A stretch of DNA of 64,000 bases from Chitinispirillales bacterium. GTDB taxonomy: Bacteria > Fibrobacterota > Chitinivibrionia > Chitinivibrionales > Chitinispirillaceae. Of the stretch, positions 1 through 64,000 are shown one piece after another. The position numbers and the translations under genes were made by a program. The notes beneath the pieces were generated by a model. It searched no databases. It saw only the letters and a program-made list of their open reading frames with translations, and was not told the origin of the DNA. The stretch covers positions 62,001 to 126,000 of the forward strand of contig JAIRVB010000035.1 in assembly GCA_031254105.1 (NCBI GenBank). Reading direction: 5' to 3'. Numbering within the stretch: position 1 is the first letter of the stretch; every line of letters begins with the position of its first letter.

Positions 1-1051
1 ATTCCGTCACATCAAGCTGCCGAACCATAATTATCAGATCCTTGTGTATGCCAGGGTGTCCGCGCAGATAAGCGTTGCAATAAGCTCTGAAAGTACCTAT
101 GTTAGTTAGTCGTCTTCCATTTACCAAAACAGAAAGATCCACATCAGAAAAACATGCGGTATTGGATTTTTCAATCTCAGAGAGTTTATTCTCGAGATAA
201 GGTTTCAGCAGCTTAATTTTACGCAGATACTCAAGATCCTGTTCAGTGAGAAAGCGGATGCTGTTTATGTCAAAACGCAGAGAGCGTTTTATGCGCCGGC
301 CGCCGCACTCTTTCATCCCTCTCCAGTTTTTAAATGATGATGAGATAAGTTCATAAGCTGGGATAGCTGTAATAGTCTTGTCCCAATTACGTACCTGTAC
401 TGTTGTAAGCGATATGTCGATTACCTCTCCGTCAGCCCCGTGTTTTGGAATTTCGATCCAGTCTTCTTTGCGGACAAGATCCATGGTAGAAAGCTGAATT
501 CCGGCGACAAGCCCTAAAATCGAATCTCTGAATATTAAAAGCAGTATTGCGGTAAAAGCCCCAAGCCCTGAAAGGAAATACACCGGACTTTTTTCCGCAA
601 GAAAACTTACAGCTATAATAAAACCAAAAAAAATGCCGATCACCTTAAGAGCTTGAATAATTCCTGTGATACTTACTTTTTTAGACCGGTCACGCAAGCT
701 GTAAAAGTCAAGGACAACACTCAATAAACTATCATAAATGGTTATGCTCGCAATAACAAAATACAGATTAACCGCTTTCTCAAGCATATTAAAAACTTCC
801 GCGGCAACACCGGGGATCAGCGGCAGACCAAATGAAATAATAATTGCCGGAAGCAGCATAAACGCGCGGCTGATAACTTTTCTTCGCAGAATAATACCAT
901 GAAGCTTAGATTCGGTTTTTCTGCCCACTGCTGTAAACACAAGTAAAAAAATCCGCAAGGCAACCTGATGCATCGCCAGCGCAATACCAACTAAAATAAA
1001 TATGTTTATGGCATATGGCGGAAGGGGGAGGGATGAAAGATGCGGCATCAT
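1..1051 (-). CDS. MscS-family mechanosensitive channel (YbdG-like), 3' end missing
   Basis: Reading the complement from an ATG at 1051 gives 350 open codons running off the left edge. The N-terminal ~200 residues hold about five hydrophobic segments. The last, rich in Gly/Ala/Leu and containing FRDSILGLVAGIQLS, matches the pore helix of MscS channels. It is followed by the soluble beta domain, with DWIEIPKHGADGEV and VRNWDKTITAIPAYEL, which resembles the E. coli YbdG/MscM branch (about 415 aa). Family role: inner-membrane channel that opens under hypo-osmotic tension. A GGAAAA stretch precedes the start. Only the C-terminal soluble part is missing. Certain as an MscS-type channel; the YbdG subtype is an inference from the long N-terminal membrane region. 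Confidence 0.85.
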   Translation of the reverse strand, partial: MMPHLSSLPLPPYAINIFILVGIALAMHQVALRIFLLVFTAVGRKTESKLHGIILRRKVISRAFMLLPAIIISFGLPLIPGVAAEVFNMLEKAVNLYFVIASITIYDSLLSVVLDFYSLRDRSKKVSITGIIQALKVIGIFFGFIIAVSFLAEKSPVYFLSGLGAFTAILLLIFRDSILGLVAGIQLSTMDLVRKEDWIEIPKHGADGEVIDISLTTVQVRNWDKTITAIPAYELISSSFKNWRGMKECGGRRIKRSLRFDINSIRFLTEQDLEYLRKIKLLKPYLENKLSEIEKSNTACFSDVDLSVLVNGRRLTNIGTFRAYCNAYLRGHPGIHKDLIIMVRQLDVTE

Positions 1052-1131
1052 TGTTTTCCTGTTTGATTTTCGGGAGCGGGATAGGCGTGTAGCGCCCGTA
1101 CATAGCTGATAAATATAATAAAATATAGATT

Positions 1132-1238
1132 GCAATGTACAATGTAGAAATAATTGCAGAAGAAATAGAGGGTTAGTTATCGTTCCATTCTTCTGCAGTA
1201 AGTCAATCATTACTCTATTATTTGTACATTCTACATTT
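1132..1238. repeat. Imperfect inverted repeat between divergent/unrelated genes
   Basis: The gap after the lectin-lipoprotein gene carries an imperfect palindrome. Its outer arms pair AATGTACAATGTAG with CATTCTACATT, and its inner arms pair GCAGAAGAA (1156-1164) with TTCTTCTGC (1188-1196). The TGCAGAAATA wording recurs in the MITE-like repeats near 26.5, 37.7, 58.7 and 62.1 kb, so this is probably a degraded member of the same dispersed repeat pool. Confidence 0.45.
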
Positions 1239-1256
1239 GTAACCTGCTCCTGTACG

Positions 1257-2498
1257 TCACCAGGCTCGGATGAATGTGAGAGGGGAGCGGTGGAGCACTT
1301 CTCTTATAAAACTCTGAAACGTCCTGCGGCTTGCCTGCTGTCTTGGCGGTCCAAATTCTACTATATAACCCCGAAGCCTATCAATCTGGTCGTTCCATGT
1401 TCCTGCATAGGCCCACATCGTGAGCCAGATTTCATCATTTCCATTACGGTCATTAGGTTCATCCCGCTTCCAGTTTGTGTATCCCCACGATTCACCTGTG
1501 ACCCAATTCCAATTTAAATCAGGGATACTGGTTTTAGGGTACTGGTAACCTCCGATAAACAGCTGGGTAACGCCTGACTGAGCGGCCAAGTAACGCCAGA
1601 CAAAATCATTCTCTTCGGCGCTTGTTATTGCGACTAAATGTCCCTGCATTCCTTTGTAGGAGAGCGCTTCCGCATAAACTTTGGCATCGTCCCATGTTAT
1701 ATTTCTGTTAAATGTTACAACATCGTAATAATGCCCTGTTCCGCTAAAATAGATTGGTTGCCCGATTCTTCCTGCGTGTGTATTACCGCCTTCGGGAAGA
1801 AGCCATACAGACATCGTTTCAGATCCCTGACCAGGGTGAGCCGCTTCCCGTAGAAGCGTAAAAATTACTGTGTTGTCATCATACCATGGCAGCGTAACAG
1901 TTGTGTCTCCTGCGTAAAGCAGAACTTCCGCCCCATTGTACATACCGTAAACAATACCTTTTACATAGTATTGACTTTTAAGAGGAATGTAGTCTATATC
2001 TACCGTTATAGTATCCCCTCCCTCTGCCGGGGAAACAAACGTGTACCTGTCATCAACTATAATTTCAGCTCGGGTCATGTTCTCCGCCGCATGTGTGAAA
2101 AAGGCATGCATACTGAAGTAATTTGCCTGAAGTTCCATAATTATTTTGGTGGTCTGGTTGGGCGGAAGAGAGAAAGTATTAGTTCCGGTGTGCATTATTG
2201 AGTCATCTCTATTAACAGTATACGCATTGATTTTCCACTCTGCATGAGGAGCGAGATCAAAAAACGTGCGACTTATATTTTTACTGTTAATTATTACAGT
2301 GTCATATATGGTTTCCTGTTTATCCGTGCTTAATTCCAAAAACAGTTTGTAAGGAAGAGTCCCGTCACCCAATATCACCTCAACAGCGGCATTACTCGGT
2401 CCATTTCCTGATTTAACAGGATCATTGCCTTTGTCATCGATAAAACAAGAGGTAAGCGTAACCGCAAGAGCTGCCGTAACCAATAAAAGTTTGTTCAT
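1257..2498 (-). CDS. Lipoprotein with C-terminal C-type-lectin-like domain
   Basis: A 413-aa lipoprotein. The start at 2498 is chosen because GGAGAG sits just upstream and it begins a clean lipoprotein signal (MNKLLLVTAALAVTLTSC, lipobox LTSC, lipidated Cys18); the frame is open 24 codons further up. Residues ~20-250 are unrecognised beta-rich sequence. Residues ~253-383 are a C-type-lectin-like domain: WDDAKVYAEAL, LVAITSAEENDFVW, LFIGGYQ, WNWVTGE, WKRDEPND, WND and GYIVEF are the family landmarks (WIGL, EPN and WND positions). EPN-type wording suggests possible calcium-dependent mannose-type glycan binding. Cysteines are absent from the domain, as in many bacterial versions. The last ~30 residues are basic and unlike the domain, perhaps read into intergenic repeat DNA. 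Likely surface adhesin or glycan sensor (inference). Confidence 0.82.
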   Translation of the reverse strand: MNKLLLVTAALAVTLTSCFIDDKGNDPVKSGNGPSNAAVEVILGDGTLPYKLFLELSTDKQETIYDTVIINSKNISRTFFDLAPHAEWKINAYTVNRDDSIMHTGTNTFSLPPNQTTKIIMELQANYFSMHAFFTHAAENMTRAEIIVDDRYTFVSPAEGGDTITVDIDYIPLKSQYYVKGIVYGMYNGAEVLLYAGDTTVTLPWYDDNTVIFTLLREAAHPGQGSETMSVWLLPEGGNTHAGRIGQPIYFSGTGHYYDVVTFNRNITWDDAKVYAEALSYKGMQGHLVAITSAEENDFVWRYLAAQSGVTQLFIGGYQYPKTSIPDLNWNWVTGESWGYTNWKRDEPNDRNGNDEIWLTMWAYAGTWNDQIDRLRGYIVEFGPPRQQASRRTFQSFIREVLHRSPLTFIRAW

Positions 2499-2751
2499 AG
2501 AGATCTCTCCTGACCGGTATAAACTTGTTATCAAATGTGAATAGTAGCGCAGAGGAAGCCAGCTCCTCATATTTTATGCGGAGACGCAAGAGTAATACCA
2601 TTTTTTGTTGGCGGCGCGTAATATGAGGATAGGCTGTTTTCGCGCATAATATCTTTAATCCCCCTGAAAACATTTTTAACAACCTTTTAAAACGTCATGC
2701 CAGACAAAGAACAACTTGCATTCAGGATTAGATTATTGATTGAGCAAGAAA

Positions 2752-2874
2752 ATGAAAAAACGGACGATTGAGATTCCGCTGTGCCTCACAAAAACACCGC
2801 GTTTGTCGATTTATTTTGCAAATATCACATACCAGACTTTATTTTATAGCGGTGAATTTCCAAATTTACCCTAA
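2752..2874 (+). CDS. Possible ilv leader peptide ORF (40 codons)
   Basis: ATG at 2752 opens a 40-codon frame starting MKKRTIEIPLCL; its TAA (2872-2874) runs into the first bases of the terminator stem upstream of ilvB. There are four Ile and six Leu codons but no Val and no dense run of control codons as in classical ilv leaders. The Shine-Dalgarno is weak. The position of the stop relative to the terminator is what makes it notable. It may be chance; no homologue is recognised. Confidence 0.3.
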   Translation: MKKRTIEIPLCLTKTPRLSIYFANITYQTLFYSGEFPNLP

Positions 2875-2909
2875 AAAGCCCCCGCGGTAAGGGCAGCGGG
2901 GGCTTTTTT
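2873..2909 (+). terminator. Intrinsic terminator/attenuator upstream of ilvB
   Basis: A perfect 13-bp stem, AAAAAGCCCCCGC (2873-2885) with GCGGGGGCTTTTT (2896-2908), 10-nt loop, followed by T's. It lies about 55 bp before the ilvB start codon. The upstream gene is divergent, so the only rightward transcript it can stop is ilvB's own leader. A second hairpin (GGTGAATTT/AAATTTACC, 2851-2870) abuts it. This supports attenuation control of ilvBN. The stem is A/T-flanked on both sides, so it could also work leftward. Confidence 0.75.
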
Positions 2910-2962
2910 GTTGAGGCGTTATTATATTGCGCTTCTTATTACCACAGTTAGAAGGAGGATGT

Positions 2963-4627
2963 ATGAAGTTATCAGGAGCAGAAATTATAATCAATCTGCT
3001 CGAACGGCAGGGGATCGACACAATCGCCGGAATTCCCGGCGGGTCAAATCTTCCTCTGTACAACGCTCTCTTTAAAAGCAAAATAATCCGTCACATATTA
3101 GTACGCCAGGAACAGGCGGGCGGATTTTTAGCTCAGGGCATGGCGCGTTCAACCGGAAAAACCGCAGTATGCTTCGCCACATCCGGCCCGGGCGCGGTAA
3201 ATCTTATTACCGCGATAGCGGACGCGCGTCTTGATTCTGTTCCTATAGTGGCTATAACAGGACAGGTTGCTCACTCGCTTATCGGCACTGATGCTTTTCA
3301 GGAAGTTGATACTTACGGAATGACTGTTCCTATTACCAAATGCAACTTTTTAGTGAGATCCGCCGCGGAACTTCTCACTGTAATCCCCGAAGCGTTTCGC
3401 ATAGCGGCATCAGGCAGACCCGGTCCTGTGCTTATTGACGTACCTAAAGATGTACAGCTCCAACAGATTGAGTTTAACACCTGGCCGCAGCCCGGCAAAA
3501 AAGAGGGGCTTGCGTACTTTGACAATGACGCGCTCTTGCGGGCGGCAGCTATGATAAATGAGGCAAAGCGCCCCGTAATCTATGCGGGCGGCGGCGCGAT
3601 GTACTCCGGTATATCTAAGGAGGTTATCAAATTAGCGGAAAAAAACGGTATCCCGGCTACCCTTACGTTGATGGGACTTGGTCTTATGCCTCACGACCAT
3701 CCTCTTTATTTGGGAATGCTTGGGATGCACGGAGCCCGCTATACAAATAATATTGTTCATGAAAGTGATCTTCTGATAGCTCTTGGAGTAAGATTTGACG
3801 ACCGCGCCACGGGTAAACTTGCTGAATTTTGCCCAAGCGCAAAAGTAATCCATATCGATATTGATAAATCAGAGATTGGAAAACTGCGCAGGCCTGAAGT
3901 TGGCATTACAGGCGATCTCGCAGCAGTACTTCCGGTTCTTGTTGATTTGGTTGGCGCTGACAAACGCGAGGAGTGGGTGAAACGAGTAGAAACCGAAAAA
4001 CAAAAATATCCGTGGAGTTCGCAGAACGCTGATGATGGTATGCATCCTCTTGAGATCATTAAAGAGATAGCTGCCGCGTCCAATGATGACGCTATTGTCA
4101 CAACAGATGTCGGCCAGCACCAGATGTGGGTTGCGCAGGGGTATCCGGTGAAGTCTCCCCGTACGCTGCTCTCTTCAGGCGGTCTTGGAACTATGGGCTT
4201 TGGCCTGCCAGCCGCGCTTGGCGCCGCGCTTGCAAATCCAAAGAAGCAGGTGATATGTTTTACAGGCGATGGATCAATTCTGATGAACATTCAGGAGCTT
4301 GCCACTTTAGATGAACATAAGCTCAATGTGAAAATCATACTTTTTAACAATGGATATCTTGGGCTTGTGCGTCAACAGCAGGAGCTGTTTTTTGAGAAGA
4401 ATTACATAGCGTCCCACTTCAAGTCAAACCCGAATTTCACAGCTATTGCTGAAGGATTTGGGATAGAGGCGTATCAGGTGGACTCAATCGGAGACCTTAA
4501 AACAACATTGCCGCTGGTAATGGCGAAGGATGGCCCGGCGCTTATCAATATATACGTTGACCACACCCACAATGTTCTGCCGATGGTTCCCCCTGGAGCG
4601 GCAAACCTGCAGATGATTGGAGGATAA
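2963..4627 (+). CDS. ilvB: Acetolactate synthase large subunit
   Basis: 554-aa thiamine-diphosphate enzyme that condenses two pyruvates to acetolactate (or pyruvate plus 2-oxobutyrate) in valine, leucine and isoleucine synthesis; cytoplasmic. ATG at 2963 is chosen for the GGAGG-type site seven bases upstream. Seen: N-terminal pyrimidine-binding domain with GIPGGSNLPLYNAL and the catalytic Glu50 in VRQEQAGG; central FAD-type domain; C-terminal ThDP domain with GDGS (435-438) and NN (462-463). Length is normal. The gene is followed after five bases by ilvN, the regulatory subunit. Preceded by an attenuator-like terminator, so expression probably responds to branched-chain amino-acid supply (inference). 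Confidence 0.96.
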   Translation: MKLSGAEIIINLLERQGIDTIAGIPGGSNLPLYNALFKSKIIRHILVRQEQAGGFLAQGMARSTGKTAVCFATSGPGAVNLITAIADARLDSVPIVAITGQVAHSLIGTDAFQEVDTYGMTVPITKCNFLVRSAAELLTVIPEAFRIAASGRPGPVLIDVPKDVQLQQIEFNTWPQPGKKEGLAYFDNDALLRAAAMINEAKRPVIYAGGGAMYSGISKEVIKLAEKNGIPATLTLMGLGLMPHDHPLYLGMLGMHGARYTNNIVHESDLLIALGVRFDDRATGKLAEFCPSAKVIHIDIDKSEIGKLRRPEVGITGDLAAVLPVLVDLVGADKREEWVKRVETEKQKYPWSSQNADDGMHPLEIIKEIAAASNDDAIVTTDVGQHQMWVAQGYPVKSPRTLLSSGGLGTMGFGLPAALGAALANPKKQVICFTGDGSILMNIQELATLDEHKLNVKIILFNNGYLGLVRQQQELFFEKNYIASHFKSNPNFTAIAEGFGIEAYQVDSIGDLKTTLPLVMAKDGPALINIYVDHTHNVLPMVPPGAANLQMIGG

Positions 4628-4632
4628 GTACA

Positions 4633-4929
4633 ATGAGCACAACAGCAAGAACAGTCGTAGAGCTTATCGTAAACAACCATCCCGGCGTTATGTCTCACGT
4701 AACAGGGTTGTTCTCAAGACGAGCCTTTAACCTTGAAGGTATTCTGTGCGGTGAAATCGGTAACGGAACACAAAGCAAAGTGTATCTTCTTGTAAACAAC
4801 GACGATAGATTGGAGCAGATCGTTTGCCAGCTTGAGAAGCTCTATGATGTCAAAGAGGTTTCGGTGAGGGATGACTATGACAATACGATTTTTACAAGGC
4901 TGCATGATCTCGTAACAAACGCACAGTAA
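4633..4929 (+). CDS. ilvN: Acetolactate synthase small (regulatory) subunit
   Basis: 98-aa protein consisting of one ACT domain (residues ~7-80) with NNHPGVMSHVTGLFSRRAFN and EGILCGEI. This matches the short IlvN form of enterobacteria (about 96 aa) rather than the ~160-aa IlvH form. It binds the large subunit and confers valine feedback inhibition and higher activity. It starts five bases after the ilvB stop, so the two are translated from one transcript. Confidence 0.95.
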   Translation: MSTTARTVVELIVNNHPGVMSHVTGLFSRRAFNLEGILCGEIGNGTQSKVYLLVNNDDRLEQIVCQLEKLYDVKEVSVRDDYDNTIFTRLHDLVTNAQ

Positions 4930-5349
4930 TGCTGATTGAGATGATTGAGTGGTATTGCGTTATTATCCCCAATAACTCACACCATATAACAAGTACCACT
5001 CTTCTCTTTCCGCATCCTGCGGGGGAGAGCCGTTAGGCTCTCTTCGGAGTCTCATGTTTCAACATGGGGATGCGCGCGAGAAGCGTGGGTGAAGGGGTGT
5101 TGCGTGCAACGCTATTACAGTTTATTAATAAAAACAGACGCCTCTTTTGTTCATGGTTTCCCCCACGTTAAAACGCGAGTTTATAAAGACAGTTTATAGC
5201 TATGTACCCCCCATTCAGGGCGCGGAAAAAGTACTAATGCAAAGATTAGGAAATTTTTTGCATTAATTTTGCTTAACTGCTATGCGACTGTATATTTTAT
5301 TGTGATTAAACGTTATAATAAAAGTCCATTTTATTGAGGAGCACTGATT
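4930..5349. other. 420-bp intergenic region with REP-like palindromes and GH9 promoter
   Basis: No coding gene seen. The first half carries GC-rich repeat wording: GTTTCAACATGGGGATGCGC at 5056-5075, related to the 47.5-47.7 kb repeat. A REP-like hairpin GTGTTGCGTGCAACGC followed by TATTAC lies around 5097-5117. The second half is AT-rich and holds the probable GH9 promoter. Confidence 0.6.
5269..5296 (+). promoter_or_regulatory. Candidate sigma-70-type promoter of the GH9 gene
   Basis: TTGCTT (5269-5274) and TATATT (5291-5296) are separated by 16 bp, about 50 bp upstream of the GH9 start codon. A second TATAAT lies at 5314-5319. The match is reasonable but the region is AT-rich, so chance agreement is possible. 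Confidence 0.4.
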
Positions 5350-7128
5350 TTGAAAAAACGTCCATTAACCTGCCAAGCTCTCACTATCTTATTTTTAATA
5401 TTACCTCTAACAGCGGCAGCATCCATGGAAGATATCAGGATTAACCAGACAGGGTTTTACCCAAGCTCCCGTAAGGTGGCTGTTGTAATAAACAGCATCG
5501 CTACCTCTGATGCTACGGAGTTTCAAATTGTTCGCGCGTCAGACGGCCGGTCTGTCTTTCGCGGTAATCTCAGCGCTCCTATCACCTGGGCTCAGTCCGG
5601 CGAAACCGGGCGGCAGGCTGATTTTTCGATCCTTGATAATCCGGGGCGCTATAAGCTTGTACTTAATAATAAAAACAAAACAGAGTCTTACCCGTTTTAT
5701 ATCTCTTCTGATATCTACAGAGACGCGGCGCGCGCTTCTACACGAACTTTCTATTTTCAGCGCTGCTCTCATGAGTTAAGTGATAAACTGGCTGGAAAGT
5801 GGGCCAGAGCTGCCGGTCATCCCGATACGGCGGTTTCCTTTCATCCATCAAGCGGTCAAAGCTCTGGAAAGATGAGTTCGCCGGGCGGGTGGTATGACGC
5901 GGGTGATTTCGGCAAGTACATGGTTAATTCGGGAATTACAGTAGGAACACTTTTATCTTTTTACGAAAATTATCCAAATTATTTCCCAGATAGAAGCTTA
6001 AATATACCGGAGTCCGGTAATGGCCGTCCCGATATCCTTGATGAGATAAAGTACAATCTTGACTGGATGAAAACGATGCAGGATAAAGATGGCGGAGTAT
6101 TCTTTAAGCTTACGACCCTAACTTTTCCCGGCTATATCATGCCTGATAAAGATGAAGGGGAACGGTATGTGATTGGAAAAAGCACCTCTTCCGCTCTCAA
6201 TTTTGCCGCAGCTATGGCTATGGCTGGAAGAGTTTACGCTGCCTTTGACAGGCAATACGCGGCTGACTGTATCGCGAGAGCGAGGAGAGCCTGGGATTGG
6301 GCGCAAAAGAACAATAATATACCTTTCAAGAATCCCAGCGATGTAAAAACCGGCGAATACCAGGACGTTAATTTTGAGGATGAGTTTATCTGGGCGGCAG
6401 CGGAACTTTTTATAACCACAAAAGAGAAACAATTCGCCGATTTTCTTAATACAAAAGATATAGCCTACAAAAGCGAGCCCTCATGGCAGAATGTTCATGG
6501 CTTGGCGCCTCTTTCACTCGCGGCTATTAAAAACGATCTTCCCAAAGCAGCTCAGGACAGCATCCGCGCTTCTATTGTGAGAACTGCTGATAAGTGGCTT
6601 AACCAAATGGATCAGCATCTTTACAGAGTGCCTGACCTCAATTTTATCTGGGGTTCAAACTCAATGTTTGCCAATAAAGGCATAGCCATGGTTTACGCGT
6701 ACAAAATTACCAATGATAACAAATATCTCTTTGGAGCTTGTGAAATAGCAGATTATCTGTTGGGTAAAAACGCCGCCGGAATCTCCTTTATGACAGGCAT
6801 TGGAACCAGATATGCGGCCAATCCTCACCACAGGCATGTTGTTGTAGCTGCCGGAATTGACAAAGCAGGAGTTGCCCGGCAGCAAAAAAGGCAAACCGCG
6901 CCGACTGATGATAACGTAGTTATCCCCGGATTTTTAGTGGGAGGCCCAAACGCCGGACAGCAGGATAAGGCTCATGAGGTAACATACAAACATACGCTTC
7001 CCGCTAAAAGCTACGAAGATGTTTATAAAAGCTACGCGTCAAACGAAGTCGCCATAAATTGGAACGCGCCGGCAACTTTTCTATTTGGAGCTATTGATGC
7101 CCTAATGGGCTCTTTAGCTAAAAAGTAG
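5350..7128 (+). CDS. Secreted GH9 endoglucanase
   Basis: 592 aa, starting with TTG at 5350 behind GAGGAG. Residues 1-25 are a signal peptide ending in AAAS. Residues ~27-115 are the Ig-like CelD_N domain (IRINQTGFYPSSRKVAVV), and ~125-590 the (alpha/alpha)6 GH9 catalytic domain. Key residues seen: GGWYDAGDFGKYM with the catalytic-base pair Asp183/Asp186, the PHHRH substrate-site signature (492-496), and YASNEVAINWN with the general acid Glu566. These are intact, so the enzyme should cleave beta-1,4-glucan by inversion in the periplasm or outside the cell. No carbohydrate-binding module or sorting tail is present, unlike the GH45 enzyme at 42-44 kb. Monocistronic. Confidence 0.95.
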   Translation: MKKRPLTCQALTILFLILPLTAAASMEDIRINQTGFYPSSRKVAVVINSIATSDATEFQIVRASDGRSVFRGNLSAPITWAQSGETGRQADFSILDNPGRYKLVLNNKNKTESYPFYISSDIYRDAARASTRTFYFQRCSHELSDKLAGKWARAAGHPDTAVSFHPSSGQSSGKMSSPGGWYDAGDFGKYMVNSGITVGTLLSFYENYPNYFPDRSLNIPESGNGRPDILDEIKYNLDWMKTMQDKDGGVFFKLTTLTFPGYIMPDKDEGERYVIGKSTSSALNFAAAMAMAGRVYAAFDRQYAADCIARARRAWDWAQKNNNIPFKNPSDVKTGEYQDVNFEDEFIWAAAELFITTKEKQFADFLNTKDIAYKSEPSWQNVHGLAPLSLAAIKNDLPKAAQDSIRASIVRTADKWLNQMDQHLYRVPDLNFIWGSNSMFANKGIAMVYAYKITNDNKYLFGACEIADYLLGKNAAGISFMTGIGTRYAANPHHRHVVVAAGIDKAGVARQQKRQTAPTDDNVVIPGFLVGGPNAGQQDKAHEVTYKHTLPAKSYEDVYKSYASNEVAINWNAPATFLFGAIDALMGSLAKK

Positions 7129-7229
7129 TTTTTCAGGCAGTAGGTTATCGATGTGCTTGTTTTGCCGGTAATCACTAACTTTTTTCCCCAAACTATTTAA
7201 ATTTATCTTAAATCCAATCAAGCTTTAAT

Positions 7230-7259
7230 AATATTTATCGACTATAACCGATAAATATT
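7230..7259. repeat. 30-bp perfect palindrome, copy 1
   Basis: Arms AATATTTATCG and CGATAAATATT (11 bp, perfect) flank an 8-base spacer ACTATAAC. A second copy lies 102 bp downstream, and both precede the DUF4143 ATPase. Looks like an operator or protein-binding site. Confidence 0.75.
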
Positions 7260-7331
7260 TGAAAAGTTGGTTTTTGTCGAATATAGTTTATGAAATTGGT
7301 AAAAACTATTTTTCACTCAAGTGTGTATGAT

Positions 7332-7361
7332 AATATTTATCGACTATAATCGATAAATATT
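7332..7361. repeat. 30-bp perfect palindrome, copy 2
   Basis: Same arms as the copy at 7230, spacer ACTATAAT (one base changed). It ends 67 bp before the ATPase start codon. The sequence between the two copies has a weaker relative, TTGTCGAATATAGTTTATG, around 7274-7292. The 7129-7428 gap contains no gene. Confidence 0.75.
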
Positions 7362-7428
7362 TGGAATATGCTATTACCATCGTCTATATTCTACAATATA
7401 TTGTGTAGCGAAAAGGAGGTTGATTGCT

Positions 7429-8613
7429 TTGATTAAGCGTGAATTGTATATGAAACAAATTCGTCCGTTTATCGGGAAAGATGTTGTCAAAGTTTTAACA
7501 GGTATTCGCCGCAGCGGCAAGTCCATTATGCTTGAATTGCTCTGCAAAGAGATAAACTTTCCGCATCGAAGCATATTAATGAACTTTGAAAGTAAAAAAA
7601 ACAGTAAATATCTTAAAGCTGACGCCCTTTATGATTATATAACGCGAAAAGTTGGCGATAGCAAAGAGAAGTTTTATCTTTTTTTCGACGAGATTCAGGA
7701 AGTCCAAAAATGGGAAGAAGCGGTAAGCTCTTTTCGTGTTGATTTTGACGCGGACATCTATATCACAGGTTCGAACGCAAAGCTGTTGTCCGGCGAGCTT
7801 GCAACTTACATTGCGGGCAGGTATGTACAGTTTGTTATATATCCGTTTTCTTTTGAAGAGTTCAGGGAAATTAACAAAGATCATACGTTCATGGATTATT
7901 TAGAAATCGGCGGCATGCCGTTTTTGAACAGCATTATTGATGATAAAAACGCTATAAAAGTGTATCTTGATGATGTTTACAATTCCATCATATTGAAAGA
8001 CGTTGTGAAACGGAACAATATACGTGATGTAGATCTGCTGGAGCGCATAATTACCTACATTCTGGCCAATATCGGTCAAACTTTTTCCGCAACATCTATC
8101 GCAAAATATTTCAAAAATGAGCAGCGTAAAGTTAGCACGGATACGGTTTTGAATTATATAAGAGCTTGCGAAGACGCGTATCTGTTCTATCAGATAAAAA
8201 GACAGGAAATTAAGGGTAAGAAAATATTGTCAGTCAACGAAAAATACTATGTTGCAGACCATGGACTGCGCGAAGCTGTTTACGGCAAAAACAATCAGGA
8301 CATCGAAAGAGTTCTGGAGAATATTGTATGCCTTGAATTGCTTCGCAGAGGCTACAAAGTTACTGTCGGAATTGTGGATGCTGTAAAAGAGATAGACTTT
8401 ATTGCGGTTAGAAACAACAAGCCTGTTTATATTCAGGTATGTTATTATCTCATTGAGGAAGCGACAAAGGAGAGAGAGTTCGGCAATCTTGAAAAGATTA
8501 ACGATAACTATCCCAAATATGTTATAAGTATGGATGAATTTGATATGAGCAGAAATGGGATAAGGCATTTGAATATTGAGGAGTTTTTGGGTAAGGAAGG
8601 CATGGCTCTTTAA
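7429..8613 (+). CDS. AAA ATPase with DUF4143 (AAA_14 family)
   Basis: 394 aa. The TTG at 7429 is preferred over an in-frame TTG at 7420 because GGAGG (7415-7419) then has a normal 9-base spacing. Residues ~19-130 are the AAA_14 domain: Walker A GIRRSGKS (25-32) and Walker B FFDEIQEVQKWE. Residues ~190-390 form the DUF4143 winged-helix and nuclease-like region with KEIDFIAVRNNKPVYIQVCY, a PD-(D/E)XK-like strand in which Gln replaces the usual Glu. The family is abundant in accessory genomes and its biochemical role is unsettled. A second, differently branched member lies at 22.9-24.2 kb. The two upstream palindromes suggest autoregulation (inference). Confidence 0.85.
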   Translation: MIKRELYMKQIRPFIGKDVVKVLTGIRRSGKSIMLELLCKEINFPHRSILMNFESKKNSKYLKADALYDYITRKVGDSKEKFYLFFDEIQEVQKWEEAVSSFRVDFDADIYITGSNAKLLSGELATYIAGRYVQFVIYPFSFEEFREINKDHTFMDYLEIGGMPFLNSIIDDKNAIKVYLDDVYNSIILKDVVKRNNIRDVDLLERIITYILANIGQTFSATSIAKYFKNEQRKVSTDTVLNYIRACEDAYLFYQIKRQEIKGKKILSVNEKYYVADHGLREAVYGKNNQDIERVLENIVCLELLRRGYKVTVGIVDAVKEIDFIAVRNNKPVYIQVCYYLIEEATKEREFGNLEKINDNYPKYVISMDEFDMSRNGIRHLNIEEFLGKEGMAL

Positions 8614-8616
8614 AAG

Positions 8617-11238
8617 CTAATAATAATAGGAATCAGAATACTGAGACACCGGTTTCGACCCCTTTTGCTCCCACTTGATATCAGGTATTTTCTTAACATT
8701 CACAACAAAAGCGTATCCCGGATTAATCTTTTCAGGTCTCCACGTAAAGCGCATCTCCCAGCACTCAAGATCATACATAAAATGAAAGTTGTTATGAGTA
8801 AATTGATTGCTGGAAAAGTCGTAATTTCCGTTCCACCGTACGGACAGAGAGTTTGTGAAACCGAATCCCGCGGTGGTGCTGAGATTGAATGATTTAGTTG
8901 GTATAAATGGTTCTTCGGGAGTGATCCGCCGTGCCCGGTAGTTGTAGCTTGGTGAAAAACCAAGATTCCAGCTTTGTGATCCGCCGCTGCGTCCCTGGTG
9001 GTCAAGAGGGTCTACATAGGAGCGCAGCGAATCGAGTCTGAGAAGGTCGCCGTCCCAAAAACTGCCTGACACACTAAGATTGCTTGATGTAAGATTGATA
9101 CTGTAATCTTTTTGTATAGGGGTAACTAGCTTGTTATCGCTGTCATAGAACCAGAAACCGGATGAATACCCCAGTCGCAAAAAACTGTAGCTTGTGCTTG
9201 CGCTAAGCTGCAGATCCCGCCATTTACGGTTATCGGCCTCGAGGTCATAAGCCGTGCTTGCGGACACGTTGAGAATATCGAACTTCTGCTCTTTTTTGCT
9301 ATTTCCTTCGCCAACAAATCTTTTACCCTGAAACTGGTTGGCGAGACTGAAGTTTACAAGCTGCTGCGGTTTGGAGCGGGGAGCGTCATAGGCGATTCTG
9401 ACATCATAAAATGTTCTGTCTAAATTGTGTTTTGGAACGTAGCTGTATCCCACAGTTGGAGTCAGTATGTGGCGTACACCTGTGACATTGAATATTCCGA
9501 CAGGAAAGATTCCGTAAATCCGTGTTGACAAGTTTACTCCCGCTCTCCACGAACGCACAAGGTTAAACTCGTTATTTAACGTATCGCGCACTAAATGCGT
9601 CCTCTGAGGGCTTTCTTTTATAATCGTATACAATGTGTCAAGATCGCCGTTTTCATTTATAAAGTACTCCGGAATCTGGTCAAGAAGCGTGTAATAAGGA
9701 TAACGTGTATCCTTGTCAGGATTTTTAACTTTATAAGTAACAGTGTCTTTGATATACAGAGTGTCTTTGACAAGAGTGTCGATGGCTCCGTAGAACATTG
9801 ACGCACGCGTATCGAAATATGGGGAAATATCGAGGTATTTTAAAATCTTTTGAGAGGAGTTTAGGTTTAAGTTGTGTTCCATACCGGGGCGGATAAAGCC
9901 TGGCAGGGAGTCGGCGCCGTAAACGTCCCGGCGAACATTTGCCTTTGTGTTATAGGAGTAGTAAATATTGTTATACCACGATGGTTCGGTTTTAGAAGTA
10001 TCGCTGCCGGGTACAAACGGGAAGATAGCCCTGTTGTGCAAGTTAAAGTCAAGATAGGGCATATCTTCCAGAATGCGGTCTGTAGTTAAGTTATGATTTC
10101 TGCGCCATACTAAATTCGCCGAAGCGTTTATGCTCTCAAATTTATGAGAGAGAGAGAGATTAGCGTCAAGCTGCTGCTTTTCAATTTCGCGCGTTTCATC
10201 ACTGTACAACTGATTAAAAGTACGGGTTGAAAGAAGCTCACCGTAACCGCTCAAGCGTGTTCTCCCATCGGGAGTAAGGAGCTGGTTATGCCTGTACTCC
10301 AGCGCCCACTGCTGCCCGGCATTTTCTAAATTGTTATCAAGAACGTATCTTCCTGAAACGTACCCGTCAAGGGTGTAGCGCAGGGCATAGTTGCTAGAGG
10401 CATTTAATACAAAGCTGCTGAACTCCTGAGCCTTGGCGCGGATTGTGAAATCTACATAGTCATTTGGCGCGTAGTAATAACCGATGTTATCTACATATCC
10501 GCCCCGGTTTAAATTTCCTCCCCACATTGGAGTAAGCCAGCCGCTGCGGCGTCCCTTTTGCAAAGGCATAATAAAATACGGAAGCATGATAATCGGCGCG
10601 TCGCCAATGTTAAGAATAACCGGACGGCTGATAATTTTATCGTTAGGAATGATTTTCACATTTCTGCTGTAGAAAAAATAATCGGGATGCTCCGCGTTAA
10701 TACAGGATGTATAATCACCCTCATCAATGTAAAGATGATTTTCCGCGCTTTTAACAATGCTGCTTCCGGTAAAGTAAGTATCCTCAAAGTGGATCGTGGC
10801 GTAGCTGACACGTCCGCGACGGGTTTTTATATTGTAAACCATAAAGTCGCCGGCAGTTGTATCGCTGCCCTCTATAAGCTGAGGTTTCCCTCTCGCCTGA
10901 AACTGATTTTCGTCTACAGTGTAAACAATGGTATCCGCCTGAAGAGTTATATTCTGGTACTTTACCTGCGCCTGTCCTAAGAGCAGAAGCACCTTTTTAT
11001 CAGCGTCATAATCAATGTACTCTGATTCGTAAAAAATGGTATCTGTAAGGGCGTCGTTACTTTTTTTAGGAGCAACTTCAATTGTAGCTGCCGCTTCGTT
11101 TACATCAGAAGAATCGCTTTGAGCGACAGTCAATCCTGCAAAAAGGAAATACGCAGCAACCGCGCATAAACGTGCGGGTGTCAGCCAATACGATAGAGTT
11201 GAATTCCACTCAGCTCTCTTTGCGGGAGCAGTTGCCAT
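8617..11238 (-). CDS. lptD: LPS-assembly outer-membrane protein LptD
   Basis: 873 aa. A hydrophobic export segment lies at ~18-40 after a basic N-terminus. Residues ~65-175 are an OstA/LptA-like beta-jellyroll (ESEYIDYDADKKVLLLLGQAQVKYQNITLQADTIVYTVDENQFQARGKP region). The rest is a long Tyr/Asn-rich beta-barrel with alternating hydrophobic strands, including LPYFIMPLQKGRRSGWLTP, a typical LptD insertion. With LptE it forms the plug-and-barrel that delivers LPS to the outer leaflet; a candidate lptE lies at 19 kb. The gene converges on the ATPase gene with only three bases between stops. Length fits large Bacteroidota/Fibrobacterota LptD forms. Confidence 0.88.
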   Translation of the reverse strand: MATAPAKRAEWNSTLSYWLTPARLCAVAAYFLFAGLTVAQSDSSDVNEAAATIEVAPKKSNDALTDTIFYESEYIDYDADKKVLLLLGQAQVKYQNITLQADTIVYTVDENQFQARGKPQLIEGSDTTAGDFMVYNIKTRRGRVSYATIHFEDTYFTGSSIVKSAENHLYIDEGDYTSCINAEHPDYFFYSRNVKIIPNDKIISRPVILNIGDAPIIMLPYFIMPLQKGRRSGWLTPMWGGNLNRGGYVDNIGYYYAPNDYVDFTIRAKAQEFSSFVLNASSNYALRYTLDGYVSGRYVLDNNLENAGQQWALEYRHNQLLTPDGRTRLSGYGELLSTRTFNQLYSDETREIEKQQLDANLSLSHKFESINASANLVWRRNHNLTTDRILEDMPYLDFNLHNRAIFPFVPGSDTSKTEPSWYNNIYYSYNTKANVRRDVYGADSLPGFIRPGMEHNLNLNSSQKILKYLDISPYFDTRASMFYGAIDTLVKDTLYIKDTVTYKVKNPDKDTRYPYYTLLDQIPEYFINENGDLDTLYTIIKESPQRTHLVRDTLNNEFNLVRSWRAGVNLSTRIYGIFPVGIFNVTGVRHILTPTVGYSYVPKHNLDRTFYDVRIAYDAPRSKPQQLVNFSLANQFQGKRFVGEGNSKKEQKFDILNVSASTAYDLEADNRKWRDLQLSASTSYSFLRLGYSSGFWFYDSDNKLVTPIQKDYSINLTSSNLSVSGSFWDGDLLRLDSLRSYVDPLDHQGRSGGSQSWNLGFSPSYNYRARRITPEEPFIPTKSFNLSTTAGFGFTNSLSVRWNGNYDFSSNQFTHNNFHFMYDLECWEMRFTWRPEKINPGYAFVVNVKKIPDIKWEQKGSKPVSQYSDSYYY

Positions 11239-11382
11239 TATCGAATATCCAAATTACAAATTACAATGTACAAATAAAAAACAAGGACTGGCTTGCGTTC
11301 TCAACGTAAGGACGCCAACCTGCCGCCCGATTCTCTAACTACGCTTGCTTCGCCCGAATAAACACACACATCACAATAATTC

Positions 11383-11802
11383 CTACAAAAAATCCGTGCC
11401 GGAAAAGAAGAAAGATACTTCCTGACGAGCGGTTTCGGGTGCGTCGGAACCATGACAGGCGTTGAACTGTATGTTGGTGCCGTATAGTTTGCGTATTGTT
11501 CCTTCAGCTGCCGTTGCGGGATTAGTAGCGCCCATAAGTTCTCTCCAACGGGTGATTGCGTTTTCACCTGAAAGGGTGAGAACAAAGCATGGTCCCGAAG
11601 ACATGAAATCCAAAAGTTCTTCGTAAAATGGTTTTCCCCTGTGTACGGCATAAAACGCGCCTGCGAGTTCTTTAGTGAGCCGCATCATTTTAACCGCTTC
11701 GATTGTTAAACCGCTGTCTTCTATAATGCTGAGTATCTTACCGGCGGTTTTATTTCGTATAGCGTCAGGTTTTATAATAGCTAATGTCTGAATTTGATTC
11801 AC
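11383..11802 (-). CDS. ndk: Nucleoside diphosphate kinase
   Basis: 139 aa, the standard length. It transfers the gamma phosphate of ATP to NDPs through a phospho-histidine. Seen: TLAIIKPDAIRNKTAGKI at the N-terminus and the active-site His117 in NACHGSD. Cys116 stands where most family members have Val, a mild oddity. The C-terminus ends in EVSFFFSG. Located upstream of lptD on the same strand, with a 144-bp gap containing short AT repeats. Confidence 0.95.
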   Translation of the reverse strand: MNQIQTLAIIKPDAIRNKTAGKILSIIEDSGLTIEAVKMMRLTKELAGAFYAVHRGKPFYEELLDFMSSGPCFVLTLSGENAITRWRELMGATNPATAAEGTIRKLYGTNIQFNACHGSDAPETARQEVSFFFSGTDFL

Positions 11803-11918
11803 TCTGCTGCCTCCTTCAATAAGATTTGTATTATATTATATAAATACTAAATATACTTTAGGGTACTCTCATTGTATTTTGTGTTTTCAATAATGCGGCA
11901 AAATTATATGGAGATAAG

Positions 11919-12680
11919 ATGATGAATAAAATAGTTGTTTTGACATTGATGGCGTTTTTTGGCGCGGTTTCGGCTCAGTCACAGAAAAATGATTCCACAC
12001 CCTCCGCGGTTCCGCAAGTAGAGAATTTGGCTGAAACGATGAAAAAGGCCGATAATGCTGCTGATAAGCCGCAAGAATCTGAAAAAGCGCAGGCCGATTC
12101 CAGCGGCGGAGATAGCAGTGTTATAACACTTAAAATCAGCACCGATCCCACAGAGGCCGCTCTGAAGATTGGTGAGCGAAGCTATGGGCTTACACCTGTA
12201 GAGATAACAGACCTCGATACAGGTTCATATGTTATTGAGTTGAGCAAAAGCGGTCATTTCAGACGCCGGGTAACGATTCAACTTGATTCCGCCGGCGCGG
12301 ATCTGCACTTTGATCTTCTGCGTCCTGCGTTACTTGTGATAACAAGCGATCCTGAGGGCGCTGAGCTTAATATTGATGGCAAAGCGGTCGGAACAGCGCC
12401 TTTCAGAGATGATAAAATGAGGCCCGGCGATTACCGGATCGGCGCGGCTATCGATGGATATAAACAGGTTGAAATTCCTGTGAGCTTAAAATCTGGAAGT
12501 AGTGATACACTAAACATAATCCTTGAGCCTGTGGAAAATCAATTAACACCATTTTCCGAAAATCAAACAAACCCTGTTGAAAAAGCTGACAAAAGAGCGC
12601 ATAGAAGGGCGGGATTTATAGCGCTTACGTTTTTTATTTTTATTGCCGCGCTCATAGGGGTAGAGAAGACGTCTTATTAA
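11919..12680 (+). CDS. Exported PEGA-domain protein with C-terminal membrane anchor
   Basis: 253 aa; ATG ATG start, the gene divergent from ndk. Residues 1-20 form a signal peptide (FFGAVSAQ cleavage region), followed by an acidic, Gln/Ser-rich linker to ~70. Two PEGA repeats follow: ~72-135 (STDPTEAALKIGERSYGLTP, DLDTGSYVIEL) and ~140-205 (ITSDPEGAELNIDGKAVGTAP, MRPGDYRIGAAIDGY). A basic stretch, KADKRAHRRAG, precedes one transmembrane helix at ~232-248. PEGA domains are surface or periplasmic beta modules often tied to S-layer or envelope proteins. No enzymatic role can be read. Confidence 0.8.
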   Translation: MMNKIVVLTLMAFFGAVSAQSQKNDSTPSAVPQVENLAETMKKADNAADKPQESEKAQADSSGGDSSVITLKISTDPTEAALKIGERSYGLTPVEITDLDTGSYVIELSKSGHFRRRVTIQLDSAGADLHFDLLRPALLVITSDPEGAELNIDGKAVGTAPFRDDKMRPGDYRIGAAIDGYKQVEIPVSLKSGSSDTLNIILEPVENQLTPFSENQTNPVEKADKRAHRRAGFIALTFFIFIAALIGVEKTSY

Positions 12681-12815
12681 TGCAGAAATAATAATTCAGA
12701 ATGAAGAAATAAAGATACGATAAGGTTTTTGTTGTATTATCAACAGCTTTTACTATTTCGGCATTTGTTTTCGGTTGATTAAAAGATAAATTTACAAGCT
12801 TTAATAATTGAATTA
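12681..12815. repeat. Degenerate MITE-like repeat remnant
   Basis: TAATGCAGAAATAATAATTC and GGTTGATTAAAAGATAAATT match, with a few changes, the two ends of the repeat at 58.66-58.93 kb. Probably an old copy of that element. Confidence 0.4.
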
Positions 12816-12825
12816 GTACACTAAG

Positions 12826-13593
12826 ATGATCTCAAACTTTTTTGTTAAAATCAGTGCTGCGTTGATAATTATCTGCGCAAACGCCTGCGCTCAAACAGAG
12901 ATACAGATTGTGCGCATACCTGGCGGTACATTTATACGAGGCAGTAATGACGGTGAGGATGATGAGAGGCCGGTCAGAGCCATTACGGTATCCGGGTTTA
13001 GTATGATGGTTAAAGAGGTCACTGAAATGCAATATAAAAAGTGTGTTGACGCGGGAAAATGTCCCGCTACTCATTATAGAGATGGAAAGTGTCTTCAGTG
13101 GACGGGAAGAGAGTTTAGAGGCGTTGTTGTACCTAAAGAGTTTCGGGGGCCAAATCTGCCTGTGGTATGCGTTACCTGGCAGCATGCGCGTGCGTACTGC
13201 GCAAGCGTTGGGATGAAGCTGCCGACAGAAGCGCAGTGGGAATACGCGGCATTGGGCGGAGCGCAAAGCTCCCGTTTCTCATGGGGTAACAGTGTGCCTG
13301 ACAAAAGCCGCTGCGCTATGGGAGCGCCTCATCAGGTAGCCTTGTTTGCGCCAAACGGCTACGGCCTTTATGATATGACTGGCAACGTATGGGAATGGAC
13401 AGCGGATTTTTACGATAGAGATTCATACTCATACCCACAGGATACCGACCCTAAGGGACCGGAATCCGCGCTGTACAGAACAATCCGGGGAGGCGGCTGG
13501 TACAGCGGAGTTTCAGAGCTTCGGATACAAAACCGTCACTGGTTCTCGCCGAACTTCGCTGAGACGAGCTTGGGGTTCCGGTGTGTGCGGTGA
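12826..13593 (+). CDS. Exported FGE-sulfatase-fold (SUMF1-like) protein
   Basis: 255 aa with a signal peptide (residues 1-22, ending NACAQ). The remainder is one formylglycine-generating-enzyme-type domain: VRIPGGTFIRGSNDGEDDERPV, KEVTEMQYKKCV, LPVVCVTWQHARAYC, LPTEAQWEYAAL, YGLYDMTGNVWEWTADFY, RGGGWYSG and a terminal LGFRCVR. The catalytic cysteine pair of true FGE is not evident near the C-terminus, so it is more likely one of the many secreted C-lectin-fold relatives of unknown binding role than a sulfatase activator. No sulfatase gene is nearby. Confidence 0.85.
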   Translation: MISNFFVKISAALIIICANACAQTEIQIVRIPGGTFIRGSNDGEDDERPVRAITVSGFSMMVKEVTEMQYKKCVDAGKCPATHYRDGKCLQWTGREFRGVVVPKEFRGPNLPVVCVTWQHARAYCASVGMKLPTEAQWEYAALGGAQSSRFSWGNSVPDKSRCAMGAPHQVALFAPNGYGLYDMTGNVWEWTADFYDRDSYSYPQDTDPKGPESALYRTIRGGGWYSGVSELRIQNRHWFSPNFAETSLGFRCVR

Positions 13594-13622
13594 TTTTTTC
13601 GGTGGTGTATTATCGGGTACGA

Positions 13623-13648
13623 AGAGGGCGTTGCGCGCAACGCTCTTA
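13623..13648. repeat. REP-like palindrome (GTTGC family)
   Basis: GAGGGCGTTGC pairs with GCAACGCTCTT, followed by ACA. Matches the copy at ~5.1 kb and resembles the GGCGGCA family at 30.5, 33.0 and 55.1 kb, all ending CTTAC or similar. Lies between convergent genes and may help terminate both. Confidence 0.6.
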
Positions 13649-13691
13649 CATGGATTTTCATGTGTGAATGTAATCGTAATAAAGGTGTTGA

Positions 13692-14774
13692 TTAATATTT
13701 TCTGAGTACCTCAAGTAAAGATCTGTTTATCCTCTCAGGATTATCGTATTGAGGCAGTTTCTCATGAAGCTTCTCCCCTGTGGATATTATCCCGAAATCT
13801 AAGTTTTTGTAATTCCAGTATGAAAAACCTATATTCATCTGCTCAAGCACGGAGAGCAGATCATTGTACCAGCGAAGCTGCGCGTCAAGCGCGACAGGGG
13901 TATACACGCCAAACTCATTGCAGATTACCGCGACATTATATTTTTTTCTGAACACGTTAACAGGTTCAAGTTCCTGTACAAACCTCTCTTTGTTCCATAC
14001 TCCTTTAGACATCACTAGACCATATTTACGGGTAAATCCGGAACCGTAGTCCGATGGGTAATCTCTAACAATTTTTGTTTCAGGTTCGCTTAACCACGGA
14101 GCGTTCTGATGAGTAAAGAGAAGCGGTTCATAAAAATGTACGCTGTAAATAACGTTATCATCATCAATCGGTGAAAGCTCACCAAAAGCGCTTGGCCAGT
14201 TCCACATATTGGAGCCGGTTATTATGGTTGATCTGGAGGCGAAGCGGCGAATTTCGGCGCAAAGTTTTTTAGCGACGTCATTCCAGATTTCCGCGCTTGG
14301 AGCAACAGGCTCGTTGAGCGATTCAAAAAGAACATGGCTCTCCATGCTGTAGCGTTCCGCGATAAATGCCCATATTTTTTTCGCTTTGCTGATATAGTGT
14401 TCATCGGCGAAAAGCTTTTGGACAGGGCTTTTTGTGCTGTCCGCAAAATCATGCCCCGGACATTCGTGAAGATCTATTATCAGTTTAAGATTATTCTGTT
14501 TTGACAGTTCTACCGCTCTGTCAAGGTTAGCGATCCTGTCCGCAAGCGGTTTCTCATCATCAGTAAAAAACAGATAAGAATCTATTGGAAGACGCACATG
14601 GTCAAATCCCCATGATTTTACATTAGCAAAATCACCGTTCCCGATAAAAGTTTCCATGTGTACATCCGCGCCGGGAAACTTTTCAGGGTCTTTTTCCTCT
14701 ATCGCATCTATCTGGCTGAGCCAGCCTCCGAAATTGACACCGCGCATTCTTTGGTTGTGATTATTGTTACTCAT
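13692..14774 (-). CDS. GH5 endoglucanase, no signal peptide
   Basis: 360 aa. A (beta/alpha)8 glycoside hydrolase family 5 domain fills the protein: RGVNFGGWLSQ, HVRLPID, LIIDLHECPG, FESLNEPVAPS with acid/base Glu155, YSVHFYEP, and VICNEFGVY with nucleophile Glu287. All catalytic residues are present. There is no export signal (MSNNNHNQRMRG), so it should act on imported cello-oligosaccharides or a related beta-glucan in the cytoplasm. It lies 196 bp downstream of the GH13 gene on the same strand, the gap holding a strong hairpin. A pair of cytoplasmic glycosidases suggests intracellular oligosaccharide or storage-glucan use (inference). Confidence 0.92.
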   Translation of the reverse strand: MSNNNHNQRMRGVNFGGWLSQIDAIEEKDPEKFPGADVHMETFIGNGDFANVKSWGFDHVRLPIDSYLFFTDDEKPLADRIANLDRAVELSKQNNLKLIIDLHECPGHDFADSTKSPVQKLFADEHYISKAKKIWAFIAERYSMESHVLFESLNEPVAPSAEIWNDVAKKLCAEIRRFASRSTIITGSNMWNWPSAFGELSPIDDDNVIYSVHFYEPLLFTHQNAPWLSEPETKIVRDYPSDYGSGFTRKYGLVMSKGVWNKERFVQELEPVNVFRKKYNVAVICNEFGVYTPVALDAQLRWYNDLLSVLEQMNIGFSYWNYKNLDFGIISTGEKLHEKLPQYDNPERINRSLLEVLRKY

Positions 14775-14839
14775 GATCTGCCACCCTGTTTAATTGTGTT
14801 TATCTCACTAAGAAAGAATTACAACAAAAAAACCCTGCC

Positions 14840-14875
14840 AACCCGTCACCCCCGCGAAAGCGGGGGTGACGGGTT
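14840..14875. repeat. Perfect 16-bp hairpin, dispersed CCCGCGAAAGCGGG repeat
   Basis: AACCCGTCACCCCCGC pairs perfectly with its complement across a GAAA tetraloop, followed by TTATT. A second half, GATCCCCGCTTTCGCCGGTG, lies at 14912-14931. This wording is a widespread bacterial dispersed repeat; related copies lie at ~50.07-50.2 and ~57.24-57.34 kb. It sits between the GH13 and GH5 genes and may also act as a terminator. Confidence 0.75.
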
Positions 14876-14970
14876 TTATTACAATAGCGAAATGACAAAA
14901 CTAGAACAATGGATCCCCGCTTTCGCCGGTGTGACGGATAAATCAACCTCCACTCTTTAATCAACGGCCA

Positions 14971-16257
14971 TTACATAAACAAAACAATTTCAGACTTATC
15001 TAATTCAATCTCGCCATTGTTTTCGCGCGGCTTACTTTTTTCATCAAAAACTTTATGTACGCATTTAAAGCCGGCGAAATCATATGGAATTTCATCACGC
15101 CTTACAATGCGCTTGTTATGCCAGTCTTTATTGATGAGAACGCCTACACGTTCCTTGCCGTCATCACTTTTCTTTTCGAGAAAGAGCAGATCCCAGTCAT
15201 ATCCGTTGCATGCGCGCCATTGCCCTTCGTCACTGAGAGTTTGGGAATCTAATTTTATGGCATTTACATGGCTTATCCATGAGCTCAAGTCCCAGCGCGG
15301 GGGAGTTACATCCGATGGGCGCGACTGCACAACATTAAGTTGTTTGGTTGCCCCATGTTCAAAACCGATTGGCATCAGAAGACCTTTTGAGAAGACAGCC
15401 GAAAGCAGGTAGCGGTTTTTCTGCATCTCAAGTGTCCCGGGCTGATCCGCGGCTAAACGGGTTGTATCGTGAGATTCCGGAAAGGAGATTGAGGGTGCAA
15501 TGTGTCTGAACTGGCTGTGCTGGTCAAGACACCAGGAGCTTTCAAAATTCCACCACTTGCTTGAGTTGCACAGAAAGTCAAAACCGCTGCCATTTAGTTC
15601 TATCGTTTGTTCTACAGTGCAGCCTAAACTTTCCGCGATAAATTTTGCGTTTTTGTTACGTTTACGTGCGTTTTCGATGAGCGGAGACCACATCATTTTT
15701 GGAACTTTATACGCGGCGTCGCATCGAAAGCCATTTATCCCCATCTCCTGGTAAAAGGCGATCATCTCGTCCCAATAATTTTTCATACCCGCAAAATCAG
15801 GGTTGTTCATAAATTCTATTTCGGAAAGATCTCCCCATACAGTTACGTTTGAAGGGTTAGCGGGGTCAATCGCATAAGGATGCATAATATTCCCATTACC
15901 ATCGCGTTTGTACCATTTCGGGTGCTTGCCAACAAGCACAGATTCATTAGCGGTGTGATTGATTACCAGATCCATATAAACTTCAATGTTGCGGTTTTTG
16001 CATTCATCTGCAAAATTTTTCAGCGGCGTAAAGTCATCGGCTTTCGCACCCTTGGGAAGAAATTGAGTATTTAGTTTATAATAATCTTTTACAGCATAGA
16101 GGCTTTCCGATCCGCCTACTTCATAGAACGGATTTACATACACAGCGTTGAACTTCATTTTATCGACAGAGTCAAGATGCTTGCTCCAATCATCAATTGT
16201 TTTAAAAAGGCGTGGGAAGAGGTTGTAAATAAGCGGAGGTGGGTTTGTGTTTTTCAT
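14971..16257 (-). CDS. GH13 alpha-amylase-family enzyme, cytoplasmic
   Basis: 428 aa. The four GH13 conserved regions are visible: DLVINH (96-101), GFRCDAAYK with nucleophile Asp180, KFIAESLG with acid/base Glu209, and FPESHDTTR with transition-state Asp264. A short C-terminal beta domain follows (DKSEIVLFM end). No signal peptide. It is shorter than GlgE maltosyltransferases (~650 aa) and lacks the N-terminal CBM48 of branching enzymes, so a compact alpha-glucan hydrolase or transferase is most likely; the exact specificity cannot be read. Likely transcribed with the downstream GH5 gene. Confidence 0.85.
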   Translation of the reverse strand: MKNTNPPPLIYNLFPRLFKTIDDWSKHLDSVDKMKFNAVYVNPFYEVGGSESLYAVKDYYKLNTQFLPKGAKADDFTPLKNFADECKNRNIEVYMDLVINHTANESVLVGKHPKWYKRDGNGNIMHPYAIDPANPSNVTVWGDLSEIEFMNNPDFAGMKNYWDEMIAFYQEMGINGFRCDAAYKVPKMMWSPLIENARKRNKNAKFIAESLGCTVEQTIELNGSGFDFLCNSSKWWNFESSWCLDQHSQFRHIAPSISFPESHDTTRLAADQPGTLEMQKNRYLLSAVFSKGLLMPIGFEHGATKQLNVVQSRPSDVTPPRWDLSSWISHVNAIKLDSQTLSDEGQWRACNGYDWDLLFLEKKSDDGKERVGVLINKDWHNKRIVRRDEIPYDFAGFKCVHKVFDEKSKPRENNGEIELDKSEIVLFM

Positions 16258-16558
16258 TGTGCTTCCCTATCTTTCTAAAAATATTGGTTGGTGATAAATA
16301 TGCGCAACCGCAGACTGCGGTTGCGGCTTCCTTCTGGGATTGATTGATATATTATATATTACTTTCATCCGTTTTTCTACAGTTTTTCATAAATTTCCCA
16401 CAAAAGATTCTGCGTGGCCTTTTTTTTGCAAAATTATTGAATTTGAGGGAAGAGGCGATAGGAGGGCATCCGCAAGAAGCGCCCGTACAGCATTGCCGTG
16501 TGTTGTGTGCCTATAATGAACACGATGAATTGCGCCCGCACACGTAAAGGGGTATTTA
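16258..16558. other. Divergent intergenic region with palindrome
   Basis: No gene seen. GCAACCGCA (16304-16312) and TGCGGTTGC (16316-16324) form a 9-bp REP-like hairpin. The rest is AT-rich and should contain the divergent promoters for the GH13 and thioredoxin-like genes. Confidence 0.55.
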
Positions 16559-16882
16559 GTGTCGGATATAGATGATTTTGAAAGAGAGGTTATTGAACGC
16601 AGCCGTCAGAAGCCGGTGGTAGTAGATTTTTTTGCAGGGTGGTGCGGGGCGTGCAGTATCCTGGGGCCGCAGCTTGAAGTGGTACGCGAACGCCACCGCG
16701 GCGAGTGGGTATTAGTAAAAATAAATATCGACAAACACCCCGCGCTTGCCATGATGTGCAAGGTAACCTCTGTTCCGGCGGTAAGGCTTTTTATAAATGG
16801 TAAGATAACAGCTGAATTTGCGGGGGCTCAGCCCGCTCACCTCATCGAACAGTGGCTTAAGGAGAATTTGCCTCATCCGTAA
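16559..16882 (+). CDS. Thioredoxin-like protein with CGAC motif
   Basis: 107 aa, GTG start with AAAGGGG upstream. A single thioredoxin fold: VVVDFFAGWCGACSILGPQL carries the active site WCGAC rather than WCGPC, followed by INIDKHP and the cis-proline motif TSVPAVRLF. The Pro-to-Ala change in the CXXC loop usually shifts redox potential. It is distinct from the canonical trxA at 49.7 kb. It resembles the N-terminal domain of CnoX/YbbN but has no TPR tail. No export signal, so cytoplasmic. Confidence 0.85.
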   Translation: MSDIDDFEREVIERSRQKPVVVDFFAGWCGACSILGPQLEVVRERHRGEWVLVKINIDKHPALAMMCKVTSVPAVRLFINGKITAEFAGAQPAHLIEQWLKENLPHP

Positions 16883-16945
16883 GCAACACCACGATTGCTT
16901 ATGCGTAACGATATAATTAAGAATTAGTCAAATATGATTAAAAAA

Positions 16946-16974
16946 TTGCACTCGCTTGTATAATATTCTATATT
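16946..16974 (+). promoter_or_regulatory. Candidate promoter of the TIGR04255-like cassette
   Basis: TTGCAC (16946-16951), 17-bp spacer, TATATT (16969-16974). A TATAAT also lies at 16959-16964. It is about 90 bp before the first cassette gene. Confidence 0.45.
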
Positions 16975-17064
16975 TTGATACTTGATAAGTTCCTGAGAGG
17001 TTTACAGATGTCGTTTAAAAGAAGAATGTATTGCGAAGCGATACATTCAAAAGGAATGAATAGA

Positions 17065-17805
17065 ATGGACAAATTACCATTAAAATTAAAACGCGATCTC
17101 ATAACAGAAGCAGTGTTTGAGATACGCTTTGGTTCATCTTACCCATCCGGAGCTATATTTGGCATTGTTTACCAAATTATAAGCAAACATTATGAAAACA
17201 TTCAAAATATTCCTTTACCCATTTTGCAAATCCCGGAAGCAGTCAGAAGTGCAGATCCGAATTTAAAATATCAACCTCATAATAAATTACAGGTAGATTC
17301 TTGTGGCTTTAATGTTGGTTCCAATGTGATAAACTTTTTTGTACAAAAGCCATATATAGGGTGGAGTAAATGGAAGCCGCTCATTGAGAATATTATTACA
17401 GAGCTATTGAATATCAATTTATTTAAAACAGTTGAGAGAACTGGATTACGATATATTGATTTTATTGAGAAAAATTTGTTTTCCATTGCTAATATGAGTA
17501 TAGAAATAACAGGAAAAAAATTAACTAATGAACAAACGTCTTTTAGAACAGAATTCGCAGATGATAATTATACTAAAATTGTGCAAATGCATAACAACGT
17601 CAACGTAATACTTGAGAATAATCAACTTGTGACAGGTTCTTTGATTGATATAGACGTAGTGAGAAATTTAAATAGTGAAGGTATTGAAATTTTTAGCCAA
17701 AAATGGAGAGATATTTTGGAAGAATCACACCAAAAAAGTAAATCAATGTTTTTTAACCTTCTGAAAAAAGATTTCCTTAACGAATTGGAACCAGTTTATG
17801 AATAG
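17065..17805 (+). CDS. TIGR04255-like protein of unknown function
   Basis: 246 aa. ATG at 17065 is chosen because AAGGA (17051-17055) has a 9-base spacing and homology-like sequence begins there (LPLKLKRDLITEAVFEIRFG); an earlier in-frame start at 16975 overlaps the promoter. Landmarks of the TIGR04255 type: EAVFEIRF near the N-terminus, an SADPN..YQP region, then RTGLRYIDFIE mid-protein. No catalytic motif or membrane segment is visible. First of three tightly packed AT-rich genes; overlaps the next by eight bases. TIGR04255 proteins are sporadically distributed and uncharacterised. Family assignment is from remembered sequence wording, not a search. Confidence 0.65.
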   Translation: MDKLPLKLKRDLITEAVFEIRFGSSYPSGAIFGIVYQIISKHYENIQNIPLPILQIPEAVRSADPNLKYQPHNKLQVDSCGFNVGSNVINFFVQKPYIGWSKWKPLIENIITELLNINLFKTVERTGLRYIDFIEKNLFSIANMSIEITGKKLTNEQTSFRTEFADDNYTKIVQMHNNVNVILENNQLVTGSLIDIDVVRNLNSEGIEIFSQKWRDILEESHQKSKSMFFNLLKKDFLNELEPVYE

Positions 17806-18148
17806 TAACGAGCAATATCAAGTTAAATTACAAGTCGGAGCAGGTATTGCTATTGTGTCTTTAGCAATGTCTGCATCCGCATTGATGCCTTATTATGATA
17901 TATTCAATACAACCAATCCCAGTTCGATTTGCGTTGATGATAAATTATTGCCGAAGCAGTCGCCTGGAATTAAAGACGACTATTTTTCAACGCCGATGCA
18001 GTATGTTAAGGGTAATGTTGCCGGAACTGACTCGGAATATAGTGATGAATTTTACTGTTTTGATGACAATGAGGCAGTGGAATTTCCCGTTGTTAAAACG
18101 ATAAAAGTTAAGTTTAATAAACCGGTTATAAAAATATTTGAGGTTTAA
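17798..18148 (+). CDS. Small membrane-anchored protein of the three-gene cassette
   Basis: 116 aa, not recognised. It overlaps the upstream gene by eight bases (ATGAATAG), a sign of coupled translation. Residues ~12-33 are hydrophobic (VGAGIAIVSLAMSASALMPY), a single membrane anchor or uncleaved signal. The remainder is acidic, Asp/Tyr-rich and likely outside or in the periplasm. Ends 13 bases before the next start codon. Confidence 0.65.
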   Translation: MNSNEQYQVKLQVGAGIAIVSLAMSASALMPYYDIFNTTNPSSICVDDKLLPKQSPGIKDDYFSTPMQYVKGNVAGTDSEYSDEFYCFDDNEAVEFPVVKTIKVKFNKPVIKIFEV

Positions 18149-18161
18149 TAAGGTTACATTT

Positions 18162-18710
18162 ATGCAGCAATATGACTGGTATGCAGATATTCCAGCCAAC
18201 ATGTCGTTGGAACAAGGGGACATAATAGAAAAATGTAATATTATTGAACAAAATTATGACGCTATACTGAACGGCGATGAATCGGAGATGAATGTCATAA
18301 CTATAGATGCTATCGTTTTATCCCAATCTTGTGATATAGAAAATGACAAAATAGACTCAATTATTTTGTGTCCTATATTGTCTTTAAGAAACTTACCTTT
18401 TATTGATCCTGTAAAAGAGAAAGAAGCGCGGAGGCAAAGAGAAGCGTTAAGACAGGGAACTAATATCGCGTATCATTTATTGAATAAAATTGAAATAAAA
18501 GCATTGCCTGAAGATTACTATGTGGTTAGCTTTCGCCATATATATTCAGTACCTAAAAAATTTATAGAAAAAACTTTTAAGAACAGCGTTCGCAAAAGGT
18601 TGCTGCCTCCATATCGTGAACATTTATCACAGAGCTTCGCAAGGTATTTTATGCGAGTTGGCTTGCCATCGAATATTTCAGCAGCGGAAATTAAGGAATA
18701 TGGGAAATAG
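18162..18710 (+). CDS. Unknown 'SQSCDI' protein, third gene of the cassette
   Basis: 182 aa. ATG at 18162 preferred (AAGG eight bases upstream) over an in-frame TTG at 18138. Features: EQGDIIEKCNII near the start; AIVLSQSCDIENDKIDSIILCPI at ~52-74, whose Cys-Asp pair looks functional; a basic helix KEKEARRQREALRQG; and a basic C-terminal third (VRKRLLPPYREHLSQSF). I associate the QGDI...SQSCD arrangement with small conserved proteins found beside TIGR04255-type genes, but no activity is known. Last 20 bases overlap the converging membrane-protein gene. Confidence 0.65.
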   Translation: MQQYDWYADIPANMSLEQGDIIEKCNIIEQNYDAILNGDESEMNVITIDAIVLSQSCDIENDKIDSIILCPILSLRNLPFIDPVKEKEARRQREALRQGTNIAYHLLNKIEIKALPEDYYVVSFRHIYSVPKKFIEKTFKNSVRKRLLPPYREHLSQSFARYFMRVGLPSNISAAEIKEYGK

Positions 18711-18975
18711 CATTTTCTATATGTGGTTTTCTGCTATATTTAAAATAAAGCAAAAAATCTATAAATACCAATACCAAATTCACCGCATATAAATAGAGAA
18801 CCCAATCCTTTGAATAAAGAATCTTGTGTGTAAGCCCGCATGCATATCCTAAAATGATAATACACATAAAGAGCGGACTCTTGCCCAAAACCGTCTTTGT
18901 CCTTAAAGACTTCATTATCGAAATGGGCCAGCTAAGCCCAAAGCATATAAGCATCATAGCTTCAAAAATGCTCAT
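18691..18975 (-). CDS. Conserved small membrane protein, PQ-loop-like
   Basis: 94 aa with three predicted membrane helices (residues ~5-17, 35-52, 58-77) and short loops: MLICFGLSWPISIMKSLRTKT, then GKSPLF and a basic-aromatic end (LLYFKYSRKP). The WPxSI...S...KS layout resembles a half-SWEET/PQ-loop unit, and the length agrees with a widespread uncharacterised family. Substrate unknown. Its 3' end overlaps the converging cassette gene by 20 bases. Confidence 0.7.
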   Translation of the reverse strand: MSIFEAMMLICFGLSWPISIMKSLRTKTVLGKSPLFMCIIILGYACGLTHKILYSKDWVLYLYAVNLVLVFIDFLLYFKYSRKPHIENAISHIP

Positions 18976-19019
18976 AATCTATCTCATTATGTTACGTTAA
19001 GAGACACTATTTGATTTCG

Positions 19020-19517
19020 TCACCACATCTGAACCGAATTTTGTATCACCTTTTCCACAAGATCCTTTACAGCCTTGGCGCGTCCATGCTGTTCATTTTC
19101 ATTTTGAAAGTCATAAGTACCCTCTCCGGACACTGTGCCTTTGAAGATAGACTGATTTCTTTTGTTGTCATAAAATTCCACATCCGCCGAAATTCGGACA
19201 ATATAAAGTTCGACGTTTACAAGATCCCCGCCGCCGCCAAAGGTATGCGGGCTGTTAGCGTATCTTGTTACAGTGCCGTTTATGATAGCGTCCGCGTTCT
19301 GATTTGCCGGACGCAATTGACTTTTCAGAATCTCTTTTGACAATTCAGCGGTAATCTCATCATCTATGCCTGGTTCTAAAGAAGCGTTGCCGAACACCGG
19401 AATCTCCACTGTTTTGATATGACCCGGCAGAGTAGATCCGCTGAACGAATAAATAGAGCAGCCCGCAGAGATAAAAGTAAGCGTTAACAAAGATAAAACC
19501 GGTATAAAAAATCGCAT
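19020..19517 (-). CDS. lptE: LptE-like LPS-assembly lipoprotein
   Basis: 165 aa. Lipoprotein signal with lipobox SAGC, lipidated Cys20, followed by SIYSFSGSTLPGHIKTVEIPVFGN, the opening strand wording typical of LptE. Then LEPGIDDEITAELSKEI and ADAIINGTVTRYA in the expected alpha/beta order. LptE plugs the LptD barrel; lptD is in this window at 8.6-11.2 kb. Lies just downstream of the dinG-like gene on the same strand. Assignment by pattern; the family is poorly conserved. Confidence 0.75.
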   Translation of the reverse strand: MRFFIPVLSLLTLTFISAGCSIYSFSGSTLPGHIKTVEIPVFGNASLEPGIDDEITAELSKEILKSQLRPANQNADAIINGTVTRYANSPHTFGGGGDLVNVELYIVRISADVEFYDNKRNQSIFKGTVSGEGTYDFQNENEQHGRAKAVKDLVEKVIQNSVQMW

Positions 19518-19587
19518 TACCGAAGACCCTCAAACGGTATATAGTTTAGTAACTATCGATGATAAATCCTGCGTAAGAGTCTTGTTA

Positions 19588-22500
19588 CTAAAAATCCTCA
19601 AACGGTACATAAGTTATATTTGAACCGGCAGCTTGCGCATCTGCATCCGTATCCGATTCAAAAAAGCGGCGCATCTTCTCAATCATCCCATCAATACCCG
19701 TAAACTCATTACAAAAGCTGTCAACAGCGCGTACAAACTGCTTACCGTAACTTTTTGTTACGATTCTGTTATCAAGCACAACAAGAGCGCCTCTGTCGGA
19801 CGCGGAGCGGATAAGCCGTCCGGCGCCCTGACGGAATTTTATTATAGCTTCAGGAACCGAATATGAAAAAAATCCGCTTCCATAAAGGGTTTCCATTCTT
19901 TGCCCAAGCGCCTGAGTGAGCGGATGCGTCGGAACAGGGAAAGGCAGTCTGGGAATGATTACCACTTCGCAAGCTTCTCCCGGCGCGTCAATACCCTCCC
20001 AGAAAGAGTCGGTGCCAAGAAGTATCATGCCCCTTTGCGTCTTAAACTGCTCAAGCATCGTATTTCTGTTTGTGCTGAAACCCTGAGCGAGAATACTGTT
20101 TTTATCAACATCATTTCGTGACTTAAGATTTGAATATACATTGTTAAGCATCGTGTTTGCCGTAAACAAAACAAGTATATTCTTGCCAAGTGTTGAGTGG
20201 ATCCCCGCAATAGCCTCGGCGACATAAGGAGCAAATGCCTGATTGTCGGGTTCGGGGCACTCTCTGATCGCTCCAAAAAGCATCTGCCGCGCTCCGTAGG
20301 GACTGGGCAGAATTATGGAGGAGGTGCGCTCCGAAAATTCATCCAAACCGGCGGCGCGCTTGAAATAATCGGTTGACCCCTGAGCGGCCAATGTCGCGGA
20401 TGTAAAAACAACCGCACCGCCGCAACGCCCCCATATTTGCGAAAGCATAGAGCTTATATCAAGCGGAACGCCGCATAGTTTTGTCCACTTTTTTTCGTGA
20501 TTGCCCTCTAACCAAAACACGTGTTCTTCTGTTTGAGCCTTTGTGAGATATTGCAGGTCAGCTCTTAGCTGAGAAGTGTGTTCTATGCAGTATTGCGCCG
20601 AACCGCGCAGCTCTTCCGCAACGCCGCTCTGTGTCATTGCGCCAAGCGTTTGTTTCAGGCGGTTGAAAGTATCCTGCATCTCATTTAGAAGTATGTCAAA
20701 AACGGCCGTCTCATTAAGCTGTTTGAAAGAATCTTCCGTAACGTTTATCTGATAATCAGCCCTAGACTCCGGAAGCCTGGATAAAGCCCATGAACCAAGT
20801 TCACCTAAAAAATCTTGAGTTCGTTTTCTCAAATGTTTCAGTTGAGTTTTGATCTCTTTTTCAAAATCTCCGCCGATATGTTCCTTAAACGAAGAAACGT
20901 CATTCAGCAGATTTTGAATCTGGTCGGTAAACGCGGTCATGCGGTTTGTGTCAAGCTCAGTGCGTAAGTGCTGATGGCCGCTTGATTCCAGATGATGCGC
21001 CTCGTCAAATATTATTGACCCTATATCGCCAAGAAACGAACTTTCGGAACACACATCCGAATAAAAAAGCGCGTGGTTGATCACCACAATATGAGACCCT
21101 TGCGCAAGGCTGCGCGCTCTTTGCAGGAAGCAGCTTGAAAAATATGGGCAGCGCCGTCCCATACAATCCTGACCATCGGCAGAAGTGAGATTCCAGACTT
21201 TAAAGAACCATTTCGGATTAAAAAAAGTTTGCTCCTCAATGTCGCCTGTTTTTGTTGTTTGGGACCACACAACAAGAGGCAAAACCGCAATGCGTTCCCG
21301 AGGGGAGAAATTACCCATTTCACCCTTGAGCAGCTTATAAAAACGGTTACGGCAAAGATAATTTTTTCTCCCTTTCAACGTGGTAAAACGCAAATCTCCG
21401 CCGCTCAACGATGCCGCAACTGGTAGATCATTATTAATAAGCTGATCTTGAAGGTTGCGCGTATATGTGGAAACAACCACCCTGCAGTTGTTCTTCAACG
21501 CGTGACGAGCAGCCGGAACCAAATACGCAAGCGACTTACCCGTACCGGTCCCCGCCTCAGCCACAAGAAATGAATTGCTGTTGAGAGCCTCCATCACCGC
21601 CATCCCCATTTTTAGTTGTGATGCACGGGGCGCAAACTCTTTTACAGTTTTTGATTGTGATGCTTGGGACGCATGATCTTTTACAAGTTCAAAATTTGAT
21701 GCTTTGAGTATGTGTTCTTTTACAAAACCGGCCGCCTTATCATTTTTTTTTGATAATGATATCTGGGGCGTATGATCTTTTGCTGGTTCGCTTAATTTAT
21801 CAATGTTTGAAAAAATGCTTTCAATCTCTGCTGTGTCAACTTCGAGAAATTGTTCCGGAAAATCTAATTTTAAATTCTGGTTTGGGGATGACGCGGCTGG
21901 TTTGAAATATATTCCGTATCTTCCTCCGCCAAGCGTTTTTGTCACAAGTGTTTTAAAGAGCGACGCGGGCGCGTATGCAGCCAGCGCCTGTCGGATTTCA
22001 AGCGGCAGCTCCGCCAGTTTTGGTACAAGCTGGCAGGCAGCTTCACCCGAAGCCTTTGCGTCGTGCAGAGCTCGGTGAGCGTTGTCAAGAGTAACGGAGA
22101 GAGATTCGCAAACATGTTTCAGCGAAAAGCGTCCTATAGGTTGAAGCAAAATGCGGGAAAGGAGCGCGGTGTCAAGAAGCTGCGGGGCGATAGCTTTCAA
22201 TCCGGCGCGCTTAAGTTCCTCATTTATAAAAGTTTGATCAAACTCAATCTGGTGACCGCAAAGGGGCAGCGTTCCAATGAACTCCAGAAGTTCATTGGCA
22301 ATATCGTTAAACCTGGGAGCCAGCTTTACATCTTCATCACAAATATGAGTAAGCTGCGTTATGTGCTCAGGTATGGAGACGCCCGGATTGATAAAAGTTG
22401 AAAACTCTTTCTCCGGCTTGCCATTGATGAACCGGACAGCTCCGACTTCAATGACACGGTCATTCTTGAAATCAAGCCCTGTAGTCTCAACATCAATCGC

Positions 22501-22668
22501 CGCAAAATCGGGTATCGGCAACGCCGCAGCGGGAGCGGACTTACTCTCCTGTGAGACCCCTTTGTGCGCCTCGGTTTTAAGGCTCTTCTGCTGCGCTTTA
22601 CTTTTTTTTACATCATTGAGAAGTTCTTTTCTTAAACTGTCAGGTAGCAAGTCAAAAAGTCTGGGCAT
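19588..22668 (-). CDS. dinG: DnaQ-type exonuclease/DinG helicase fusion
   Basis: 1026 aa. Residues ~54-215 form a DEDDh 3'-5' exonuclease domain (FAAIDVETTGL with Asp59/Glu61; HRALHDAKAS as Exo III). Residues ~355-1010 are an XPD/DinG superfamily 2 helicase: Walker A GTGTGKS (373-379), four Fe-S cysteines (Cys439 in KGRKNYLC; Cys502, 507, 513), DEAH (555-558) and GTDSFWEGIDAPGE. The fusion is as in Gram-positive DinG (YpvA type) rather than E. coli DinG, but Fe-S cysteines are retained. Role: ATP-driven 5'-3' unwinding, repair or R-loop removal. Residues 295-352, between the domains, are degenerate ~14-residue repeats (VKDHASQASQSK-like). Confidence 0.92.
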   Translation of the reverse strand: MPRLFDLLPDSLRKELLNDVKKSKAQQKSLKTEAHKGVSQESKSAPAAALPIPDFAAIDVETTGLDFKNDRVIEVGAVRFINGKPEKEFSTFINPGVSIPEHITQLTHICDEDVKLAPRFNDIANELLEFIGTLPLCGHQIEFDQTFINEELKRAGLKAIAPQLLDTALLSRILLQPIGRFSLKHVCESLSVTLDNAHRALHDAKASGEAACQLVPKLAELPLEIRQALAAYAPASLFKTLVTKTLGGGRYGIYFKPAASSPNQNLKLDFPEQFLEVDTAEIESIFSNIDKLSEPAKDHTPQISLSKKNDKAAGFVKEHILKASNFELVKDHASQASQSKTVKEFAPRASQLKMGMAVMEALNSNSFLVAEAGTGTGKSLAYLVPAARHALKNNCRVVVSTYTRNLQDQLINNDLPVAASLSGGDLRFTTLKGRKNYLCRNRFYKLLKGEMGNFSPRERIAVLPLVVWSQTTKTGDIEEQTFFNPKWFFKVWNLTSADGQDCMGRRCPYFSSCFLQRARSLAQGSHIVVINHALFYSDVCSESSFLGDIGSIIFDEAHHLESSGHQHLRTELDTNRMTAFTDQIQNLLNDVSSFKEHIGGDFEKEIKTQLKHLRKRTQDFLGELGSWALSRLPESRADYQINVTEDSFKQLNETAVFDILLNEMQDTFNRLKQTLGAMTQSGVAEELRGSAQYCIEHTSQLRADLQYLTKAQTEEHVFWLEGNHEKKWTKLCGVPLDISSMLSQIWGRCGGAVVFTSATLAAQGSTDYFKRAAGLDEFSERTSSIILPSPYGARQMLFGAIRECPEPDNQAFAPYVAEAIAGIHSTLGKNILVLFTANTMLNNVYSNLKSRNDVDKNSILAQGFSTNRNTMLEQFKTQRGMILLGTDSFWEGIDAPGEACEVVIIPRLPFPVPTHPLTQALGQRMETLYGSGFFSYSVPEAIIKFRQGAGRLIRSASDRGALVVLDNRIVTKSYGKQFVRAVDSFCNEFTGIDGMIEKMRRFFESDTDADAQAAGSNITYVPFEDF

Positions 22669-22925
22669 GTGTCAAGGGCTTTCTGTATTTTGGGGGTTGG
22701 GGCAGATAAGATTTGCCCGCACTTGTTTCTTAATATTTATACAATCGGATAAAAATAGTTTATGCGTAGCTCTATGTTCAGTATGAGTACGTATGATTGG
22801 AAATAAAAGTTTGGCGTGAAATAATTTGAACCGCTCTACAATAAACTACCCCGAATCAAGCTTCGAGGTATTCAGTGGATCAAAATCCTTTATAAGCGAA
22901 GCGGAGTTTCGAGGAATTAGACCCG
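22669..22925. repeat. Intergenic DNA with ACCCCGAA hairpin and dispersed repeat
   Basis: Around 22846-22920: ACCCCGAATCAAGCTTCGAGGT forms an imperfect hairpin. It is followed by AAGCGAAGCGGAGTTTCGAG and GGAATTAGACCC, wording I know as a common dispersed bacterial repeat. No gene seen. Confidence 0.5.
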
Positions 22926-24227
22926 CTAACAGTTAAAAATATTTCCTATAATGTACAACGGTACGTTTGTCATCCAGTCCTCTTTACGGTAGTTTGATAA
23001 AGAGGTGCGTATGGCTGTTTGAGGTTTAAAATTTTCGCAAAAGAGCCTGAAACTTCGCGCTCTGAGATTTTCACCGGATTTCGCTTCAATTGGGATAATT
23101 TCATCATTTTCGTTCTGAACAATAAAATCAACTTCGTATTTACTGTTGTCAAAGGTAAAATAATGAATGGACAAATTTTCATTTGGTATAAGCTGTTGGA
23201 AAACAAACTGTTCTGTTAATGCACTCTTAAATTCAGTAAATACGGCATCGCCCTCAATAATTGTTTTGGCTCTTAAATTTGTCATTGCGGCAAGTAAACC
23301 GACATCATTGTGAAAAAGTTTGAAAGCGGACAGATCGCTATAAGCCGCAAGCGGCAGCGCGGGTTTTGAAACATTATAAATTTTGTGAAGCAAACCTGCA
23401 TCGGTGAGCCACTGAATTGCCAGTTCAAAATCCTTAGCCCTGCCCCCCTCTTTAATAGCTCCGTAGATAAATTTTTTGTTTTCTTTTGAAAGCTGCGAAG
23501 GAATACTTTTCCAAACCATATTGATACGCGGTAAAATTTCTTTAGGCGCATGTTTGGAAAAGTCGCTTTCATAGGATTTTAGTATGTTTTTTTGAATCTT
23601 ACGAACCTCGTTCCAATCTCTGTTTTGTGAAAAACTTAACACCGCTTCAGGCATTCCGCCTACAAAAAAGTAATATCTGAGATAATTAATAAGTTTAGAG
23701 CCAAACGAATTGACTAATTCAAATTCGCGTTCCTCTATAAGTTCAACAAGCTGCGGTTCTCCCATTGCAAGCAGAAATTCTGTGAAACTGAGCGGGTAAA
23801 GAGTCAAAAAATCTACTTTACCGACCGGAAACGATTCGCCCGGATGCAAATTTATGCCTAAAAGAGAACCTGCCGCTATTATTTGATACTCCGGCGCGTT
23901 TTCATAAAAATATTTTAATGCGGTAACTCCCTGAGGAGCTGTTTGAATTTCGTCAAAAACAAGCAGGGTGTTATCCGGCGTGATTTTTAAACCCCCATAG
24001 GCGTTGAGCAGCGTAATAATTCTGTCGATATTGAAGTTTTCCTGAAAAATTTCTCTTGGAGCGTCTTTTGCCTCAAAATTTATATACAGCATCTTACTGT
24101 ATTGCGTTCTCCCGAACTCCGAAAGCAGCCACGTTTTTCCAACCTGTCTCGCCCCTAAAAATATGAGCGGCTTTTTTTTCGTGTTTAATTTCCACTCAGT
24201 TAATACTTCTATCGCTGTCCTGTACAT
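22926..24227 (-). CDS. AAA ATPase with DUF4143, second copy type
   Basis: 433 aa. Walker A GARQVGKT (25-32), Walker B LLVFDEIQ, sensor-like AAGSLLG; then the DUF4143 part with FVGGMPEAV and a PD-(D/E)XK-like core (YEVDFIVQNENDEIIPIEAKSG, Glu-x-Lys intact, unlike the 7.4 kb ATPase). Differs from that one enough to be a separate lineage. The ATG at 24227 lies inside the first of four 33-bp tandem repeats, each of which carries a ribosome-binding-site-like GAGAAAA and an ATG or GTG. Accessory gene of uncertain role; ATPase-nuclease architecture suggests defence or mobile-element biology (inference). Confidence 0.85.
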   Translation of the reverse strand: MYRTAIEVLTEWKLNTKKKPLIFLGARQVGKTWLLSEFGRTQYSKMLYINFEAKDAPREIFQENFNIDRIITLLNAYGGLKITPDNTLLVFDEIQTAPQGVTALKYFYENAPEYQIIAAGSLLGINLHPGESFPVGKVDFLTLYPLSFTEFLLAMGEPQLVELIEEREFELVNSFGSKLINYLRYYFFVGGMPEAVLSFSQNRDWNEVRKIQKNILKSYESDFSKHAPKEILPRINMVWKSIPSQLSKENKKFIYGAIKEGGRAKDFELAIQWLTDAGLLHKIYNVSKPALPLAAYSDLSAFKLFHNDVGLLAAMTNLRAKTIIEGDAVFTEFKSALTEQFVFQQLIPNENLSIHYFTFDNSKYEVDFIVQNENDEIIPIEAKSGENLRARSFRLFCENFKPQTAIRTSLSNYRKEDWMTNVPLYIIGNIFNC

Positions 24228-24354
24228 TTTTCTCCCGATAATTAATGAATGTTTCTACATTTTTCTCTCATGAAACGCTCTTATGAAATACACTTTTCTC
24301 TCGCAAAACATCCTTGTAAAATACACTTTTCTCCCGCAATTTGTTTTTATTAAA
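24223..24354 (-). repeat. Four tandem 33-bp repeats spanning the ATPase start
   Basis: Units at 24223-24255, 24256-24288, 24289-24321 and 24322-24354, exactly in register. On the coding strand each contains GGGAGAAAA or GAGAGAAAA then RTGTA (ATG or GTG), i.e. a duplicated translation-initiation region. Because 33 is a multiple of three, the outer GTG opens a short upstream frame of two 11-residue repeats (VYFTRMFCERK, VYFIRAFHERK) closed by a TAG in the innermost spare unit. Confidence 0.85.
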
Positions 24355-24427
24355 GCGATATTTTATTTTCTATCCACAATAATAAGGTAATGATTTATAC
24401 TTACATTCCATAAAAAGGCAGGTATTG

Positions 24428-26380
24428 ATGTCATCGTCTAAAAATATCGTTCAAAAGATCCTTGAACAGCATATCGTAAGCGGCACACCTTTGGCGGGAA
24501 ATGCGGTGGGTATACGCGTTGACCAGACTCTTACCCAGGATGCTACAGGCACGATGGCCTGTTTACAGTTCGAGGCGCTTGGTTTTAACAGAGTCAAAAC
24601 AGAGGTTTCCGTATCTTATGTAGACCACAATACGATTCAGGAGGGGTTTGAAAACGCCGATGACCACAAATACCTTGAAACTGTGGCGGCTAAATACGGT
24701 ATCCTGTTTTCAAAACCGGGTAACGGCATCTGTCATCAGGTGCATTTGGAAAGATTTGGAAAGCCGGGAAAAACACTTCTTGGGAGCGATTCCCATACAC
24801 CTACAGGCGGCGGCATAGGAATGATTGCCATAGGAGCGGGAGGGCTCGATGTGGCTGTGGCAATGGGCGGGGGAGCCTTCTATTTGACTTATCCCAAAGT
24901 AATCAAAGTGGAGCTGACAGGAACTTTGCGCCCATGGGTATCCGCTAAAGATGTTATTTTGGCGCTTTTAGAGATTTTGGGTACAAAGGGCAACACCAAT
25001 GTAATGATAGAGTATGGCGGCCCTGCGGTAGGAACCCTGAGTGTGCCTGAAAGGGCTACGATTACAAATATGGGAGCGGAGTTAGGTGTTACCACATCTG
25101 TTTTCCCTTCGGATGAAAAGACCCGCCTCTTTTTGAAAGCTCAGGGCAGGGAGGAGGGGTTTACTGAAATTTACGCGGATGCGGGAGCGGTTTACGACAG
25201 GGCAATCACAATCGATTTGAGCGCCCTTGAACCTGCTGCGGCTTGTCCTCATTCGCCTGGTAATGTCAAAAAACTTTCTGAGCTTAGCGGAACAAAGGTT
25301 GATCAGGTTCTTATCGGTTCCTGCACCAACGCTTCTTACCGTGACATCATGCTTACTGCCGCTGTTCTCAAAGGTAAAAAAGTCTCGCCGCAGGTTTCAC
25401 TTGGGGTGGCTTGCGGATCGCGTCAGGTGCTTGAAATGGTGAGCAGAAACGGCGCGCTTGCCGATATCATCGCTTCGGGCGCGCGTATTTTGGAGAGCGC
25501 GTGCGGTTTTTGTATTGGTAATTCGGTTGCTCCACGTACGGATGCGGTATCTATACGCACTTCAAACCGCAATTTTTTCGGGAGAAGCGGAACCTCTTCC
25601 GCGGATGTTTATCTAACTTCGCCTGAAGCGGCTGTGGCTGCGGCGCTGAGCGGAGAGATTCGTGATCCGGTTGAATATTTTAAGAACAGTGAGTATCCGA
25701 AAATAGAGATGCCGTCAAACTTTTTAATTGACGATAGCATGATACTTAAACCTGCGGCTGACGGTTCAAATATCGAAATTTTCCGCGGCCCCAATATCGG
25801 CGCGCCTCCCTCAAATGATCCCTGTCCGGATACTCTTTCCGCTTCAGTGTCAATAAAGGTGGGTGACAAGATTACAACAGATCACATTATGCCCGCCGGA
25901 AACAGGCTCAAGTATAGATCTAACATTCAAAAGTATGCGGAATTCGTTTTTGAACGCGAAGACCCACGGTTCGCGAAAAGGGCGCTTGAAAACAAAAATA
26001 AAGGCATACACAACATAATTGTTGCGGGGGAATCTTATGGTCAGGGTTCTTCGCGGGAACATGCCGCGATCTGCCCTATGTTTTTAGGTGTCAAAATGGT
26101 AATGGCTGTTTCAATGGAACGTATTCACCGTGCTAATTTAGTGAATTTTGGTATTATCCCGGCGTTTTTCGAGACGCCCGCCGATTACGGGAGTCTTGAA
26201 TGCGGTGATTCTTTAACGGTCTCAAACGTTCGCAAGTGTATAGAAAACGGTGAGAACCTTGTTGCAGTGCGTAAGTCTGACGGCAAAACTGTTAAGTTGA
26301 AGGTTGAATTGACAGATCGGGAGAAGGAGATGGTTTTGGCAGGCGGGCTTTTGAATTCGATTAAGTCGAAATCAAAGTAA
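24428..26380 (+). CDS. acn: Aconitate hydratase
   Basis: 650 aa; ATG at 24428 (an in-frame TTG precedes it). It interconverts citrate and isocitrate in the TCA cycle via a [4Fe-4S] cluster. Seen: SYVDHN near the N-terminus, GSDSHTPTGGGIGMIAIGAGG, the cluster ligands in GSCTNAS and CGFCIGN, the swivel-domain start KITTDHIMPAG, and the active-site GESYGQGSSREHAA. At ~650 aa it matches the compact bacterial/mitochondrial-type single-chain aconitase rather than the ~890-aa AcnA. Monocistronic, followed by a MITE-like repeat. Confidence 0.95.
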   Translation: MSSSKNIVQKILEQHIVSGTPLAGNAVGIRVDQTLTQDATGTMACLQFEALGFNRVKTEVSVSYVDHNTIQEGFENADDHKYLETVAAKYGILFSKPGNGICHQVHLERFGKPGKTLLGSDSHTPTGGGIGMIAIGAGGLDVAVAMGGGAFYLTYPKVIKVELTGTLRPWVSAKDVILALLEILGTKGNTNVMIEYGGPAVGTLSVPERATITNMGAELGVTTSVFPSDEKTRLFLKAQGREEGFTEIYADAGAVYDRAITIDLSALEPAAACPHSPGNVKKLSELSGTKVDQVLIGSCTNASYRDIMLTAAVLKGKKVSPQVSLGVACGSRQVLEMVSRNGALADIIASGARILESACGFCIGNSVAPRTDAVSIRTSNRNFFGRSGTSSADVYLTSPEAAVAAALSGEIRDPVEYFKNSEYPKIEMPSNFLIDDSMILKPAADGSNIEIFRGPNIGAPPSNDPCPDTLSASVSIKVGDKITTDHIMPAGNRLKYRSNIQKYAEFVFEREDPRFAKRALENKNKGIHNIIVAGESYGQGSSREHAAICPMFLGVKMVMAVSMERIHRANLVNFGIIPAFFETPADYGSLECGDSLTVSNVRKCIENGENLVAVRKSDGKTVKLKVELTDREKEMVLAGGLLNSIKSKSK

Positions 26381-26459
26381 GAAGGGAAAAATCCAAGAAA
26401 CAGGTTAAAAACATCCTGCCGTGTATGGTTTTTTAATTTTTCTTTTTATTATTTATAAT

Positions 26460-26591
26460 CATTATATAGTCATTCAACTTGAAAAAGAATTTTATTAATG
26501 CAGAAATAGATGTCCGAATGCAGAAATGAGGTGATCTGATCTTTTATTTCTGCATTCGGACATCTATTTTGAAGTTGAATTATTATAATAA
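26460..26591 (+). mobile_element. MITE-like element, family 1, copy A
   Basis: Core 26472-26580 (109 bp) with terminal inverted repeats ATTCAACTTGAAAA and TTTTGAAGTTGAAT. An internal perfect 24-bp inverted repeat (26504-26527 with 26546-26569, containing GATGTCCGAATGCAGAAAT) would fold into a long hairpin. A second copy in opposite orientation lies at 37678-37787. No coding capacity. Lies between aconitase and coaX stops. Confidence 0.8.
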
Positions 26592-26601
26592 TTTTACATA
26601 C

Positions 26602-27369
26602 TCAATAAACTCCCGCTCCAACAAGCGTAAGTTCCGTAGCGTCCGTGATCTGGCGTTTATGTTTTAAAAGTGGTTTTATAATCTCCCAACCCCCGCCTGT
26701 AGCAATTAAGGCGAGGCCTTTTCCGTGAATATTCCTATATTCTTCTATACATCTATCAATAGCGCCGGCTGTGGCGTAGAGAATGCCTGCTGTGATACAT
26801 GTTGTGGTTGAATTGGCCGGAAGAGCGGGCGCCCCAGAGTTGTCAAAATTTACTAATGGCAGACTGTCTGTCTGCTTGTGAAGACTGGCTGCGTGTGTTG
26901 CTGTTCCGGCAAAGATGACTCCGCCTTCAAAAATTTTTCCTTTGCGCAGATAATCTATAGTGACCGCTGTTCCGCAATCTATGATTACGCAGTTTTGATT
27001 TTTGAAAAGAAGAGCGCACGCAAGCGCGTTGCAGATTCTGTCGGCGCCAAGTTTTTCAGGATTTTCGTATTTAAACTCAACCGCAAGTGCGTCATGCGCT
27101 TTGATTATCTCTATTTTACCGAGGCCAAAACACGCGCATAATTGTTTCGCCTGAATCCCCAGTTCTTTCACACACGAAGAGATATTTGTTTTGCTAATTT
27201 GATGATTGAAAGTAATTTTTTTTACAGTGTCAACAAACAGGTTATTGAATTCCGTATTGTTGAATTCTCCTTTAGATAGACAGATGAGTTTTTTAATGTC
27301 AACCACACCCATGTGTGTGCGGGTGCTTCCTATGTCTATCGCCAGCACGGTTGCTTCGCAGGAGTTCAT
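26602..27369 (-). CDS. coaX: Type III pantothenate kinase
   Basis: 255 aa. ASKHA-fold kinase that phosphorylates pantothenate, the first step of coenzyme A synthesis, not inhibited by CoA. Seen: phosphate-1 loop AIDIGSTRTHMGV, GADRICNALA, phosphate-2 CVIIDCGTAVTIDYL, and FEGGVIFAG. Its ATG overlaps the birA stop by four bases, the frequent birA-coaX operon arrangement. Confidence 0.95.
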   Translation of the reverse strand: MNSCEATVLAIDIGSTRTHMGVVDIKKLICLSKGEFNNTEFNNLFVDTVKKITFNHQISKTNISSCVKELGIQAKQLCACFGLGKIEIIKAHDALAVEFKYENPEKLGADRICNALACALLFKNQNCVIIDCGTAVTIDYLRKGKIFEGGVIFAGTATHAASLHKQTDSLPLVNFDNSGAPALPANSTTTCITAGILYATAGAIDRCIEEYRNIHGKGLALIATGGGWEIIKPLLKHKRQITDATELTLVGAGVY

Positions 27370-28148
27370 CTATTAACCTCATAAGTTTCTAAAAAACGCA
27401 AAGTTCCCGAGGAGCAGAGCACATCACCGTTTGAAGTTTTCAGCCGCAATTGTCCATCAACCTCAACTGTCAAAAATGTGCCTTGCCGCGAATCTACAAC
27501 AGCGGGGCATCCTTTTTTGTAGAGATTTTTTGTGTATCTCTCATGAACACTGCTTTGCCGGTTATCATGGCTAAAATTCCAGTATGATTCTAATATACGT
27601 TCCAGCAGCCTGTCAAGTGATTGCGTTTGTCCGGTTTCTATAAGTATTGATGTTGCGCTTTGGCGTAATTCTACCGGGAAATCTTCAACTAAAATGTTTA
27701 TATTCAGTCCGAATCCGGCGATTATGGCATTTTGTGTAGCAGGCATATTTTCCAACAAGATACCTGCGATTTTGCGGTCTTTCCAGTAGATGTCATTAGG
27801 CCATTTAATTGATATTTTATCATTATGTGATGGATCAATACTTTTAAGAGTCTCGCAGATCGCAAGACTTAGCGCCCTGTTGTATATGAAGTGTTCTGAT
27901 ATATCTGTTACAGGCGCGATAATGCTTACCCACAAACCGCCTGAATGCTCAGAGAAAAAAGTTTTCTCTCTTCTGCCTCTGCCGCCGCTCTGCTTTACCG
28001 CTCTTATAACAAACAGTCCGGATTTCGGAAAGTTTTTCAATTCCTTTGCATAACTGTTTGTGGAATCAATTTCCTCAAGATAGAGGTATTGTTCTATGAA
28101 ATCAAGATTTTCTATTGAATGTGGTGATATATTATTTAATTGATTCAA
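27366..28148 (-). CDS. birA: Biotin--[acetyl-CoA-carboxylase] ligase (class I)
   Basis: 260 aa. Activates biotin to biotinyl-AMP and attaches it to carboxylase biotin carriers. Seen: EIDSTNSYAKEL, the nucleotide loop SGGRGRREKTFFS (family GRGRxG/R), KWPNDIYWKDRKIAGILLE and a small SH3-like C-terminal domain. It has no N-terminal winged helix, so it is the monofunctional type without repressor function. Translationally coupled to coaX. Confidence 0.94.
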   Translation of the reverse strand: MNQLNNISPHSIENLDFIEQYLYLEEIDSTNSYAKELKNFPKSGLFVIRAVKQSGGRGRREKTFFSEHSGGLWVSIIAPVTDISEHFIYNRALSLAICETLKSIDPSHNDKISIKWPNDIYWKDRKIAGILLENMPATQNAIIAGFGLNINILVEDFPVELRQSATSILIETGQTQSLDRLLERILESYWNFSHDNRQSSVHERYTKNLYKKGCPAVVDSRQGTFLTVEVDGQLRLKTSNGDVLCSSGTLRFLETYEVNR

Positions 28149-28698
28149 ATTGCCGCCCTCAAATCAGAAATCGTTTTTTATGTGTATACCTGTAATCCAG
28201 TATCAGAACATGTGTGATAACATTTTAACTAAATAGTGCTTGATTTAGATAGTCGCGATGTCATAGTTAATGTACTTTCTTTCTAAAAATATAATATAAA
28301 CAGGGTCTGTAGAGAAGTAGCAAATAAGCTGAGGGATGTGTTGTCACGGATTCGGAAAGGTAGACTGAAACCAGTTGGTATAGATGTTGCTTTTATTCTG
28401 TATCTGATCGTTTAATTATATTAATGATTTTCGCAAAAATGCGAAAAATATTGAGAAAATTCATAAATTCAAGAAAAACGGTGTCAAGAGAAGTATGTTT
28501 GGTTTTAAAGGGAAGATAGGTTGGCTTTGTCAGCACGCTAAGCAATGTTAGTTTATAGCGATAATTTTTTTATAGATTTTTTGACATATATAGTGCAATG
28601 GTACTATAATATTATAAAGTATACTTTTTATTAACACGTGTTTATAGCTATGTGTTATATGTACAGGTCTAAACCACAAAAACATTAATGGGGGTGCT
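28149..28698. other. 550-bp AT-rich gap; possible gene remnant and strong promoter
   Basis: A stop-to-stop frame around 28308-28413 reads REVANKLRDVLSRIRKGRL then KPVGIDVAFILYLIV and a TAA, without a start codon; it could be the tail of a lost gene but no family is recognised. The promoter at 28581-28610 is listed separately. Otherwise nothing seen. Confidence 0.4.
28581..28610 (+). promoter_or_regulatory. Near-consensus sigma-70 promoter
   Basis: TTGACA (28581-28586), 18-bp spacer, TATAAT (28605-28610): both hexamers perfect. It lies about 90 bp before the first gene of the orphan two-gene cassette and is the best promoter match in the window. Confidence 0.8.
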
Positions 28699-28893
28699 AT
28701 GAGTTATTATGTGATTGAAAAACCAAATACATCTTATGTTACAGAGCAAGAATGCCCATATAAGTTTGATAACAGTGATGAAAGTTTTGACGCTGCTGTT
28801 CAGGAATTTATTGCTGGGGATGAAACCTTCAGTTCTCCTAATAGTGATTTGTTGGAGCGCGCAGTCAGAGGTTTATCGCAAGGTTCGGTGTAG
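28699..28893 (+). CDS. Small acidic protein of an orphan two-gene cassette
   Basis: 64 aa, unrecognised. ATG preceded by a GGGGG site. Sequence is acidic and polar (MSYYVIEKPNTSYVTEQECP; DNSDESFDAAVQEFIAGDE) with no membrane segment. Twelve bases separate its stop from the next gene. Small acidic partner before a larger gene resembles toxin-antitoxin or inhibitor-effector layouts, but nothing in the sequence proves this. Confidence 0.55.
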   Translation: MSYYVIEKPNTSYVTEQECPYKFDNSDESFDAAVQEFIAGDETFSSPNSDLLERAVRGLSQGSV

Positions 28894-28904
28894 GGGGTAG
28901 CATC

Positions 28905-29504
28905 GTGAAGAAAGATACTTTTGAGCTTATAATTGAACGAGTCATTGAAGATATTAACAGTATAGAGGTGTTAGGTTCTGTATCAAAGAATGAGGTTGCT
29001 GGATTACTTAGTATCAGTAAAGAAAAAATATATAAAGAGTACGAAATCATTAATGCTGAAGTGAAAGACAAGTATATGAAGTTTAAAAAAAGACCGTTAG
29101 ACCGTCATAAATTTACGGCGGCATTTATGATTGCGATATTGAATAAACTGCAGACAAAGGTAGAAAAGGACTTAGGTAAAGAGTATCTTGCTATATATGT
29201 AGGTACTCTATTTCTTAAAATAATGATTGCCAAGGAAAATAAAGACTTAGGTCCACTCCAAACTCGCCGAGGCAACACTTTAATAAACTTCCTTAATGAA
29301 ATGAAGAAGTTTAAGTCACCTCCTAAGATATGTGATGACGAGGGTTATGAGTATAATTGGGCCCTCGCAATGCACTATGAAAGGTTTTCAGGCAGATTGT
29401 CTGTAACTTCTATATCAAACGCTTTATTTTGGCTTGAACACCATAACAGAGTGCTTGCAGAGGAATGGCGCAAAGCAAATTCCCCGGGCGCTCCGGCTTT
29501 ATAG
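28905..29504 (+). CDS. Unknown helical protein, second gene of the orphan cassette
   Basis: 199 aa from a GTG with GGGGG upstream. Predicted mostly helical; charged N-terminus (MKKDTFELIIERVIEDINS), then KKRPLDRHKFTAAFMIAIL, wording shared, as I recall, with uncharacterised Firmicutes proteins of LDRHK..A type, and a conserved-looking C-terminal ALAMHYERFSGRLSVTSISN with His and Arg. No catalytic signature is clear. Codon use and AT content match the small partner and differ from neighbours birA and nadC, suggesting joint acquisition. Confidence 0.6.
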   Translation: MKKDTFELIIERVIEDINSIEVLGSVSKNEVAGLLSISKEKIYKEYEIINAEVKDKYMKFKKRPLDRHKFTAAFMIAILNKLQTKVEKDLGKEYLAIYVGTLFLKIMIAKENKDLGPLQTRRGNTLINFLNEMKKFKSPPKICDDEGYEYNWALAMHYERFSGRLSVTSISNALFWLEHHNRVLAEEWRKANSPGAPAL

Positions 29505-29579
29505 CTGCTATAGTATACGCATAAGTGATCGTTAAGGCTTCCGGATAGTTTATTTTGTAATATATTTTATTACCATTGA

Positions 29580-30422
29580 TCAAATCATAACCAGATTAAT
29601 ATCAATCGCCGGAGCGCTGTGGGTTAAGCTTCCGCAGGATACGAAGTCTATACCTGTAGCAGCTATAGATGAGATAGTGACAGAGGTTATGTTGCCGCTT
29701 GCCTCAAGTTTTGTTTTGGACGCGACAGCGTTGCGTTTGGTCACGCAGATTTCAATATTTTCCAGTGTCATATTATCAAGCATGATCCTGTCGGGTCCCA
29801 ATGCAAGCGCCTCATTGAATTCATCTATCGATTGGACTTCTACTTCTATAAGCGGTTTTTCTTTACCGGCTCTCAATAAGAATGCTTTTTTCAGAGCTTT
29901 CCTTACGCCTCCGGCCCTCTTTACATGCGTGTCTTTTATAAGAATCATATCGAAAAGCCCAAAGCGGTGGTTATAGCCGCCTCCGTGAAGCACTGCCGCT
30001 TTTTCGAGAGCCCGCAGACCGGGAGTCGTTTTTCTCGTATCAAGGAGTTTACATTTACTGCCTGTAATCAGCTTAACCATACCTGCGGTCATCGTGGCTA
30101 TTCCGCTGAGATGTTGTAACAGGTTAAGTATTGTGCGTTCACCTGTTAAAATCGCCCTCACAGATCCGCGAACTTTGCAGATTACTTTTCCAGGTTCAAG
30201 CGCCTCTCCGTCTGTACAATAACTTTCTACTTGAACACTTGTATCAACAAGCTCAAAGAGCGGCTTTATGAGAGTTTCACCCGACAAAACGCCAACTTGC
30301 TTGCTGCGTATAAGAGCTTCACCTTTATCCCGCTCGTCAAATATGGCCATAGATGTAATATCACCGTTAGAGCCGAGGTCTTCCTCAAGAGCGTTTTTTA
30401 GTATTGGGATGATATCAAACAT
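29580..30422 (-). CDS. nadC: Nicotinate-nucleotide pyrophosphorylase (carboxylating)
   Basis: 280 aa with start ATG at 30422 (AAGG ten bases upstream); an in-frame GTG at 30470 lacks a ribosome-binding site. Converts quinolinate and PRPP to nicotinate mononucleotide in de novo NAD synthesis. Seen: EEDLGSNGDITS, GERTILNLLQHLSGIAT, KLLDTRKTTPGLRALEKAAV, GGGYNHRFGLFDMILIKDTH, IEVEVQS and the C-terminal SCGSLTHSAPAIDINL. All typical. Downstream of pilC on the same strand with a REP-like palindrome between. Confidence 0.95.
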   Translation of the reverse strand: MFDIIPILKNALEEDLGSNGDITSMAIFDERDKGEALIRSKQVGVLSGETLIKPLFELVDTSVQVESYCTDGEALEPGKVICKVRGSVRAILTGERTILNLLQHLSGIATMTAGMVKLITGSKCKLLDTRKTTPGLRALEKAAVLHGGGYNHRFGLFDMILIKDTHVKRAGGVRKALKKAFLLRAGKEKPLIEVEVQSIDEFNEALALGPDRIMLDNMTLENIEICVTKRNAVASKTKLEASGNITSVTISSIAATGIDFVSCGSLTHSAPAIDINLVMI

Positions 30423-30530
30423 AAGCTGCGGAACCTTATAATTTGTGGTTGGTAATGCTGCTGCCTTCACAAAATATCTTTGCTATTTGTGATATTGCTG
30501 TATCCATACATTATGTAAATGCTTGATATT

Positions 30531-30556
30531 GCGGGCGGCAGATTGCCGCTCTTACA
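30531..30556. repeat. REP-like palindrome (GGCGGCA family)
   Basis: GCGGGCGGCA-GA-TTGCCGCTCTTAC. Same wording at 33023-33048 and, with changes, at 55114-55139. Confidence 0.7.
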
Positions 30557-30604
30557 AAGATCATTCTTGCGATCTGTTTTATTTGCAATTTGTAATTTTC
30601 CCTC

Positions 30605-31807
30605 TTATCCCATTACTCCAACCATATCGAACATCGGAAGATACATTGAGATCAAAATACCCCCGACTATTGCGCCTATCACTATGATCATTATTGGCTC
30701 AATTACAGATGTAAGCGCGTCTACCGCAGCATCAACCTCTTCCTGATAGAAGTCAGATACTTTTTTGAGCATTCCCGCGAGGTCTCCTGTTTTTTCACCC
30801 ACCGCTATCATATGAATTACCATTGGGGGAAATACTTTTGTATCTTTGAGCGGTTCGGCGATTGACGTACCGCCGGTAATCTTCTCAAGGGTACGCATTA
30901 TGCCGATCTCTAAAACTTTGTTTCCGGCGGTTTTGGCCGTTATAGACAGCGCGTCAATAATTGTGACTCCGCTTGAGAGCAGGGTAGAGAGGGTCTGAGA
31001 GAAGCGGCTGACAGCGCTCTTGCGCTCAAGGTCTCCGAATACCGGCAATCTCAGCTTGATCCCGTCAATGTGTATTTGTCCCTTATTGGTTTTATAGTAC
31101 CGCACAAGTCCTACAAACGCGCCTATTGTTGCAAGTAACATAAACCACCACCATGTTTGCATGAATATCGAAAGATTCATAACGATCTGGGTCGGAAGCG
31201 GCAACTCTCCTCCCATATCTGTAAACATATTGGCAAATGTCGGAACTACAAAAGTGAGCATGACTACTGTAGCCCCTACAGCCACAAACGTAACTATGGC
31301 CGGATAGGTCATCGCCCCTTTAATCTTTCGGCGCAACGCTTCCGCTTTTTCCTGATATTCAGCCAGACGGTTAAGCACCCCGTCAAGGTTTCCCGATTGT
31401 TCGCCCGCTGCAACCATGTTGCAGTAGAGGCTATTAAATGCCTTTGGGTGCTTGCCCATCGCGTCTGCCAGGTTGTTTCCCCCCTGAATATCGGCTGATA
31501 CCAGTTTTACCGCTTTGGCCAGTTCTTTACTTTCGGTTTGAGCGCCTAAAATATCAAGGCATTGCACAAGCGGCAGCCCTGCACTGACCATTGCCGCAAA
31601 CTGGCGCGTGAACCGTGACACATCTTTCAATTTTATTCTGCCGCCAAGGAAACTGGGAAGCGCAAGATCCATCGATTTACTTCTAATAGAAATAGTACGG
31701 ATTTTCTTTTTGCGCAGCAATAGCGTAGCCTCTTCCTTGCTGGCAGCCTCAAGTTCACCTTTTACCTGCTTGCCGTTGCTGACTCCGATATATTCAAATT
31801 TTGCCAT
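30605..31807 (-). CDS. pilC: Type IV pilus inner-membrane platform protein PilC
   Basis: 400 aa. GspF/PilC family: two T2SSF domains (~70-195 and ~270-395), with QFAAMVSAGLPLVQCLDILG and FSQTLSTLLSSGVTIIDALS as the repeated signature, and three membrane segments (~170-190, 215-235, 370-395). N-terminal soluble part MAKFEYIGVSNGKQVKGELEA. It anchors the pilus assembly ATPases at the inner membrane. Follows pilT and pilB in the same orientation, so pilB-pilT-pilC form one locus; no pilin gene is in the window. Confidence 0.93.
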   Translation of the reverse strand: MAKFEYIGVSNGKQVKGELEAASKEEATLLLRKKKIRTISIRSKSMDLALPSFLGGRIKLKDVSRFTRQFAAMVSAGLPLVQCLDILGAQTESKELAKAVKLVSADIQGGNNLADAMGKHPKAFNSLYCNMVAAGEQSGNLDGVLNRLAEYQEKAEALRRKIKGAMTYPAIVTFVAVGATVVMLTFVVPTFANMFTDMGGELPLPTQIVMNLSIFMQTWWWFMLLATIGAFVGLVRYYKTNKGQIHIDGIKLRLPVFGDLERKSAVSRFSQTLSTLLSSGVTIIDALSITAKTAGNKVLEIGIMRTLEKITGGTSIAEPLKDTKVFPPMVIHMIAVGEKTGDLAGMLKKVSDFYQEEVDAAVDALTSVIEPIMIIVIGAIVGGILISMYLPMFDMVGVMG

Positions 31808-31886
31808 TTTTGGTTAGATCTCCTGAAATTGTACTTACCTCATCTTAAATATACATTATAGAGCTCAAAACTCAGAGCTCTATCTT

Positions 31887-32945
31887 CTAAAGATCTCCGA
31901 TCAGCTTCTTCAAATTTTCAGGTTCAGGGCTTCTGTTAAACGCATCTCTTTTGGTGATGAGACGTTTATTAAAAAGCCGCGCCAGTTCGCCGTTCATAGT
32001 TTGCATTCCGTGCTGTTGACCGATTTCGATGATGCCCTGAAGCTGGTGAACCTTGTCTTCGCGGATCATTGATCTTACAGCCATTGTCGCAACCATTATC
32101 TCGCAGGCCATGACGCGGCCGCCCCCTACGCGGGGGATAAGGGCTTGGCTTATGATTCCCTCAAGCACCATGGAGAGCTGCGCTCTTACTGTTTCTTTCT
32201 GGTCAGCCGGAAATACGTCTATAATACGGTTAATGGTCTGAGCCGCTGAATTCGTGTGAAGCGTCGCCAGAGTTAAGTGACCTGTTTCTGCGATACTGAG
32301 CGCTGCCTGTATGGTTTCAAGGTCTCGCATTTCGCCGATAAGAACCACGTCCGGATCTTGACGCAGGGCAACCCGCAGAGCCGCGGCGAAACTTGTTGTA
32401 TCCTGCTTGACTTCGCGCTGGTTTATTATGCACTTTTTGTGCCTGTGTACAAATTCTATCGGGTCTTCTACGGTAAGAATGTGCCCTTCACGCTCACTGT
32501 TGACTTTATCAACCATAGCTGCGAGTGTCGTACTCTTGCCGCTTCCTGTGGGGCCGGTTACAAGTACCAGGCCGTTAGGCTTCTCTGTGAGTTTCTTAAC
32601 CACAGGAGGCAGTCCCAGCTCCTCAACAGTCTTAATCATGTAGGGGATTTGACGGATCGCGGCTGTACAGCAGCCTCTCTGCAAAAAAACATTCGCGCGG
32701 AAGCGGGCCAGATTCTGTACCGCAAAAGAGAAATCGACCTCTTTGTTCTGCTCAAAGTTTTTTCTCTGGGTTTCGTTCATTACGCTGTAAGCTAATCTTA
32801 AAACCTCATCAGGCCCAAGAGTATCGGCGCTGACAGGTATAAGTCTTCCATCAATGCGGTATAACGGCGCAGAACCTACAGTAAGATGCAAGTCCGAAGC
32901 CTTACTCTCAATCATCTTTTTTAACAATTCCTGAATGTTTACCAT
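31887..32945 (-). CDS. pilT: Type IV pilus retraction ATPase PilT
   Basis: 352 aa, standard PilT length. Hexameric secretion ATPase that depolymerises the pilus for twitching. Seen: SKASDLHLTVGSAPLYRIDG at the N-terminus, AAIRQIP, Walker A GPTGSGKSTT, the Asp box EDPIEFVH, Walker B RQDPDVVLIGEMRD, and the His box TGHLTLATLHTNSA. The C-terminal AIRNLIRE-type motif is not clear; the protein ends EPENLKKLIGDL. Between pilB and pilC. Confidence 0.95.
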   Translation of the reverse strand: MVNIQELLKKMIESKASDLHLTVGSAPLYRIDGRLIPVSADTLGPDEVLRLAYSVMNETQRKNFEQNKEVDFSFAVQNLARFRANVFLQRGCCTAAIRQIPYMIKTVEELGLPPVVKKLTEKPNGLVLVTGPTGSGKSTTLAAMVDKVNSEREGHILTVEDPIEFVHRHKKCIINQREVKQDTTSFAAALRVALRQDPDVVLIGEMRDLETIQAALSIAETGHLTLATLHTNSAAQTINRIIDVFPADQKETVRAQLSMVLEGIISQALIPRVGGGRVMACEIMVATMAVRSMIREDKVHQLQGIIEIGQQHGMQTMNGELARLFNKRLITKRDAFNRSPEPENLKKLIGDL

Positions 32946-33150
32946 CTCTCCCGCCTTTTTTAACTATGATTATTGCCGCGCATGTTTTCATTGTCCCGCG
33001 AAAGCCAAGTATGCATGAAATCGCGGGCGGCAGATTGCCGCCCTTACGACAGCCGCGCGCTCGTGTTTCGCTGATAACCTCATGTCGTTTCTACTGCATT
33101 ATGTTTTATTTGTGATTTGTACATTATACATTATACATTATAATTTGCCT
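32946..33150. repeat. REP-like palindrome and iterated TACATTATA repeats between pilB and pilT
   Basis: 33023-33048 is GCGGGCGGCA-GA-TTGCCGCCCTTAC. From 33112 on comes ATTTGTACATTATACATTAT, an iterated micro-repeat whose relatives occur near 11.26 and 30.58 kb. Confidence 0.65.
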
Positions 33151-34845
33151 TCATGCCGTTGCTCCCAAAACTTCCTCTACCGTTGTTAATCCATTTTTCA
33201 ACTTCTCTATTCCCGCCATCCGCAGAGTTGTCATTCCTTCCTCCACAGCCGCTTTTTTTATTAGGGGAGGAGCCTTTTTTTCCATAATCATCTCCTGAAT
33301 ATTTGCGGTGACCGGAAGTACTTCGTATAGACCTGCCCGCCCCTTGTAACCCGTACCGTTACATTGCTGACATCCTGCTCCTTTATAAAAAGTCATATCA
33401 TTGAGTTCTTCTGTAGTTAGATTGAGAAATTGCAGAAGCTCGTTTTTTTCATGATTAAGCGGCTGTTTGCAGTTTGTACAGATAAGCCGGATAAGGCGTT
33501 GGGCGATAATAAGCCTGACTGCCGATGCGCACAAAAACGCGTCTACACCCATGTCAATCAACCGGGTGAGTGTACTTGCCGAGTCGTTTGTATGTAGAGT
33601 GCTTAACACAAGATGACCCGTGAGCGCCGCTTTGACCGCAATTTCAGCAGTATCAATATCACGTATCTCACCAACCATTATGATGTCGGGATCTTGCCTC
33701 AAAAAAGATTTGAGCGCGGCCGCGAATGTAAGCCCGATATTTGGATGAACGTTTATCTGGTTTATGCCGTCAATGTTATATTCCACCGGATCTTCCGCTG
33801 TCATGATATTTGTATCGGGCTTATTAAGCGCCGAAAGAGCGGAATACAGGGTGGTGCTCTTGCCGCTGCCTGTCGGGCCTGTGACAAGTATCATCCCGTG
33901 CGGTGCGTGAAGAGCCTCCGTTATCTGCTTCATGGCCGCAGACGCGATACCGAATTTACTCATGTCAAGCATAAGGTTTGACGCGTCAAGAATTCGCATC
34001 ACTACCTTTTCTCCGAATATTGTGGGGGTGGTTGAAACGCGGATATCAACAACTTTACTGCCGGTTTTTATTTTGATTCTGCCGTCCTGAGGCAGCCGTT
34101 TTTCGGAGATGTCAAGTTCGGCCATTATTTTTATACGCGATGTTACAGAAGTACGCAGCCTGTAGGGCAGGGGAGGCATCTCTATAAGCGTTCCATCTAT
34201 TCTGTAGCGTACGCGCAGGATGTTTTGGTAACATTCGATATGAATGTCACTTGCGTTCTTTCGCACTGCTTCTATAATGAGATGATTGACAAGCTTAACA
34301 ACAGGAGCGTCTGCCGTGTCATTTACTATATCTTCAGGCTCATTATTTTTCTCCTCCGCTACCACTTCAAAATTGTCAGCCGTCTTCACCTCATTTAAAA
34401 TGGCGCTCATGCTGCAATCTGCCCGATAGTTGACATTTATAGCTTCCGCAATCTCCTCAGCGGACGCAAGTATCGGCTTTACGTTGCATCCGGTAAGAAA
34501 CTTTATCGCGTCAAGCATGAAAATATTTTTGGGATCGCTTATCGCTACAGTCAATGACCGGTGTGTTTTGTTGACAGGGATCACAGTATACTTCTGAGCG
34601 ATATCGTAAGGAACAAGATCTACTACATACGGGTCGAACTCAAACTCCCTGAGGCTAAGCTTCCCCAAGTTAAGCTGTTTGGCAAGAAAATGGGTAATAA
34701 CGCTCTCATCGGCAATGGCGCTGGTGGCAATTAACGCCTCCCCAAGCATCACACCCTGCACAGTTTGATACTTGAGCCCTTCAAGAAGCTGTCCCTTAGT
34801 GATTATTCCGTTTTCTACGAGAATCTCGCCGAGTTTTTTGGCCAT
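33151..34845 (-). CDS. pilB: Type IV pilus assembly ATPase PilB
   Basis: 564 aa from ATG at 34845 (AAAGGG seven bases upstream, MAKKLGEILVENGIITKGQL); the frame is open 37 codons further. N-terminal T2SSE_N domain (~1-150), then the ATPase: RVRYRIDGTL, Walker A GPTGSGKSTT, Walker B RQDPDIIMVGEIRD, His box TGHLVLSTLHTND. A tetracysteine zinc motif follows (CTNC...GCQQCNGTG). Extends pili by polymerising pilin. Its partners pilT and pilC follow. Confidence 0.95.
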   Translation of the reverse strand: MAKKLGEILVENGIITKGQLLEGLKYQTVQGVMLGEALIATSAIADESVITHFLAKQLNLGKLSLREFEFDPYVVDLVPYDIAQKYTVIPVNKTHRSLTVAISDPKNIFMLDAIKFLTGCNVKPILASAEEIAEAINVNYRADCSMSAILNEVKTADNFEVVAEEKNNEPEDIVNDTADAPVVKLVNHLIIEAVRKNASDIHIECYQNILRVRYRIDGTLIEMPPLPYRLRTSVTSRIKIMAELDISEKRLPQDGRIKIKTGSKVVDIRVSTTPTIFGEKVVMRILDASNLMLDMSKFGIASAAMKQITEALHAPHGMILVTGPTGSGKSTTLYSALSALNKPDTNIMTAEDPVEYNIDGINQINVHPNIGLTFAAALKSFLRQDPDIIMVGEIRDIDTAEIAVKAALTGHLVLSTLHTNDSASTLTRLIDMGVDAFLCASAVRLIIAQRLIRLICTNCKQPLNHEKNELLQFLNLTTEELNDMTFYKGAGCQQCNGTGYKGRAGLYEVLPVTANIQEMIMEKKAPPLIKKAAVEEGMTTLRMAGIEKLKNGLTTVEEVLGATA

Positions 34846-35221
34846 GACCGCCCTTTTAGCTGGAAGAATTATCCTTTTTAGTAGTGATCCAAAGCTTGCG
34901 CATGTTTTCATCATCCAAGCTGACAAAGACGATAGAATAGGCATCCCGGTAATCACAACACAATAATACCATTTTAGCAGGACATTATTTTATAGTATAT
35001 AGTGTCGGGAGTGTGGGTTCAATGTTTTTTGGTAAACTATCAAAAAACACAACAATACCTCGCAAACCAGTGGTATATTGTATATTTTAGATGTAACTGA
35101 TCTTTGGGTTTATGTTTTTATACTTATTTCTTACATCATTAGACAGTCAGGAAATTTGGCGGGAATGGGCAAATTTATTAAAAGCCGCAGACTGGTTGAC
35201 GGTAAGACGCGCGTGTTGTTC
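34846..35221. other. Gap upstream of pilB with one hairpin
   Basis: TGTTTTTTG (35023-35031) and CAAAAAACA (35041-35049) form a 9-bp stem that could terminate the upstream gene's transcript. No convincing gene. Confidence 0.4.
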
Positions 35222-36010
35222 TTATTTTGTTGATCCTATTCTCTGTTCCCGCTCAGGTACACCAAATTTCCCAGATTTAATTTTAAACTGGTAATCCCAG
35301 TTGTCTTCGCACTCAACACAAATAATGTTTTTGGGATATGCGGTATCAGGGCCGCCGCATGGCGGTATTACCGTAAGAAAGCGCGGCCTGAACATCTCCC
35401 GCATCTCATTAATGGTTTCAAAGTTTGCGGGCGGAATAATCAACAAATCCACACGTTCTTTTAATGGTGAGCGTGTATTTTTTGAATTGTACGCAAAAAC
35501 AGAACTGTCGCAAACAAGCGTAGTTGTTTTATCAACAGTAATAAGAACCGAACGTACTGTATCATTAAATGGGTAAACGGTCTTCCAGATAATCCGCCCT
35601 GATGTTCCGGCCTGCATGCTTTTGTGGGGCAGCGGCCAGCCCAAAACCGTTGAGCAGGGTTTATCTATGTGATTTTGATCCGGTATCCCCAGTATTGTCC
35701 AATTTTTTGGCGGGACTGTAAACGCGGAGAAATCAATCTCTTGTCCAAGGGTTATAAGCTCCCATTCATCTTTAATTTTTTCCCGCAAAGTAAGATTGTC
35801 TGATGACAAGCGTTCAGGTAAAAAAAGTGTGGTAATTTGGTTTGGGGGCTTACCTGAGCTCAATATGAGGCCGTAATTGCCTGCGCTTGCCGCTATTTGC
35901 ATCACTTTTGCTCCTGCAAATGGGTTGTTCATACCCTGGCGGCTATACCAACTTAAAAGTCCCGCGGCACAGATAAGCGCAGCAACGCGCAGTATATGGA
36001 ACCGACCCAT
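35222..36010 (-). CDS. Membrane-anchored protein of unknown function
   Basis: 262 aa. One N-terminal membrane helix (residues ~8-22, VAALICAAGLLSWYS), then a soluble domain outside the membrane. The pattern VCDSSVFAYNSKNTRSPLKERVDLLIIPPANFETI and RFLTVIPPCGG is reminiscent of the metallo-beta-lactamase-like C-terminal part of ComEC, but the metal-binding His/Asp motif is absent. It precedes pilB on the same strand, so a link to DNA uptake or pili is possible but unproven. No firm family recognised. Confidence 0.6.
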   Translation of the reverse strand: MGRFHILRVAALICAAGLLSWYSRQGMNNPFAGAKVMQIAASAGNYGLILSSGKPPNQITTLFLPERLSSDNLTLREKIKDEWELITLGQEIDFSAFTVPPKNWTILGIPDQNHIDKPCSTVLGWPLPHKSMQAGTSGRIIWKTVYPFNDTVRSVLITVDKTTTLVCDSSVFAYNSKNTRSPLKERVDLLIIPPANFETINEMREMFRPRFLTVIPPCGGPDTAYPKNIICVECEDNWDYQFKIKSGKFGVPEREQRIGSTK

Positions 36011-36374
36011 TCTGCTGCCGCTGAAACTGAATGATTTGCGTTCCCTGATACGCTCAAATCGTGATTTCCGGTTAATAATGATTTATTCTCCAGTTTTCAG
36101 TTTTCAGTTACCAGTTATGAGAAAGATCAAAAAGATATTTCTCTTGAACTGATAACTGGAAACTAAATTGCAAATATCCCGCCCAAAAGACAGCACTTCG
36201 CCTGTCACAGATAAAAATACAATCCGCTGATATTAATCTTCCTGAAAACAAGTTCTGATTTTGCTTTCATGCCGTTAAAAACTATACTATATTTTCTATT
36301 CACTGAAATTTTGAACAAAAAGTTTATCCGAGTTCTTAGCTTTGAGTTCTGAGTTCTAATCCAGCGAGGTACAG
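36011..36374. repeat. Intergenic iterated repeats (CAGTTTTCAGTTACCAGT type)
   Basis: 36088-36165 contains CAGTTTTCAGTTTTCAGTTA and, inverted further on, GAACTGATAACTGGAAACT. 36336-36358 has GAGTTCTTAGC/GAGTTCTGAGTTCT. These low-complexity iterated 7-mers recur at 31.86 and 38.45 kb. No gene in the gap. Confidence 0.55.
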
Positions 36375-36872
36375 ATGAAACGATCATTACTGATTTTTAC
36401 GGTGCTGCCCTTCATTGTGGGATGCGCGGCATCCGTACACTCTTCCTCCAACAAGGCTGTTGAGTCAAAAGAACCGCCTGTTACTGTGGAAGCGCAAATT
36501 AAAGAATATTCCAGCGCTACCAAAAGTACGCTTACGTTTCTTGATACCCTCAACCGCGGTAAAGAGGTCTCTCTTTCCGCAGATGATTTGCCTGCGCTGA
36601 ATGTTGCCGTCAAGGCGGTTCAGCAGGAAAAAAATGTTGAAGTCAATGAACCGCGCTTTCGCATTCAGATTCTTGCCTCCGGCCAGATTGATGTTGTACG
36701 GCAGGAAAAAAAGAGTGTGGAAACAGCTACCGGACTGCCGGCTTTTATGTCCTCCGAACAATCACTCTTTAAATTGTATGTAGGCGAATTTCAAACAAGA
36801 GCTGAGGCTGAAGCCGTACTCCCCGACATAAAGAAGAAGGGGTATCGGGATGCGTGGATAGTGAGGAAGTAG
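36375..36872 (+). CDS. Lipoprotein with C-terminal SPOR domain
   Basis: 165 aa. Lipobox VGC with lipidated Cys17, then a Ser/Glu/Lys linker. Residues ~92-163 are a SPOR domain (FRIQILASGQIDVVRQEKKS; LYVGEFQTRAEAEAVLPDIKKKGYRDAWIV) that binds denuded peptidoglycan glycan strands at division septa. Likely an outer-membrane lipoprotein with a cell-wall or division role. Monocistronic; GAGGTACAG precedes the ATG. Confidence 0.85.
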   Translation: MKRSLLIFTVLPFIVGCAASVHSSSNKAVESKEPPVTVEAQIKEYSSATKSTLTFLDTLNRGKEVSLSADDLPALNVAVKAVQQEKNVEVNEPRFRIQILASGQIDVVRQEKKSVETATGLPAFMSSEQSLFKLYVGEFQTRAEAEAVLPDIKKKGYRDAWIVRK

Positions 36873-37082
36873 GGAATTCCCTGTTTCCGGTTTTTAGTTA
36901 AAAACAAAAACCTCCTTAATCGAATCCGGCAAGTGTTGGTTTAGCGAGCGCATGTTAAAGATGGATGCCCTGCGAAAACTTTTCAAACGCGGTTAAATCG
37001 CTTACCGGTGCGGAAGTTGAGGCTGCAAACGCAACGAAGCAAGGCATGTTGAAAGAACATTTCAGCAGGCCTTGCACATAAG

Positions 37083-37436
37083 TTATAATTCGATCCACAT
37101 CTTTCCAATTAGTGTGCTATCGTTGCAACCGGCAAGATATCTCTGAATGAGCTTTACATCATCGTCATCTATTGCTTTATCTCCGTTAACATCTGAGTTT
37201 TTTAGAGCGGCAAAACTTAAAGTAATCACCCCCGCTAAAGCCTTTTGGACAGTTATAACATCCATCATAGTTATTTGTCCATCTAAATCAGCGTCTCCAT
37301 AATACCGCATAGTAGCTTCTTCTTCAGGTAAAACCTCTTCGATCTCCACAGCATTTACCATACTTGCCGCTACTATGGCAATAGTAAAAAATACCGCTGT
37401 AAAACATACTGATATTTTGACAATCTTATTCTTCAT
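37083..37436 (-). CDS. Secreted stand-alone dockerin protein
   Basis: 117 aa. Signal peptide (residues 1-29, ending MVNA), an acidic spacer (EIEEVLPEEEAT), then a type I dockerin at ~46-104. The two Ca-binding F-hand halves are GDADLDGQITMMDVITVQKAL and SDVNGDKAIDDDDVKLIQRYL, with the Asp ladder intact in both. There is no catalytic or binding module attached, and no cohesin gene is in the window. Dockerins normally plug enzymes into cellulosome scaffolds; a free one is unusual, and Fibrobacterota are not known for cellulosomes. GGAG seven bases before ATG. Preceded by a duplicated leader segment. Confidence 0.85.
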   Translation of the reverse strand: MKNKIVKISVCFTAVFFTIAIVAASMVNAVEIEEVLPEEEATMRYYGDADLDGQITMMDVITVQKALAGVITLSFAALKNSDVNGDKAIDDDDVKLIQRYLAGCNDSTLIGKMWIEL

Positions 37437-37672
37437 TTTGATCTCCTATCTTTTCATTTTTTGATTTAACATGATACTTTTAATTAAAAATCAGTTACTT
37501 TAAGATCTCATTAAATTTTTCAGCCTTGCTGGATTACCTTTGCAATTATGCAAAATAAATCAGTCCTTCCGTTTTTTGATTTTTCTCCTTTCATTTTTGG
37601 GTTAAACATAATAATTCTTACTTAACCACCATCATTAGGTTTTTCAACTTTGTGGGATTATCTTAATAGTTA
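37437..37672 (-). repeat. Diverged tandem duplication upstream of the dockerin gene
   Basis: Segments ~37460-37555 and ~37590-37672 align with gaps: on the coding strand GGTAATCCAGCAAGGCTGAA versus GATAATCCCACAAAGTTGAA, and ATGTTAAATCAAAAAATGAA versus ATGTTTAACCCAAAAATGAA. Each segment ends with a purine-rich GGAG-type site, so the real start region has a decayed twin upstream. Could be a tandem structured leader or the remnant of a duplicated gene start. Confidence 0.55.
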
Positions 37673-37677
37673 TAATA

Positions 37678-37787
37678 ATTCAACTTCAAAATAGATGTCC
37701 GAATGCAGAAATAAAAGATCAGATCACCTCATTTCTGCATTCTGCATTATTATTTTTGCATTAGTAAAATTCTTTTTCAAGTTGAAT
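37678..37787 (-). mobile_element. MITE-like element, family 1, copy B (inverted)
   Basis: Same element as at 26472-26580 in opposite orientation, with ATTCAACTTCAAAA and TTTTTCAAGTTGAAT ends. One hairpin arm has diverged (extra TTATTATTTTTGCATTAG). Similarity continues a few bases beyond each end (TATAATA; GACTATATA). Confidence 0.8.
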
Positions 37788-38473
37788 GACTATATATATA
37801 TAATAATTCAGTTCTTCAGTTTGTTTTATAAGATAATATAAAACGCTATCGATGTACAATTTTTTTTAAAAATTATACTTAATAGTTGAGATGAAGATTT
37901 CGTATATGAGTTGAGGTTTTCACCATGAGAGCGCTATTCCCTCTTACATAGTGAAGATTATTAGAGGAAAAGCCGGTTTTGAGTATGTTTACTAACAACG
38001 GTTAGAATTTATAGCAACTAACTTAACATGACATTGACATGTTTTCTGCGTTAAATATTTGCAAGAAATGATATTTTGAGCGGTTTTCGAATCTATAAAC
38101 ATGTCAATACATAATCACATTGCTATAAGTAAAATGGGGGCTGAGAGTTTGGATCTGCCTGGCTTACTAAACAACGGGAAACATTTATTTCGGTCGCAGG
38201 GGTTTTGTCATCATAGGAGAGGAATGAGTTGTATCTTCTATGAAAATGGTATCTGTATTGTTTTATACCGTTAAAGATCAACTGCATTTTTAAGGTTTTT
38301 AAAATATAATGGAGAATTTTCTTTGACAGGCTGTATTCTAACAATCCCATCGCTCATAGCGCTTGGTTTCTTACAACATATTAAAAATATCATAGTCTCT
38401 ATAAGAGAGGCTTGCAAAAACTTAGGATTGTCTCTTTCTAAAACCGGTGACTGACAACTGGAAATTATTACGT
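37788..38473. other. AT-rich region without recognisable gene
   Basis: About 690 bp between the MITE copy and the ispA stop. Short frames only, none with a credible ribosome-binding site. No structured element seen apart from CCGGTGACTGACAACTGG micro-repeat wording near 38445. Confidence 0.5.
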
Positions 38474-39346
38474 TCACGAAATCCTAATTCTGATATACTC
38501 CGCCAGATCCTTAAGAATTTTATTTTTTTCACCTAAAAACTCTATATCTTTCCACGCGTTTTCTATAAGTTCCTGAGCGTAGCGTTTAGACTCTTCCATG
38601 CCGACTATTGAGGGAAATGTTGCTTTACCTTTATCGCGGTCGCTGCCGACATTTTTGCCAAGAGCTTCTGTAGTGCTCTCTTCATCCAGAATGTCATCTA
38701 CCACCTGAAAAGCGAGTCCGACATTGTTGCCGTATGAGGAAAGTTTTTCAAGCGCATCCGGCGGCGCGTTTGCTAAAAGAGCTCCGGCTATGACAGACGC
38801 TCTGATAAGGGCTGCGGTTTTATTGTTGTGGATATACTCAACGGTAGCTCTGTCTACTTTTTTACCCTCTGATTCTATATCTACTACCTGTCCGCCAAGC
38901 ATACCGCCGGTGCCGAGAGCCGCGGCGATTTCAGCGATTATGTCAACACGTTCGATAGATGCCAGAACCTCGAAAGCCATAATGCAAAGGGCGTCTCCGC
39001 CAAGCACAGCAAGAGCTTCGCTGTAAGCTTTGTGCGCCGTAGGCTTACCGCGGCGAAAGTCATCATCATCCATGCAGGGCAGATCATCATGAATAAGTGA
39101 AAACGTGTGAAACATTTCGATTGCCGCCGCGATCTTTAGAATTTTGGGATTGTTAAACTCTCCCCCGCACGCTTCATAGGCGGCTATGACAAGGCATGGC
39201 CGCAACCGTTTACCGCCTGCAAAGCTTGAGTAACGCATTAGCGAATGTATGGAAGCAGGATAAAGCGTATCCGGCGGCAATATCCATTCAAGTGTTTCGT
39301 TAGTCGCGTCGCTTACCTTTTGTATGTAAGCTTTAAGTTCATCCAT
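38474..39346 (-). CDS. ispA: Polyprenyl (farnesyl/geranyl) diphosphate synthase
   Basis: 290 aa from ATG at 39346 (GGAG nine bases upstream, inside xseB); two in-frame ATGs lie further up. Chain-elongating prenyltransferase that builds C15 (possibly C20) diphosphate from IPP and DMAPP. Seen: FAGGKRLRP, first Asp-rich motif DDLPCMDDDDFRRG, second motif FQVVDDILDEES. Small residues before the first motif fit FPP synthase. Overlaps the xseB stop by eight bases (ATGGATGA), the classic xseB-ispA pair. Confidence 0.93.
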   Translation of the reverse strand: MDELKAYIQKVSDATNETLEWILPPDTLYPASIHSLMRYSSFAGGKRLRPCLVIAAYEACGGEFNNPKILKIAAAIEMFHTFSLIHDDLPCMDDDDFRRGKPTAHKAYSEALAVLGGDALCIMAFEVLASIERVDIIAEIAAALGTGGMLGGQVVDIESEGKKVDRATVEYIHNNKTAALIRASVIAGALLANAPPDALEKLSSYGNNVGLAFQVVDDILDEESTTEALGKNVGSDRDKGKATFPSIVGMEESKRYAQELIENAWKDIEFLGEKNKILKDLAEYIRIRIS

Positions 39347-39614
39347 CGCTGTTTTCTCCATCGGTAAACAATTCAATATTTTCGCCTAAAACTTTAATTA
39401 TGAATTCGCCGTCTTCACTTTTTATAAGCTCTTTAAGTTTTCCCTGAGCGTTCTTGAGATGAGTATCGCAAGCGCGCATAAGGCGTATCCCTTCCTCGAA
39501 ACGAAGAAGCGCGTTGTCAAGTGTAAGGTCATCCCTTTCAAGCTGGCTTATTATAACCTCAAGTTCAGAGAGCGCTTCCTCAAAAGCAGGGTCATTTTTT
39601 TTCTTTGCTGGCAT
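39339..39614 (-). CDS. xseB: Exodeoxyribonuclease VII small subunit
   Basis: 91 aa. Typical XseB: FEEALSELEVIISQLERDDL, LDNALLRFEEGIRLMRAC and a coiled-coil, with a slightly long acidic tail. Forms the single-strand exonuclease VII with XseA (not in the window). Translationally coupled to ispA. Confidence 0.93.
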   Translation of the reverse strand: MPAKKKNDPAFEEALSELEVIISQLERDDLTLDNALLRFEEGIRLMRACDTHLKNAQGKLKELIKSEDGEFIIKVLGENIELFTDGENSDG

Positions 39615-40184
39615 AATTATTTAAATATAACTTAAGGTAGTGAGGGAACGTAATAAGTTTCCAGTTTTAATATTGTAAAAGGCAAGAGGAATCTTATGAA
39701 GCTTTGGTTTTTTATGATTCAATTCGTCTCCCTCGGATAGGACTAACAAGAATTTCTTGTGAGTTGCCTCAGAGTCCAATTTGCCATCTTTAAAGATTCC
39801 ATCTATATAAAGTTAAACAAAACTCAAGGGCTTATCCTTATATAACGCACCGTGCATAAGCAAAAGACTGAGGCGGAATAAACATTCCAAAATCAGCCAA
39901 AGGCAACCAAGATACTCTTAACTTTTAATAATAAAGAGCAGCGTGTATTTGATGTTAAGCCCTGTTTGGATGACGCGTTCTGGGCGGCTGTTACGCAATC
40001 CCGCTGCATTTCATGAAGCCAGGATAAATCCTATGCAGTTGAATGACAGGGAGAGATTGAATTTGCCCCTGATGTTTTATACGAAAACAACAAACTCAGT
40101 ACATAATTTTGAAAAATATCTTTTTAATGAAAAGTTATTTGATTTGTCATAATAACCATTCAACGCTTTACATCTCCTTTTTGA
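39615..40184. other. 570-bp gap, possibly decayed coding DNA
   Basis: A 69-codon frame at 39943-40152 (MYLMLSPVWMTRSG; PAAFHEARINPMQLNDRERL) lacks a ribosome-binding site; the EARINPMQLNDRERL part looks protein-like and may be the tail of a lost gene. Nothing else seen. Confidence 0.35.
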
Positions 40185-40715
40185 TCAGCTTTGATCTGAC
40201 TTAAAAGAGTTCGCCGGCTTGAGAACGTTATCGTTAATATACGTTACAAATGTATAAGTTAGATCATTGTAGCTTTTTTCTGATGACCGGCATTGAATTT
40301 TCCAATTGCTCATCTCTTCTATTTTAGGGAAATACCTGTCGGCATCTTGCCGCGTGTTTACTTTCGTTATATACGCAAACTCGCAGTAGTTTATTAATTG
40401 TTCATAAACTGCCTGACCGCCAATTATAAAAATATCTTCGGAAGAAAAACCGCTTACGGCAGACAACAGCTGTTCAACTGAGTTGTAAACCATGGCATTA
40501 TCTATTTGCAAATTGATATTATGAGAGAGTACGATATTAACACGGTTTTTCAATGCTTTTGAGTTCGGCAGCGATTTAAAGGTAGAATGTCCCATAACTA
40601 CTACTTTATTTTGAGTAAGGGTTTTAAAATGCCGCATATCTTCGGGTATTGAAAATAAAAGTTCTCCCCGAAGTCCGATACCCCAGTTATTGCTTACTGC
40701 CGCTATTAAATTCAT
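40185..40715 (-). CDS. folA: Dihydrofolate reductase
   Basis: 176 aa. Reduces dihydrofolate to tetrahydrofolate with NADPH. Seen: LIAAVSNNWGIGLRGELLFSIPEDMRHF (substrate/NADPH loop, catalytic Glu25), KVVVMGHSTFKSLP, NIVLS, FIIGGQAVYEQLI and a C-terminal YTFVTYIN. Starts 11 bases after thyA, forming the folate-cycle pair that regenerates the cofactor consumed by ThyA. Confidence 0.94.
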   Translation of the reverse strand: MNLIAAVSNNWGIGLRGELLFSIPEDMRHFKTLTQNKVVVMGHSTFKSLPNSKALKNRVNIVLSHNINLQIDNAMVYNSVEQLLSAVSGFSSEDIFIIGGQAVYEQLINYCEFAYITKVNTRQDADRYFPKIEEMSNWKIQCRSSEKSYNDLTYTFVTYINDNVLKPANSFKSDQS

Positions 40716-40726
40716 CTGCCCGCGTC

Positions 40727-41557
40727 CTATACCGCAACCGGTATTTTTAAATTGAACGGGTGCGTCTGATAATTTTCCAGTTCAAAATCATCGACAGTAA
40801 ACGAATAGAAATCTTTTACGTTATTGTTGATTTTTAGTACGGGTGCGGGAAATGGAGTTTTTTTTATCAGTTCTTCGACAATTGGTACATGCCGGTCATA
40901 AATATGAGCGTCCGCGATAACGTGTACCAGTTCTCCCGCGCATAAATCACATGACTGCGCAAACATATGCATGAGAACAGCATACTGGCAAACATTCCAA
41001 TTGTTCGCAACTAGAAAATCCTGAGACCGCTGATTCAAAATACCGTTTAACCTGCTGCCGGAAACATTCAGAGTTAAACTGTAAGCGCACGGATACAGAT
41101 TCATCTCATGCAGATCACTGTGAACGTAAATATTGGTTATGATGCGCCTGGAAAAGGGGTCGTTTTTCAGATTAAAAAGAACCCTGTCAACCTGATCAAA
41201 CCATCCTTCCGAATATTTGTGCTTTATACTCAGCTGATACCCGTATGCTTTACCGATGCTCCCCTCGCTGTCTGCCCATGAATCCCAAATATGAGAATCC
41301 AGATCATTGATATTATTTGATTTCCTTTGCCAAATCCAGAGTATTTCATCAATACATTTTCTGAATGAAGTTTTTCTTAATGAAAGGGCTGGAAATTCCC
41401 TGGATAAATCGTATCTATTAATGATTCCGAATTTTTTTACCGTATGGGCGGGAGCGCCATCCTCCCATTTGGGTCTTACTTTGCAATCTGTATCCCAAAA
41501 ACCGTCAGACAAAATATCATTACAGTTCTTAATAAAAAGAACATCCGCATAACTCAT
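40727..41557 (-). CDS. thyA: Thymidylate synthase
   Basis: 276 aa. Methylates dUMP using methylene-tetrahydrofolate. Seen: catalytic Cys157 in LYPCAYSLTLNV (the Ala-Tyr form of the PCH loop found in a Gram-positive-like ThyA branch), LNQRSQDFLVANNWNV with the dUMP-phosphate Arg, and HIYDRHVP. ALSLRKTSFRKCIDEILW is the dUMP-binding N-terminal motif. Operon with folA. Confidence 0.94.
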   Translation of the reverse strand: MSYADVLFIKNCNDILSDGFWDTDCKVRPKWEDGAPAHTVKKFGIINRYDLSREFPALSLRKTSFRKCIDEILWIWQRKSNNINDLDSHIWDSWADSEGSIGKAYGYQLSIKHKYSEGWFDQVDRVLFNLKNDPFSRRIITNIYVHSDLHEMNLYPCAYSLTLNVSGSRLNGILNQRSQDFLVANNWNVCQYAVLMHMFAQSCDLCAGELVHVIADAHIYDRHVPIVEELIKKTPFPAPVLKINNNVKDFYSFTVDDFELENYQTHPFNLKIPVAV

Positions 41558-41645
41558 TGTTTACTCCCTTCTCTGATAATAGTAACATATTTTTATGCGC
41601 AAATCAATCGGAACCGTTCTTTTGGCGGCCGAACTGAAGAGTTTA

Positions 41646-41675
41646 AAAAGAAAAGGAGGGGTTGTACCCCTCCTT
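41646..41675 (-). terminator. Intrinsic terminator after the GH45 gene
   Basis: AAGGAGGGGT (41653-41662) pairs with ACCCCTCCTT (41666-41675) across a 3-base loop. Leftward it is followed by TTTTCTTTT. It lies 30 bp past the GH45 stop. Confidence 0.85.
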
Positions 41676-41705
41676 CTGAGCGTTTAATAAGATCGCGGAT
41701 TAGAA

Positions 41706-44231
41706 TTACAGCACTGTCGCTCTCACTGCGGTCTTCAGGCCTTTTCTGCCCTCAAGCCTCAGGAATATAACACCGCTCTTGAGGTTATTGAACTGCAGAT
41801 CAGTCGTAATTGAGGAGACGGTGCCGCGTTTGATTTCACGGCCCTGAAGGTCGATCAGCTTGTATGATGTGTAGCCGTGGTTTGCCGGCAGAATCGCAGT
41901 GAAGCCCTTGACGCCTGCTCTCATCATAACCTGTGAAACGTTTGCGGTTACGCGGTTTGTGCCGTGCCTGACGGTGGCCAGCGATGCGGGCGCGCCCAAG
42001 ATCAGGAAGTAGTCAACGTTAACGGGCGACTGAAAGTTCAACACAATAGTGTTATTGCCGGCGTTAAACTGCACATCGGCGCTGAGAGTCACGTAAGTAT
42101 AGCCGTCCCAGTCATTCGTATGGCCGGTTATCTCCCCAACGGTCGAGCCGTTTACGACTACATTAAATCTGCTGTTACCCTGATCCCAGTTACTGGCGAT
42201 CTTGAACACCATGGTATGGGCGCTGGAATTTGCGATGCCTACGGTATAAGTAGCGGAGTACCCGTTTTCGATATAACCGATGCACGTTACGCCGTCACTG
42301 TTAGAGTTGGTTTGCATGTTGCTGCCGACTCTGGACTCGTAATCTTCCGCCTCAACCTTTGTGGTATCCGTTCTATCTCCCCCGCCGCCGGATGACAGCT
42401 GGAAGTGCGCCGTTAAACTCACATTGCTGGTAAGACTGTATGAGATACTTGCGTTGTTGGTATTAATGTCCGTCGGCAATGATCCAGATTCCACTGCCCA
42501 ATGGGTAAATGTGTAATCGGTGTTCGCCGTTGCCGTTATTGTCATCCAAGTCCAGGCGTTATGAGTTTGACTGCCAGCAGGATTGTTCGTGCCGTTGACC
42601 GATACGCTGCCGCCTGCCGTAGGATTGCGGCCGACCTGAACCGTGTAGGGGCCGTCGCCGCTGCCGCCGCTCTGCGTGAAGTTCGCCCTGAGATTCACGT
42701 TGCTGTTGAGGGTGAACGTGATGGTTGCGCTCGTATTGGTGATGCCCGCCGGTAATGATCCCGACGCTGCCGTCCAGTTGGCGAATGTGTAGCCTTCGCC
42801 GGCCGTTGCCGTCATAGTAACAGATGTCCCCTCGTTAAAGGACAGCGCACTTGCCGGATTAGCCGTACCGTTGACCGATACGCTGCCGCCTGCCGTCGGG
42901 TTGCGGCTTGCCTGAACCGTGTAAGTAGTCGGGGTCACGGTAGTCTGCTGGAAATTAGCTACGATGTTCACGTTGCTGTTGAGGGTAAACGTGATATTCG
43001 AATTAGTCGCGGTTATACCTGCCGGCAGCGATGTTCCGCTCTGCGCCGTCCAGTTTGTGAACGTGTAACCGGCGCTCGCAGTCGCCGTTAAGGCAACGGG
43101 CGTCCCTGCGTTGTGTGTTTGACTGCCTGTTGGATTATTAATAGGGTTGCCGCCGCCAATACTCATAGAGACATTACCGCCGGCTGTCGGGCTGCGGCCG
43201 ACCTGTATTGTGTGAGTCGCAACGGTCTGAGTAAAATTAGCCTGCAGAGTAAGGTTGCTGCTTGGCATGCTAAACGATATGGAGGCGCTAGTCGCTGTTA
43301 CGCCGGATGGCATTGATCCTGATGTTGCCGTCCAGTTCGAGAACGTATAACCGGTAGATGCTGTGGCAGCCACTGCGACAGATGTACCGGATGCAAAAGT
43401 TCTGGGCGATGTATACGCCGTATTGCCAACCGTTACCGAGCCGACGTTGTTCGGGTTTCTGTTGACAGTCAGCGTATAGTTAGTTGGAGTCGTACCTCCA
43501 CCTCCCCCAGCCGTAGTGATCGTGCCGTTGTATCTTCCGCTCAACTCCGCCGGGCAGTTAACCGAAGTATAAGTAATGTTAGGGTTATCGGCCATTTTGA
43601 ACCAGTCTATAAACCAGTAACAACCGGCTTTCATGTCCGCAAGCGCAGCTGTGCCGAAATTATTATCGCACATTTGTCTGATGCAAGACTCATTGGCGCC
43701 GCATGTTTGCCTGAAGCCTCCATACTGCGCGCCTAAGTTAGGATTGCTTACGCCATTCTGTTGAAGCTGTTGTGTAAGGGAGTTGTATATGCCTACACCG
43801 CCGCCAGGAATCATAAGGTCAAACTGGGTTTGGCCTACATCGCCGCCTATGTTGCTAACCATAACTACCATTTTTTTCCCGCTGATGGCCGTATTGGTAA
43901 ATGTCAGCTCAAAACACTTACCGCAGTCGCCGTTTGTGTGAGAAGCGGCAAATCCGTAGGCAAGATTATCATTTACCGCCCACGGAACCTGATACATGCA
44001 GGTGTAAGCCGGCCCGCCGGGATTTCCGCCGCCGCCGCAAGCGTTCACTATGTCTCTGCCGGACAAATTATTGCCGCGGACATCGCAATCCTTACAAGTG
44101 CCGGCATTAGACCACGCGCAGCTTGGTTTGCAGGAATCCCAATAACGGGTAGTTCTTCCGCTTTGCTGTGCGGACACACCGGCGGCAAAGAATACAGTAA
44201 ACAGTGTAATAATGAAGAGTATTTTCTTCAT
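41706..44231 (-). CDS. Secreted GH45 endoglucanase with four B-repeats, CBM6 and sorting-type tail
   Basis: 841 aa from ATG at 44231 (GGAGAGG eight bases upstream). Order: signal peptide 1-21; GH45 ~26-235 (RYWDSCKPSCAW with nucleophile Asp32; QFDLMIPGGGVGIY with general acid Asp138; many Cys); four InlB-type B-repeats ~252-612, each with GYTFxxW and SNVNLxANF; CBM6 ~624-748 (VEAEDYE start, NVDYFLIL end); C-terminal sorting-type domain ~760-841 (YKLIDLQGREIKRG; GVIFLRLEG). One GH45 Cys, normally the second of the pair in YWDCC, is Ser. Inverting beta-1,4-endoglucanase acting outside the cell, with cellulose or xylan binding through CBM6. A decayed paralogue lies just upstream. Confidence 0.93.
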   Translation of the reverse strand: MKKILFIITLFTVFFAAGVSAQQSGRTTRYWDSCKPSCAWSNAGTCKDCDVRGNNLSGRDIVNACGGGGNPGGPAYTCMYQVPWAVNDNLAYGFAASHTNGDCGKCFELTFTNTAISGKKMVVMVSNIGGDVGQTQFDLMIPGGGVGIYNSLTQQLQQNGVSNPNLGAQYGGFRQTCGANESCIRQMCDNNFGTAALADMKAGCYWFIDWFKMADNPNITYTSVNCPAELSGRYNGTITTAGGGGGTTPTNYTLTVNRNPNNVGSVTVGNTAYTSPRTFASGTSVAVAATASTGYTFSNWTATSGSMPSGVTATSASISFSMPSSNLTLQANFTQTVATHTIQVGRSPTAGGNVSMSIGGGNPINNPTGSQTHNAGTPVALTATASAGYTFTNWTAQSGTSLPAGITATNSNITFTLNSNVNIVANFQQTTVTPTTYTVQASRNPTAGGSVSVNGTANPASALSFNEGTSVTMTATAGEGYTFANWTAASGSLPAGITNTSATITFTLNSNVNLRANFTQSGGSGDGPYTVQVGRNPTAGGSVSVNGTNNPAGSQTHNAWTWMTITATANTDYTFTHWAVESGSLPTDINTNNASISYSLTSNVSLTAHFQLSSGGGGDRTDTTKVEAEDYESRVGSNMQTNSNSDGVTCIGYIENGYSATYTVGIANSSAHTMVFKIASNWDQGNSRFNVVVNGSTVGEITGHTNDWDGYTYVTLSADVQFNAGNNTIVLNFQSPVNVDYFLILGAPASLATVRHGTNRVTANVSQVMMRAGVKGFTAILPANHGYTSYKLIDLQGREIKRGTVSSITTDLQFNNLKSGVIFLRLEGRKGLKTAVRATVL

Positions 44232-44320
44232 CACGCCCTCTCCTTCTGTAGTGTTTTAAAAAATATTTTAGATAGTTATCTGTATTTTATCCGAAGATGC
44301 TGTTAAACATCGTTAATTCA

Positions 44321-44361
44321 ATATAAACTGGGACAGCCAGATGTGCGTATATTTTTTTAAC
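44321..44361 (-). promoter_or_regulatory. Upstream element conserved with the GH45 pseudogene
   Basis: ATATAAACTGGGACAGCCAG and TGCGTATATTTTTTTAAC match 45293-45332 (ATATAAACTTGGACAGGCAG; TGCGTATATTTTTTTAC) at nearly every base. The rest of the two upstream regions has diverged, which suggests selection on a shared promoter or operator, about 90 bp before the start codon. Confidence 0.6.
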
Positions 44362-44456
44362 AAATTTGTGTAGGACCACATCCCACCCAAAAAACAGGGG
44401 TGCTACAACGGATCATCATTTCATCCATTTTGCACGGGCACCCGCCCTGTCTTGCA

Positions 44457-45223
44457 TCAAAACGCCGCCTTCAACACAACAGGAGAACCTTTCTTCCCCT
44501 CCAGCCTTAAAAACATGACGCCATTGTTGAGATTGCCGAACCGCAGCTCGCCTGCGTCCGCTTTCACCTTGCCGCTGCGAATCTCCCTGCCCCGAAGATC
44601 AATCAGCTTATATGATGTATAACCGTGGTTGGTCGGCAGCATTCTGTGAAGCCTTTAATACCGGCTTTGAGCGTAACCTGTGAGTGCCGGGTATGCCGGA
44701 CACTGCCGTACCTTACACTGTTGGCATCATCGGGCAGGAAATTTGCGGTAATCGTCAGATCACTGTTGGGCATAGTAAGTATTAAATTGTTTTCCGCAAC
44801 GATCGATCCTTGCGGCGCGCCCGTCCAGTCCGCCAATATGTAGCCGCTGTCCGGATTTGCTGTTACGGTAACCGGTGTTCCCGCTGCAAAACTTGTATCG
44901 GAAGGAGAAAGCGACACGCTGCCGTTTGCGGCAGGATTTGCGTTGACCGTCAGTCTGTATAAGGTCACCGGCTTCGGGGTCGGATTATTGCCGCCGCTGC
45001 TCCTGCTGCCCGCGCCCGTGTCGGTCACGGCAATCTCATTGTTGCTGATATCACAGTTCTTGGTAGGGCCATAAGAAGAACTTTGCGCGTTGTTAATCCA
45101 GGAACAACTGGGTTTGCAGCCATCCCAGTAACGGGAAACCCAGCCATCCCGCGTTTGCTGCGCATGCGCGCTGGCAGTAATAAATAGTGTAAACAGCGTA
45201 AATGCTGAGAGCGCCTTTTTCAT
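44457..45223 (-). pseudogene. Decayed GH45 paralogue: internal deletion plus frameshift
   Basis: The frame starting at 45223 has a signal peptide, the GH45 opening (SRYWDGCKPSCSW, ending ~ residue 55), a Gly/Ser/Pro linker, one B-repeat (LYRLTVNANPAANGSVSLSP; YILADWTG), and the beginning of the sorting tail up to GIKGFT. Comparison with the intact neighbour shows one base missing near 44645 (ACA GA ATG instead of ACA GNA ATG), after which the true tail (MLPTNHGYTSYKLIDLRGRE) continues in another frame to 44457. Most of GH45, three B-repeats and CBM6 are absent. It cannot be an active enzyme. Confidence 0.85.
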
Positions 45224-45292
45224 ATGTGACCTCTCTCTAAGGACATGAAATTAATAGTATTGTGAATTTTTACTTTTGGAAGATATTAAATA

Positions 45293-45332
45293 ATATAAAC
45301 TTGGACAGGCAGGTATGCGTATATTTTTTTAC
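45293..45332 (-). promoter_or_regulatory. Upstream element of the GH45 pseudogene
   Basis: Copy of the element at 44321-44361; about 70 bp before the pseudogene start. Confidence 0.55.
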
Positions 45333-45475
45333 AATTAATTGCGCTTCAGAACCCCTTATCATAATCTTTGAAACCCTCCGCAGCCGCTTTTCTGACTCCC
45401 TGAAAATTAAATTGGATTAAGGCGTTTACATGAAAACGCTATATTATATCAAGTCCCGATAAGTATTTTTATTTC

Positions 45476-46309
45476 ATGCGTTTCATTATCGACAAACTCC
45501 GCCCCGCCCCTTTCAACATGGCGGCCGATCTTTATTTATTAAACCAATGCGAAAGAAACGGCGTTGGAGGTGTCACTGTACGCTTCTACTCATGGCAGCG
45601 TCCAAGCATAACTCTCGGATATATGCAGTCAGCGTCCGAAGAGCTTGATCTCCAATCTGTACGTTTAACCGGAGTTGACTGGATCAGACGCCCTACCGGC
45701 GGGCGCGCAGTGTTTCATGATGGAGATATTACCTACAGCTGCGTTTTCCCAAAGAGTTTATCTTCCATGGGAAACGGTATCACTCAGACTTACCGTATCA
45801 TCACCGAATGTCTTTTAAAAGGTCTTGACAAAGCGTCAATAAAATGTGACGCTCACGGTTCTTCAGCGGAACTTAAGGGACTTAAACGGGAAGTAAAGCT
45901 GCCTTGTTTTTTAGCCCCCAACAGAGATGAGATCATGGTTGGCGGAAAGAAACTTGTCGGATCCGCTCAAAAGAGAACCGCTGAAGCGGTGCTTCAACAT
46001 GGTTCGATTCCTATTACGGACGCTTGCTTCAGGCTTCCTGATTTTCTGCGGATCAGCGAATCCGAAAAAGATAACCAGAAAAAACTTTTACGAGTAAAAA
46101 GCAGTTACGCCAATGAATGGGTTACTGACGTTACGTTTGACACACTTTCGCAATGTCTTATGGACGGATTCTCATCTGTCTTACCGTTTAAGGCGGAAGC
46201 GTGCAATTGGGATGCGGGAGAAGAAGCCGCGATTAATGAGATTGCGGAGAGTGAAGATTTTATGACGCTGTGGAAAACGGAAAGCCCGTGCGTAGGGAAC
46301 GGTTTGTAG
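45476..46309 (+). CDS. lipM: Octanoyltransferase/lipoate ligase-family protein (LipM-like)
   Basis: 277 aa; biotin/lipoyl-ligase fold. Seen: FNMAADLYLL, RFYSWQRPSITLGYMQ, RRPTGGRAVFHDGDITYS, catalytic Cys144 in LPCFLAPNRDE, and the acyl-binding lysine in VGGKKLVGSAQKR. The cysteine makes it the LipM type (octanoyl transfer from ACP to GcvH/E2) rather than LplA. The last residues (CVGNGL) are encoded by a GTAGGGAACGG repeat that continues into a palindrome after the stop, so the native C-terminus may have been altered. Starts with ATG at 45476; no clear SD. Confidence 0.88.
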   Translation: MRFIIDKLRPAPFNMAADLYLLNQCERNGVGGVTVRFYSWQRPSITLGYMQSASEELDLQSVRLTGVDWIRRPTGGRAVFHDGDITYSCVFPKSLSSMGNGITQTYRIITECLLKGLDKASIKCDAHGSSAELKGLKREVKLPCFLAPNRDEIMVGGKKLVGSAQKRTAEAVLQHGSIPITDACFRLPDFLRISESEKDNQKKLLRVKSSYANEWVTDVTFDTLSQCLMDGFSSVLPFKAEACNWDAGEEAAINEIAESEDFMTLWKTESPCVGNGL

Positions 46310-46330
46310 GGAACGGCTATTAGCCGTTCC
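46302..46330. repeat. GTAGGGAACG palindrome family, copy at lipM end
   Basis: GGAACGGCTATTAGCCGTTCC (here 46310-46330, outer GGAACGGCT pairing AGCCGTTCC). Relatives: 50143-50163 and 61998-62018. Confidence 0.65.
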
Positions 46331-46358
46331 GCATCTCCAAAGAAAGAGATCAGTTTCG

Positions 46359-47468
46359 ATGAAAAGAATATTATTAACAGGCGGCGGTACGGCAGGACAT
46401 GTTACGCCGAATATCGCGTTGATTCCTGGACTTAGGAAGATGGGTTTTGAAATCCATTATGCAGGTACAAGTAAGGGGATAGAGCGGGAGCTTATTGAAA
46501 AGGCTGGGCGCCCGCAAGGGGTGCGCGTACAACAATTGGAAATTCAGTATCATTGTATCAGCGCGGGGAAGCTCAGGCGTTATTTTGATTTGAAAAATTT
46601 TACCGATGTTTTCAGGATAGGCGTTGGTTTTTTACAGTCGCTTTTACTTATGATTAAGATAAGGCCGTCGGTTGTTTTCAGCAAGGGCGGATTTGTTTCA
46701 TGCCCGGTAGTTTGGGCGGCGTGGTTTTTTGGGGTTCCGGTTGTTATCCATGAATCGGATATGACTCCGGGTCTCGCGAATAAACTCTCTATACCTTTTG
46801 CGAAGAAGGTCTGTTTTAGTTTTCCTGAGACTGAGGTTCATCTGCCGCCTGCCAAGCGGGAACGAACCGGACTTCCTGTGAGAGAGGAGCTGTTCAGCGG
46901 TTCCCGCGAGGAGGGGAAAGAGATTTGCGGATTTGATGATGATAAGCCGATTATTTTAGTTATGGGCGGAAGTCTTGGTTCACAGGCGATAAACGCAGCG
47001 GTTCGCGGTTCTCTTGACAAGCTTCTTGATGATTTTAACATTTGTCATTTATGCGGCAAGGGTGGTAAAGCTCCGGGGAGCAAAAAGGGATACTGCCAGT
47101 TTGAATATGTAAACGATGAACTTTCGCATATTTTCGCGATGACGGATATCGTTGTGTCGAGATCTGGAGCTACAACGCTTTTCGAGCTTCTCGCGCTTGC
47201 AAAGCCAAGCCTTCTCATTCCCCTTGGAACGGCGGCAAGCCGCGGCGACCAGATTCTTAACGCGCAATCTTTTGAAAAGTTGGGTTACAGCCGCGTTCTT
47301 TTGCAGGACAGCCTTTGCGGGGCCGCTCTTATAGAAGATATAAGGCTTCTATATAATGAAAGGGAAAAACGCGGCGAAGCGATGAAAGGCGCGGAAGCGG
47401 CTAAAGCGGCGGATAAGGTGATTGAGGTTGTGATGAAGTTGGTGGATAAGGCGAAACAGGGATATTAG
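46359..47468 (+). CDS. murG: UDP-GlcNAc:lipid I GlcNAc transferase
   Basis: 369 aa. Adds N-acetylglucosamine to lipid I to form lipid II on the inner face of the cytoplasmic membrane. Seen: GGGTAGHVTPNIALIP, GGFVSCPVVWAAW, HESDMTPGLANK, VMGGSLGSQAINAAV and the C-terminal SRSGATTLFELLALAKPSLLIPL. GT-B fold. No other mur genes are nearby, so it lies outside a dcw cluster. It follows lipM by 49 bp in which a palindrome lies. Confidence 0.95.
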   Translation: MKRILLTGGGTAGHVTPNIALIPGLRKMGFEIHYAGTSKGIERELIEKAGRPQGVRVQQLEIQYHCISAGKLRRYFDLKNFTDVFRIGVGFLQSLLLMIKIRPSVVFSKGGFVSCPVVWAAWFFGVPVVIHESDMTPGLANKLSIPFAKKVCFSFPETEVHLPPAKRERTGLPVREELFSGSREEGKEICGFDDDKPIILVMGGSLGSQAINAAVRGSLDKLLDDFNICHLCGKGGKAPGSKKGYCQFEYVNDELSHIFAMTDIVVSRSGATTLFELLALAKPSLLIPLGTAASRGDQILNAQSFEKLGYSRVLLQDSLCGAALIEDIRLLYNEREKRGEAMKGAEAAKAADKVIEVVMKLVDKAKQGY

Positions 47469-47926
47469 ATAGTACAAATTTCTGCGCCCTGAAGGGGCGC
47501 ATGGCCGCAAGGCCGTCTCTACAGCCCGTGTTTCAACGCGGGGCGTTCCGGCGTATGATATTTTTCGACGGAGTGTATGCGTCAAAACGGCGCCTAAGGG
47601 CATCGGTAATACATTACGATATTCTTGCGCGCATCCCAGCCCCGCGCTAAAGCACGTGGCTGTAGAGACGGTCTTGCGTTGTGCGCACCTCCAGTGCGCG
47701 GAGAGTGGGAATACAGTGATAGAATCATTTGCAAAAATTTTACATGAATTTTGTCACCTTATAATACAGCGGCAGTATCTTTTTAATACCGTTGCTGGTG
47801 AAGTTCATAGTCAAAGTGATATGAAATAATATATATTTATAAATTTTTGTTGTATTAAGGGCTTAAAAAGATAATTCAAGTTACTGGAACGGTACATTTA
47901 TCGAATTAAAGGAAAGGAGTAGTTGC
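47469..47926. repeat. 458-bp intergenic region with inverted dispersed repeat
   Basis: GGCCGTCTCTACAGCC then GTGTTTCAACGCGGGGC at 47510-47547, and the inverted counterpart GCCCCGCGCTAAAGCACGTG, GCTGTAGAGACGG at ~47638-47672. Between and beyond are GCGCGCATCCCAG-type words, also seen near 5.06 kb. The right-hand 220 bp are AT-rich and precede the porin gene. No gene seen. Confidence 0.6.
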
Positions 47927-49216
47927 ATGAGTATCAGGAAGAGGTTGGTTACTGTAGCGTTGATTACTTTTGTAATGAGCGGAACCGCTCTGGCACAGGC
48001 TGAGACGGCAGTCGCGGTTGATGATGGCGATGAAACAGAGGCTGTTGCGGAGGCTTACGCTGAAGAGGAAGCAGAACCCGCGCCAGCGCCGCCTGCTTCT
48101 GTTGTTGCGCCAATGCCCGTGGCAGCGGTAGAAAAACCTGCTGCTAAAGCGGGACTTGAGGTTAAACCTTATGGAGACGCGCAGTATAGATTCAGGGGAG
48201 CGATTCAAACCCGCTCAAATGATGACGAAAGTCAAAGCGGGTTTGACTATTCTAACAGGTTTTCATGGCGCGCCGGTGTTAGGGCTAAAGTTGACGATCA
48301 GCTCTCTTTGCAGTTTCAGGTTGGTAACGATTGGGCCGCTGCTGAAAATGTACAGTGGTCATCACAGGGTGGCCGCAGCTCAGCGCTTGTACACTTAGCT
48401 TACGGTACATGGAATCCGGGGTATATGTCTCTTAGCGTTGGTGTTGTTCCTGTGAACAGCCATGGGCCGCTTGACCTTTTGGAGCGGTCTTTAAATTTAC
48501 ATAATGATGTTGATGGTATGGGCGCTGGTAATTATGCCGCGGCGAGTCATGACGGATGGTCAACACGTCAGAACAACAGCCTTATGGGTGTGAAAGTCGG
48601 CGCCCCTATAGTTAAAGGGGATATAAAGGTCGGCGCGGAACTTCTTACATCTGTAACCCGCCCCCGCACTCAATCGGTTGCAGCTACAAAAGATAAACCC
48701 AAAGCCAACCCAAGCGCGGCGCTCTTTATTTTAGATCTGCCTGTAAGCGCCGGAAATTTGAAAGTTACTCCTCAGGCTGCCGCGGTGTTAAACCGGGTTT
48801 ACAATACAGCTGAAGAGGAGGGCGATCATGAGATGATATTTGGTGGTTCCGTTGCTTACAAAATCAGCAGCGCACTCTCTGTAAACGCTATGGGCGCTTA
48901 TGGATCGGTAAGTGATGAGAACGCCAGCGACAAAGCTACGTTTGAACGTGTCGGTACGATATTTGGAGTCGGCTGTTCATACAACATTGGACCGGGCGCC
49001 GTTCAGCTTGAATATAAGATGAGTACCGCCGAAGATAAAAAGATCAAAGATTCCGATGTGGCTTACCATTATATTGATGGCCGCTATACAATTAAAGTTC
49101 ATTCAAAATTTACCATCGCTCCAAGATGGAGAACTTATATCACGTCTCCAGGAGCGAAAAATTCAACAACAAGCATGGAAAACCGTCCTGAGCTGACTTT
49201 CACGGCATCATTCTAA
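47927..49216 (+). CDS. Porin-like outer-membrane protein
   Basis: 429 aa. Signal peptide (1-23, ending ALAQ), then an unusual acidic Ala/Pro/Glu linker (~25-77, PAPAPPASVVAPMPVAAVEK) and a beta-barrel from LEVKPYGDAQYRFRGAIQTR. Alternating strands include FSWRAGVRAKVDDQLSLQFQ and the terminal LTFTASF ends in Phe, a BAM recognition signature. AAGGAGT site seven bases before ATG. Likely a general or sugar porin; substrate unknown. The Pro/Glu linker may span towards peptidoglycan. Confidence 0.82.
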   Translation: MSIRKRLVTVALITFVMSGTALAQAETAVAVDDGDETEAVAEAYAEEEAEPAPAPPASVVAPMPVAAVEKPAAKAGLEVKPYGDAQYRFRGAIQTRSNDDESQSGFDYSNRFSWRAGVRAKVDDQLSLQFQVGNDWAAAENVQWSSQGGRSSALVHLAYGTWNPGYMSLSVGVVPVNSHGPLDLLERSLNLHNDVDGMGAGNYAAASHDGWSTRQNNSLMGVKVGAPIVKGDIKVGAELLTSVTRPRTQSVAATKDKPKANPSAALFILDLPVSAGNLKVTPQAAAVLNRVYNTAEEEGDHEMIFGGSVAYKISSALSVNAMGAYGSVSDENASDKATFERVGTIFGVGCSYNIGPGAVQLEYKMSTAEDKKIKDSDVAYHYIDGRYTIKVHSKFTIAPRWRTYITSPGAKNSTTSMENRPELTFTASF

Positions 49217-49330
49217 GTTGTGATTATCGGGATGCCGCTCCATCCTCCTTAAAAAAGCGTGTAGACTGCAAACTACCGCTTTACTTACAACATAGTCACT
49301 AATTTTGCTTGATATTCTGTTTTCGGCGAT

Positions 49331-49690
49331 TTGGGGGAGAAAACTCTCCCCCGCTTTCTAATTTTTCTGGCGGCAATTATTTTTACAGTTGTGGGAAAAA
49401 CTATTTTAACATGCGTCTTAATCACAGCTTTCGCTTTTACGGCTTTGGGCGGTGAATCCCGGAAAGATGATTTTGCCCGTTTTTTTGCGGGTGTGGCGAT
49501 GCTCAGGGCAGACCGTACTCTTAACCCTGAATATGCCGCTGTTCTCTACAGGGAGCTCTTGGTTATATGCAATGTTACGACATCGGAGGCAGTGGAGTTT
49601 TTAGAAAGAAGTAAATCGGATCCATTAAAGTGGAGAGAATTCAACGAATTGGTCATAACTGTTTTAACAGAGCAGTTTGAGGCGAAATAG
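49331..49690 (+). CDS. Small membrane-anchored protein upstream of trxA
   Basis: 119 aa from a TTG; the start is uncertain (a GTG at 49391 is an alternative), as neither has a good ribosome-binding site. Residues ~8-40 are hydrophobic (one or two helices), the remainder soluble: DDFARFFAGVAMLRADRTLN, VLYRELLVICNVTTSEAVEF. Not recognised. It ends 14 bases before trxA, so it is probably cotranscribed. Confidence 0.6.
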   Translation: MGEKTLPRFLIFLAAIIFTVVGKTILTCVLITAFAFTALGGESRKDDFARFFAGVAMLRADRTLNPEYAAVLYRELLVICNVTTSEAVEFLERSKSDPLKWREFNELVITVLTEQFEAK

Positions 49691-49704
49691 GGGGAAAATT
49701 TTAT

Positions 49705-50034
49705 ATGGGCGGTGCGCTTAAAGAATTTACAGATCAAAATTTTTCGGCGGAAGTGCTTTCAAGCAGTCTGCCGGTAGTGGTAGATTTTTGGGCTCAGTGG
49801 TGCGGCCCATGCAAAATGCTTACTCCTATAATTGAGGAGATTGCGCCTGAGTATGAAGGGCGTGTGGTAATAGGCAAGCTTGATATCGATTCAAATCCTC
49901 AGACAGCTGCCAAGTACGGAATAAACAGTATCCCTTCGCTGCTTTTTTTCAAAGCCGGAGAGGTTGTTGATCAGCACACAGGTCTTTTAGCCAAAGGGCC
50001 TCTTAAGGCAAAAATTGATAGTGTGTTCAAGTAA
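49705..50034 (+). CDS. trxA: Thioredoxin
   Basis: 109 aa, canonical: [23 protein letters not shown] with the WCGPC redox centre, [25 protein letters not shown] with the cis-proline. Cytoplasmic disulfide reductase. GGGGGAAAA upstream of ATG. Confidence 0.96.
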
Positions 50035-50067
50035 GCGGTCGTATAAGGGGATAATAAAAGCGTATCT

Positions 50068-50220
50068 TCCATCCCGTCACCCCCCCCGCGAGGGCGGAAG
50101 CGGGTTTATCGAGCCGTAAGGCAGTCCATTGTTCCCTGGCAGGGAACGATCCCTGATTGTTCCGTCATAACAGTCAGGAGCAATAACCCTCCGCCTTTGC
50201 GGGGTGGCAAAAAAGTAAAA
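50068..50220. repeat. Dispersed CCCGCGAAAGCGG repeat with nested GGAACGAT palindrome
   Basis: CCCGTCACCCCCCCCGCGAG opens and CCTCCGCCTTTGCGGGGTGG closes this ~135-bp stretch; GGAACGATCCCTGATTGTTCC (50143-50163) is nested inside. Same layout as 57.24-57.34 kb. Confidence 0.6.
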
Positions 50221-50245
50221 CCATCACGTATGTAAAGTAAAATAA

Positions 50246-51718
50246 ATGAAAATTCTTGCATTAAATCCGCCGTTTCTGCCGAAATTTTCCAGAGAATCCC
50301 GTTCACCGGCAGTTACAAGGAGCGGAACGCTATACTATCCGATGTGGCTTTGCTACGCTGTAGGATGTCTTGAGAAGGCTGGCCACGATGTAGAGCTTTT
50401 TGACGCTCCGGCATCGGGGCAGACTGTTGAACAGGTGATGAGCAGCCTTGGAGATTTTGTGCCTGATATGCTTGTGCTTGATACCTCAACGCCATCAATT
50501 TATAACGATATAGAGGTTGGGGAGGCTCTCAAAAAAGCATACCCCGATGTTTTTACCGTACTTGTGGGTGTTCATGTGTCTGCGCTTCCTCTTGAGACGC
50601 TTGCCCTTTCACCTCAAATAGACGCTGTTGCTTTTGGGGAGTATGATGAAACTCTCAGCGAGCTTGCGGATAAGCTCTCGCAGAGCGGACGTGATGACCA
50701 GGCTCTTTCTGAGATACGCGGGCTTGCTTTCAGGGACAGCACAGGTGAACTCAGGCGAAATGAAACAAGGCCTTTTATTGAAGATTTGGACAGTATCCCT
50801 TTTGTATCGCAAACTTACCGCAGGCATCTTGATATAAGCCCATATTTTTATGGTCACAGCCGTCATCCTTTAGTGGTGATGGTTACTGGCAGGGGTTGTC
50901 CGTTTCACTGCACATACTGCGTTGTTCCGCAAACCTTACAGGGGCATAGATACCGCAAGCGTTCCATTGAGTCGATAGTGCAGGAGTTTTTGTATATTAG
51001 AGATAATTTCCCCGGTATACAGGAGATAATGATAGAGGATGACACTCTGACTGCCGACCGCAAACGCTGCAGGGAACTTTCGGAGGCGCTTATTGCGACA
51101 GGGGGGCATAGAATCCCCTGGTCAGCCAACTCAAGGGCGGATGTAGATTACGACACTATGTGTCTTATGCGCAAAGCAGGGTGCAGGTTATTTTGCGTAG
51201 GGTTTGAAAGCGGAGAACAGGAGATCCTTGACAATATTAAAAAATCGATCACTCTTGAAAAAATTACCGATTTCATGCGCAACGCCCGCAGGGCGGGTAT
51301 TTTGGTACACGGCTGTTTTATGGTAGGAAACCGCGGCGAAACTAAAGAAACTTTACAAAAAACATTGCAGTTCGCAAAAACGCTCAATCCCGACACCGCA
51401 CAGTTCTACCCTATCATGGTTTATCCCGGTACCAGTGATTATCAGTATTTTGACGAAAAGGGTTGGATTGTTTCTCATGATTTCAGAAAGTGGCTCACAG
51501 AGGATGGATTGCACTCTTCGGTAGTTTCAAACCCTGAGCTTACTTATGAGGAGCTTGTGAAATTTTGCGACCGTGCCAGAAAAGTGTTTTATCTGCGCCC
51601 GACTTACATATTTTCAAAGTTCAGGCAGATGATCACCTATCCGCTTGAGGCGAAACGGATTATTAAGGCTGCCTTTACTTTTGCTAAATATTTGGTGCAC
51701 CCGCCCGCTAAAGCTTAG
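50246..51718 (+). CDS. B12-binding-domain radical SAM protein
   Basis: 490 aa. N-terminal cobalamin-binding Rossmann domain (~1-150: MKILALNPPFLPKFS; VLDTSTPSIYNDIEV; VLVGVHVSALP). The radical SAM domain follows from ~207 with the [4Fe-4S] motif GCPFHCTYCVV (CX3CX2C), then the SAM-binding strand wording IMIEDDTLT and GFESGEQEIL. Chemistry is likely methylation or ring modification of a lipid or glycan. It is nine bases before a membrane glycosyltransferase, which suggests envelope glycan or lipid modification (inference). Confidence 0.88.
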   Translation: MKILALNPPFLPKFSRESRSPAVTRSGTLYYPMWLCYAVGCLEKAGHDVELFDAPASGQTVEQVMSSLGDFVPDMLVLDTSTPSIYNDIEVGEALKKAYPDVFTVLVGVHVSALPLETLALSPQIDAVAFGEYDETLSELADKLSQSGRDDQALSEIRGLAFRDSTGELRRNETRPFIEDLDSIPFVSQTYRRHLDISPYFYGHSRHPLVVMVTGRGCPFHCTYCVVPQTLQGHRYRKRSIESIVQEFLYIRDNFPGIQEIMIEDDTLTADRKRCRELSEALIATGGHRIPWSANSRADVDYDTMCLMRKAGCRLFCVGFESGEQEILDNIKKSITLEKITDFMRNARRAGILVHGCFMVGNRGETKETLQKTLQFAKTLNPDTAQFYPIMVYPGTSDYQYFDEKGWIVSHDFRKWLTEDGLHSSVVSNPELTYEELVKFCDRARKVFYLRPTYIFSKFRQMITYPLEAKRIIKAAFTFAKYLVHPPAKA

Positions 51719-51727
51719 AGGAGAAAG

Positions 51728-52876
51728 ATGCTTTTAGTATTTAAGACAGTATTTTGGCTCTCGTTCGGAGTAATTGTTTATTCTTATTTCCTTTACCCCT
51801 GTTTTCTGATAATATTTGCTCGTCTTTTTGGCCGCCCTGCAAACACGGGTGATGATGACTATCTTCCTGAGATCGGGGTTCTTGTTCCCGCTTACAACGA
51901 AGAGAAAGTTATAAAACATAAAATAGAGAGCATCCTTTCTATGGATTACCCGGCGGATAAATTATCTGTATGGGTAGGTTCCGATTGCAGCGATGACGCG
52001 ACTGACGAGATTGTTAAGGGAATCAGTGATCCAAGGGTGCGCTTATGGCGCTCAGAGCGTCGGGGGGGGAAAACAGGCGTAATAAACGAGCTCACGCCGC
52101 AGATTTCAAGCGAAATCATTTTGTTTACCGATGCGAATACCATGCATCGCAAAGACTGCTTGCGGGTGATGGTAAAGCATTTCGCTGATCCGCAGGTGGG
52201 TGGCGTTGCCGGACATATTGAACACAAGGCGTCTGCTGAAAATGAAAACGCGGAGACCGTATACCGCAGCTTTGAGTCGCGCCAGAAATTTCTTGAGGGT
52301 CAGCTCCACAGCTCTATCTCAGCTTTCGGCGGTTTTTACGCGATTCGCAATAAACTTTTCAGACCAATTCCGCGCAACGCCTACTCAAATGACGATGTGC
52401 TTATCCCAATGAACATCATACGGCAGGGCTACAGGATTATCTACGATCTCGAATCTGTTTCCGAAGAGGATATGACTGACAAAGTAAGCTCTGAATTTCA
52501 ACGCAGGGTGCGCATCGGCGCAGGTAATTTTCAGTCGTTTTTCTGGCTGCTTGACTTTTTTAACCCACTGCGGGGCTGGCCCTGTTTCTGTTATATCTCC
52601 CATAAAGTGACCAGATGGTTCTCTCCGTTCTTTATACTTTTTTGTTTAATTTCTTGCCTTGGGGTTGTAATGCTGGGCGGCTCGCAGATGTATAAGTTTT
52701 TATTGTCATGCGGGATAATTTTTTCAATCTCAGGTCTTCTCTATCATCAAGTTCCGCTTAGGATGAACCGCCATATTTTCTACTTTTTCGCCATGAATCT
52801 GGCGCTTTTGCTGGGGTCGATCCGGTTTGCGGGGGGGATAAAATCGGCAGTTTGGAAGCGCACTGAGCGGGCGTGA
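51728..52876 (+). CDS. Membrane family 2 glycosyltransferase
   Basis: 382 aa. One N-terminal helix (~5-27), the GT-A domain ~45-280 (IGVLVPAYNEEKVIKHKIES, the DxD-like TDANT, SNDDVLIPM, and RRVRIGAGNF in the QxxRW place), and three or four C-terminal helices (~295-375). Processive BcsA-like topology but short; likely transfers a sugar to a lipid or polysaccharide in the inner membrane. Operon with the radical SAM gene; GAGGAG site before ATG. Confidence 0.88.
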   Translation: MLLVFKTVFWLSFGVIVYSYFLYPCFLIIFARLFGRPANTGDDDYLPEIGVLVPAYNEEKVIKHKIESILSMDYPADKLSVWVGSDCSDDATDEIVKGISDPRVRLWRSERRGGKTGVINELTPQISSEIILFTDANTMHRKDCLRVMVKHFADPQVGGVAGHIEHKASAENENAETVYRSFESRQKFLEGQLHSSISAFGGFYAIRNKLFRPIPRNAYSNDDVLIPMNIIRQGYRIIYDLESVSEEDMTDKVSSEFQRRVRIGAGNFQSFFWLLDFFNPLRGWPCFCYISHKVTRWFSPFFILFCLISCLGVVMLGGSQMYKFLLSCGIIFSISGLLYHQVPLRMNRHIFYFFAMNLALLLGSIRFAGGIKSAVWKRTERA

Positions 52877-53274
52877 GAGGATAAAAACATAAAGATTCTC
52901 ATACGCGCAGCGCTTGTGGTTATTACAAGTAAAGGAGCGCGTTAAGCGTTTTTACTATAAACATCGGATAGTTCTCCTCACAGGTATTGATTATCCTTGG
53001 AAACAATAATAAATAGAATAAGCGTCTGAAGTATGAGGAGCTAAAATTTTTAAATTTTTGCAAACGATTTTCTCTAACGTCACATCCGCGAAAAACGGTA
53101 ATAAACCTATTTTTTAACTGCCATTTCATAGCTTTTTCATAATCGCCACAGACCATCGTGATAATATGATCTAATAATTTTGACAGTTTACAGCGAAATC
53201 TTTTATATTGATTAATATATTCAAAGTATTTTACAAATAAGTCAAAACAAGTTATAAATAATTAAGGAAAAATA
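52877..53274. other. 398-bp AT-rich gap before the Rpn gene
   Basis: A leftward frame without ribosome-binding site (start codon near 53156, MVCGDYEKAMKWQLKNRF) stays open for ~340 nt; it is Phe/Lys-rich and unconvincing. No structure seen. Confidence 0.4.
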
Positions 53275-54165
53275 ATGAAGGTATCCACTTCCGAAAAGTA
53301 CATCAACCCATTTACCGATTTCGGTTTTAAGAAGTTGTTCGGTACGGAAGTGAATAAGGACATTCTGATGGATTTCCTTAATGAGCTTATACGCGAAAAG
53401 GGGCGAATCACAGAAGTAAGATATCTCAACGCCGAACAATTAGGACGAACCGAATACGACCGCAAGGCGGTATTCGACATTTTCTGCGAAACCGAAAGAG
53501 GCGAAAAGTTTATAGTTGAGATGCAGAAATCGAAACATAATTTTTTCAAAGACAGAAGCGTGTTTTACGCCTCTTTTCCAATACGCCAACAGGGTGTGCA
53601 GGGAGAATGGAGCTACGAGTTAAAAGCGGTTTACATGGTAGGCATTCTTGATTTTGTTTTCAGTGAAGACAAAGATGATAAGGATTACTATCACACAGAA
53701 GTGAAATTGATGGACACCAAGAAGAAGACTATTTTTTATGACAAGCTGACGTTTATCTATCTTGAAATGCCCAAGTTCAACAAAACGATTGACCAGTTGG
53801 AAACCCATTTTGACAAATGGCTGTACGTTCTGAAGTATCTGCCGAAATTACAGGAATTACCGCAAAGGCTGCGGGATAGGATTTTTGAGAAAGCGTTCAG
53901 TATTGCCGAGATAGCAAAAATGAGCGTAGAAGAGATGGTGGAATACGAAAACAGTTTGAAAATTTACCGGGACTGGCACAGCACGCTTACTACGGCAAGA
54001 ATGGAAGGTGAAATCAAAGGCAGAGCGGAAGGAAAAACAGAAGAAAAAATAAAAATTGCCCTGAATCTGTTAAAGAAAAATATGACGGTTGAGGATATAT
54101 GCGATGTCACCGGATTATCCAAAGAACAGATAGAGATGTTAGTTAAAGAAAACACAATACTCTAA
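53275..54165 (+). CDS. Rpn-family PD-(D/E)XK nuclease (PDDEXK transposase-type)
   Basis: 296 aa. N-terminal INPFTDFGFKKLFGTE is the family hallmark; the nuclease core has Asp68 (FDIFCET) and Glu82-x-Gln84 (FIVEMQKSK). The C-terminus is a charged helical region with EGEIKGRAEGKTEEKIKIAL and a small degenerate helix-turn-helix (MTVEDICDVTGLSKEQIEML). Such proteins (PF12784-type, Rpn-like) promote RecA-independent recombination in E. coli and are also studied as phage-defence effectors. AAGGA precedes the ATG. Flanked by AT-rich DNA. Confidence 0.9.
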   Translation: MKVSTSEKYINPFTDFGFKKLFGTEVNKDILMDFLNELIREKGRITEVRYLNAEQLGRTEYDRKAVFDIFCETERGEKFIVEMQKSKHNFFKDRSVFYASFPIRQQGVQGEWSYELKAVYMVGILDFVFSEDKDDKDYYHTEVKLMDTKKKTIFYDKLTFIYLEMPKFNKTIDQLETHFDKWLYVLKYLPKLQELPQRLRDRIFEKAFSIAEIAKMSVEEMVEYENSLKIYRDWHSTLTTARMEGEIKGRAEGKTEEKIKIALNLLKKNMTVEDICDVTGLSKEQIEMLVKENTIL

Positions 54166-54287
54166 TGTAAAGAGCCGCTGAATTATTTTATTCCTGATTT
54201 TTCGTAGTAAATAATTACTTTAACAGCTTCCACGTAAGAAACAAGTTCTTCTGTAAGGCAGAATGATGATTAAGGAGTAATTGGTAC

Positions 54288-55049
54288 ATGAAAATTGATC
54301 TCAGCGGCAAGACCGCGCTGATAACCGGCAGCTCTGGAGAACTCGGCAGAGTGATGGCAAGAACATTAGCCGCGTGCGGGGCCGATACCGCTCTGCATTA
54401 TCACAAAAATAAAGACTCCGCGGTAAAGCTTGCTAAAGAGATACAGTCTATGGGACGAAGATCGGAAATATTTCAGGCTGATATTACCGAAGCCCCGGAT
54501 ATAGAAGTGATGAGAGACGCTGTCGCAAACTCTTTAGGATTTCCGCAGATAATCATCAACAACGCGGTCATACAATATACCTGGAAAAGTGTTCTTGAGC
54601 AGGATATTGCCGATTACGAAAGCCAGTTCCGCTCCTGTGTAATGCACAATGTACACATGACAAAAGCGTTTGTTCCTGAAATGGTAAAGGCGCGCTTTGG
54701 CCGCATAATCTCAATCAACACCGAATGTTCGATGCAGACGCTACCCTCACAGTCTGCCTACGCGGCTGCGAAAAGGGGTATGGATGGTCTTTTAAGAGTT
54801 CTGGCACGCGAGGTAGGCCCATATGGCATTACTGTAAACCAGGTAGCTCCCGGCTGGACTATGAGCGAAAAATATAAAGATTCCAAGCCGCAGGGAGCGG
54901 ATACTTATGCCTCAAACGTTCCTCTCAGGCGTATGGGAACGGATCAGGATATCGCGAATGCTGTGGTTTTTTTAGCTTCGGATTTGGCCTCTTTTATCAC
55001 AGGGGCTTTTATTCCGGTGTGCGGCGGTAATGTGATGCCTTGTATTTAG
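54288..55049 (+). CDS. Short-chain dehydrogenase/reductase (FabG-like)
   Basis: 253 aa. Rossmann motif TGSSGELG (13-20), NNAV (family NNAG), catalytic Tyr158-x3-Lys162 in SAYAAAK, and the C-terminal FITGAFIPVCGG. At the position of the catalytic Ser (13 residues before the Tyr) there is Thr145. Likely NADP-dependent ketoreductase; substrate unknown. Not next to fatty-acid genes. Confidence 0.88.
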   Translation: MKIDLSGKTALITGSSGELGRVMARTLAACGADTALHYHKNKDSAVKLAKEIQSMGRRSEIFQADITEAPDIEVMRDAVANSLGFPQIIINNAVIQYTWKSVLEQDIADYESQFRSCVMHNVHMTKAFVPEMVKARFGRIISINTECSMQTLPSQSAYAAAKRGMDGLLRVLAREVGPYGITVNQVAPGWTMSEKYKDSKPQGADTYASNVPLRRMGTDQDIANAVVFLASDLASFITGAFIPVCGGNVMPCI

Positions 55050-55113
55050 GCAGTGATTGTTGGGGTGCGTGAGGGGTGTGCGTGTTCGTATTATGATATA
55101 TGTGCATGGTTAT

Positions 55114-55139
55114 GCGGGCGGCTCTGTTGCCGCCATTAC
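55114..55139. repeat. REP-like palindrome (GGCGGC family, variant)
   Basis: GCGGGCGGCTCTGTTGCCGC then CATTAC; a diverged relative of 30531-30556 and 33023-33048, between two convergent genes. Confidence 0.6.
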
Positions 55140-55145
55140 AAAAGA

Positions 55146-55676
55146 TTATCTATCGCCCGAAGCAAGAGTATCAAACTCCGCGGTATCGTCAAAATTATCG
55201 GTATTAATATAGCGGGTATCATTAAAGATACGCAGATTAACCTTGGGATTTGTGCGGGGGGAAGCAGTGTCTTTATCATTTGGCAGGTTTGGCAGACGGG
55301 ATCTTAAAGCCTGGTTTTCGTTAAGGATAACACCATATTCGCGGTATAGGTTGTCGAGCGTGTTTTTAAGCTCAAGATCTTTATAATGCGGCGCGCCGCT
55401 TTCCGGAGAGATGCTTTCAACCTGTTTTTGCTGAGCGGATATCGTTTTTGTAAGAGAGGCGATTGATCTTTCAAGTTCAGAGAGCCGCAGCTGCAGATCG
55501 AGAGCTGCCCGCTCCGTGCTTTGCGGGACATGATGTACCCCGCTGTTAAACTGTTTTACTTTACGGTTGAGTTCCCGGGAATCGCCGGAGTACTTACTGT
55601 GAATGAGAAACACGGCAAGTGAGACAAAAACTCCAAAACCGAGAATGGGGAATATCCATAAAAGTTCTATATTCAT
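55146..55676 (-). CDS. Membrane-anchored coiled-coil protein, unknown
   Basis: 176 aa. One N-terminal membrane helix (residues 4-27, LLWIFPILGFGVFVSLAVFL); a predicted coiled coil follows (~55-125: ALDLQLRLSELERSIASLTK, LKNTLDNLYREYG). The C-terminus is polar and Asn/Asp-rich. Topology resembles division or envelope scaffolds but no family is recognised. Confidence 0.65.
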   Translation of the reverse strand: MNIELLWIFPILGFGVFVSLAVFLIHSKYSGDSRELNRKVKQFNSGVHHVPQSTERAALDLQLRLSELERSIASLTKTISAQQKQVESISPESGAPHYKDLELKNTLDNLYREYGVILNENQALRSRLPNLPNDKDTASPRTNPKVNLRIFNDTRYINTDNFDDTAEFDTLASGDR

Positions 55677-55840
55677 ATTAAAAACTCCACGCGAAGGCTT
55701 GATCCGTTTTTAATAATATATATATTTATATTATATCATAAAATTTCCAAATTTAAATATACAACCTGTACCCTGCGGCGGGCAAATAAAGACGTGTTTT
55801 CGGGTTTGCGGCGCAGGGTCAACTATTAGGAGAGTTTTTA

Positions 55841-57193
55841 ATGAAAGAACTGCCAATAATGTCGGTTTCAGGTATCAGAGGAAAATACGGTGAAACTCTC
55901 GATGAACTCTTTTTTTCACGTATAGCTTTTATTCAAGCGAAACTTGCCGGAGGCGGCAAAATTTTAATCGGCAGGGACACAAGGCCTACCGGTGAAAAAC
56001 TGATGAAAGCCGCGTCAAGGGGTATAAGGGCGGCGGGCGGCGTACCTGTTAATATCGGCATAGCTCCTACCCCGACTACCTGCGTTGCAGTCGGCGCCCT
56101 CGGCGCAAACGGCGGGATCATTATTACCGCAAGCCACAATCCGCTTCCCTACAACGGATACAAAATGGTGCATAGTGAGGGGCGGCTTTTTGGAGGCGGC
56201 GAGTGTGAAGAGGTTTATGAGCGCTTCAGGAAAGGTGAATATCCGGATGATGATGAGTTGCTGAAGCACAATGATGAACCGGCTGAGACCATAGACGCGT
56301 CTTCAATACATATCGACAAAATACTTTCGAAAGTTGACGCGGAGCTGATCCGTTCTAAAAATATGTGTATAGCGGTTGATTCTATTAACGGAGCCGCAGG
56401 CGCGGTTTTTCCAAAGCTGCTTGAGAAACTTTCTGTAAAGTGGAAAGGCGTACATAACAAGCTTGACGGAGATTTTGTTCACAATCCCGAACCAAGACCG
56501 GAGTACCTTGGCGATCTTCGTGACCTGCTCAGGAGCGGTTCTGAGTTTTGGGGAGGATTTGTGTTTGATCCCGACGCTGACCGTCTTGCCACAATGGGGG
56601 AGCGGGGGCAGGAGATCTCTGAGGAGATGACGCTTGTGTTTGCGTTTGAGAATATATTATCAAAAGTAAAAAGTGACGTTGCCGCGAATCTCTCTACATC
56701 CATGCTTATTGATGATGTGGCGGGCCGCTTTGGGGTCAAGGTGTTCAGAACAAAAATCGGCGAGGCCAATGTTGTGGAGGGGATGAAGAGGAACGGGTGC
56801 GCTGTGGCGGGAGAGGGTAACGGCGGAGTGATATATCCTGCAATATCCACAGTCAGGGATGGAATAGCGGGACTTGCGCTGATACTTGAAGAGATGGCCC
56901 GTAGCGGCAAAAAAATATATGAGCTCGCGTTACAATGGCCTGTATACTCTATTGTAAAAGATAAAATATCATGTGTCGGTATCAATCCGGCTGAACTGAT
57001 TAAAAAACTTGACACACATTTTTCAAATGAAAAAAAAGATTTGACCGATGGGCTCAAAATCATACGTGATTACGGGTGGGTTCACCTGCGGGCCTCAAAC
57101 ACCGAGCCTATCATACGGTGCTATGCGGAAGCGCGAAGCGCGGAGCAGGCGCGGGCTCTTGCGGATATGGTTTTGGAAGCAGCGAAGGGGTAG
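55841..57193 (+). CDS. glmM: Phosphohexose mutase (GlmM-like)
   Basis: 450 aa. Alpha-D-phosphohexomutase superfamily: SVSGIRGKYG, phosphoserine loop TASHNPLPYNGYK with Ser98, metal site FDPDADRLA, sugar loop GEGNGGVIYP and phosphate-binding RASNTEPIIR. The SGIRG opening fits GlmM-like or archaeal/Fibrobacter-type mutases; it could instead act on mannose or glucose phosphates. Cytoplasmic supply of UDP-GlcNAc for cell wall. Some distance from murG but the same pathway. GGAG eleven bases before ATG. Confidence 0.87.
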   Translation: MKELPIMSVSGIRGKYGETLDELFFSRIAFIQAKLAGGGKILIGRDTRPTGEKLMKAASRGIRAAGGVPVNIGIAPTPTTCVAVGALGANGGIIITASHNPLPYNGYKMVHSEGRLFGGGECEEVYERFRKGEYPDDDELLKHNDEPAETIDASSIHIDKILSKVDAELIRSKNMCIAVDSINGAAGAVFPKLLEKLSVKWKGVHNKLDGDFVHNPEPRPEYLGDLRDLLRSGSEFWGGFVFDPDADRLATMGERGQEISEEMTLVFAFENILSKVKSDVAANLSTSMLIDDVAGRFGVKVFRTKIGEANVVEGMKRNGCAVAGEGNGGVIYPAISTVRDGIAGLALILEEMARSGKKIYELALQWPVYSIVKDKISCVGINPAELIKKLDTHFSNEKKDLTDGLKIIRDYGWVHLRASNTEPIIRCYAEARSAEQARALADMVLEAAKG

Positions 57194-57238
57194 AACTCAA
57201 AACTTAGTATGGAGGTTACAGTAAAAGTATGTTTCTCA

Positions 57239-57345
57239 TTCGTCCTCCCGCGAAAGCGGAAGCGTGCTTACAATCCAATGTTCCGTATTCATGTGACATT
57301 AGGAGGCAGGAGAGAACAATAGCCCCTGCCTTCGCAGGGGTGACG
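57239..57345. repeat. Dispersed CCCGCGAAAGCGG repeat
   Basis: CGTCCTCCCGCGAAAGCGGA at the left and CCCTGCCTTCGCAGGGGTGA at the right; same family as 14.84 and 50.07 kb. Confidence 0.6.
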
Positions 57346-57390
57346 TGTGCAGGAACTTTTGTACATCCACGAAAAGAAGGGTAATCCGCG

Positions 57391-58656
57391 ATGAAATTGA
57401 AAAATCTGATTTTAGCTTCAGCGCTTCTGCTTACGCTGGCTCAATCTTCCTTTAGCCGCCCGGTATCGGTGACTAACGGCATCAGGCATTTTGGGCCCAT
57501 TACTAAAGAGATTTCTGACAGCGTACGCGCTTCCGCTGTCGCGTCATTGCGTGTGGAAATGTATATCTGGCTTAAGGATAATGTAAATGTTGATCTTGAC
57601 ACAATGAATACAGTTAAGAACCATGCGCTCAACAAATTCGCGGAGCGCGGGCTTGCGTCTGCCGAAGAGAAAACATTTACTAAAGGCCGTACATGGAATT
57701 TGTCGCTTAGCGTGAGCGAAGCTAACCTCAGAGAAGCGCTTCGTGAGCACAACTCCTATTATGGGGCGCTGCTCACACAGAATTGGGAACGTTATCAAAC
57801 TGTCTCACAAACCGATCCTGACGCGGCGCTTTCAAACTCAATAAGGGCGCTGGGCGCTGCCTCGCTTCTTATTGGCGTTGATGTGCAAAAGCCTTCTACC
57901 CAGGAACTGCGCAGAACAGTGCAGAGTCTATTTGACAGGATTGAGGTAAAATCAGACGCTATGGTGATTGAAGGCCGTCCCGGCGGCCGTCCTGTAAAAT
58001 CTCCATCGGCAAAATTTACAATTGACAAGGAGCCGCTGACAGGACTCCAGGTTACGGCGTTTGTGCAGAACGGGCGTCAGCTTTCGCAGATGGCCTCATT
58101 TATTGACGGTACGCTTGCCCTTGATGACCACATAATACCTTTTGTTCACAATGGAAGCATGCTTACGCTTGCCCTTGACGCGCGTTCATATATTGACGCG
58201 TCCTCTTATATAAGGTTTAGGGATCTTGGGATAAGGCTTAACAGAGGGCAGGAACTTTCATTTATTTACAAAATCCCCACTCTTACCTGCGCGCTTAATT
58301 TTAAAGCTTTCTCGCCGGACAGTTCTATTGAGGTGCCCCGTGAATTCAGCGCCAACAGTCATGTAATAAACTTTCTCAGGGATTCCTGCAATATCCGGAT
58401 CGCCCCCGCGGGCGCAAAGCCTGATTTGACGATTGATATTAATGTTGAGTTTTCACGCAAATTTTATGAAGAGCTTGCCGATGAGTCAATAGTGATGAAA
58501 GGAAAAGCCGGATTTAAAGGCGACTGGGTCAGTAAAAACGGTGATACATTATTTGAAAAACGCCGTGAGATGGGGACTGCTGTTGAGATGGGGCCTTATT
58601 TTCACGAAGCCGCCGGTGTGCTGCGGGCGATGATCAAGAATGCGCTGCATAATTGA
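57391..58656 (+). CDS. Exported protein of unknown function
   Basis: 421 aa. Signal peptide (1-22, ending SFS). An alpha/beta domain with AVASLRVEMYIWLKDNVNVD and SLSVSEANLREALREH (~40-150) recalls LPP20/DUF-type lipoproteins with conserved region near the N-terminus; a beta-rich central part and a C-terminal DLTIDINVEFSRKFYEEL region. Periplasmic or surface role. No family named with confidence. Confidence 0.7.
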   Translation: MKLKNLILASALLLTLAQSSFSRPVSVTNGIRHFGPITKEISDSVRASAVASLRVEMYIWLKDNVNVDLDTMNTVKNHALNKFAERGLASAEEKTFTKGRTWNLSLSVSEANLREALREHNSYYGALLTQNWERYQTVSQTDPDAALSNSIRALGAASLLIGVDVQKPSTQELRRTVQSLFDRIEVKSDAMVIEGRPGGRPVKSPSAKFTIDKEPLTGLQVTAFVQNGRQLSQMASFIDGTLALDDHIIPFVHNGSMLTLALDARSYIDASSYIRFRDLGIRLNRGQELSFIYKIPTLTCALNFKAFSPDSSIEVPREFSANSHVINFLRDSCNIRIAPAGAKPDLTIDINVEFSRKFYEELADESIVMKGKAGFKGDWVSKNGDTLFEKRREMGTAVEMGPYFHEAAGVLRAMIKNALHN

Positions 58657-58934
58657 TAATGCAGAAATAATAACGCAGAATGCAGAAATGTATCAAAAAT
58701 ACTTAAATGTAGAAAAATAATGCTATAATTCCTTCAATATTTTATTTCCGCGGTCTGCATTTTTGATGATTGAAAATTTGGGGGTGTAAATGATTTTCTG
58801 TAATTTTGTTGATCGATGCGGAAATAAAGAATTAAGATGTGATCAAATTTTTGCCGTATAATTAAGTGTTTTTCTATCTCTGCATTTGTTTTTGATTGAT
58901 TAAAAGATGAATCTGCAGAAAATTTTACACGCTC
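58657..58934. mobile_element. MITE-like element, family 2, degenerate copy
   Basis: 58780-58803 (GGGGGTGTAAATGATTTTCTGTAA) and 58912-58934 (CTGCAGAAAATTTTACACGCTC) are imperfect inverted ends matching the intact copy at 61937-62115. The 58657-58740 stretch adds the TAATGCAGAAATAATAACGC wording also seen at 12.68 and 37.74 kb. No gene to 59012. Confidence 0.6.
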
Positions 58935-59012
58935 GAAAATTTAGCTTCCTGTGAAATTGGAGTTTTCAAATGATATATACGCTTATGCGCAAGAAGATTC
59001 CGGCCATTGCTG

Positions 59013-60371
59013 CTAAAGAACAATGGTAGCAATTGAAAAGTAAATAAGCACTCCGCATATATCGGCGATTGTGGTGACTATCGGAGTACAGGCGGTAGCA
59101 GGGTCGCGGCCAAATTTACGCATAATAAACGGAAGGCACATTCCGGCAAGGCTGCCTACAATTACAATAAGGAACATGGAAACTCCTACGACAAGCGCCA
59201 GCTTAAGTCCGCCCCTAAATATGCCTAGTGCCGCGGCTGCCGCGGCCATCACCGCTCCAAGCGCGCTTCCAACGAGCGTTTCCTTTGTAAGCATTCCTCC
59301 CCAATCCTTCATATTTACATCTCCGGTAGCAAGAGCGCGTACCATGAGCGTCGCGGATTGAGAACCGGAGTTGCCGCCGCTTGCGATAAGAAGCGGCAGA
59401 AAAAAAACCAAAGCTACTGTTTGAGCTATCGCGTCTTCATATAACGCGATGCCCGCGCCGGTAAAAATATTGGCAAATACAAGCAGCACTAACCAGAAAA
59501 TTCTTCTTTTATATAGGAGACCAAAAGAGGCTTCCCTGATATTTGTAATAGGATCACCGTCAGGTTCTATGCTCAGACCGCTTATCTTCTGAAAGTCTTC
59601 GGTTGCTTCGATGTCGGCGATGTCCATAAGGTCATCAATTGTTACTATGCCAAGAATAACTCCGGCTGAATCGACAACCGGCAGCGCGAGATAGTTGTAC
59701 TTTTTGATCATCCTCACCGCTTCCTCCTGATCATCCATTGCGGAGATAGCGATGAAGTTATAGTCCATAAGCGAGCGTATCCGCTGCTCAGGCGAAGCAA
59801 GTACAAGTTGACGAAGAGTAATTTCGTCAATAAGCATTCCTACTGAATCGGTGATGTAAACCACGTTAATGGTTTCGCTGTCACGACCGGTATTTCTTAT
59901 ATGCTCTATCGCTTCACGAACGCTCCAATCCTCCTTGATGTAAACAATGTCAGGCGTCATCACCCTGCCAACGCTGTTTTCAGGGTATCCGAGCAATACC
60001 CTTGTTTCCTTAAGATCATTAGGTGTGAGCAGATTAAGGAGCTTTCGTGTCATTTCCGCCGGCATCTCTTCCATGAGCGCGGTACGGTCATCGGGATCAA
60101 GGTCTGCGAGAAGCGTGCGGATCTCTGTATTTGTCAATTCCTCAAGGAGTTCATCCTGAATGGCGGGTGTGAGTTCGGAAAAGACGCCGGCAGCCAGGTG
60201 GCGCGGTAAGAATCTTAACAGCAGAATACGCTGCGGATCCTCTTTCAGGCTTGATATGAGATCTGCTATTTCCGGAGGCGGCCATGATGACAGCAGGCGG
60301 CGCACATCAACCCATCGGCGGTCATTGACCAGCATCATCACGCCGTTTATTTTCTCATCCACTGCCGTCAT
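59013..60371 (-). CDS. mgtE: Magnesium transporter
   Basis: 452 aa. N-terminal superhelical MgtE_N domain (~20-130), two CBS domains (~135-255, with VGRVMTPDIVYIKEDWSVRE and LALPVVDSAGVILGIVTIDD), and a five-helix pore (~285-450) with GGNSGSQSATLMVRALATGD and LAGMCLPF. Mg2+ channel gated by cytosolic Mg2+. Divergent from the MATE gene. Confidence 0.95.
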   Translation of the reverse strand: MTAVDEKINGVMMLVNDRRWVDVRRLLSSWPPPEIADLISSLKEDPQRILLLRFLPRHLAAGVFSELTPAIQDELLEELTNTEIRTLLADLDPDDRTALMEEMPAEMTRKLLNLLTPNDLKETRVLLGYPENSVGRVMTPDIVYIKEDWSVREAIEHIRNTGRDSETINVVYITDSVGMLIDEITLRQLVLASPEQRIRSLMDYNFIAISAMDDQEEAVRMIKKYNYLALPVVDSAGVILGIVTIDDLMDIADIEATEDFQKISGLSIEPDGDPITNIREASFGLLYKRRIFWLVLLVFANIFTGAGIALYEDAIAQTVALVFFLPLLIASGGNSGSQSATLMVRALATGDVNMKDWGGMLTKETLVGSALGAVMAAAAAALGIFRGGLKLALVVGVSMFLIVIVGSLAGMCLPFIMRKFGRDPATACTPIVTTIADICGVLIYFSIATIVL

Positions 60372-60477
60372 GCTGTGTCCGCTTTCTGCCGCGCGCTGTT
60401 TCGTAGACGTTAAATATAGTATTTCCCATGTATATATTTATTATATTATTACCGCCCATAAGAGGCGCTTGGAGAGA

Positions 60478-61890
60478 ATGGAACCGCAAGAAAAAAACAG
60501 TACCGCACAATTTCAGAAACAGGCTGCCCCTCCCGCCGCGCCTGGGTTTGACAGAATTGACTATACTCGCCTGCCGCTTCTGCATTTTGCGTGGCCCATT
60601 CTTGTGGAGAACATACTGCGGGTAGTGCTTTCAAGCGCGGATGTGTTCATGCTCAGCTACTACTCAGAGGAAGCGGTGGCGGCTGTTGGACTTATTTTTC
60701 AGCTTGTGTTTTTAATGAATCTGCTTTATTTAATGGTAACTTCCGGCGCGAGTATTCTTATTTCGCAATATTTGGGCAGCCGAAACTCAGTTGCCGCAAG
60801 CCGCGCTGCGCAAGGCAGTATTGTCCTGTCAATAATTTTCTCAGTGCTGCTTAGCGCGGTTATGTGCCTGTGCGCCAAATACATTGTCGGATTTTACAAA
60901 CTTGATCCCAATGTACACAAATTTGCTATGCAATACATGCTTATTTTCAGCGCGGGTTCGGTATCTGTAGCGCTGTCTATGGCTTTAGGTACGATTTTGA
61001 GGTCTTACGGTTACAGCCGCGAACCGATGGTTGTCAACATAATAGCCATAGTTATCAGTGTAGTCTGCAATTATTTTTTCATTTTCGGCACATGGGGGGT
61101 TCCGGTTCTTGGCGTAATCGGAGTTGCGTTGTCAACAGTTTTCAGTCAGATAGTTGCTTGTGTGATTATGATCGCTGTATTGAAGAAACGGCGGGATATA
61201 AGCTTGCCTTTTGCGGGTCTTTTAAAAGTTCCAAAAACTGTTTACCGCCAGATATTGTCGGTAGGAGTTCCTACCGCGGGAGAGAATCTCTCTTATAATT
61301 TAGGGCAGATAATAATAATGCGCATGGTCTCCTCACTTGGTACGGAGGCTTTGGCTGCTACCGTTTACGCGCTCACGGTGCTGCGTTTTGTGCATGTCTC
61401 CTCCATTTCTATCGGCATTGCCACTCAAATAAAAGTAGGGTATTATGTGGGCGCGGGACTTGCCGGCGAGGCCAAGGAAAAGGTATACCGTTATTTTCTC
61501 ACAGGAGTTGCTATTTCATTGACGCTTATTGTGATTGTTAATTTACTGCAAGCGCCGATAGTAAATATTTTCACTCAAAACGCTGATGTGCATCGGTTAA
61601 TATTTGGAATTCTTATGGTGGCGCTTTTGCTTGAACCGGGCAGAAACTTTAACGTGATAATCATTCCCGCACTCAAAGGCGCTGGCGATGTGCGCTTTCC
61701 TGTTTACATGGGAATATTGTTTATGTGGGGGATAGGAGTACTGTTAGCTTATGTATTCGGCATTGCTTTAGGTTGGGGATTAATCGGAATATGGATCGCC
61801 CTTACGCTTGACGAATGGATCCGGGGCGCGGTAATGCTGCTGCGTTGGCGCGGTGACCGGTGGAAGATGAAGGCGTTGGTAACTGGATAA
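60478..61890 (+). CDS. MATE-family efflux transporter
   Basis: 470 aa. ATG at 60478 with GGAGAGA directly upstream; the longer open frame back to 60160 runs over mgtE and is not real. Twelve hydrophobic segments in two homologous halves; PILVENILRVVLSSADVFML and ILSVGVPTAGENLSYNLGQI are the half-starting helices. Na+ or H+ coupled export of cationic drugs or metabolites; substrate unknown. Confidence 0.9.
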   Translation: MEPQEKNSTAQFQKQAAPPAAPGFDRIDYTRLPLLHFAWPILVENILRVVLSSADVFMLSYYSEEAVAAVGLIFQLVFLMNLLYLMVTSGASILISQYLGSRNSVAASRAAQGSIVLSIIFSVLLSAVMCLCAKYIVGFYKLDPNVHKFAMQYMLIFSAGSVSVALSMALGTILRSYGYSREPMVVNIIAIVISVVCNYFFIFGTWGVPVLGVIGVALSTVFSQIVACVIMIAVLKKRRDISLPFAGLLKVPKTVYRQILSVGVPTAGENLSYNLGQIIIMRMVSSLGTEALAATVYALTVLRFVHVSSISIGIATQIKVGYYVGAGLAGEAKEKVYRYFLTGVAISLTLIVIVNLLQAPIVNIFTQNADVHRLIFGILMVALLLEPGRNFNVIIIPALKGAGDVRFPVYMGILFMWGIGVLLAYVFGIALGWGLIGIWIALTLDEWIRGAVMLLRWRGDRWKMKALVTG

Positions 61891-61936
61891 GTTTCAAATA
61901 GAAATTTACTGCCGAACATATTGTTAACCATTTATG

Positions 61937-62115
61937 TGAGAGTGTAAATTATTTTCTGTAATTTACATTCTCACAAATAAGAATCACCCCATCGTAGGGA
62001 ACGATCATTGATCGTTCCGTTTTTCCGCAGCCAAGTTATCATTACCAAAATTCTTCATTGCCGAATTATTTCTGCATTAAACAAATCAAGTTACAGAAAA
62101 TAATTTACACTCTCA
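61937..62115. mobile_element. MITE-like element, family 2, intact, with 6-bp target duplication
   Basis: Perfect inverted ends of 25 bp (TGAGAGTGTAAATTATTTTC... at 61937-61961 and complement at 62091-62115). Flanked by TTTATG direct repeats at 61931-61936 and 62116-62121. Interior carries a GTAGGGAACGATCATTGATC palindrome and TAATGCAGAAATAATTCGGC wording (complement). 179 bp, no coding capacity. A second short palindrome, TGTGAGAGTGTAAAT/ATTTACATTCTCACA, is built on the left end. Confidence 0.85.
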
Positions 62116-62121
62116 TTTATG

Positions 62122-62337
62122 CTGTAAGATATCTGGATAACACTTAAATCCGGCCGCCAATAAATATCGCTGCCCAATTCGTTTATCTATCCCGCAGACG
62201 TCTTTTAATGTTTTTCCTCTAAATTCTTTATAAACTATAATATATATTACATAGTCTATCTATCATACTGCAAAATTATCGCAGCCTTAAATCGAATTAA
62301 TAGCGGAAGTACACAACCAATATAATCAAAGGATAAA
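62122..62337. other. Upstream region of the DEAD-box gene
   Basis: AT-rich 216 bp with no gene; presumably holds the helicase promoter. Long leader is common for cold-induced DEAD-box genes but no conserved box is evident. Confidence 0.4.
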
Positions 62338-63882
62338 ATGAAATTTTCAGAATTTAATCTGAATCCGGACATCGTTCAGGCGCTTGACAGCGCGGGATAC
62401 ACCGATTGTATGCCGGTTCAGGCTCAAACCCTTGAGCATACGCTCTTAGGGAAAGATGTTTTCGTGCAGTCTCAGACAGGAACAGGAAAAACAGCCGCGT
62501 TCTTAGTATCAACATTTGCGCTTCTGCGCTCCGGCGCGCTCAAACATTCAAAAGCTCTTATTATCGCCCCCACCCGTGAACTTGCGGTTCAAATAGAGAA
62601 TGAGGCTAACCTCCTTGGATATAACCTTGGGTTTGGCATCTGCAGCTTTTACGGCGGTGTAGGTTATGCCCATCAGGAGCAATGCCTTGCCGACGGTGTA
62701 GATATAATGATAGGTACACCGGGAAGGATTCTTGACTTTAAGAAATCAAGAAAAATAGATTTCAGTAAAATTGGTATATTTGTGATTGACGAAGCCGACA
62801 GGCTTTTTGATATGGGTTTTTTACCGGATATTATTGAGATGTTAAGAAGTCTCCCTCCATGCTGCGAACGCAAAACCATGCTCTTTAGCGCTACACTCAG
62901 CAGAGAAGTGAGAAAAATCGCGCGGGAGTATATGGATCATCCGGCGGAAATAGAGATCGCGCCTCAGCAGGTTACTGTGGACGCTATCACTCAGGAACTT
63001 TACCATGTATCAAGTAACGAAAAAATGAACCTTCTTCTTGGGATTCTTAAAAAAGAAAATCCATCCAGTGTGTTGATATTTACTAACATGAAAGGTGAAG
63101 CGAGAATCGTCGCTGAAAAACTTCGCCTCAACGGTTTTCCATGCGAACATATTTCAGGCGATCTGCCTCAGGGAAAACGCTCCCGTATTGTTGAGCGGGT
63201 AAAGAGCGGAAAACTGCGGTATCTTGTCGCTACAGATGTTGCCGCTAGAGGAATTCATATAGATGATCTTGCGCTTGTTGTAAACTACGATGTTCCTGAA
63301 TACTGCGAAAATTATGTTCACCGCATTGGCCGCACTGCAAGAGCGGGCAAGAGCGGAAAAGCAATAACTCTCGCCTGTGAAGAGTACGTATATGCTCTTG
63401 ACGCGATAGAGCAGTATATCGGCAAAAAAATACCAACCGGATTTGCAAATTCCGAACTTTACGCTGAAGATTGTACCGCTGGGATGGTATTCAGAAGAAC
63501 TGAGCGGATGGCTGGCGGCAGGGGGCAGAGAGGGCGTTCATCATCAAGAGGGGGTTCGGGCAGAGGCGGCAGCCGTGGAAGTCCCAAATCATCGTCTTAT
63601 GAGTCAAGGCGTTCAGAACATAAAAAAACTGGGTATCAAAAAACAGATCAGACAAGCTCCGGTTTTAAGAGAGGACAAGGTAATAATACTGGAAGTAAGG
63701 AAAGTACCGAGAAGCATAGCCGACCAGAACCGCGCGGTCAGAGAGCGCAGCAATCCTCAACTATTTTTCAAAAGGGCGGGGTTAACCATGTAAAGCATCA
63801 GGCTGCCGCTTCGCAATCAGCGCCGGAAAAGGTGGGTTGGTTTGGTAAAATTAGGGCGAAGCTTTTTAACCATAATGGTTAA
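62338..63882 (+). CDS. DEAD-box RNA helicase with RGG-rich tail
   Basis: 514 aa. Q motif (Gln28 in PVQAQT), Walker A QTGTGKT (46-52), PTRELA, TPGRIL, DEAD (151-154), SAT in LFSATLS, and HRIGRTARAG, all intact. RhlE/CsdA-like core of ~375 residues. From ~385 a Gly/Arg/Ser-rich, disordered tail (GGRGQRGRSSSRGGSGRGGS) of ~130 residues, the RNA-binding type found in RhlE and DeaD relatives. Role in RNA structure remodelling or ribosome assembly at low temperature. AAAGGA site before ATG. Confidence 0.94.
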   Translation: MKFSEFNLNPDIVQALDSAGYTDCMPVQAQTLEHTLLGKDVFVQSQTGTGKTAAFLVSTFALLRSGALKHSKALIIAPTRELAVQIENEANLLGYNLGFGICSFYGGVGYAHQEQCLADGVDIMIGTPGRILDFKKSRKIDFSKIGIFVIDEADRLFDMGFLPDIIEMLRSLPPCCERKTMLFSATLSREVRKIAREYMDHPAEIEIAPQQVTVDAITQELYHVSSNEKMNLLLGILKKENPSSVLIFTNMKGEARIVAEKLRLNGFPCEHISGDLPQGKRSRIVERVKSGKLRYLVATDVAARGIHIDDLALVVNYDVPEYCENYVHRIGRTARAGKSGKAITLACEEYVYALDAIEQYIGKKIPTGFANSELYAEDCTAGMVFRRTERMAGGRGQRGRSSSRGGSGRGGSRGSPKSSSYESRRSEHKKTGYQKTDQTSSGFKRGQGNNTGSKESTEKHSRPEPRGQRAQQSSTIFQKGGVNHVKHQAAASQSAPEKVGWFGKIRAKLFNHNG

Positions 63883-63956
63883 TTAGCGGGCGGTAAAAGT
63901 TTCTGTTTATTTAATTCCCTTCACGACAGATCATACAAGTTTGTGGAGGGTTTTTT

Positions 63957-64000
63957 ATGTTCCTTTCCCCAATCAAAAGCAGGGGTCTTCCGATCAAATA
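63957..64000 (+). CDS. Start of a gene cut by the right edge
   Basis: ATG with GGAGGG six bases upstream, then MFLSPIKSRGLPIK. Too short to name. The strong ribosome-binding site supports it being real. Confidence 0.55.
   Translation, partial: MFLSPIKSRGLPIK

Follow-up and report, generated by a model that had tools for sequence, protein, structure and literature searches.

Three tightly packed genes in the DNA of a Chitinispirillales bacterium may be a horizontally mobile cassette that encodes a tripartite toxin–antitoxin module, in which a protein of the TIGR04255 family would act as helper of the antitoxin. We would give this statement, taken as a whole, an even chance. A toxin–antitoxin core alone, putative as it is, is probable, and a helper (chaperone-like) role for gene 1 is tentative, a little short of an even chance. 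The computed basis for these readings consists of the conservation of the cassette, the fold of the predicted toxin, the appearance of MazF and HEPN proteins in one and the same slot, the swapping of partners, and a link between gene 1 and the N-terminus of gene 2. The features of the locus are listed below, in positions of the window, by which we mean the whole stretch of 64,000 nt that was analysed.

16559-16882, thioredoxin gene (Pfam E=2.8e-21), 5′ neighbour of the cassette
17024-17048, no strand, inverted repeat GAATGTATTGC-GAA-GCGATACATTC between the thioredoxin gene and gene 1, a possible operator or leader hairpin
17065-17805, + strand, gene 1, TIGR04255 family protein of 246 aa, with an in-frame ATG also at 17056
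17798-18148, + strand, gene 2, 116 aa, proposed bipartite antitoxin
17828-17884, + strand, N-terminal hydrophobic stretch of gene 2, LQVGAGIAIVSLAMSASAL, proposed gene 1-dependent segment
18080-18145, + strand, C-terminal motif of gene 2, EFPVVKTIKVKFNKPVIKIFEV, from an alignment of nine homologues, proposed toxin-binding segment
18162-18710, + strand, gene 3, 'SQSCDI' protein of 182 aa, predicted MazF/CcdB-fold toxin
18213-18221, + strand, QGD motif of gene 3 (residues 18-20), invariant in alignment A15, with G19 invariant in A6
18318-18338, + strand, LSQSCDI motif of gene 3 (residues 53-59), with C57 invariant in 17/17 homologues
18597-18668, + strand, C-terminal block of gene 3, RLLPPYREHLSQSFARYFMRVGLP, with R165 invariant in 17/17 homologues
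18691-18975, − strand, gene for a small hydrophobic protein, 3′ neighbour of the cassette
18711-18735, no strand, synteny boundary; DNA similarity to the congener G024 starts at about 18735 and runs on downstream

All three genes lie on the + strand, genes 1 and 2 overlapping by 8 nt and genes 2 and 3 separated by 13 nt, just as an initial annotation of this DNA had described them; it had also placed them correctly, between a thioredoxin-like gene and a small conserved membrane protein. The AT-richness that it noted relative to the neighbours is marked: the GC content of the cassette is 0.330, compared with a window mean of 0.439, which falls within the lowest 0.8% of windows of the same length, and of the 41 long ORFs examined, genes 1 and 3 are the poorest in GC. 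The congener G024 lacks the cassette; its similarity to the window ends at about 18735, and the genes just downstream are syntenic (small membrane protein, 73%; LptE-like protein, 86%; DinG-like helicase, 72%). When an empty site was sought through synteny of the thioredoxin gene, the flanks were found not to be in common in the relatives G016-G018. The cassette had also been credited with a candidate promoter of its own, but upstream of gene 1 a sigma-70 scan detected no promoter on the + strand, and shuffled sequence gave the same count as this region.

Gene 1 had been called TIGR04255-like, a description left exposed to disproof and now secured: gene 1 is a TIGR04255 protein, matching the NCBIfam model over its full length (model positions 1-252; E=8.5e-31; 107.7 bits, with a curated cut-off of 30 bits). 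It also matches phrog_5464 (E=1.2e-39), and it is the only TIGR04255 copy in the window's genome. The family is sporadic and widespread, and its models (NCBIfam 'sporadTIGR04255' and phrog_5464) carry no stated function. A text search of the literature did not find the name TIGR04255, which subscription papers or supplements may still contain. The AlphaFold2 model of gene 1 (pLDDT 94, pTM 0.90) found no good match in a fold search of the PDB (best query TM-score 0.34), and the best TM-score in a search of viral models was 0.48. Sequence profiles of the PDB returned chance matches only for genes 1 and 3, protein A and hnRNP among them. SecB homology of gene 1 was rejected, there being no Pfam match at E<=1 and no SecB in the 50 best fold matches. 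The invariant polar residues of the family, R125, R129, D195 and D197 among them, resemble a specific binding site more closely than the groove of a general chaperone, a point against the helper role.

The initial annotation contains neither the predicted MazF/CcdB fold of gene 3 nor the occurrence of TIGR04255 in many toxin-like cassettes. Only MazF and CcdB proteins appear among the 50 best PDB matches that Foldseek gave for the AlphaFold2 model of gene 3 (pLDDT 82.7), with TMt 0.56-0.71, a best E of 2.8e-4 and a probability of 1.00, and the predicted model has their SH3-like fold. Gene 3 also matches phrog_4575 (E=2.2e-9). No Pfam or NCBIfam toxin model, PF02452 included, scored above its cut-off, and aligning gene 3 by profile with four canonical MazF sequences gave no significant result. 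By eye, GDI...AIVLSQSCDIEN...SIILCPI of gene 3 aligns with GD...RPALVVQGDG...IVAMIT of MazF. In a motif alignment of A15 with canonical sequences, made by eye with no structural superposition, the catalytic Arg (RP motif) and Thr of MazF are missing from gene 3, and its activity may therefore differ or be lost. RNA cleavage as in MazF is most likely its putative activity; alternatively, it may poison gyrase as CcdB does. The SQSCDI family may be a new branch of MazF-fold toxins, with a different active site around the invariant cysteine and the C-terminal helix, a suggestion that shares the tentative standing of the joint reading of which it forms part.

For gene 2, no family match was found in Pfam, NCBIfam, phrog or PADLOC, and no DNA-binding domain was recognised. 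Genes 2 and 3 have the layout of a type II toxin–antitoxin pair, a small co-directional gene beside the toxin gene at a distance of 13 nt, and a short ORF stands directly 5′ of every intact gene 3 inspected, whether TIGR04255 is present or absent. Within the SQSCDI subfamily, the last 20-odd residues of gene 2 are common to loci with TIGR04255 (the window, L028, L029 and L068) and loci without it (L104, L106, L089, L095 and L100). The N-terminal stretch, in contrast, occurs in 4/4 of these gene 2 proteins with TIGR04255 and in 0/5 without it (nine proteins in all), and L161 also fits this pattern. In this toxin class, 42 gene 2 proteins were compared, and the hydrophobic stretch is present in 26/35 of those with a first gene, either TIGR04255 or another ORF in that place, and in 1/7 of those without one (Fisher p=0.005, with relatedness ignored). 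Six TIGR04255 cassettes of the class do without the stretch (L005, L146, L149, L153, L156 and L158), and it is missing in most cassettes of other classes. Because the C-terminus stays with gene 3 while the N-terminus varies with the first gene, we read gene 2 as an antitoxin, and from this pattern in the sequences it is probably a bipartite one, with a toxin-binding end and a partner-dependent end.

Gene 2 had previously been taken for a single-helix membrane protein. Its Kyte-Doolittle 19-residue maximum (KD19) of 1.74 is indeed just over the usual transmembrane threshold of 1.6, but most homologues of its class reach 0.9-1.7. A membrane module, and with it a membrane role for gene 2, was rejected: the hydrophobicity is marginal, the stretch is missing from several cassettes, and an antitoxin extension tied to gene 1 fits better. 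Some cassettes of the divergent MazF-fold class have an HTH-bearing gene 2, and HTH or Xre-like antitoxin domains are found in a few gene 2 proteins of other cassettes, with TIGR04255 still present. An HTH-like region was seen in gene 2 of the TIGR04255 cassettes L111, L114, L122, L137 and L044; the third gene was read in all of these except L137, and its SQSC motif there takes the form TQSC, THAC, SHPC or QHPC.

The same gene order was first found in two plasmids, of Methylocystis iwaonis (NZ_CP143318) and Phocaeicola massiliensis (OY726032). It turned up again, in searches led by TIGR04255, in viral contigs, in a methanogen and in genomes with the labels Spirochaetota, Acidobacteriota, Bacteroidota, Pseudomonadota and Myxococcota. 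The recurrence of one order in archaea and across phyla goes far beyond what chance would give for a three-gene architecture, and the earlier proposal that the three genes form one unit stands. Nor are the homologues mostly found apart, as that proposal had allowed they might be: TIGR04255 is nearly always followed by a gene pair of this kind. Its own distribution is sporadic, with 8/168 genomes of the window's phylum (Fibrobacterota), 24/396 in a Bacteroidota-centred set and 30/399 in a set around a Mesorhizobium genome. In the phylum set, two genomes, G150 and G114, carry cassette contigs that are also those of the Fibrobacter records from which L039 and L040 come. On the tree, gene 1 has its nearest TIGR04255 relatives in an archaeon and in a MAG labelled Spirochaetota, and this placement points towards horizontal transfer. 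The MAG of L028, titled Borreliella garinii, measures 3.4 Mb, far above what is expected for that species, so the label is probably wrong. A near-identical cassette adjoins phage terminase genes both in viral contigs and in prophages of Fibrobacter (L018, positions 6205-7889; L025, L026 and L039).

Relatives of gene 3 were searched for independently of gene 1. In the window's phylum they occur in five genomes, beside TIGR04255 in two (G000 and G150), with another first gene in G071, and as the gene 2-gene 3 pair alone in G012 and G052. The Bacteroidota-centred set has gene 3 beside TIGR04255 at three places and beside another first gene at one, and most of its remaining places are copies of one lineage with the pair alone. 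Gene 3 stands beside TIGR04255 in 9/12 cases in the archaeal set and in 2/2 in the Spirochaetota set. Single queries with P0003, and with P0001 in viral contigs, gave no matches. The pair without gene 1 was seen at L104, L106, L089-L095, L155, L157 and L159, and gene 3 relatives without gene 1 make up a minority of lineages. From these counts, genes 2 and 3 are the constant core, and TIGR04255 is a frequent, separable third member.

The partners of TIGR04255 were surveyed at 90 loci, which yielded 87 TIGR04255 ORFs (about 75 distinct at 80% identity). By automatic call, a second ORF lies within 60 nt downstream in 81/87 and a third ORF follows in 68/87, several of the missing ones being due to contig ends or to the simple ORF caller. 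The third genes comprise a divergent MazF-fold class, canonical MazF, HEPN, 'RHANI', 'FLAR' and a loose 'LLRAI/YRR' group, the classes beyond PemK and HEPN having been sorted by eye; at least four of the types that follow TIGR04255 are unrelated to one another. Canonical PemK/MazF occupies the third place at L062, L064, L070-L072 and L113 (PF02452 E=1.1e-18 in L113), and PF02452 matched 3/45 of the third genes scanned, all of them canonical. In these cassettes gene 2 encodes 95-116 aa and its end resembles LRLKTFADDWDYPGMEAYDEL. A HEPN or HEPN-like third gene is present at L061, L021, L022, L015 and L130, with PF05168 in two (best E=4.2e-6). The presence of canonical MazF and HEPN in the third slot supports the toxin reading of gene 3 by a line of evidence independent of structure. 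The third-gene type changes 17 times on the TIGR04255 tree, where the minimum is 6 and the mean for shuffled types is 37, and the sampled canonical MazF clade is sister (100/99) to two cassettes with a divergent gene 3. Third-gene types are clustered on the tree yet have been exchanged repeatedly.

At L021, in the Thermus brockianus plasmid pTB1, a TIGR04255-HEPN cassette has VapC, Cas6 and an Argonaute-type gene no more than about 7 kb away. At L109 and L110, TIGR04255 is followed by a protein with the pattern HVGIIY...CHLAWH...GLTCATF, reminiscent of NlpC/P60-like peptidases and possibly a further effector type. L141 (1711-3549, Acinetobacter plasmid pYWS30-1-6) and L142 (1147-3085) are three-gene cassettes with a FLAR-type protein last and a first gene of 226-243 aa that has TIGR04255-like motifs by eye; a two-gene form of this cassette was sought in plasmids, and both Acinetobacter loci examined had the first gene. 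At L098 (2350-2991, − strand) and L107 (544-1173, + strand), proteins of 213 and 209 aa stand in the gene 1 slot, followed by a gene 2 that is hydrophobic and a gene 3 with a CD motif, and may represent a second type of helper. Homology of these proteins to TIGR04255 was rejected (hhalign probability 1.9).

The order regulator, antitoxin, toxin is also that of omega-epsilon-zeta modules, and gene 1 could on this model be a DNA-binding autoregulator that represses the operon at an upstream operator, with gene 2 as the antitoxin and gene 3 as the toxin. We consider this unlikely. A near-perfect inverted repeat does lie just 5′ of gene 1 (11-nt arms, 91% complementary, z=1.7 against shuffles), but repeats of such strength are no general feature of the DNA preceding TIGR04255 genes, and an operator repeat was rejected as a feature of the family (mean z 0.6 across 46 loci). 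TATA-binding proteins come up repeatedly in the fold searches with gene 1, although these matches are weak, with TM-scores of only about 0.22-0.35. Gene 2 of the window is without a recognised DNA-binding domain, as an autoregulatory gene 1 would have it, whereas some gene 2 proteins carry an HTH of their own while TIGR04255 is present, and the link between gene 1 and the N-terminus of gene 2 would be left unexplained. It is likewise improbable that the cassette is an infection-responsive abortive system, in which TIGR04255 would be a sensor that switches on gene 3 as the effector, with gene 2 serving as an activator or as an anchor in the membrane and not as an antitoxin. This is a concrete form of what the initial annotation proposed. 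Cassettes are found in viral contigs or prophages (L018, L023, L025 and L026) and in an archaeal virus (L022), and on plasmids, next to an abortive-infection gene in L005 and to an Argonaute-type gene in L021. Toxin-antitoxin-chaperone systems can be anti-phage (PMC11618068). However, defence genes lie beside the cassettes at only some loci, and the 97 neighbour proteins, which include type I restriction genes, DUF499 and a PLD helicase, come from cassette loci only, without a control set. PADLOC gave no match beyond noise for the three genes (E=0.014 to one model for gene 1; none for genes 2 and 3). Gene 2, marginally hydrophobic and with a C-terminus that goes with gene 3 in loci without gene 1, fits an antitoxin better than an anchor.

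Very unlikely, in our view, is a two-gene toxin–antitoxin core of genes 2 and 3 to which TIGR04255 is an accessory acting on the same target or elsewhere, and not on gene 2. The pairs that occur without gene 1 are what such a core would look like, and the invariant polar residues of TIGR04255 could be an active site. Against it, TIGR04255 almost always comes first in a tight operon, the third genes of these operons are of at least four unrelated types, and the N-terminus of gene 2 varies with the presence of TIGR04255. We return to a tripartite toxin–antitoxin module with TIGR04255 as antitoxin helper. Under this preferred reading, gene 3 would be a toxin of MazF/CcdB-type fold with a divergent active site, probably cleaving RNA. 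A short C-terminal segment of gene 2 would bind and block it, while the N-terminal stretch of gene 2 would confer dependence on gene 1, a dedicated helper that would bind and stabilise gene 2. If gene 1 were lost or titrated, for example during phage infection, the toxin would be freed. Toxicity, neutralisation, the chaperone role and the trigger are the parts of this scheme that we infer. The 'defence or stress module' of the initial annotation agrees in general with the toxin–antitoxin reading, but its membrane component, as written, does not.

The three-gene, toxin-antitoxin-like context of TIGR04255 is described in this analysis. As the common first component of many such cassettes, the family gains a testable role, and the third-gene slot predicts several new toxin families. 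A wider reading, which we hold with rather more doubt than confidence, is that TIGR04255 proteins are a new class of hyperpromiscuous third components, unrelated to SecB, that control MazF-fold, HEPN and undescribed toxins in bacteria, archaea and viruses, and that SQSCDI is a new MazF-fold branch. If so, chaperone-style control of toxins would have evolved with a protein other than SecB. Should TIGR04255 sense phage in the way that CmdC does, it would represent a new sensor module that could be combined with many effectors.

The closest comparison is with toxin-antitoxin-chaperone (TAC) modules, such as Mtb HigBA1-SecB, HicAB, MqsRA and CmdTAC. In these systems, one chaperone type controls HigBA, HicAB and MqsRA pairs via antitoxin extensions without shared sequence (PMC5105189), and in CmdTAC the toxin is released when a phage capsid protein titrates the chaperone (PMC11618068). 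Like the cassette, TAC modules are three-gene operons; they have one helper for unrelated toxin–antitoxin families, the part proposed here for TIGR04255, and their antitoxins have a helper-linked extension of variable sequence (PMC5105189, PMC11618068), to which the N-terminal stretch of gene 2 may correspond. TIGR04255 likewise stands with several families (divergent gene 3, PemK, HEPN and further types). In TAC, however, the helper is SecB-like and encoded last, and the addiction segment is C-terminal, whereas in the cassette the first gene encodes TIGR04255 and the proposed segment is N-terminal. The SecB role would here be filled by an unrelated protein. The cassette may work like TAC, yet we do not file it as TAC, because gene 1 shows no SecB similarity (Pfam at E<=1; 50 best fold matches) and the gene order and the end of the antitoxin involved differ.

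Gene 3 itself resembles the PemK/MazF type II toxins (PF02452) in its predicted fold, and canonical PemK occupies the same slot in sister cassettes. It differs from them in lacking a PF02452 match and the RP and Thr positions, and in having instead an invariant Cys in xQSCD and a C-terminal helix block with the invariant Arg165. Finally, the hyperpromiscuous Panacea/NetFlax antitoxin domains are like TIGR04255 in that one conserved protein is combined with many toxin types, but Panacea is a domain of the antitoxin itself, whereas TIGR04255 is a separate first gene besides the putative antitoxin (PMC8832971, PMC10440598).
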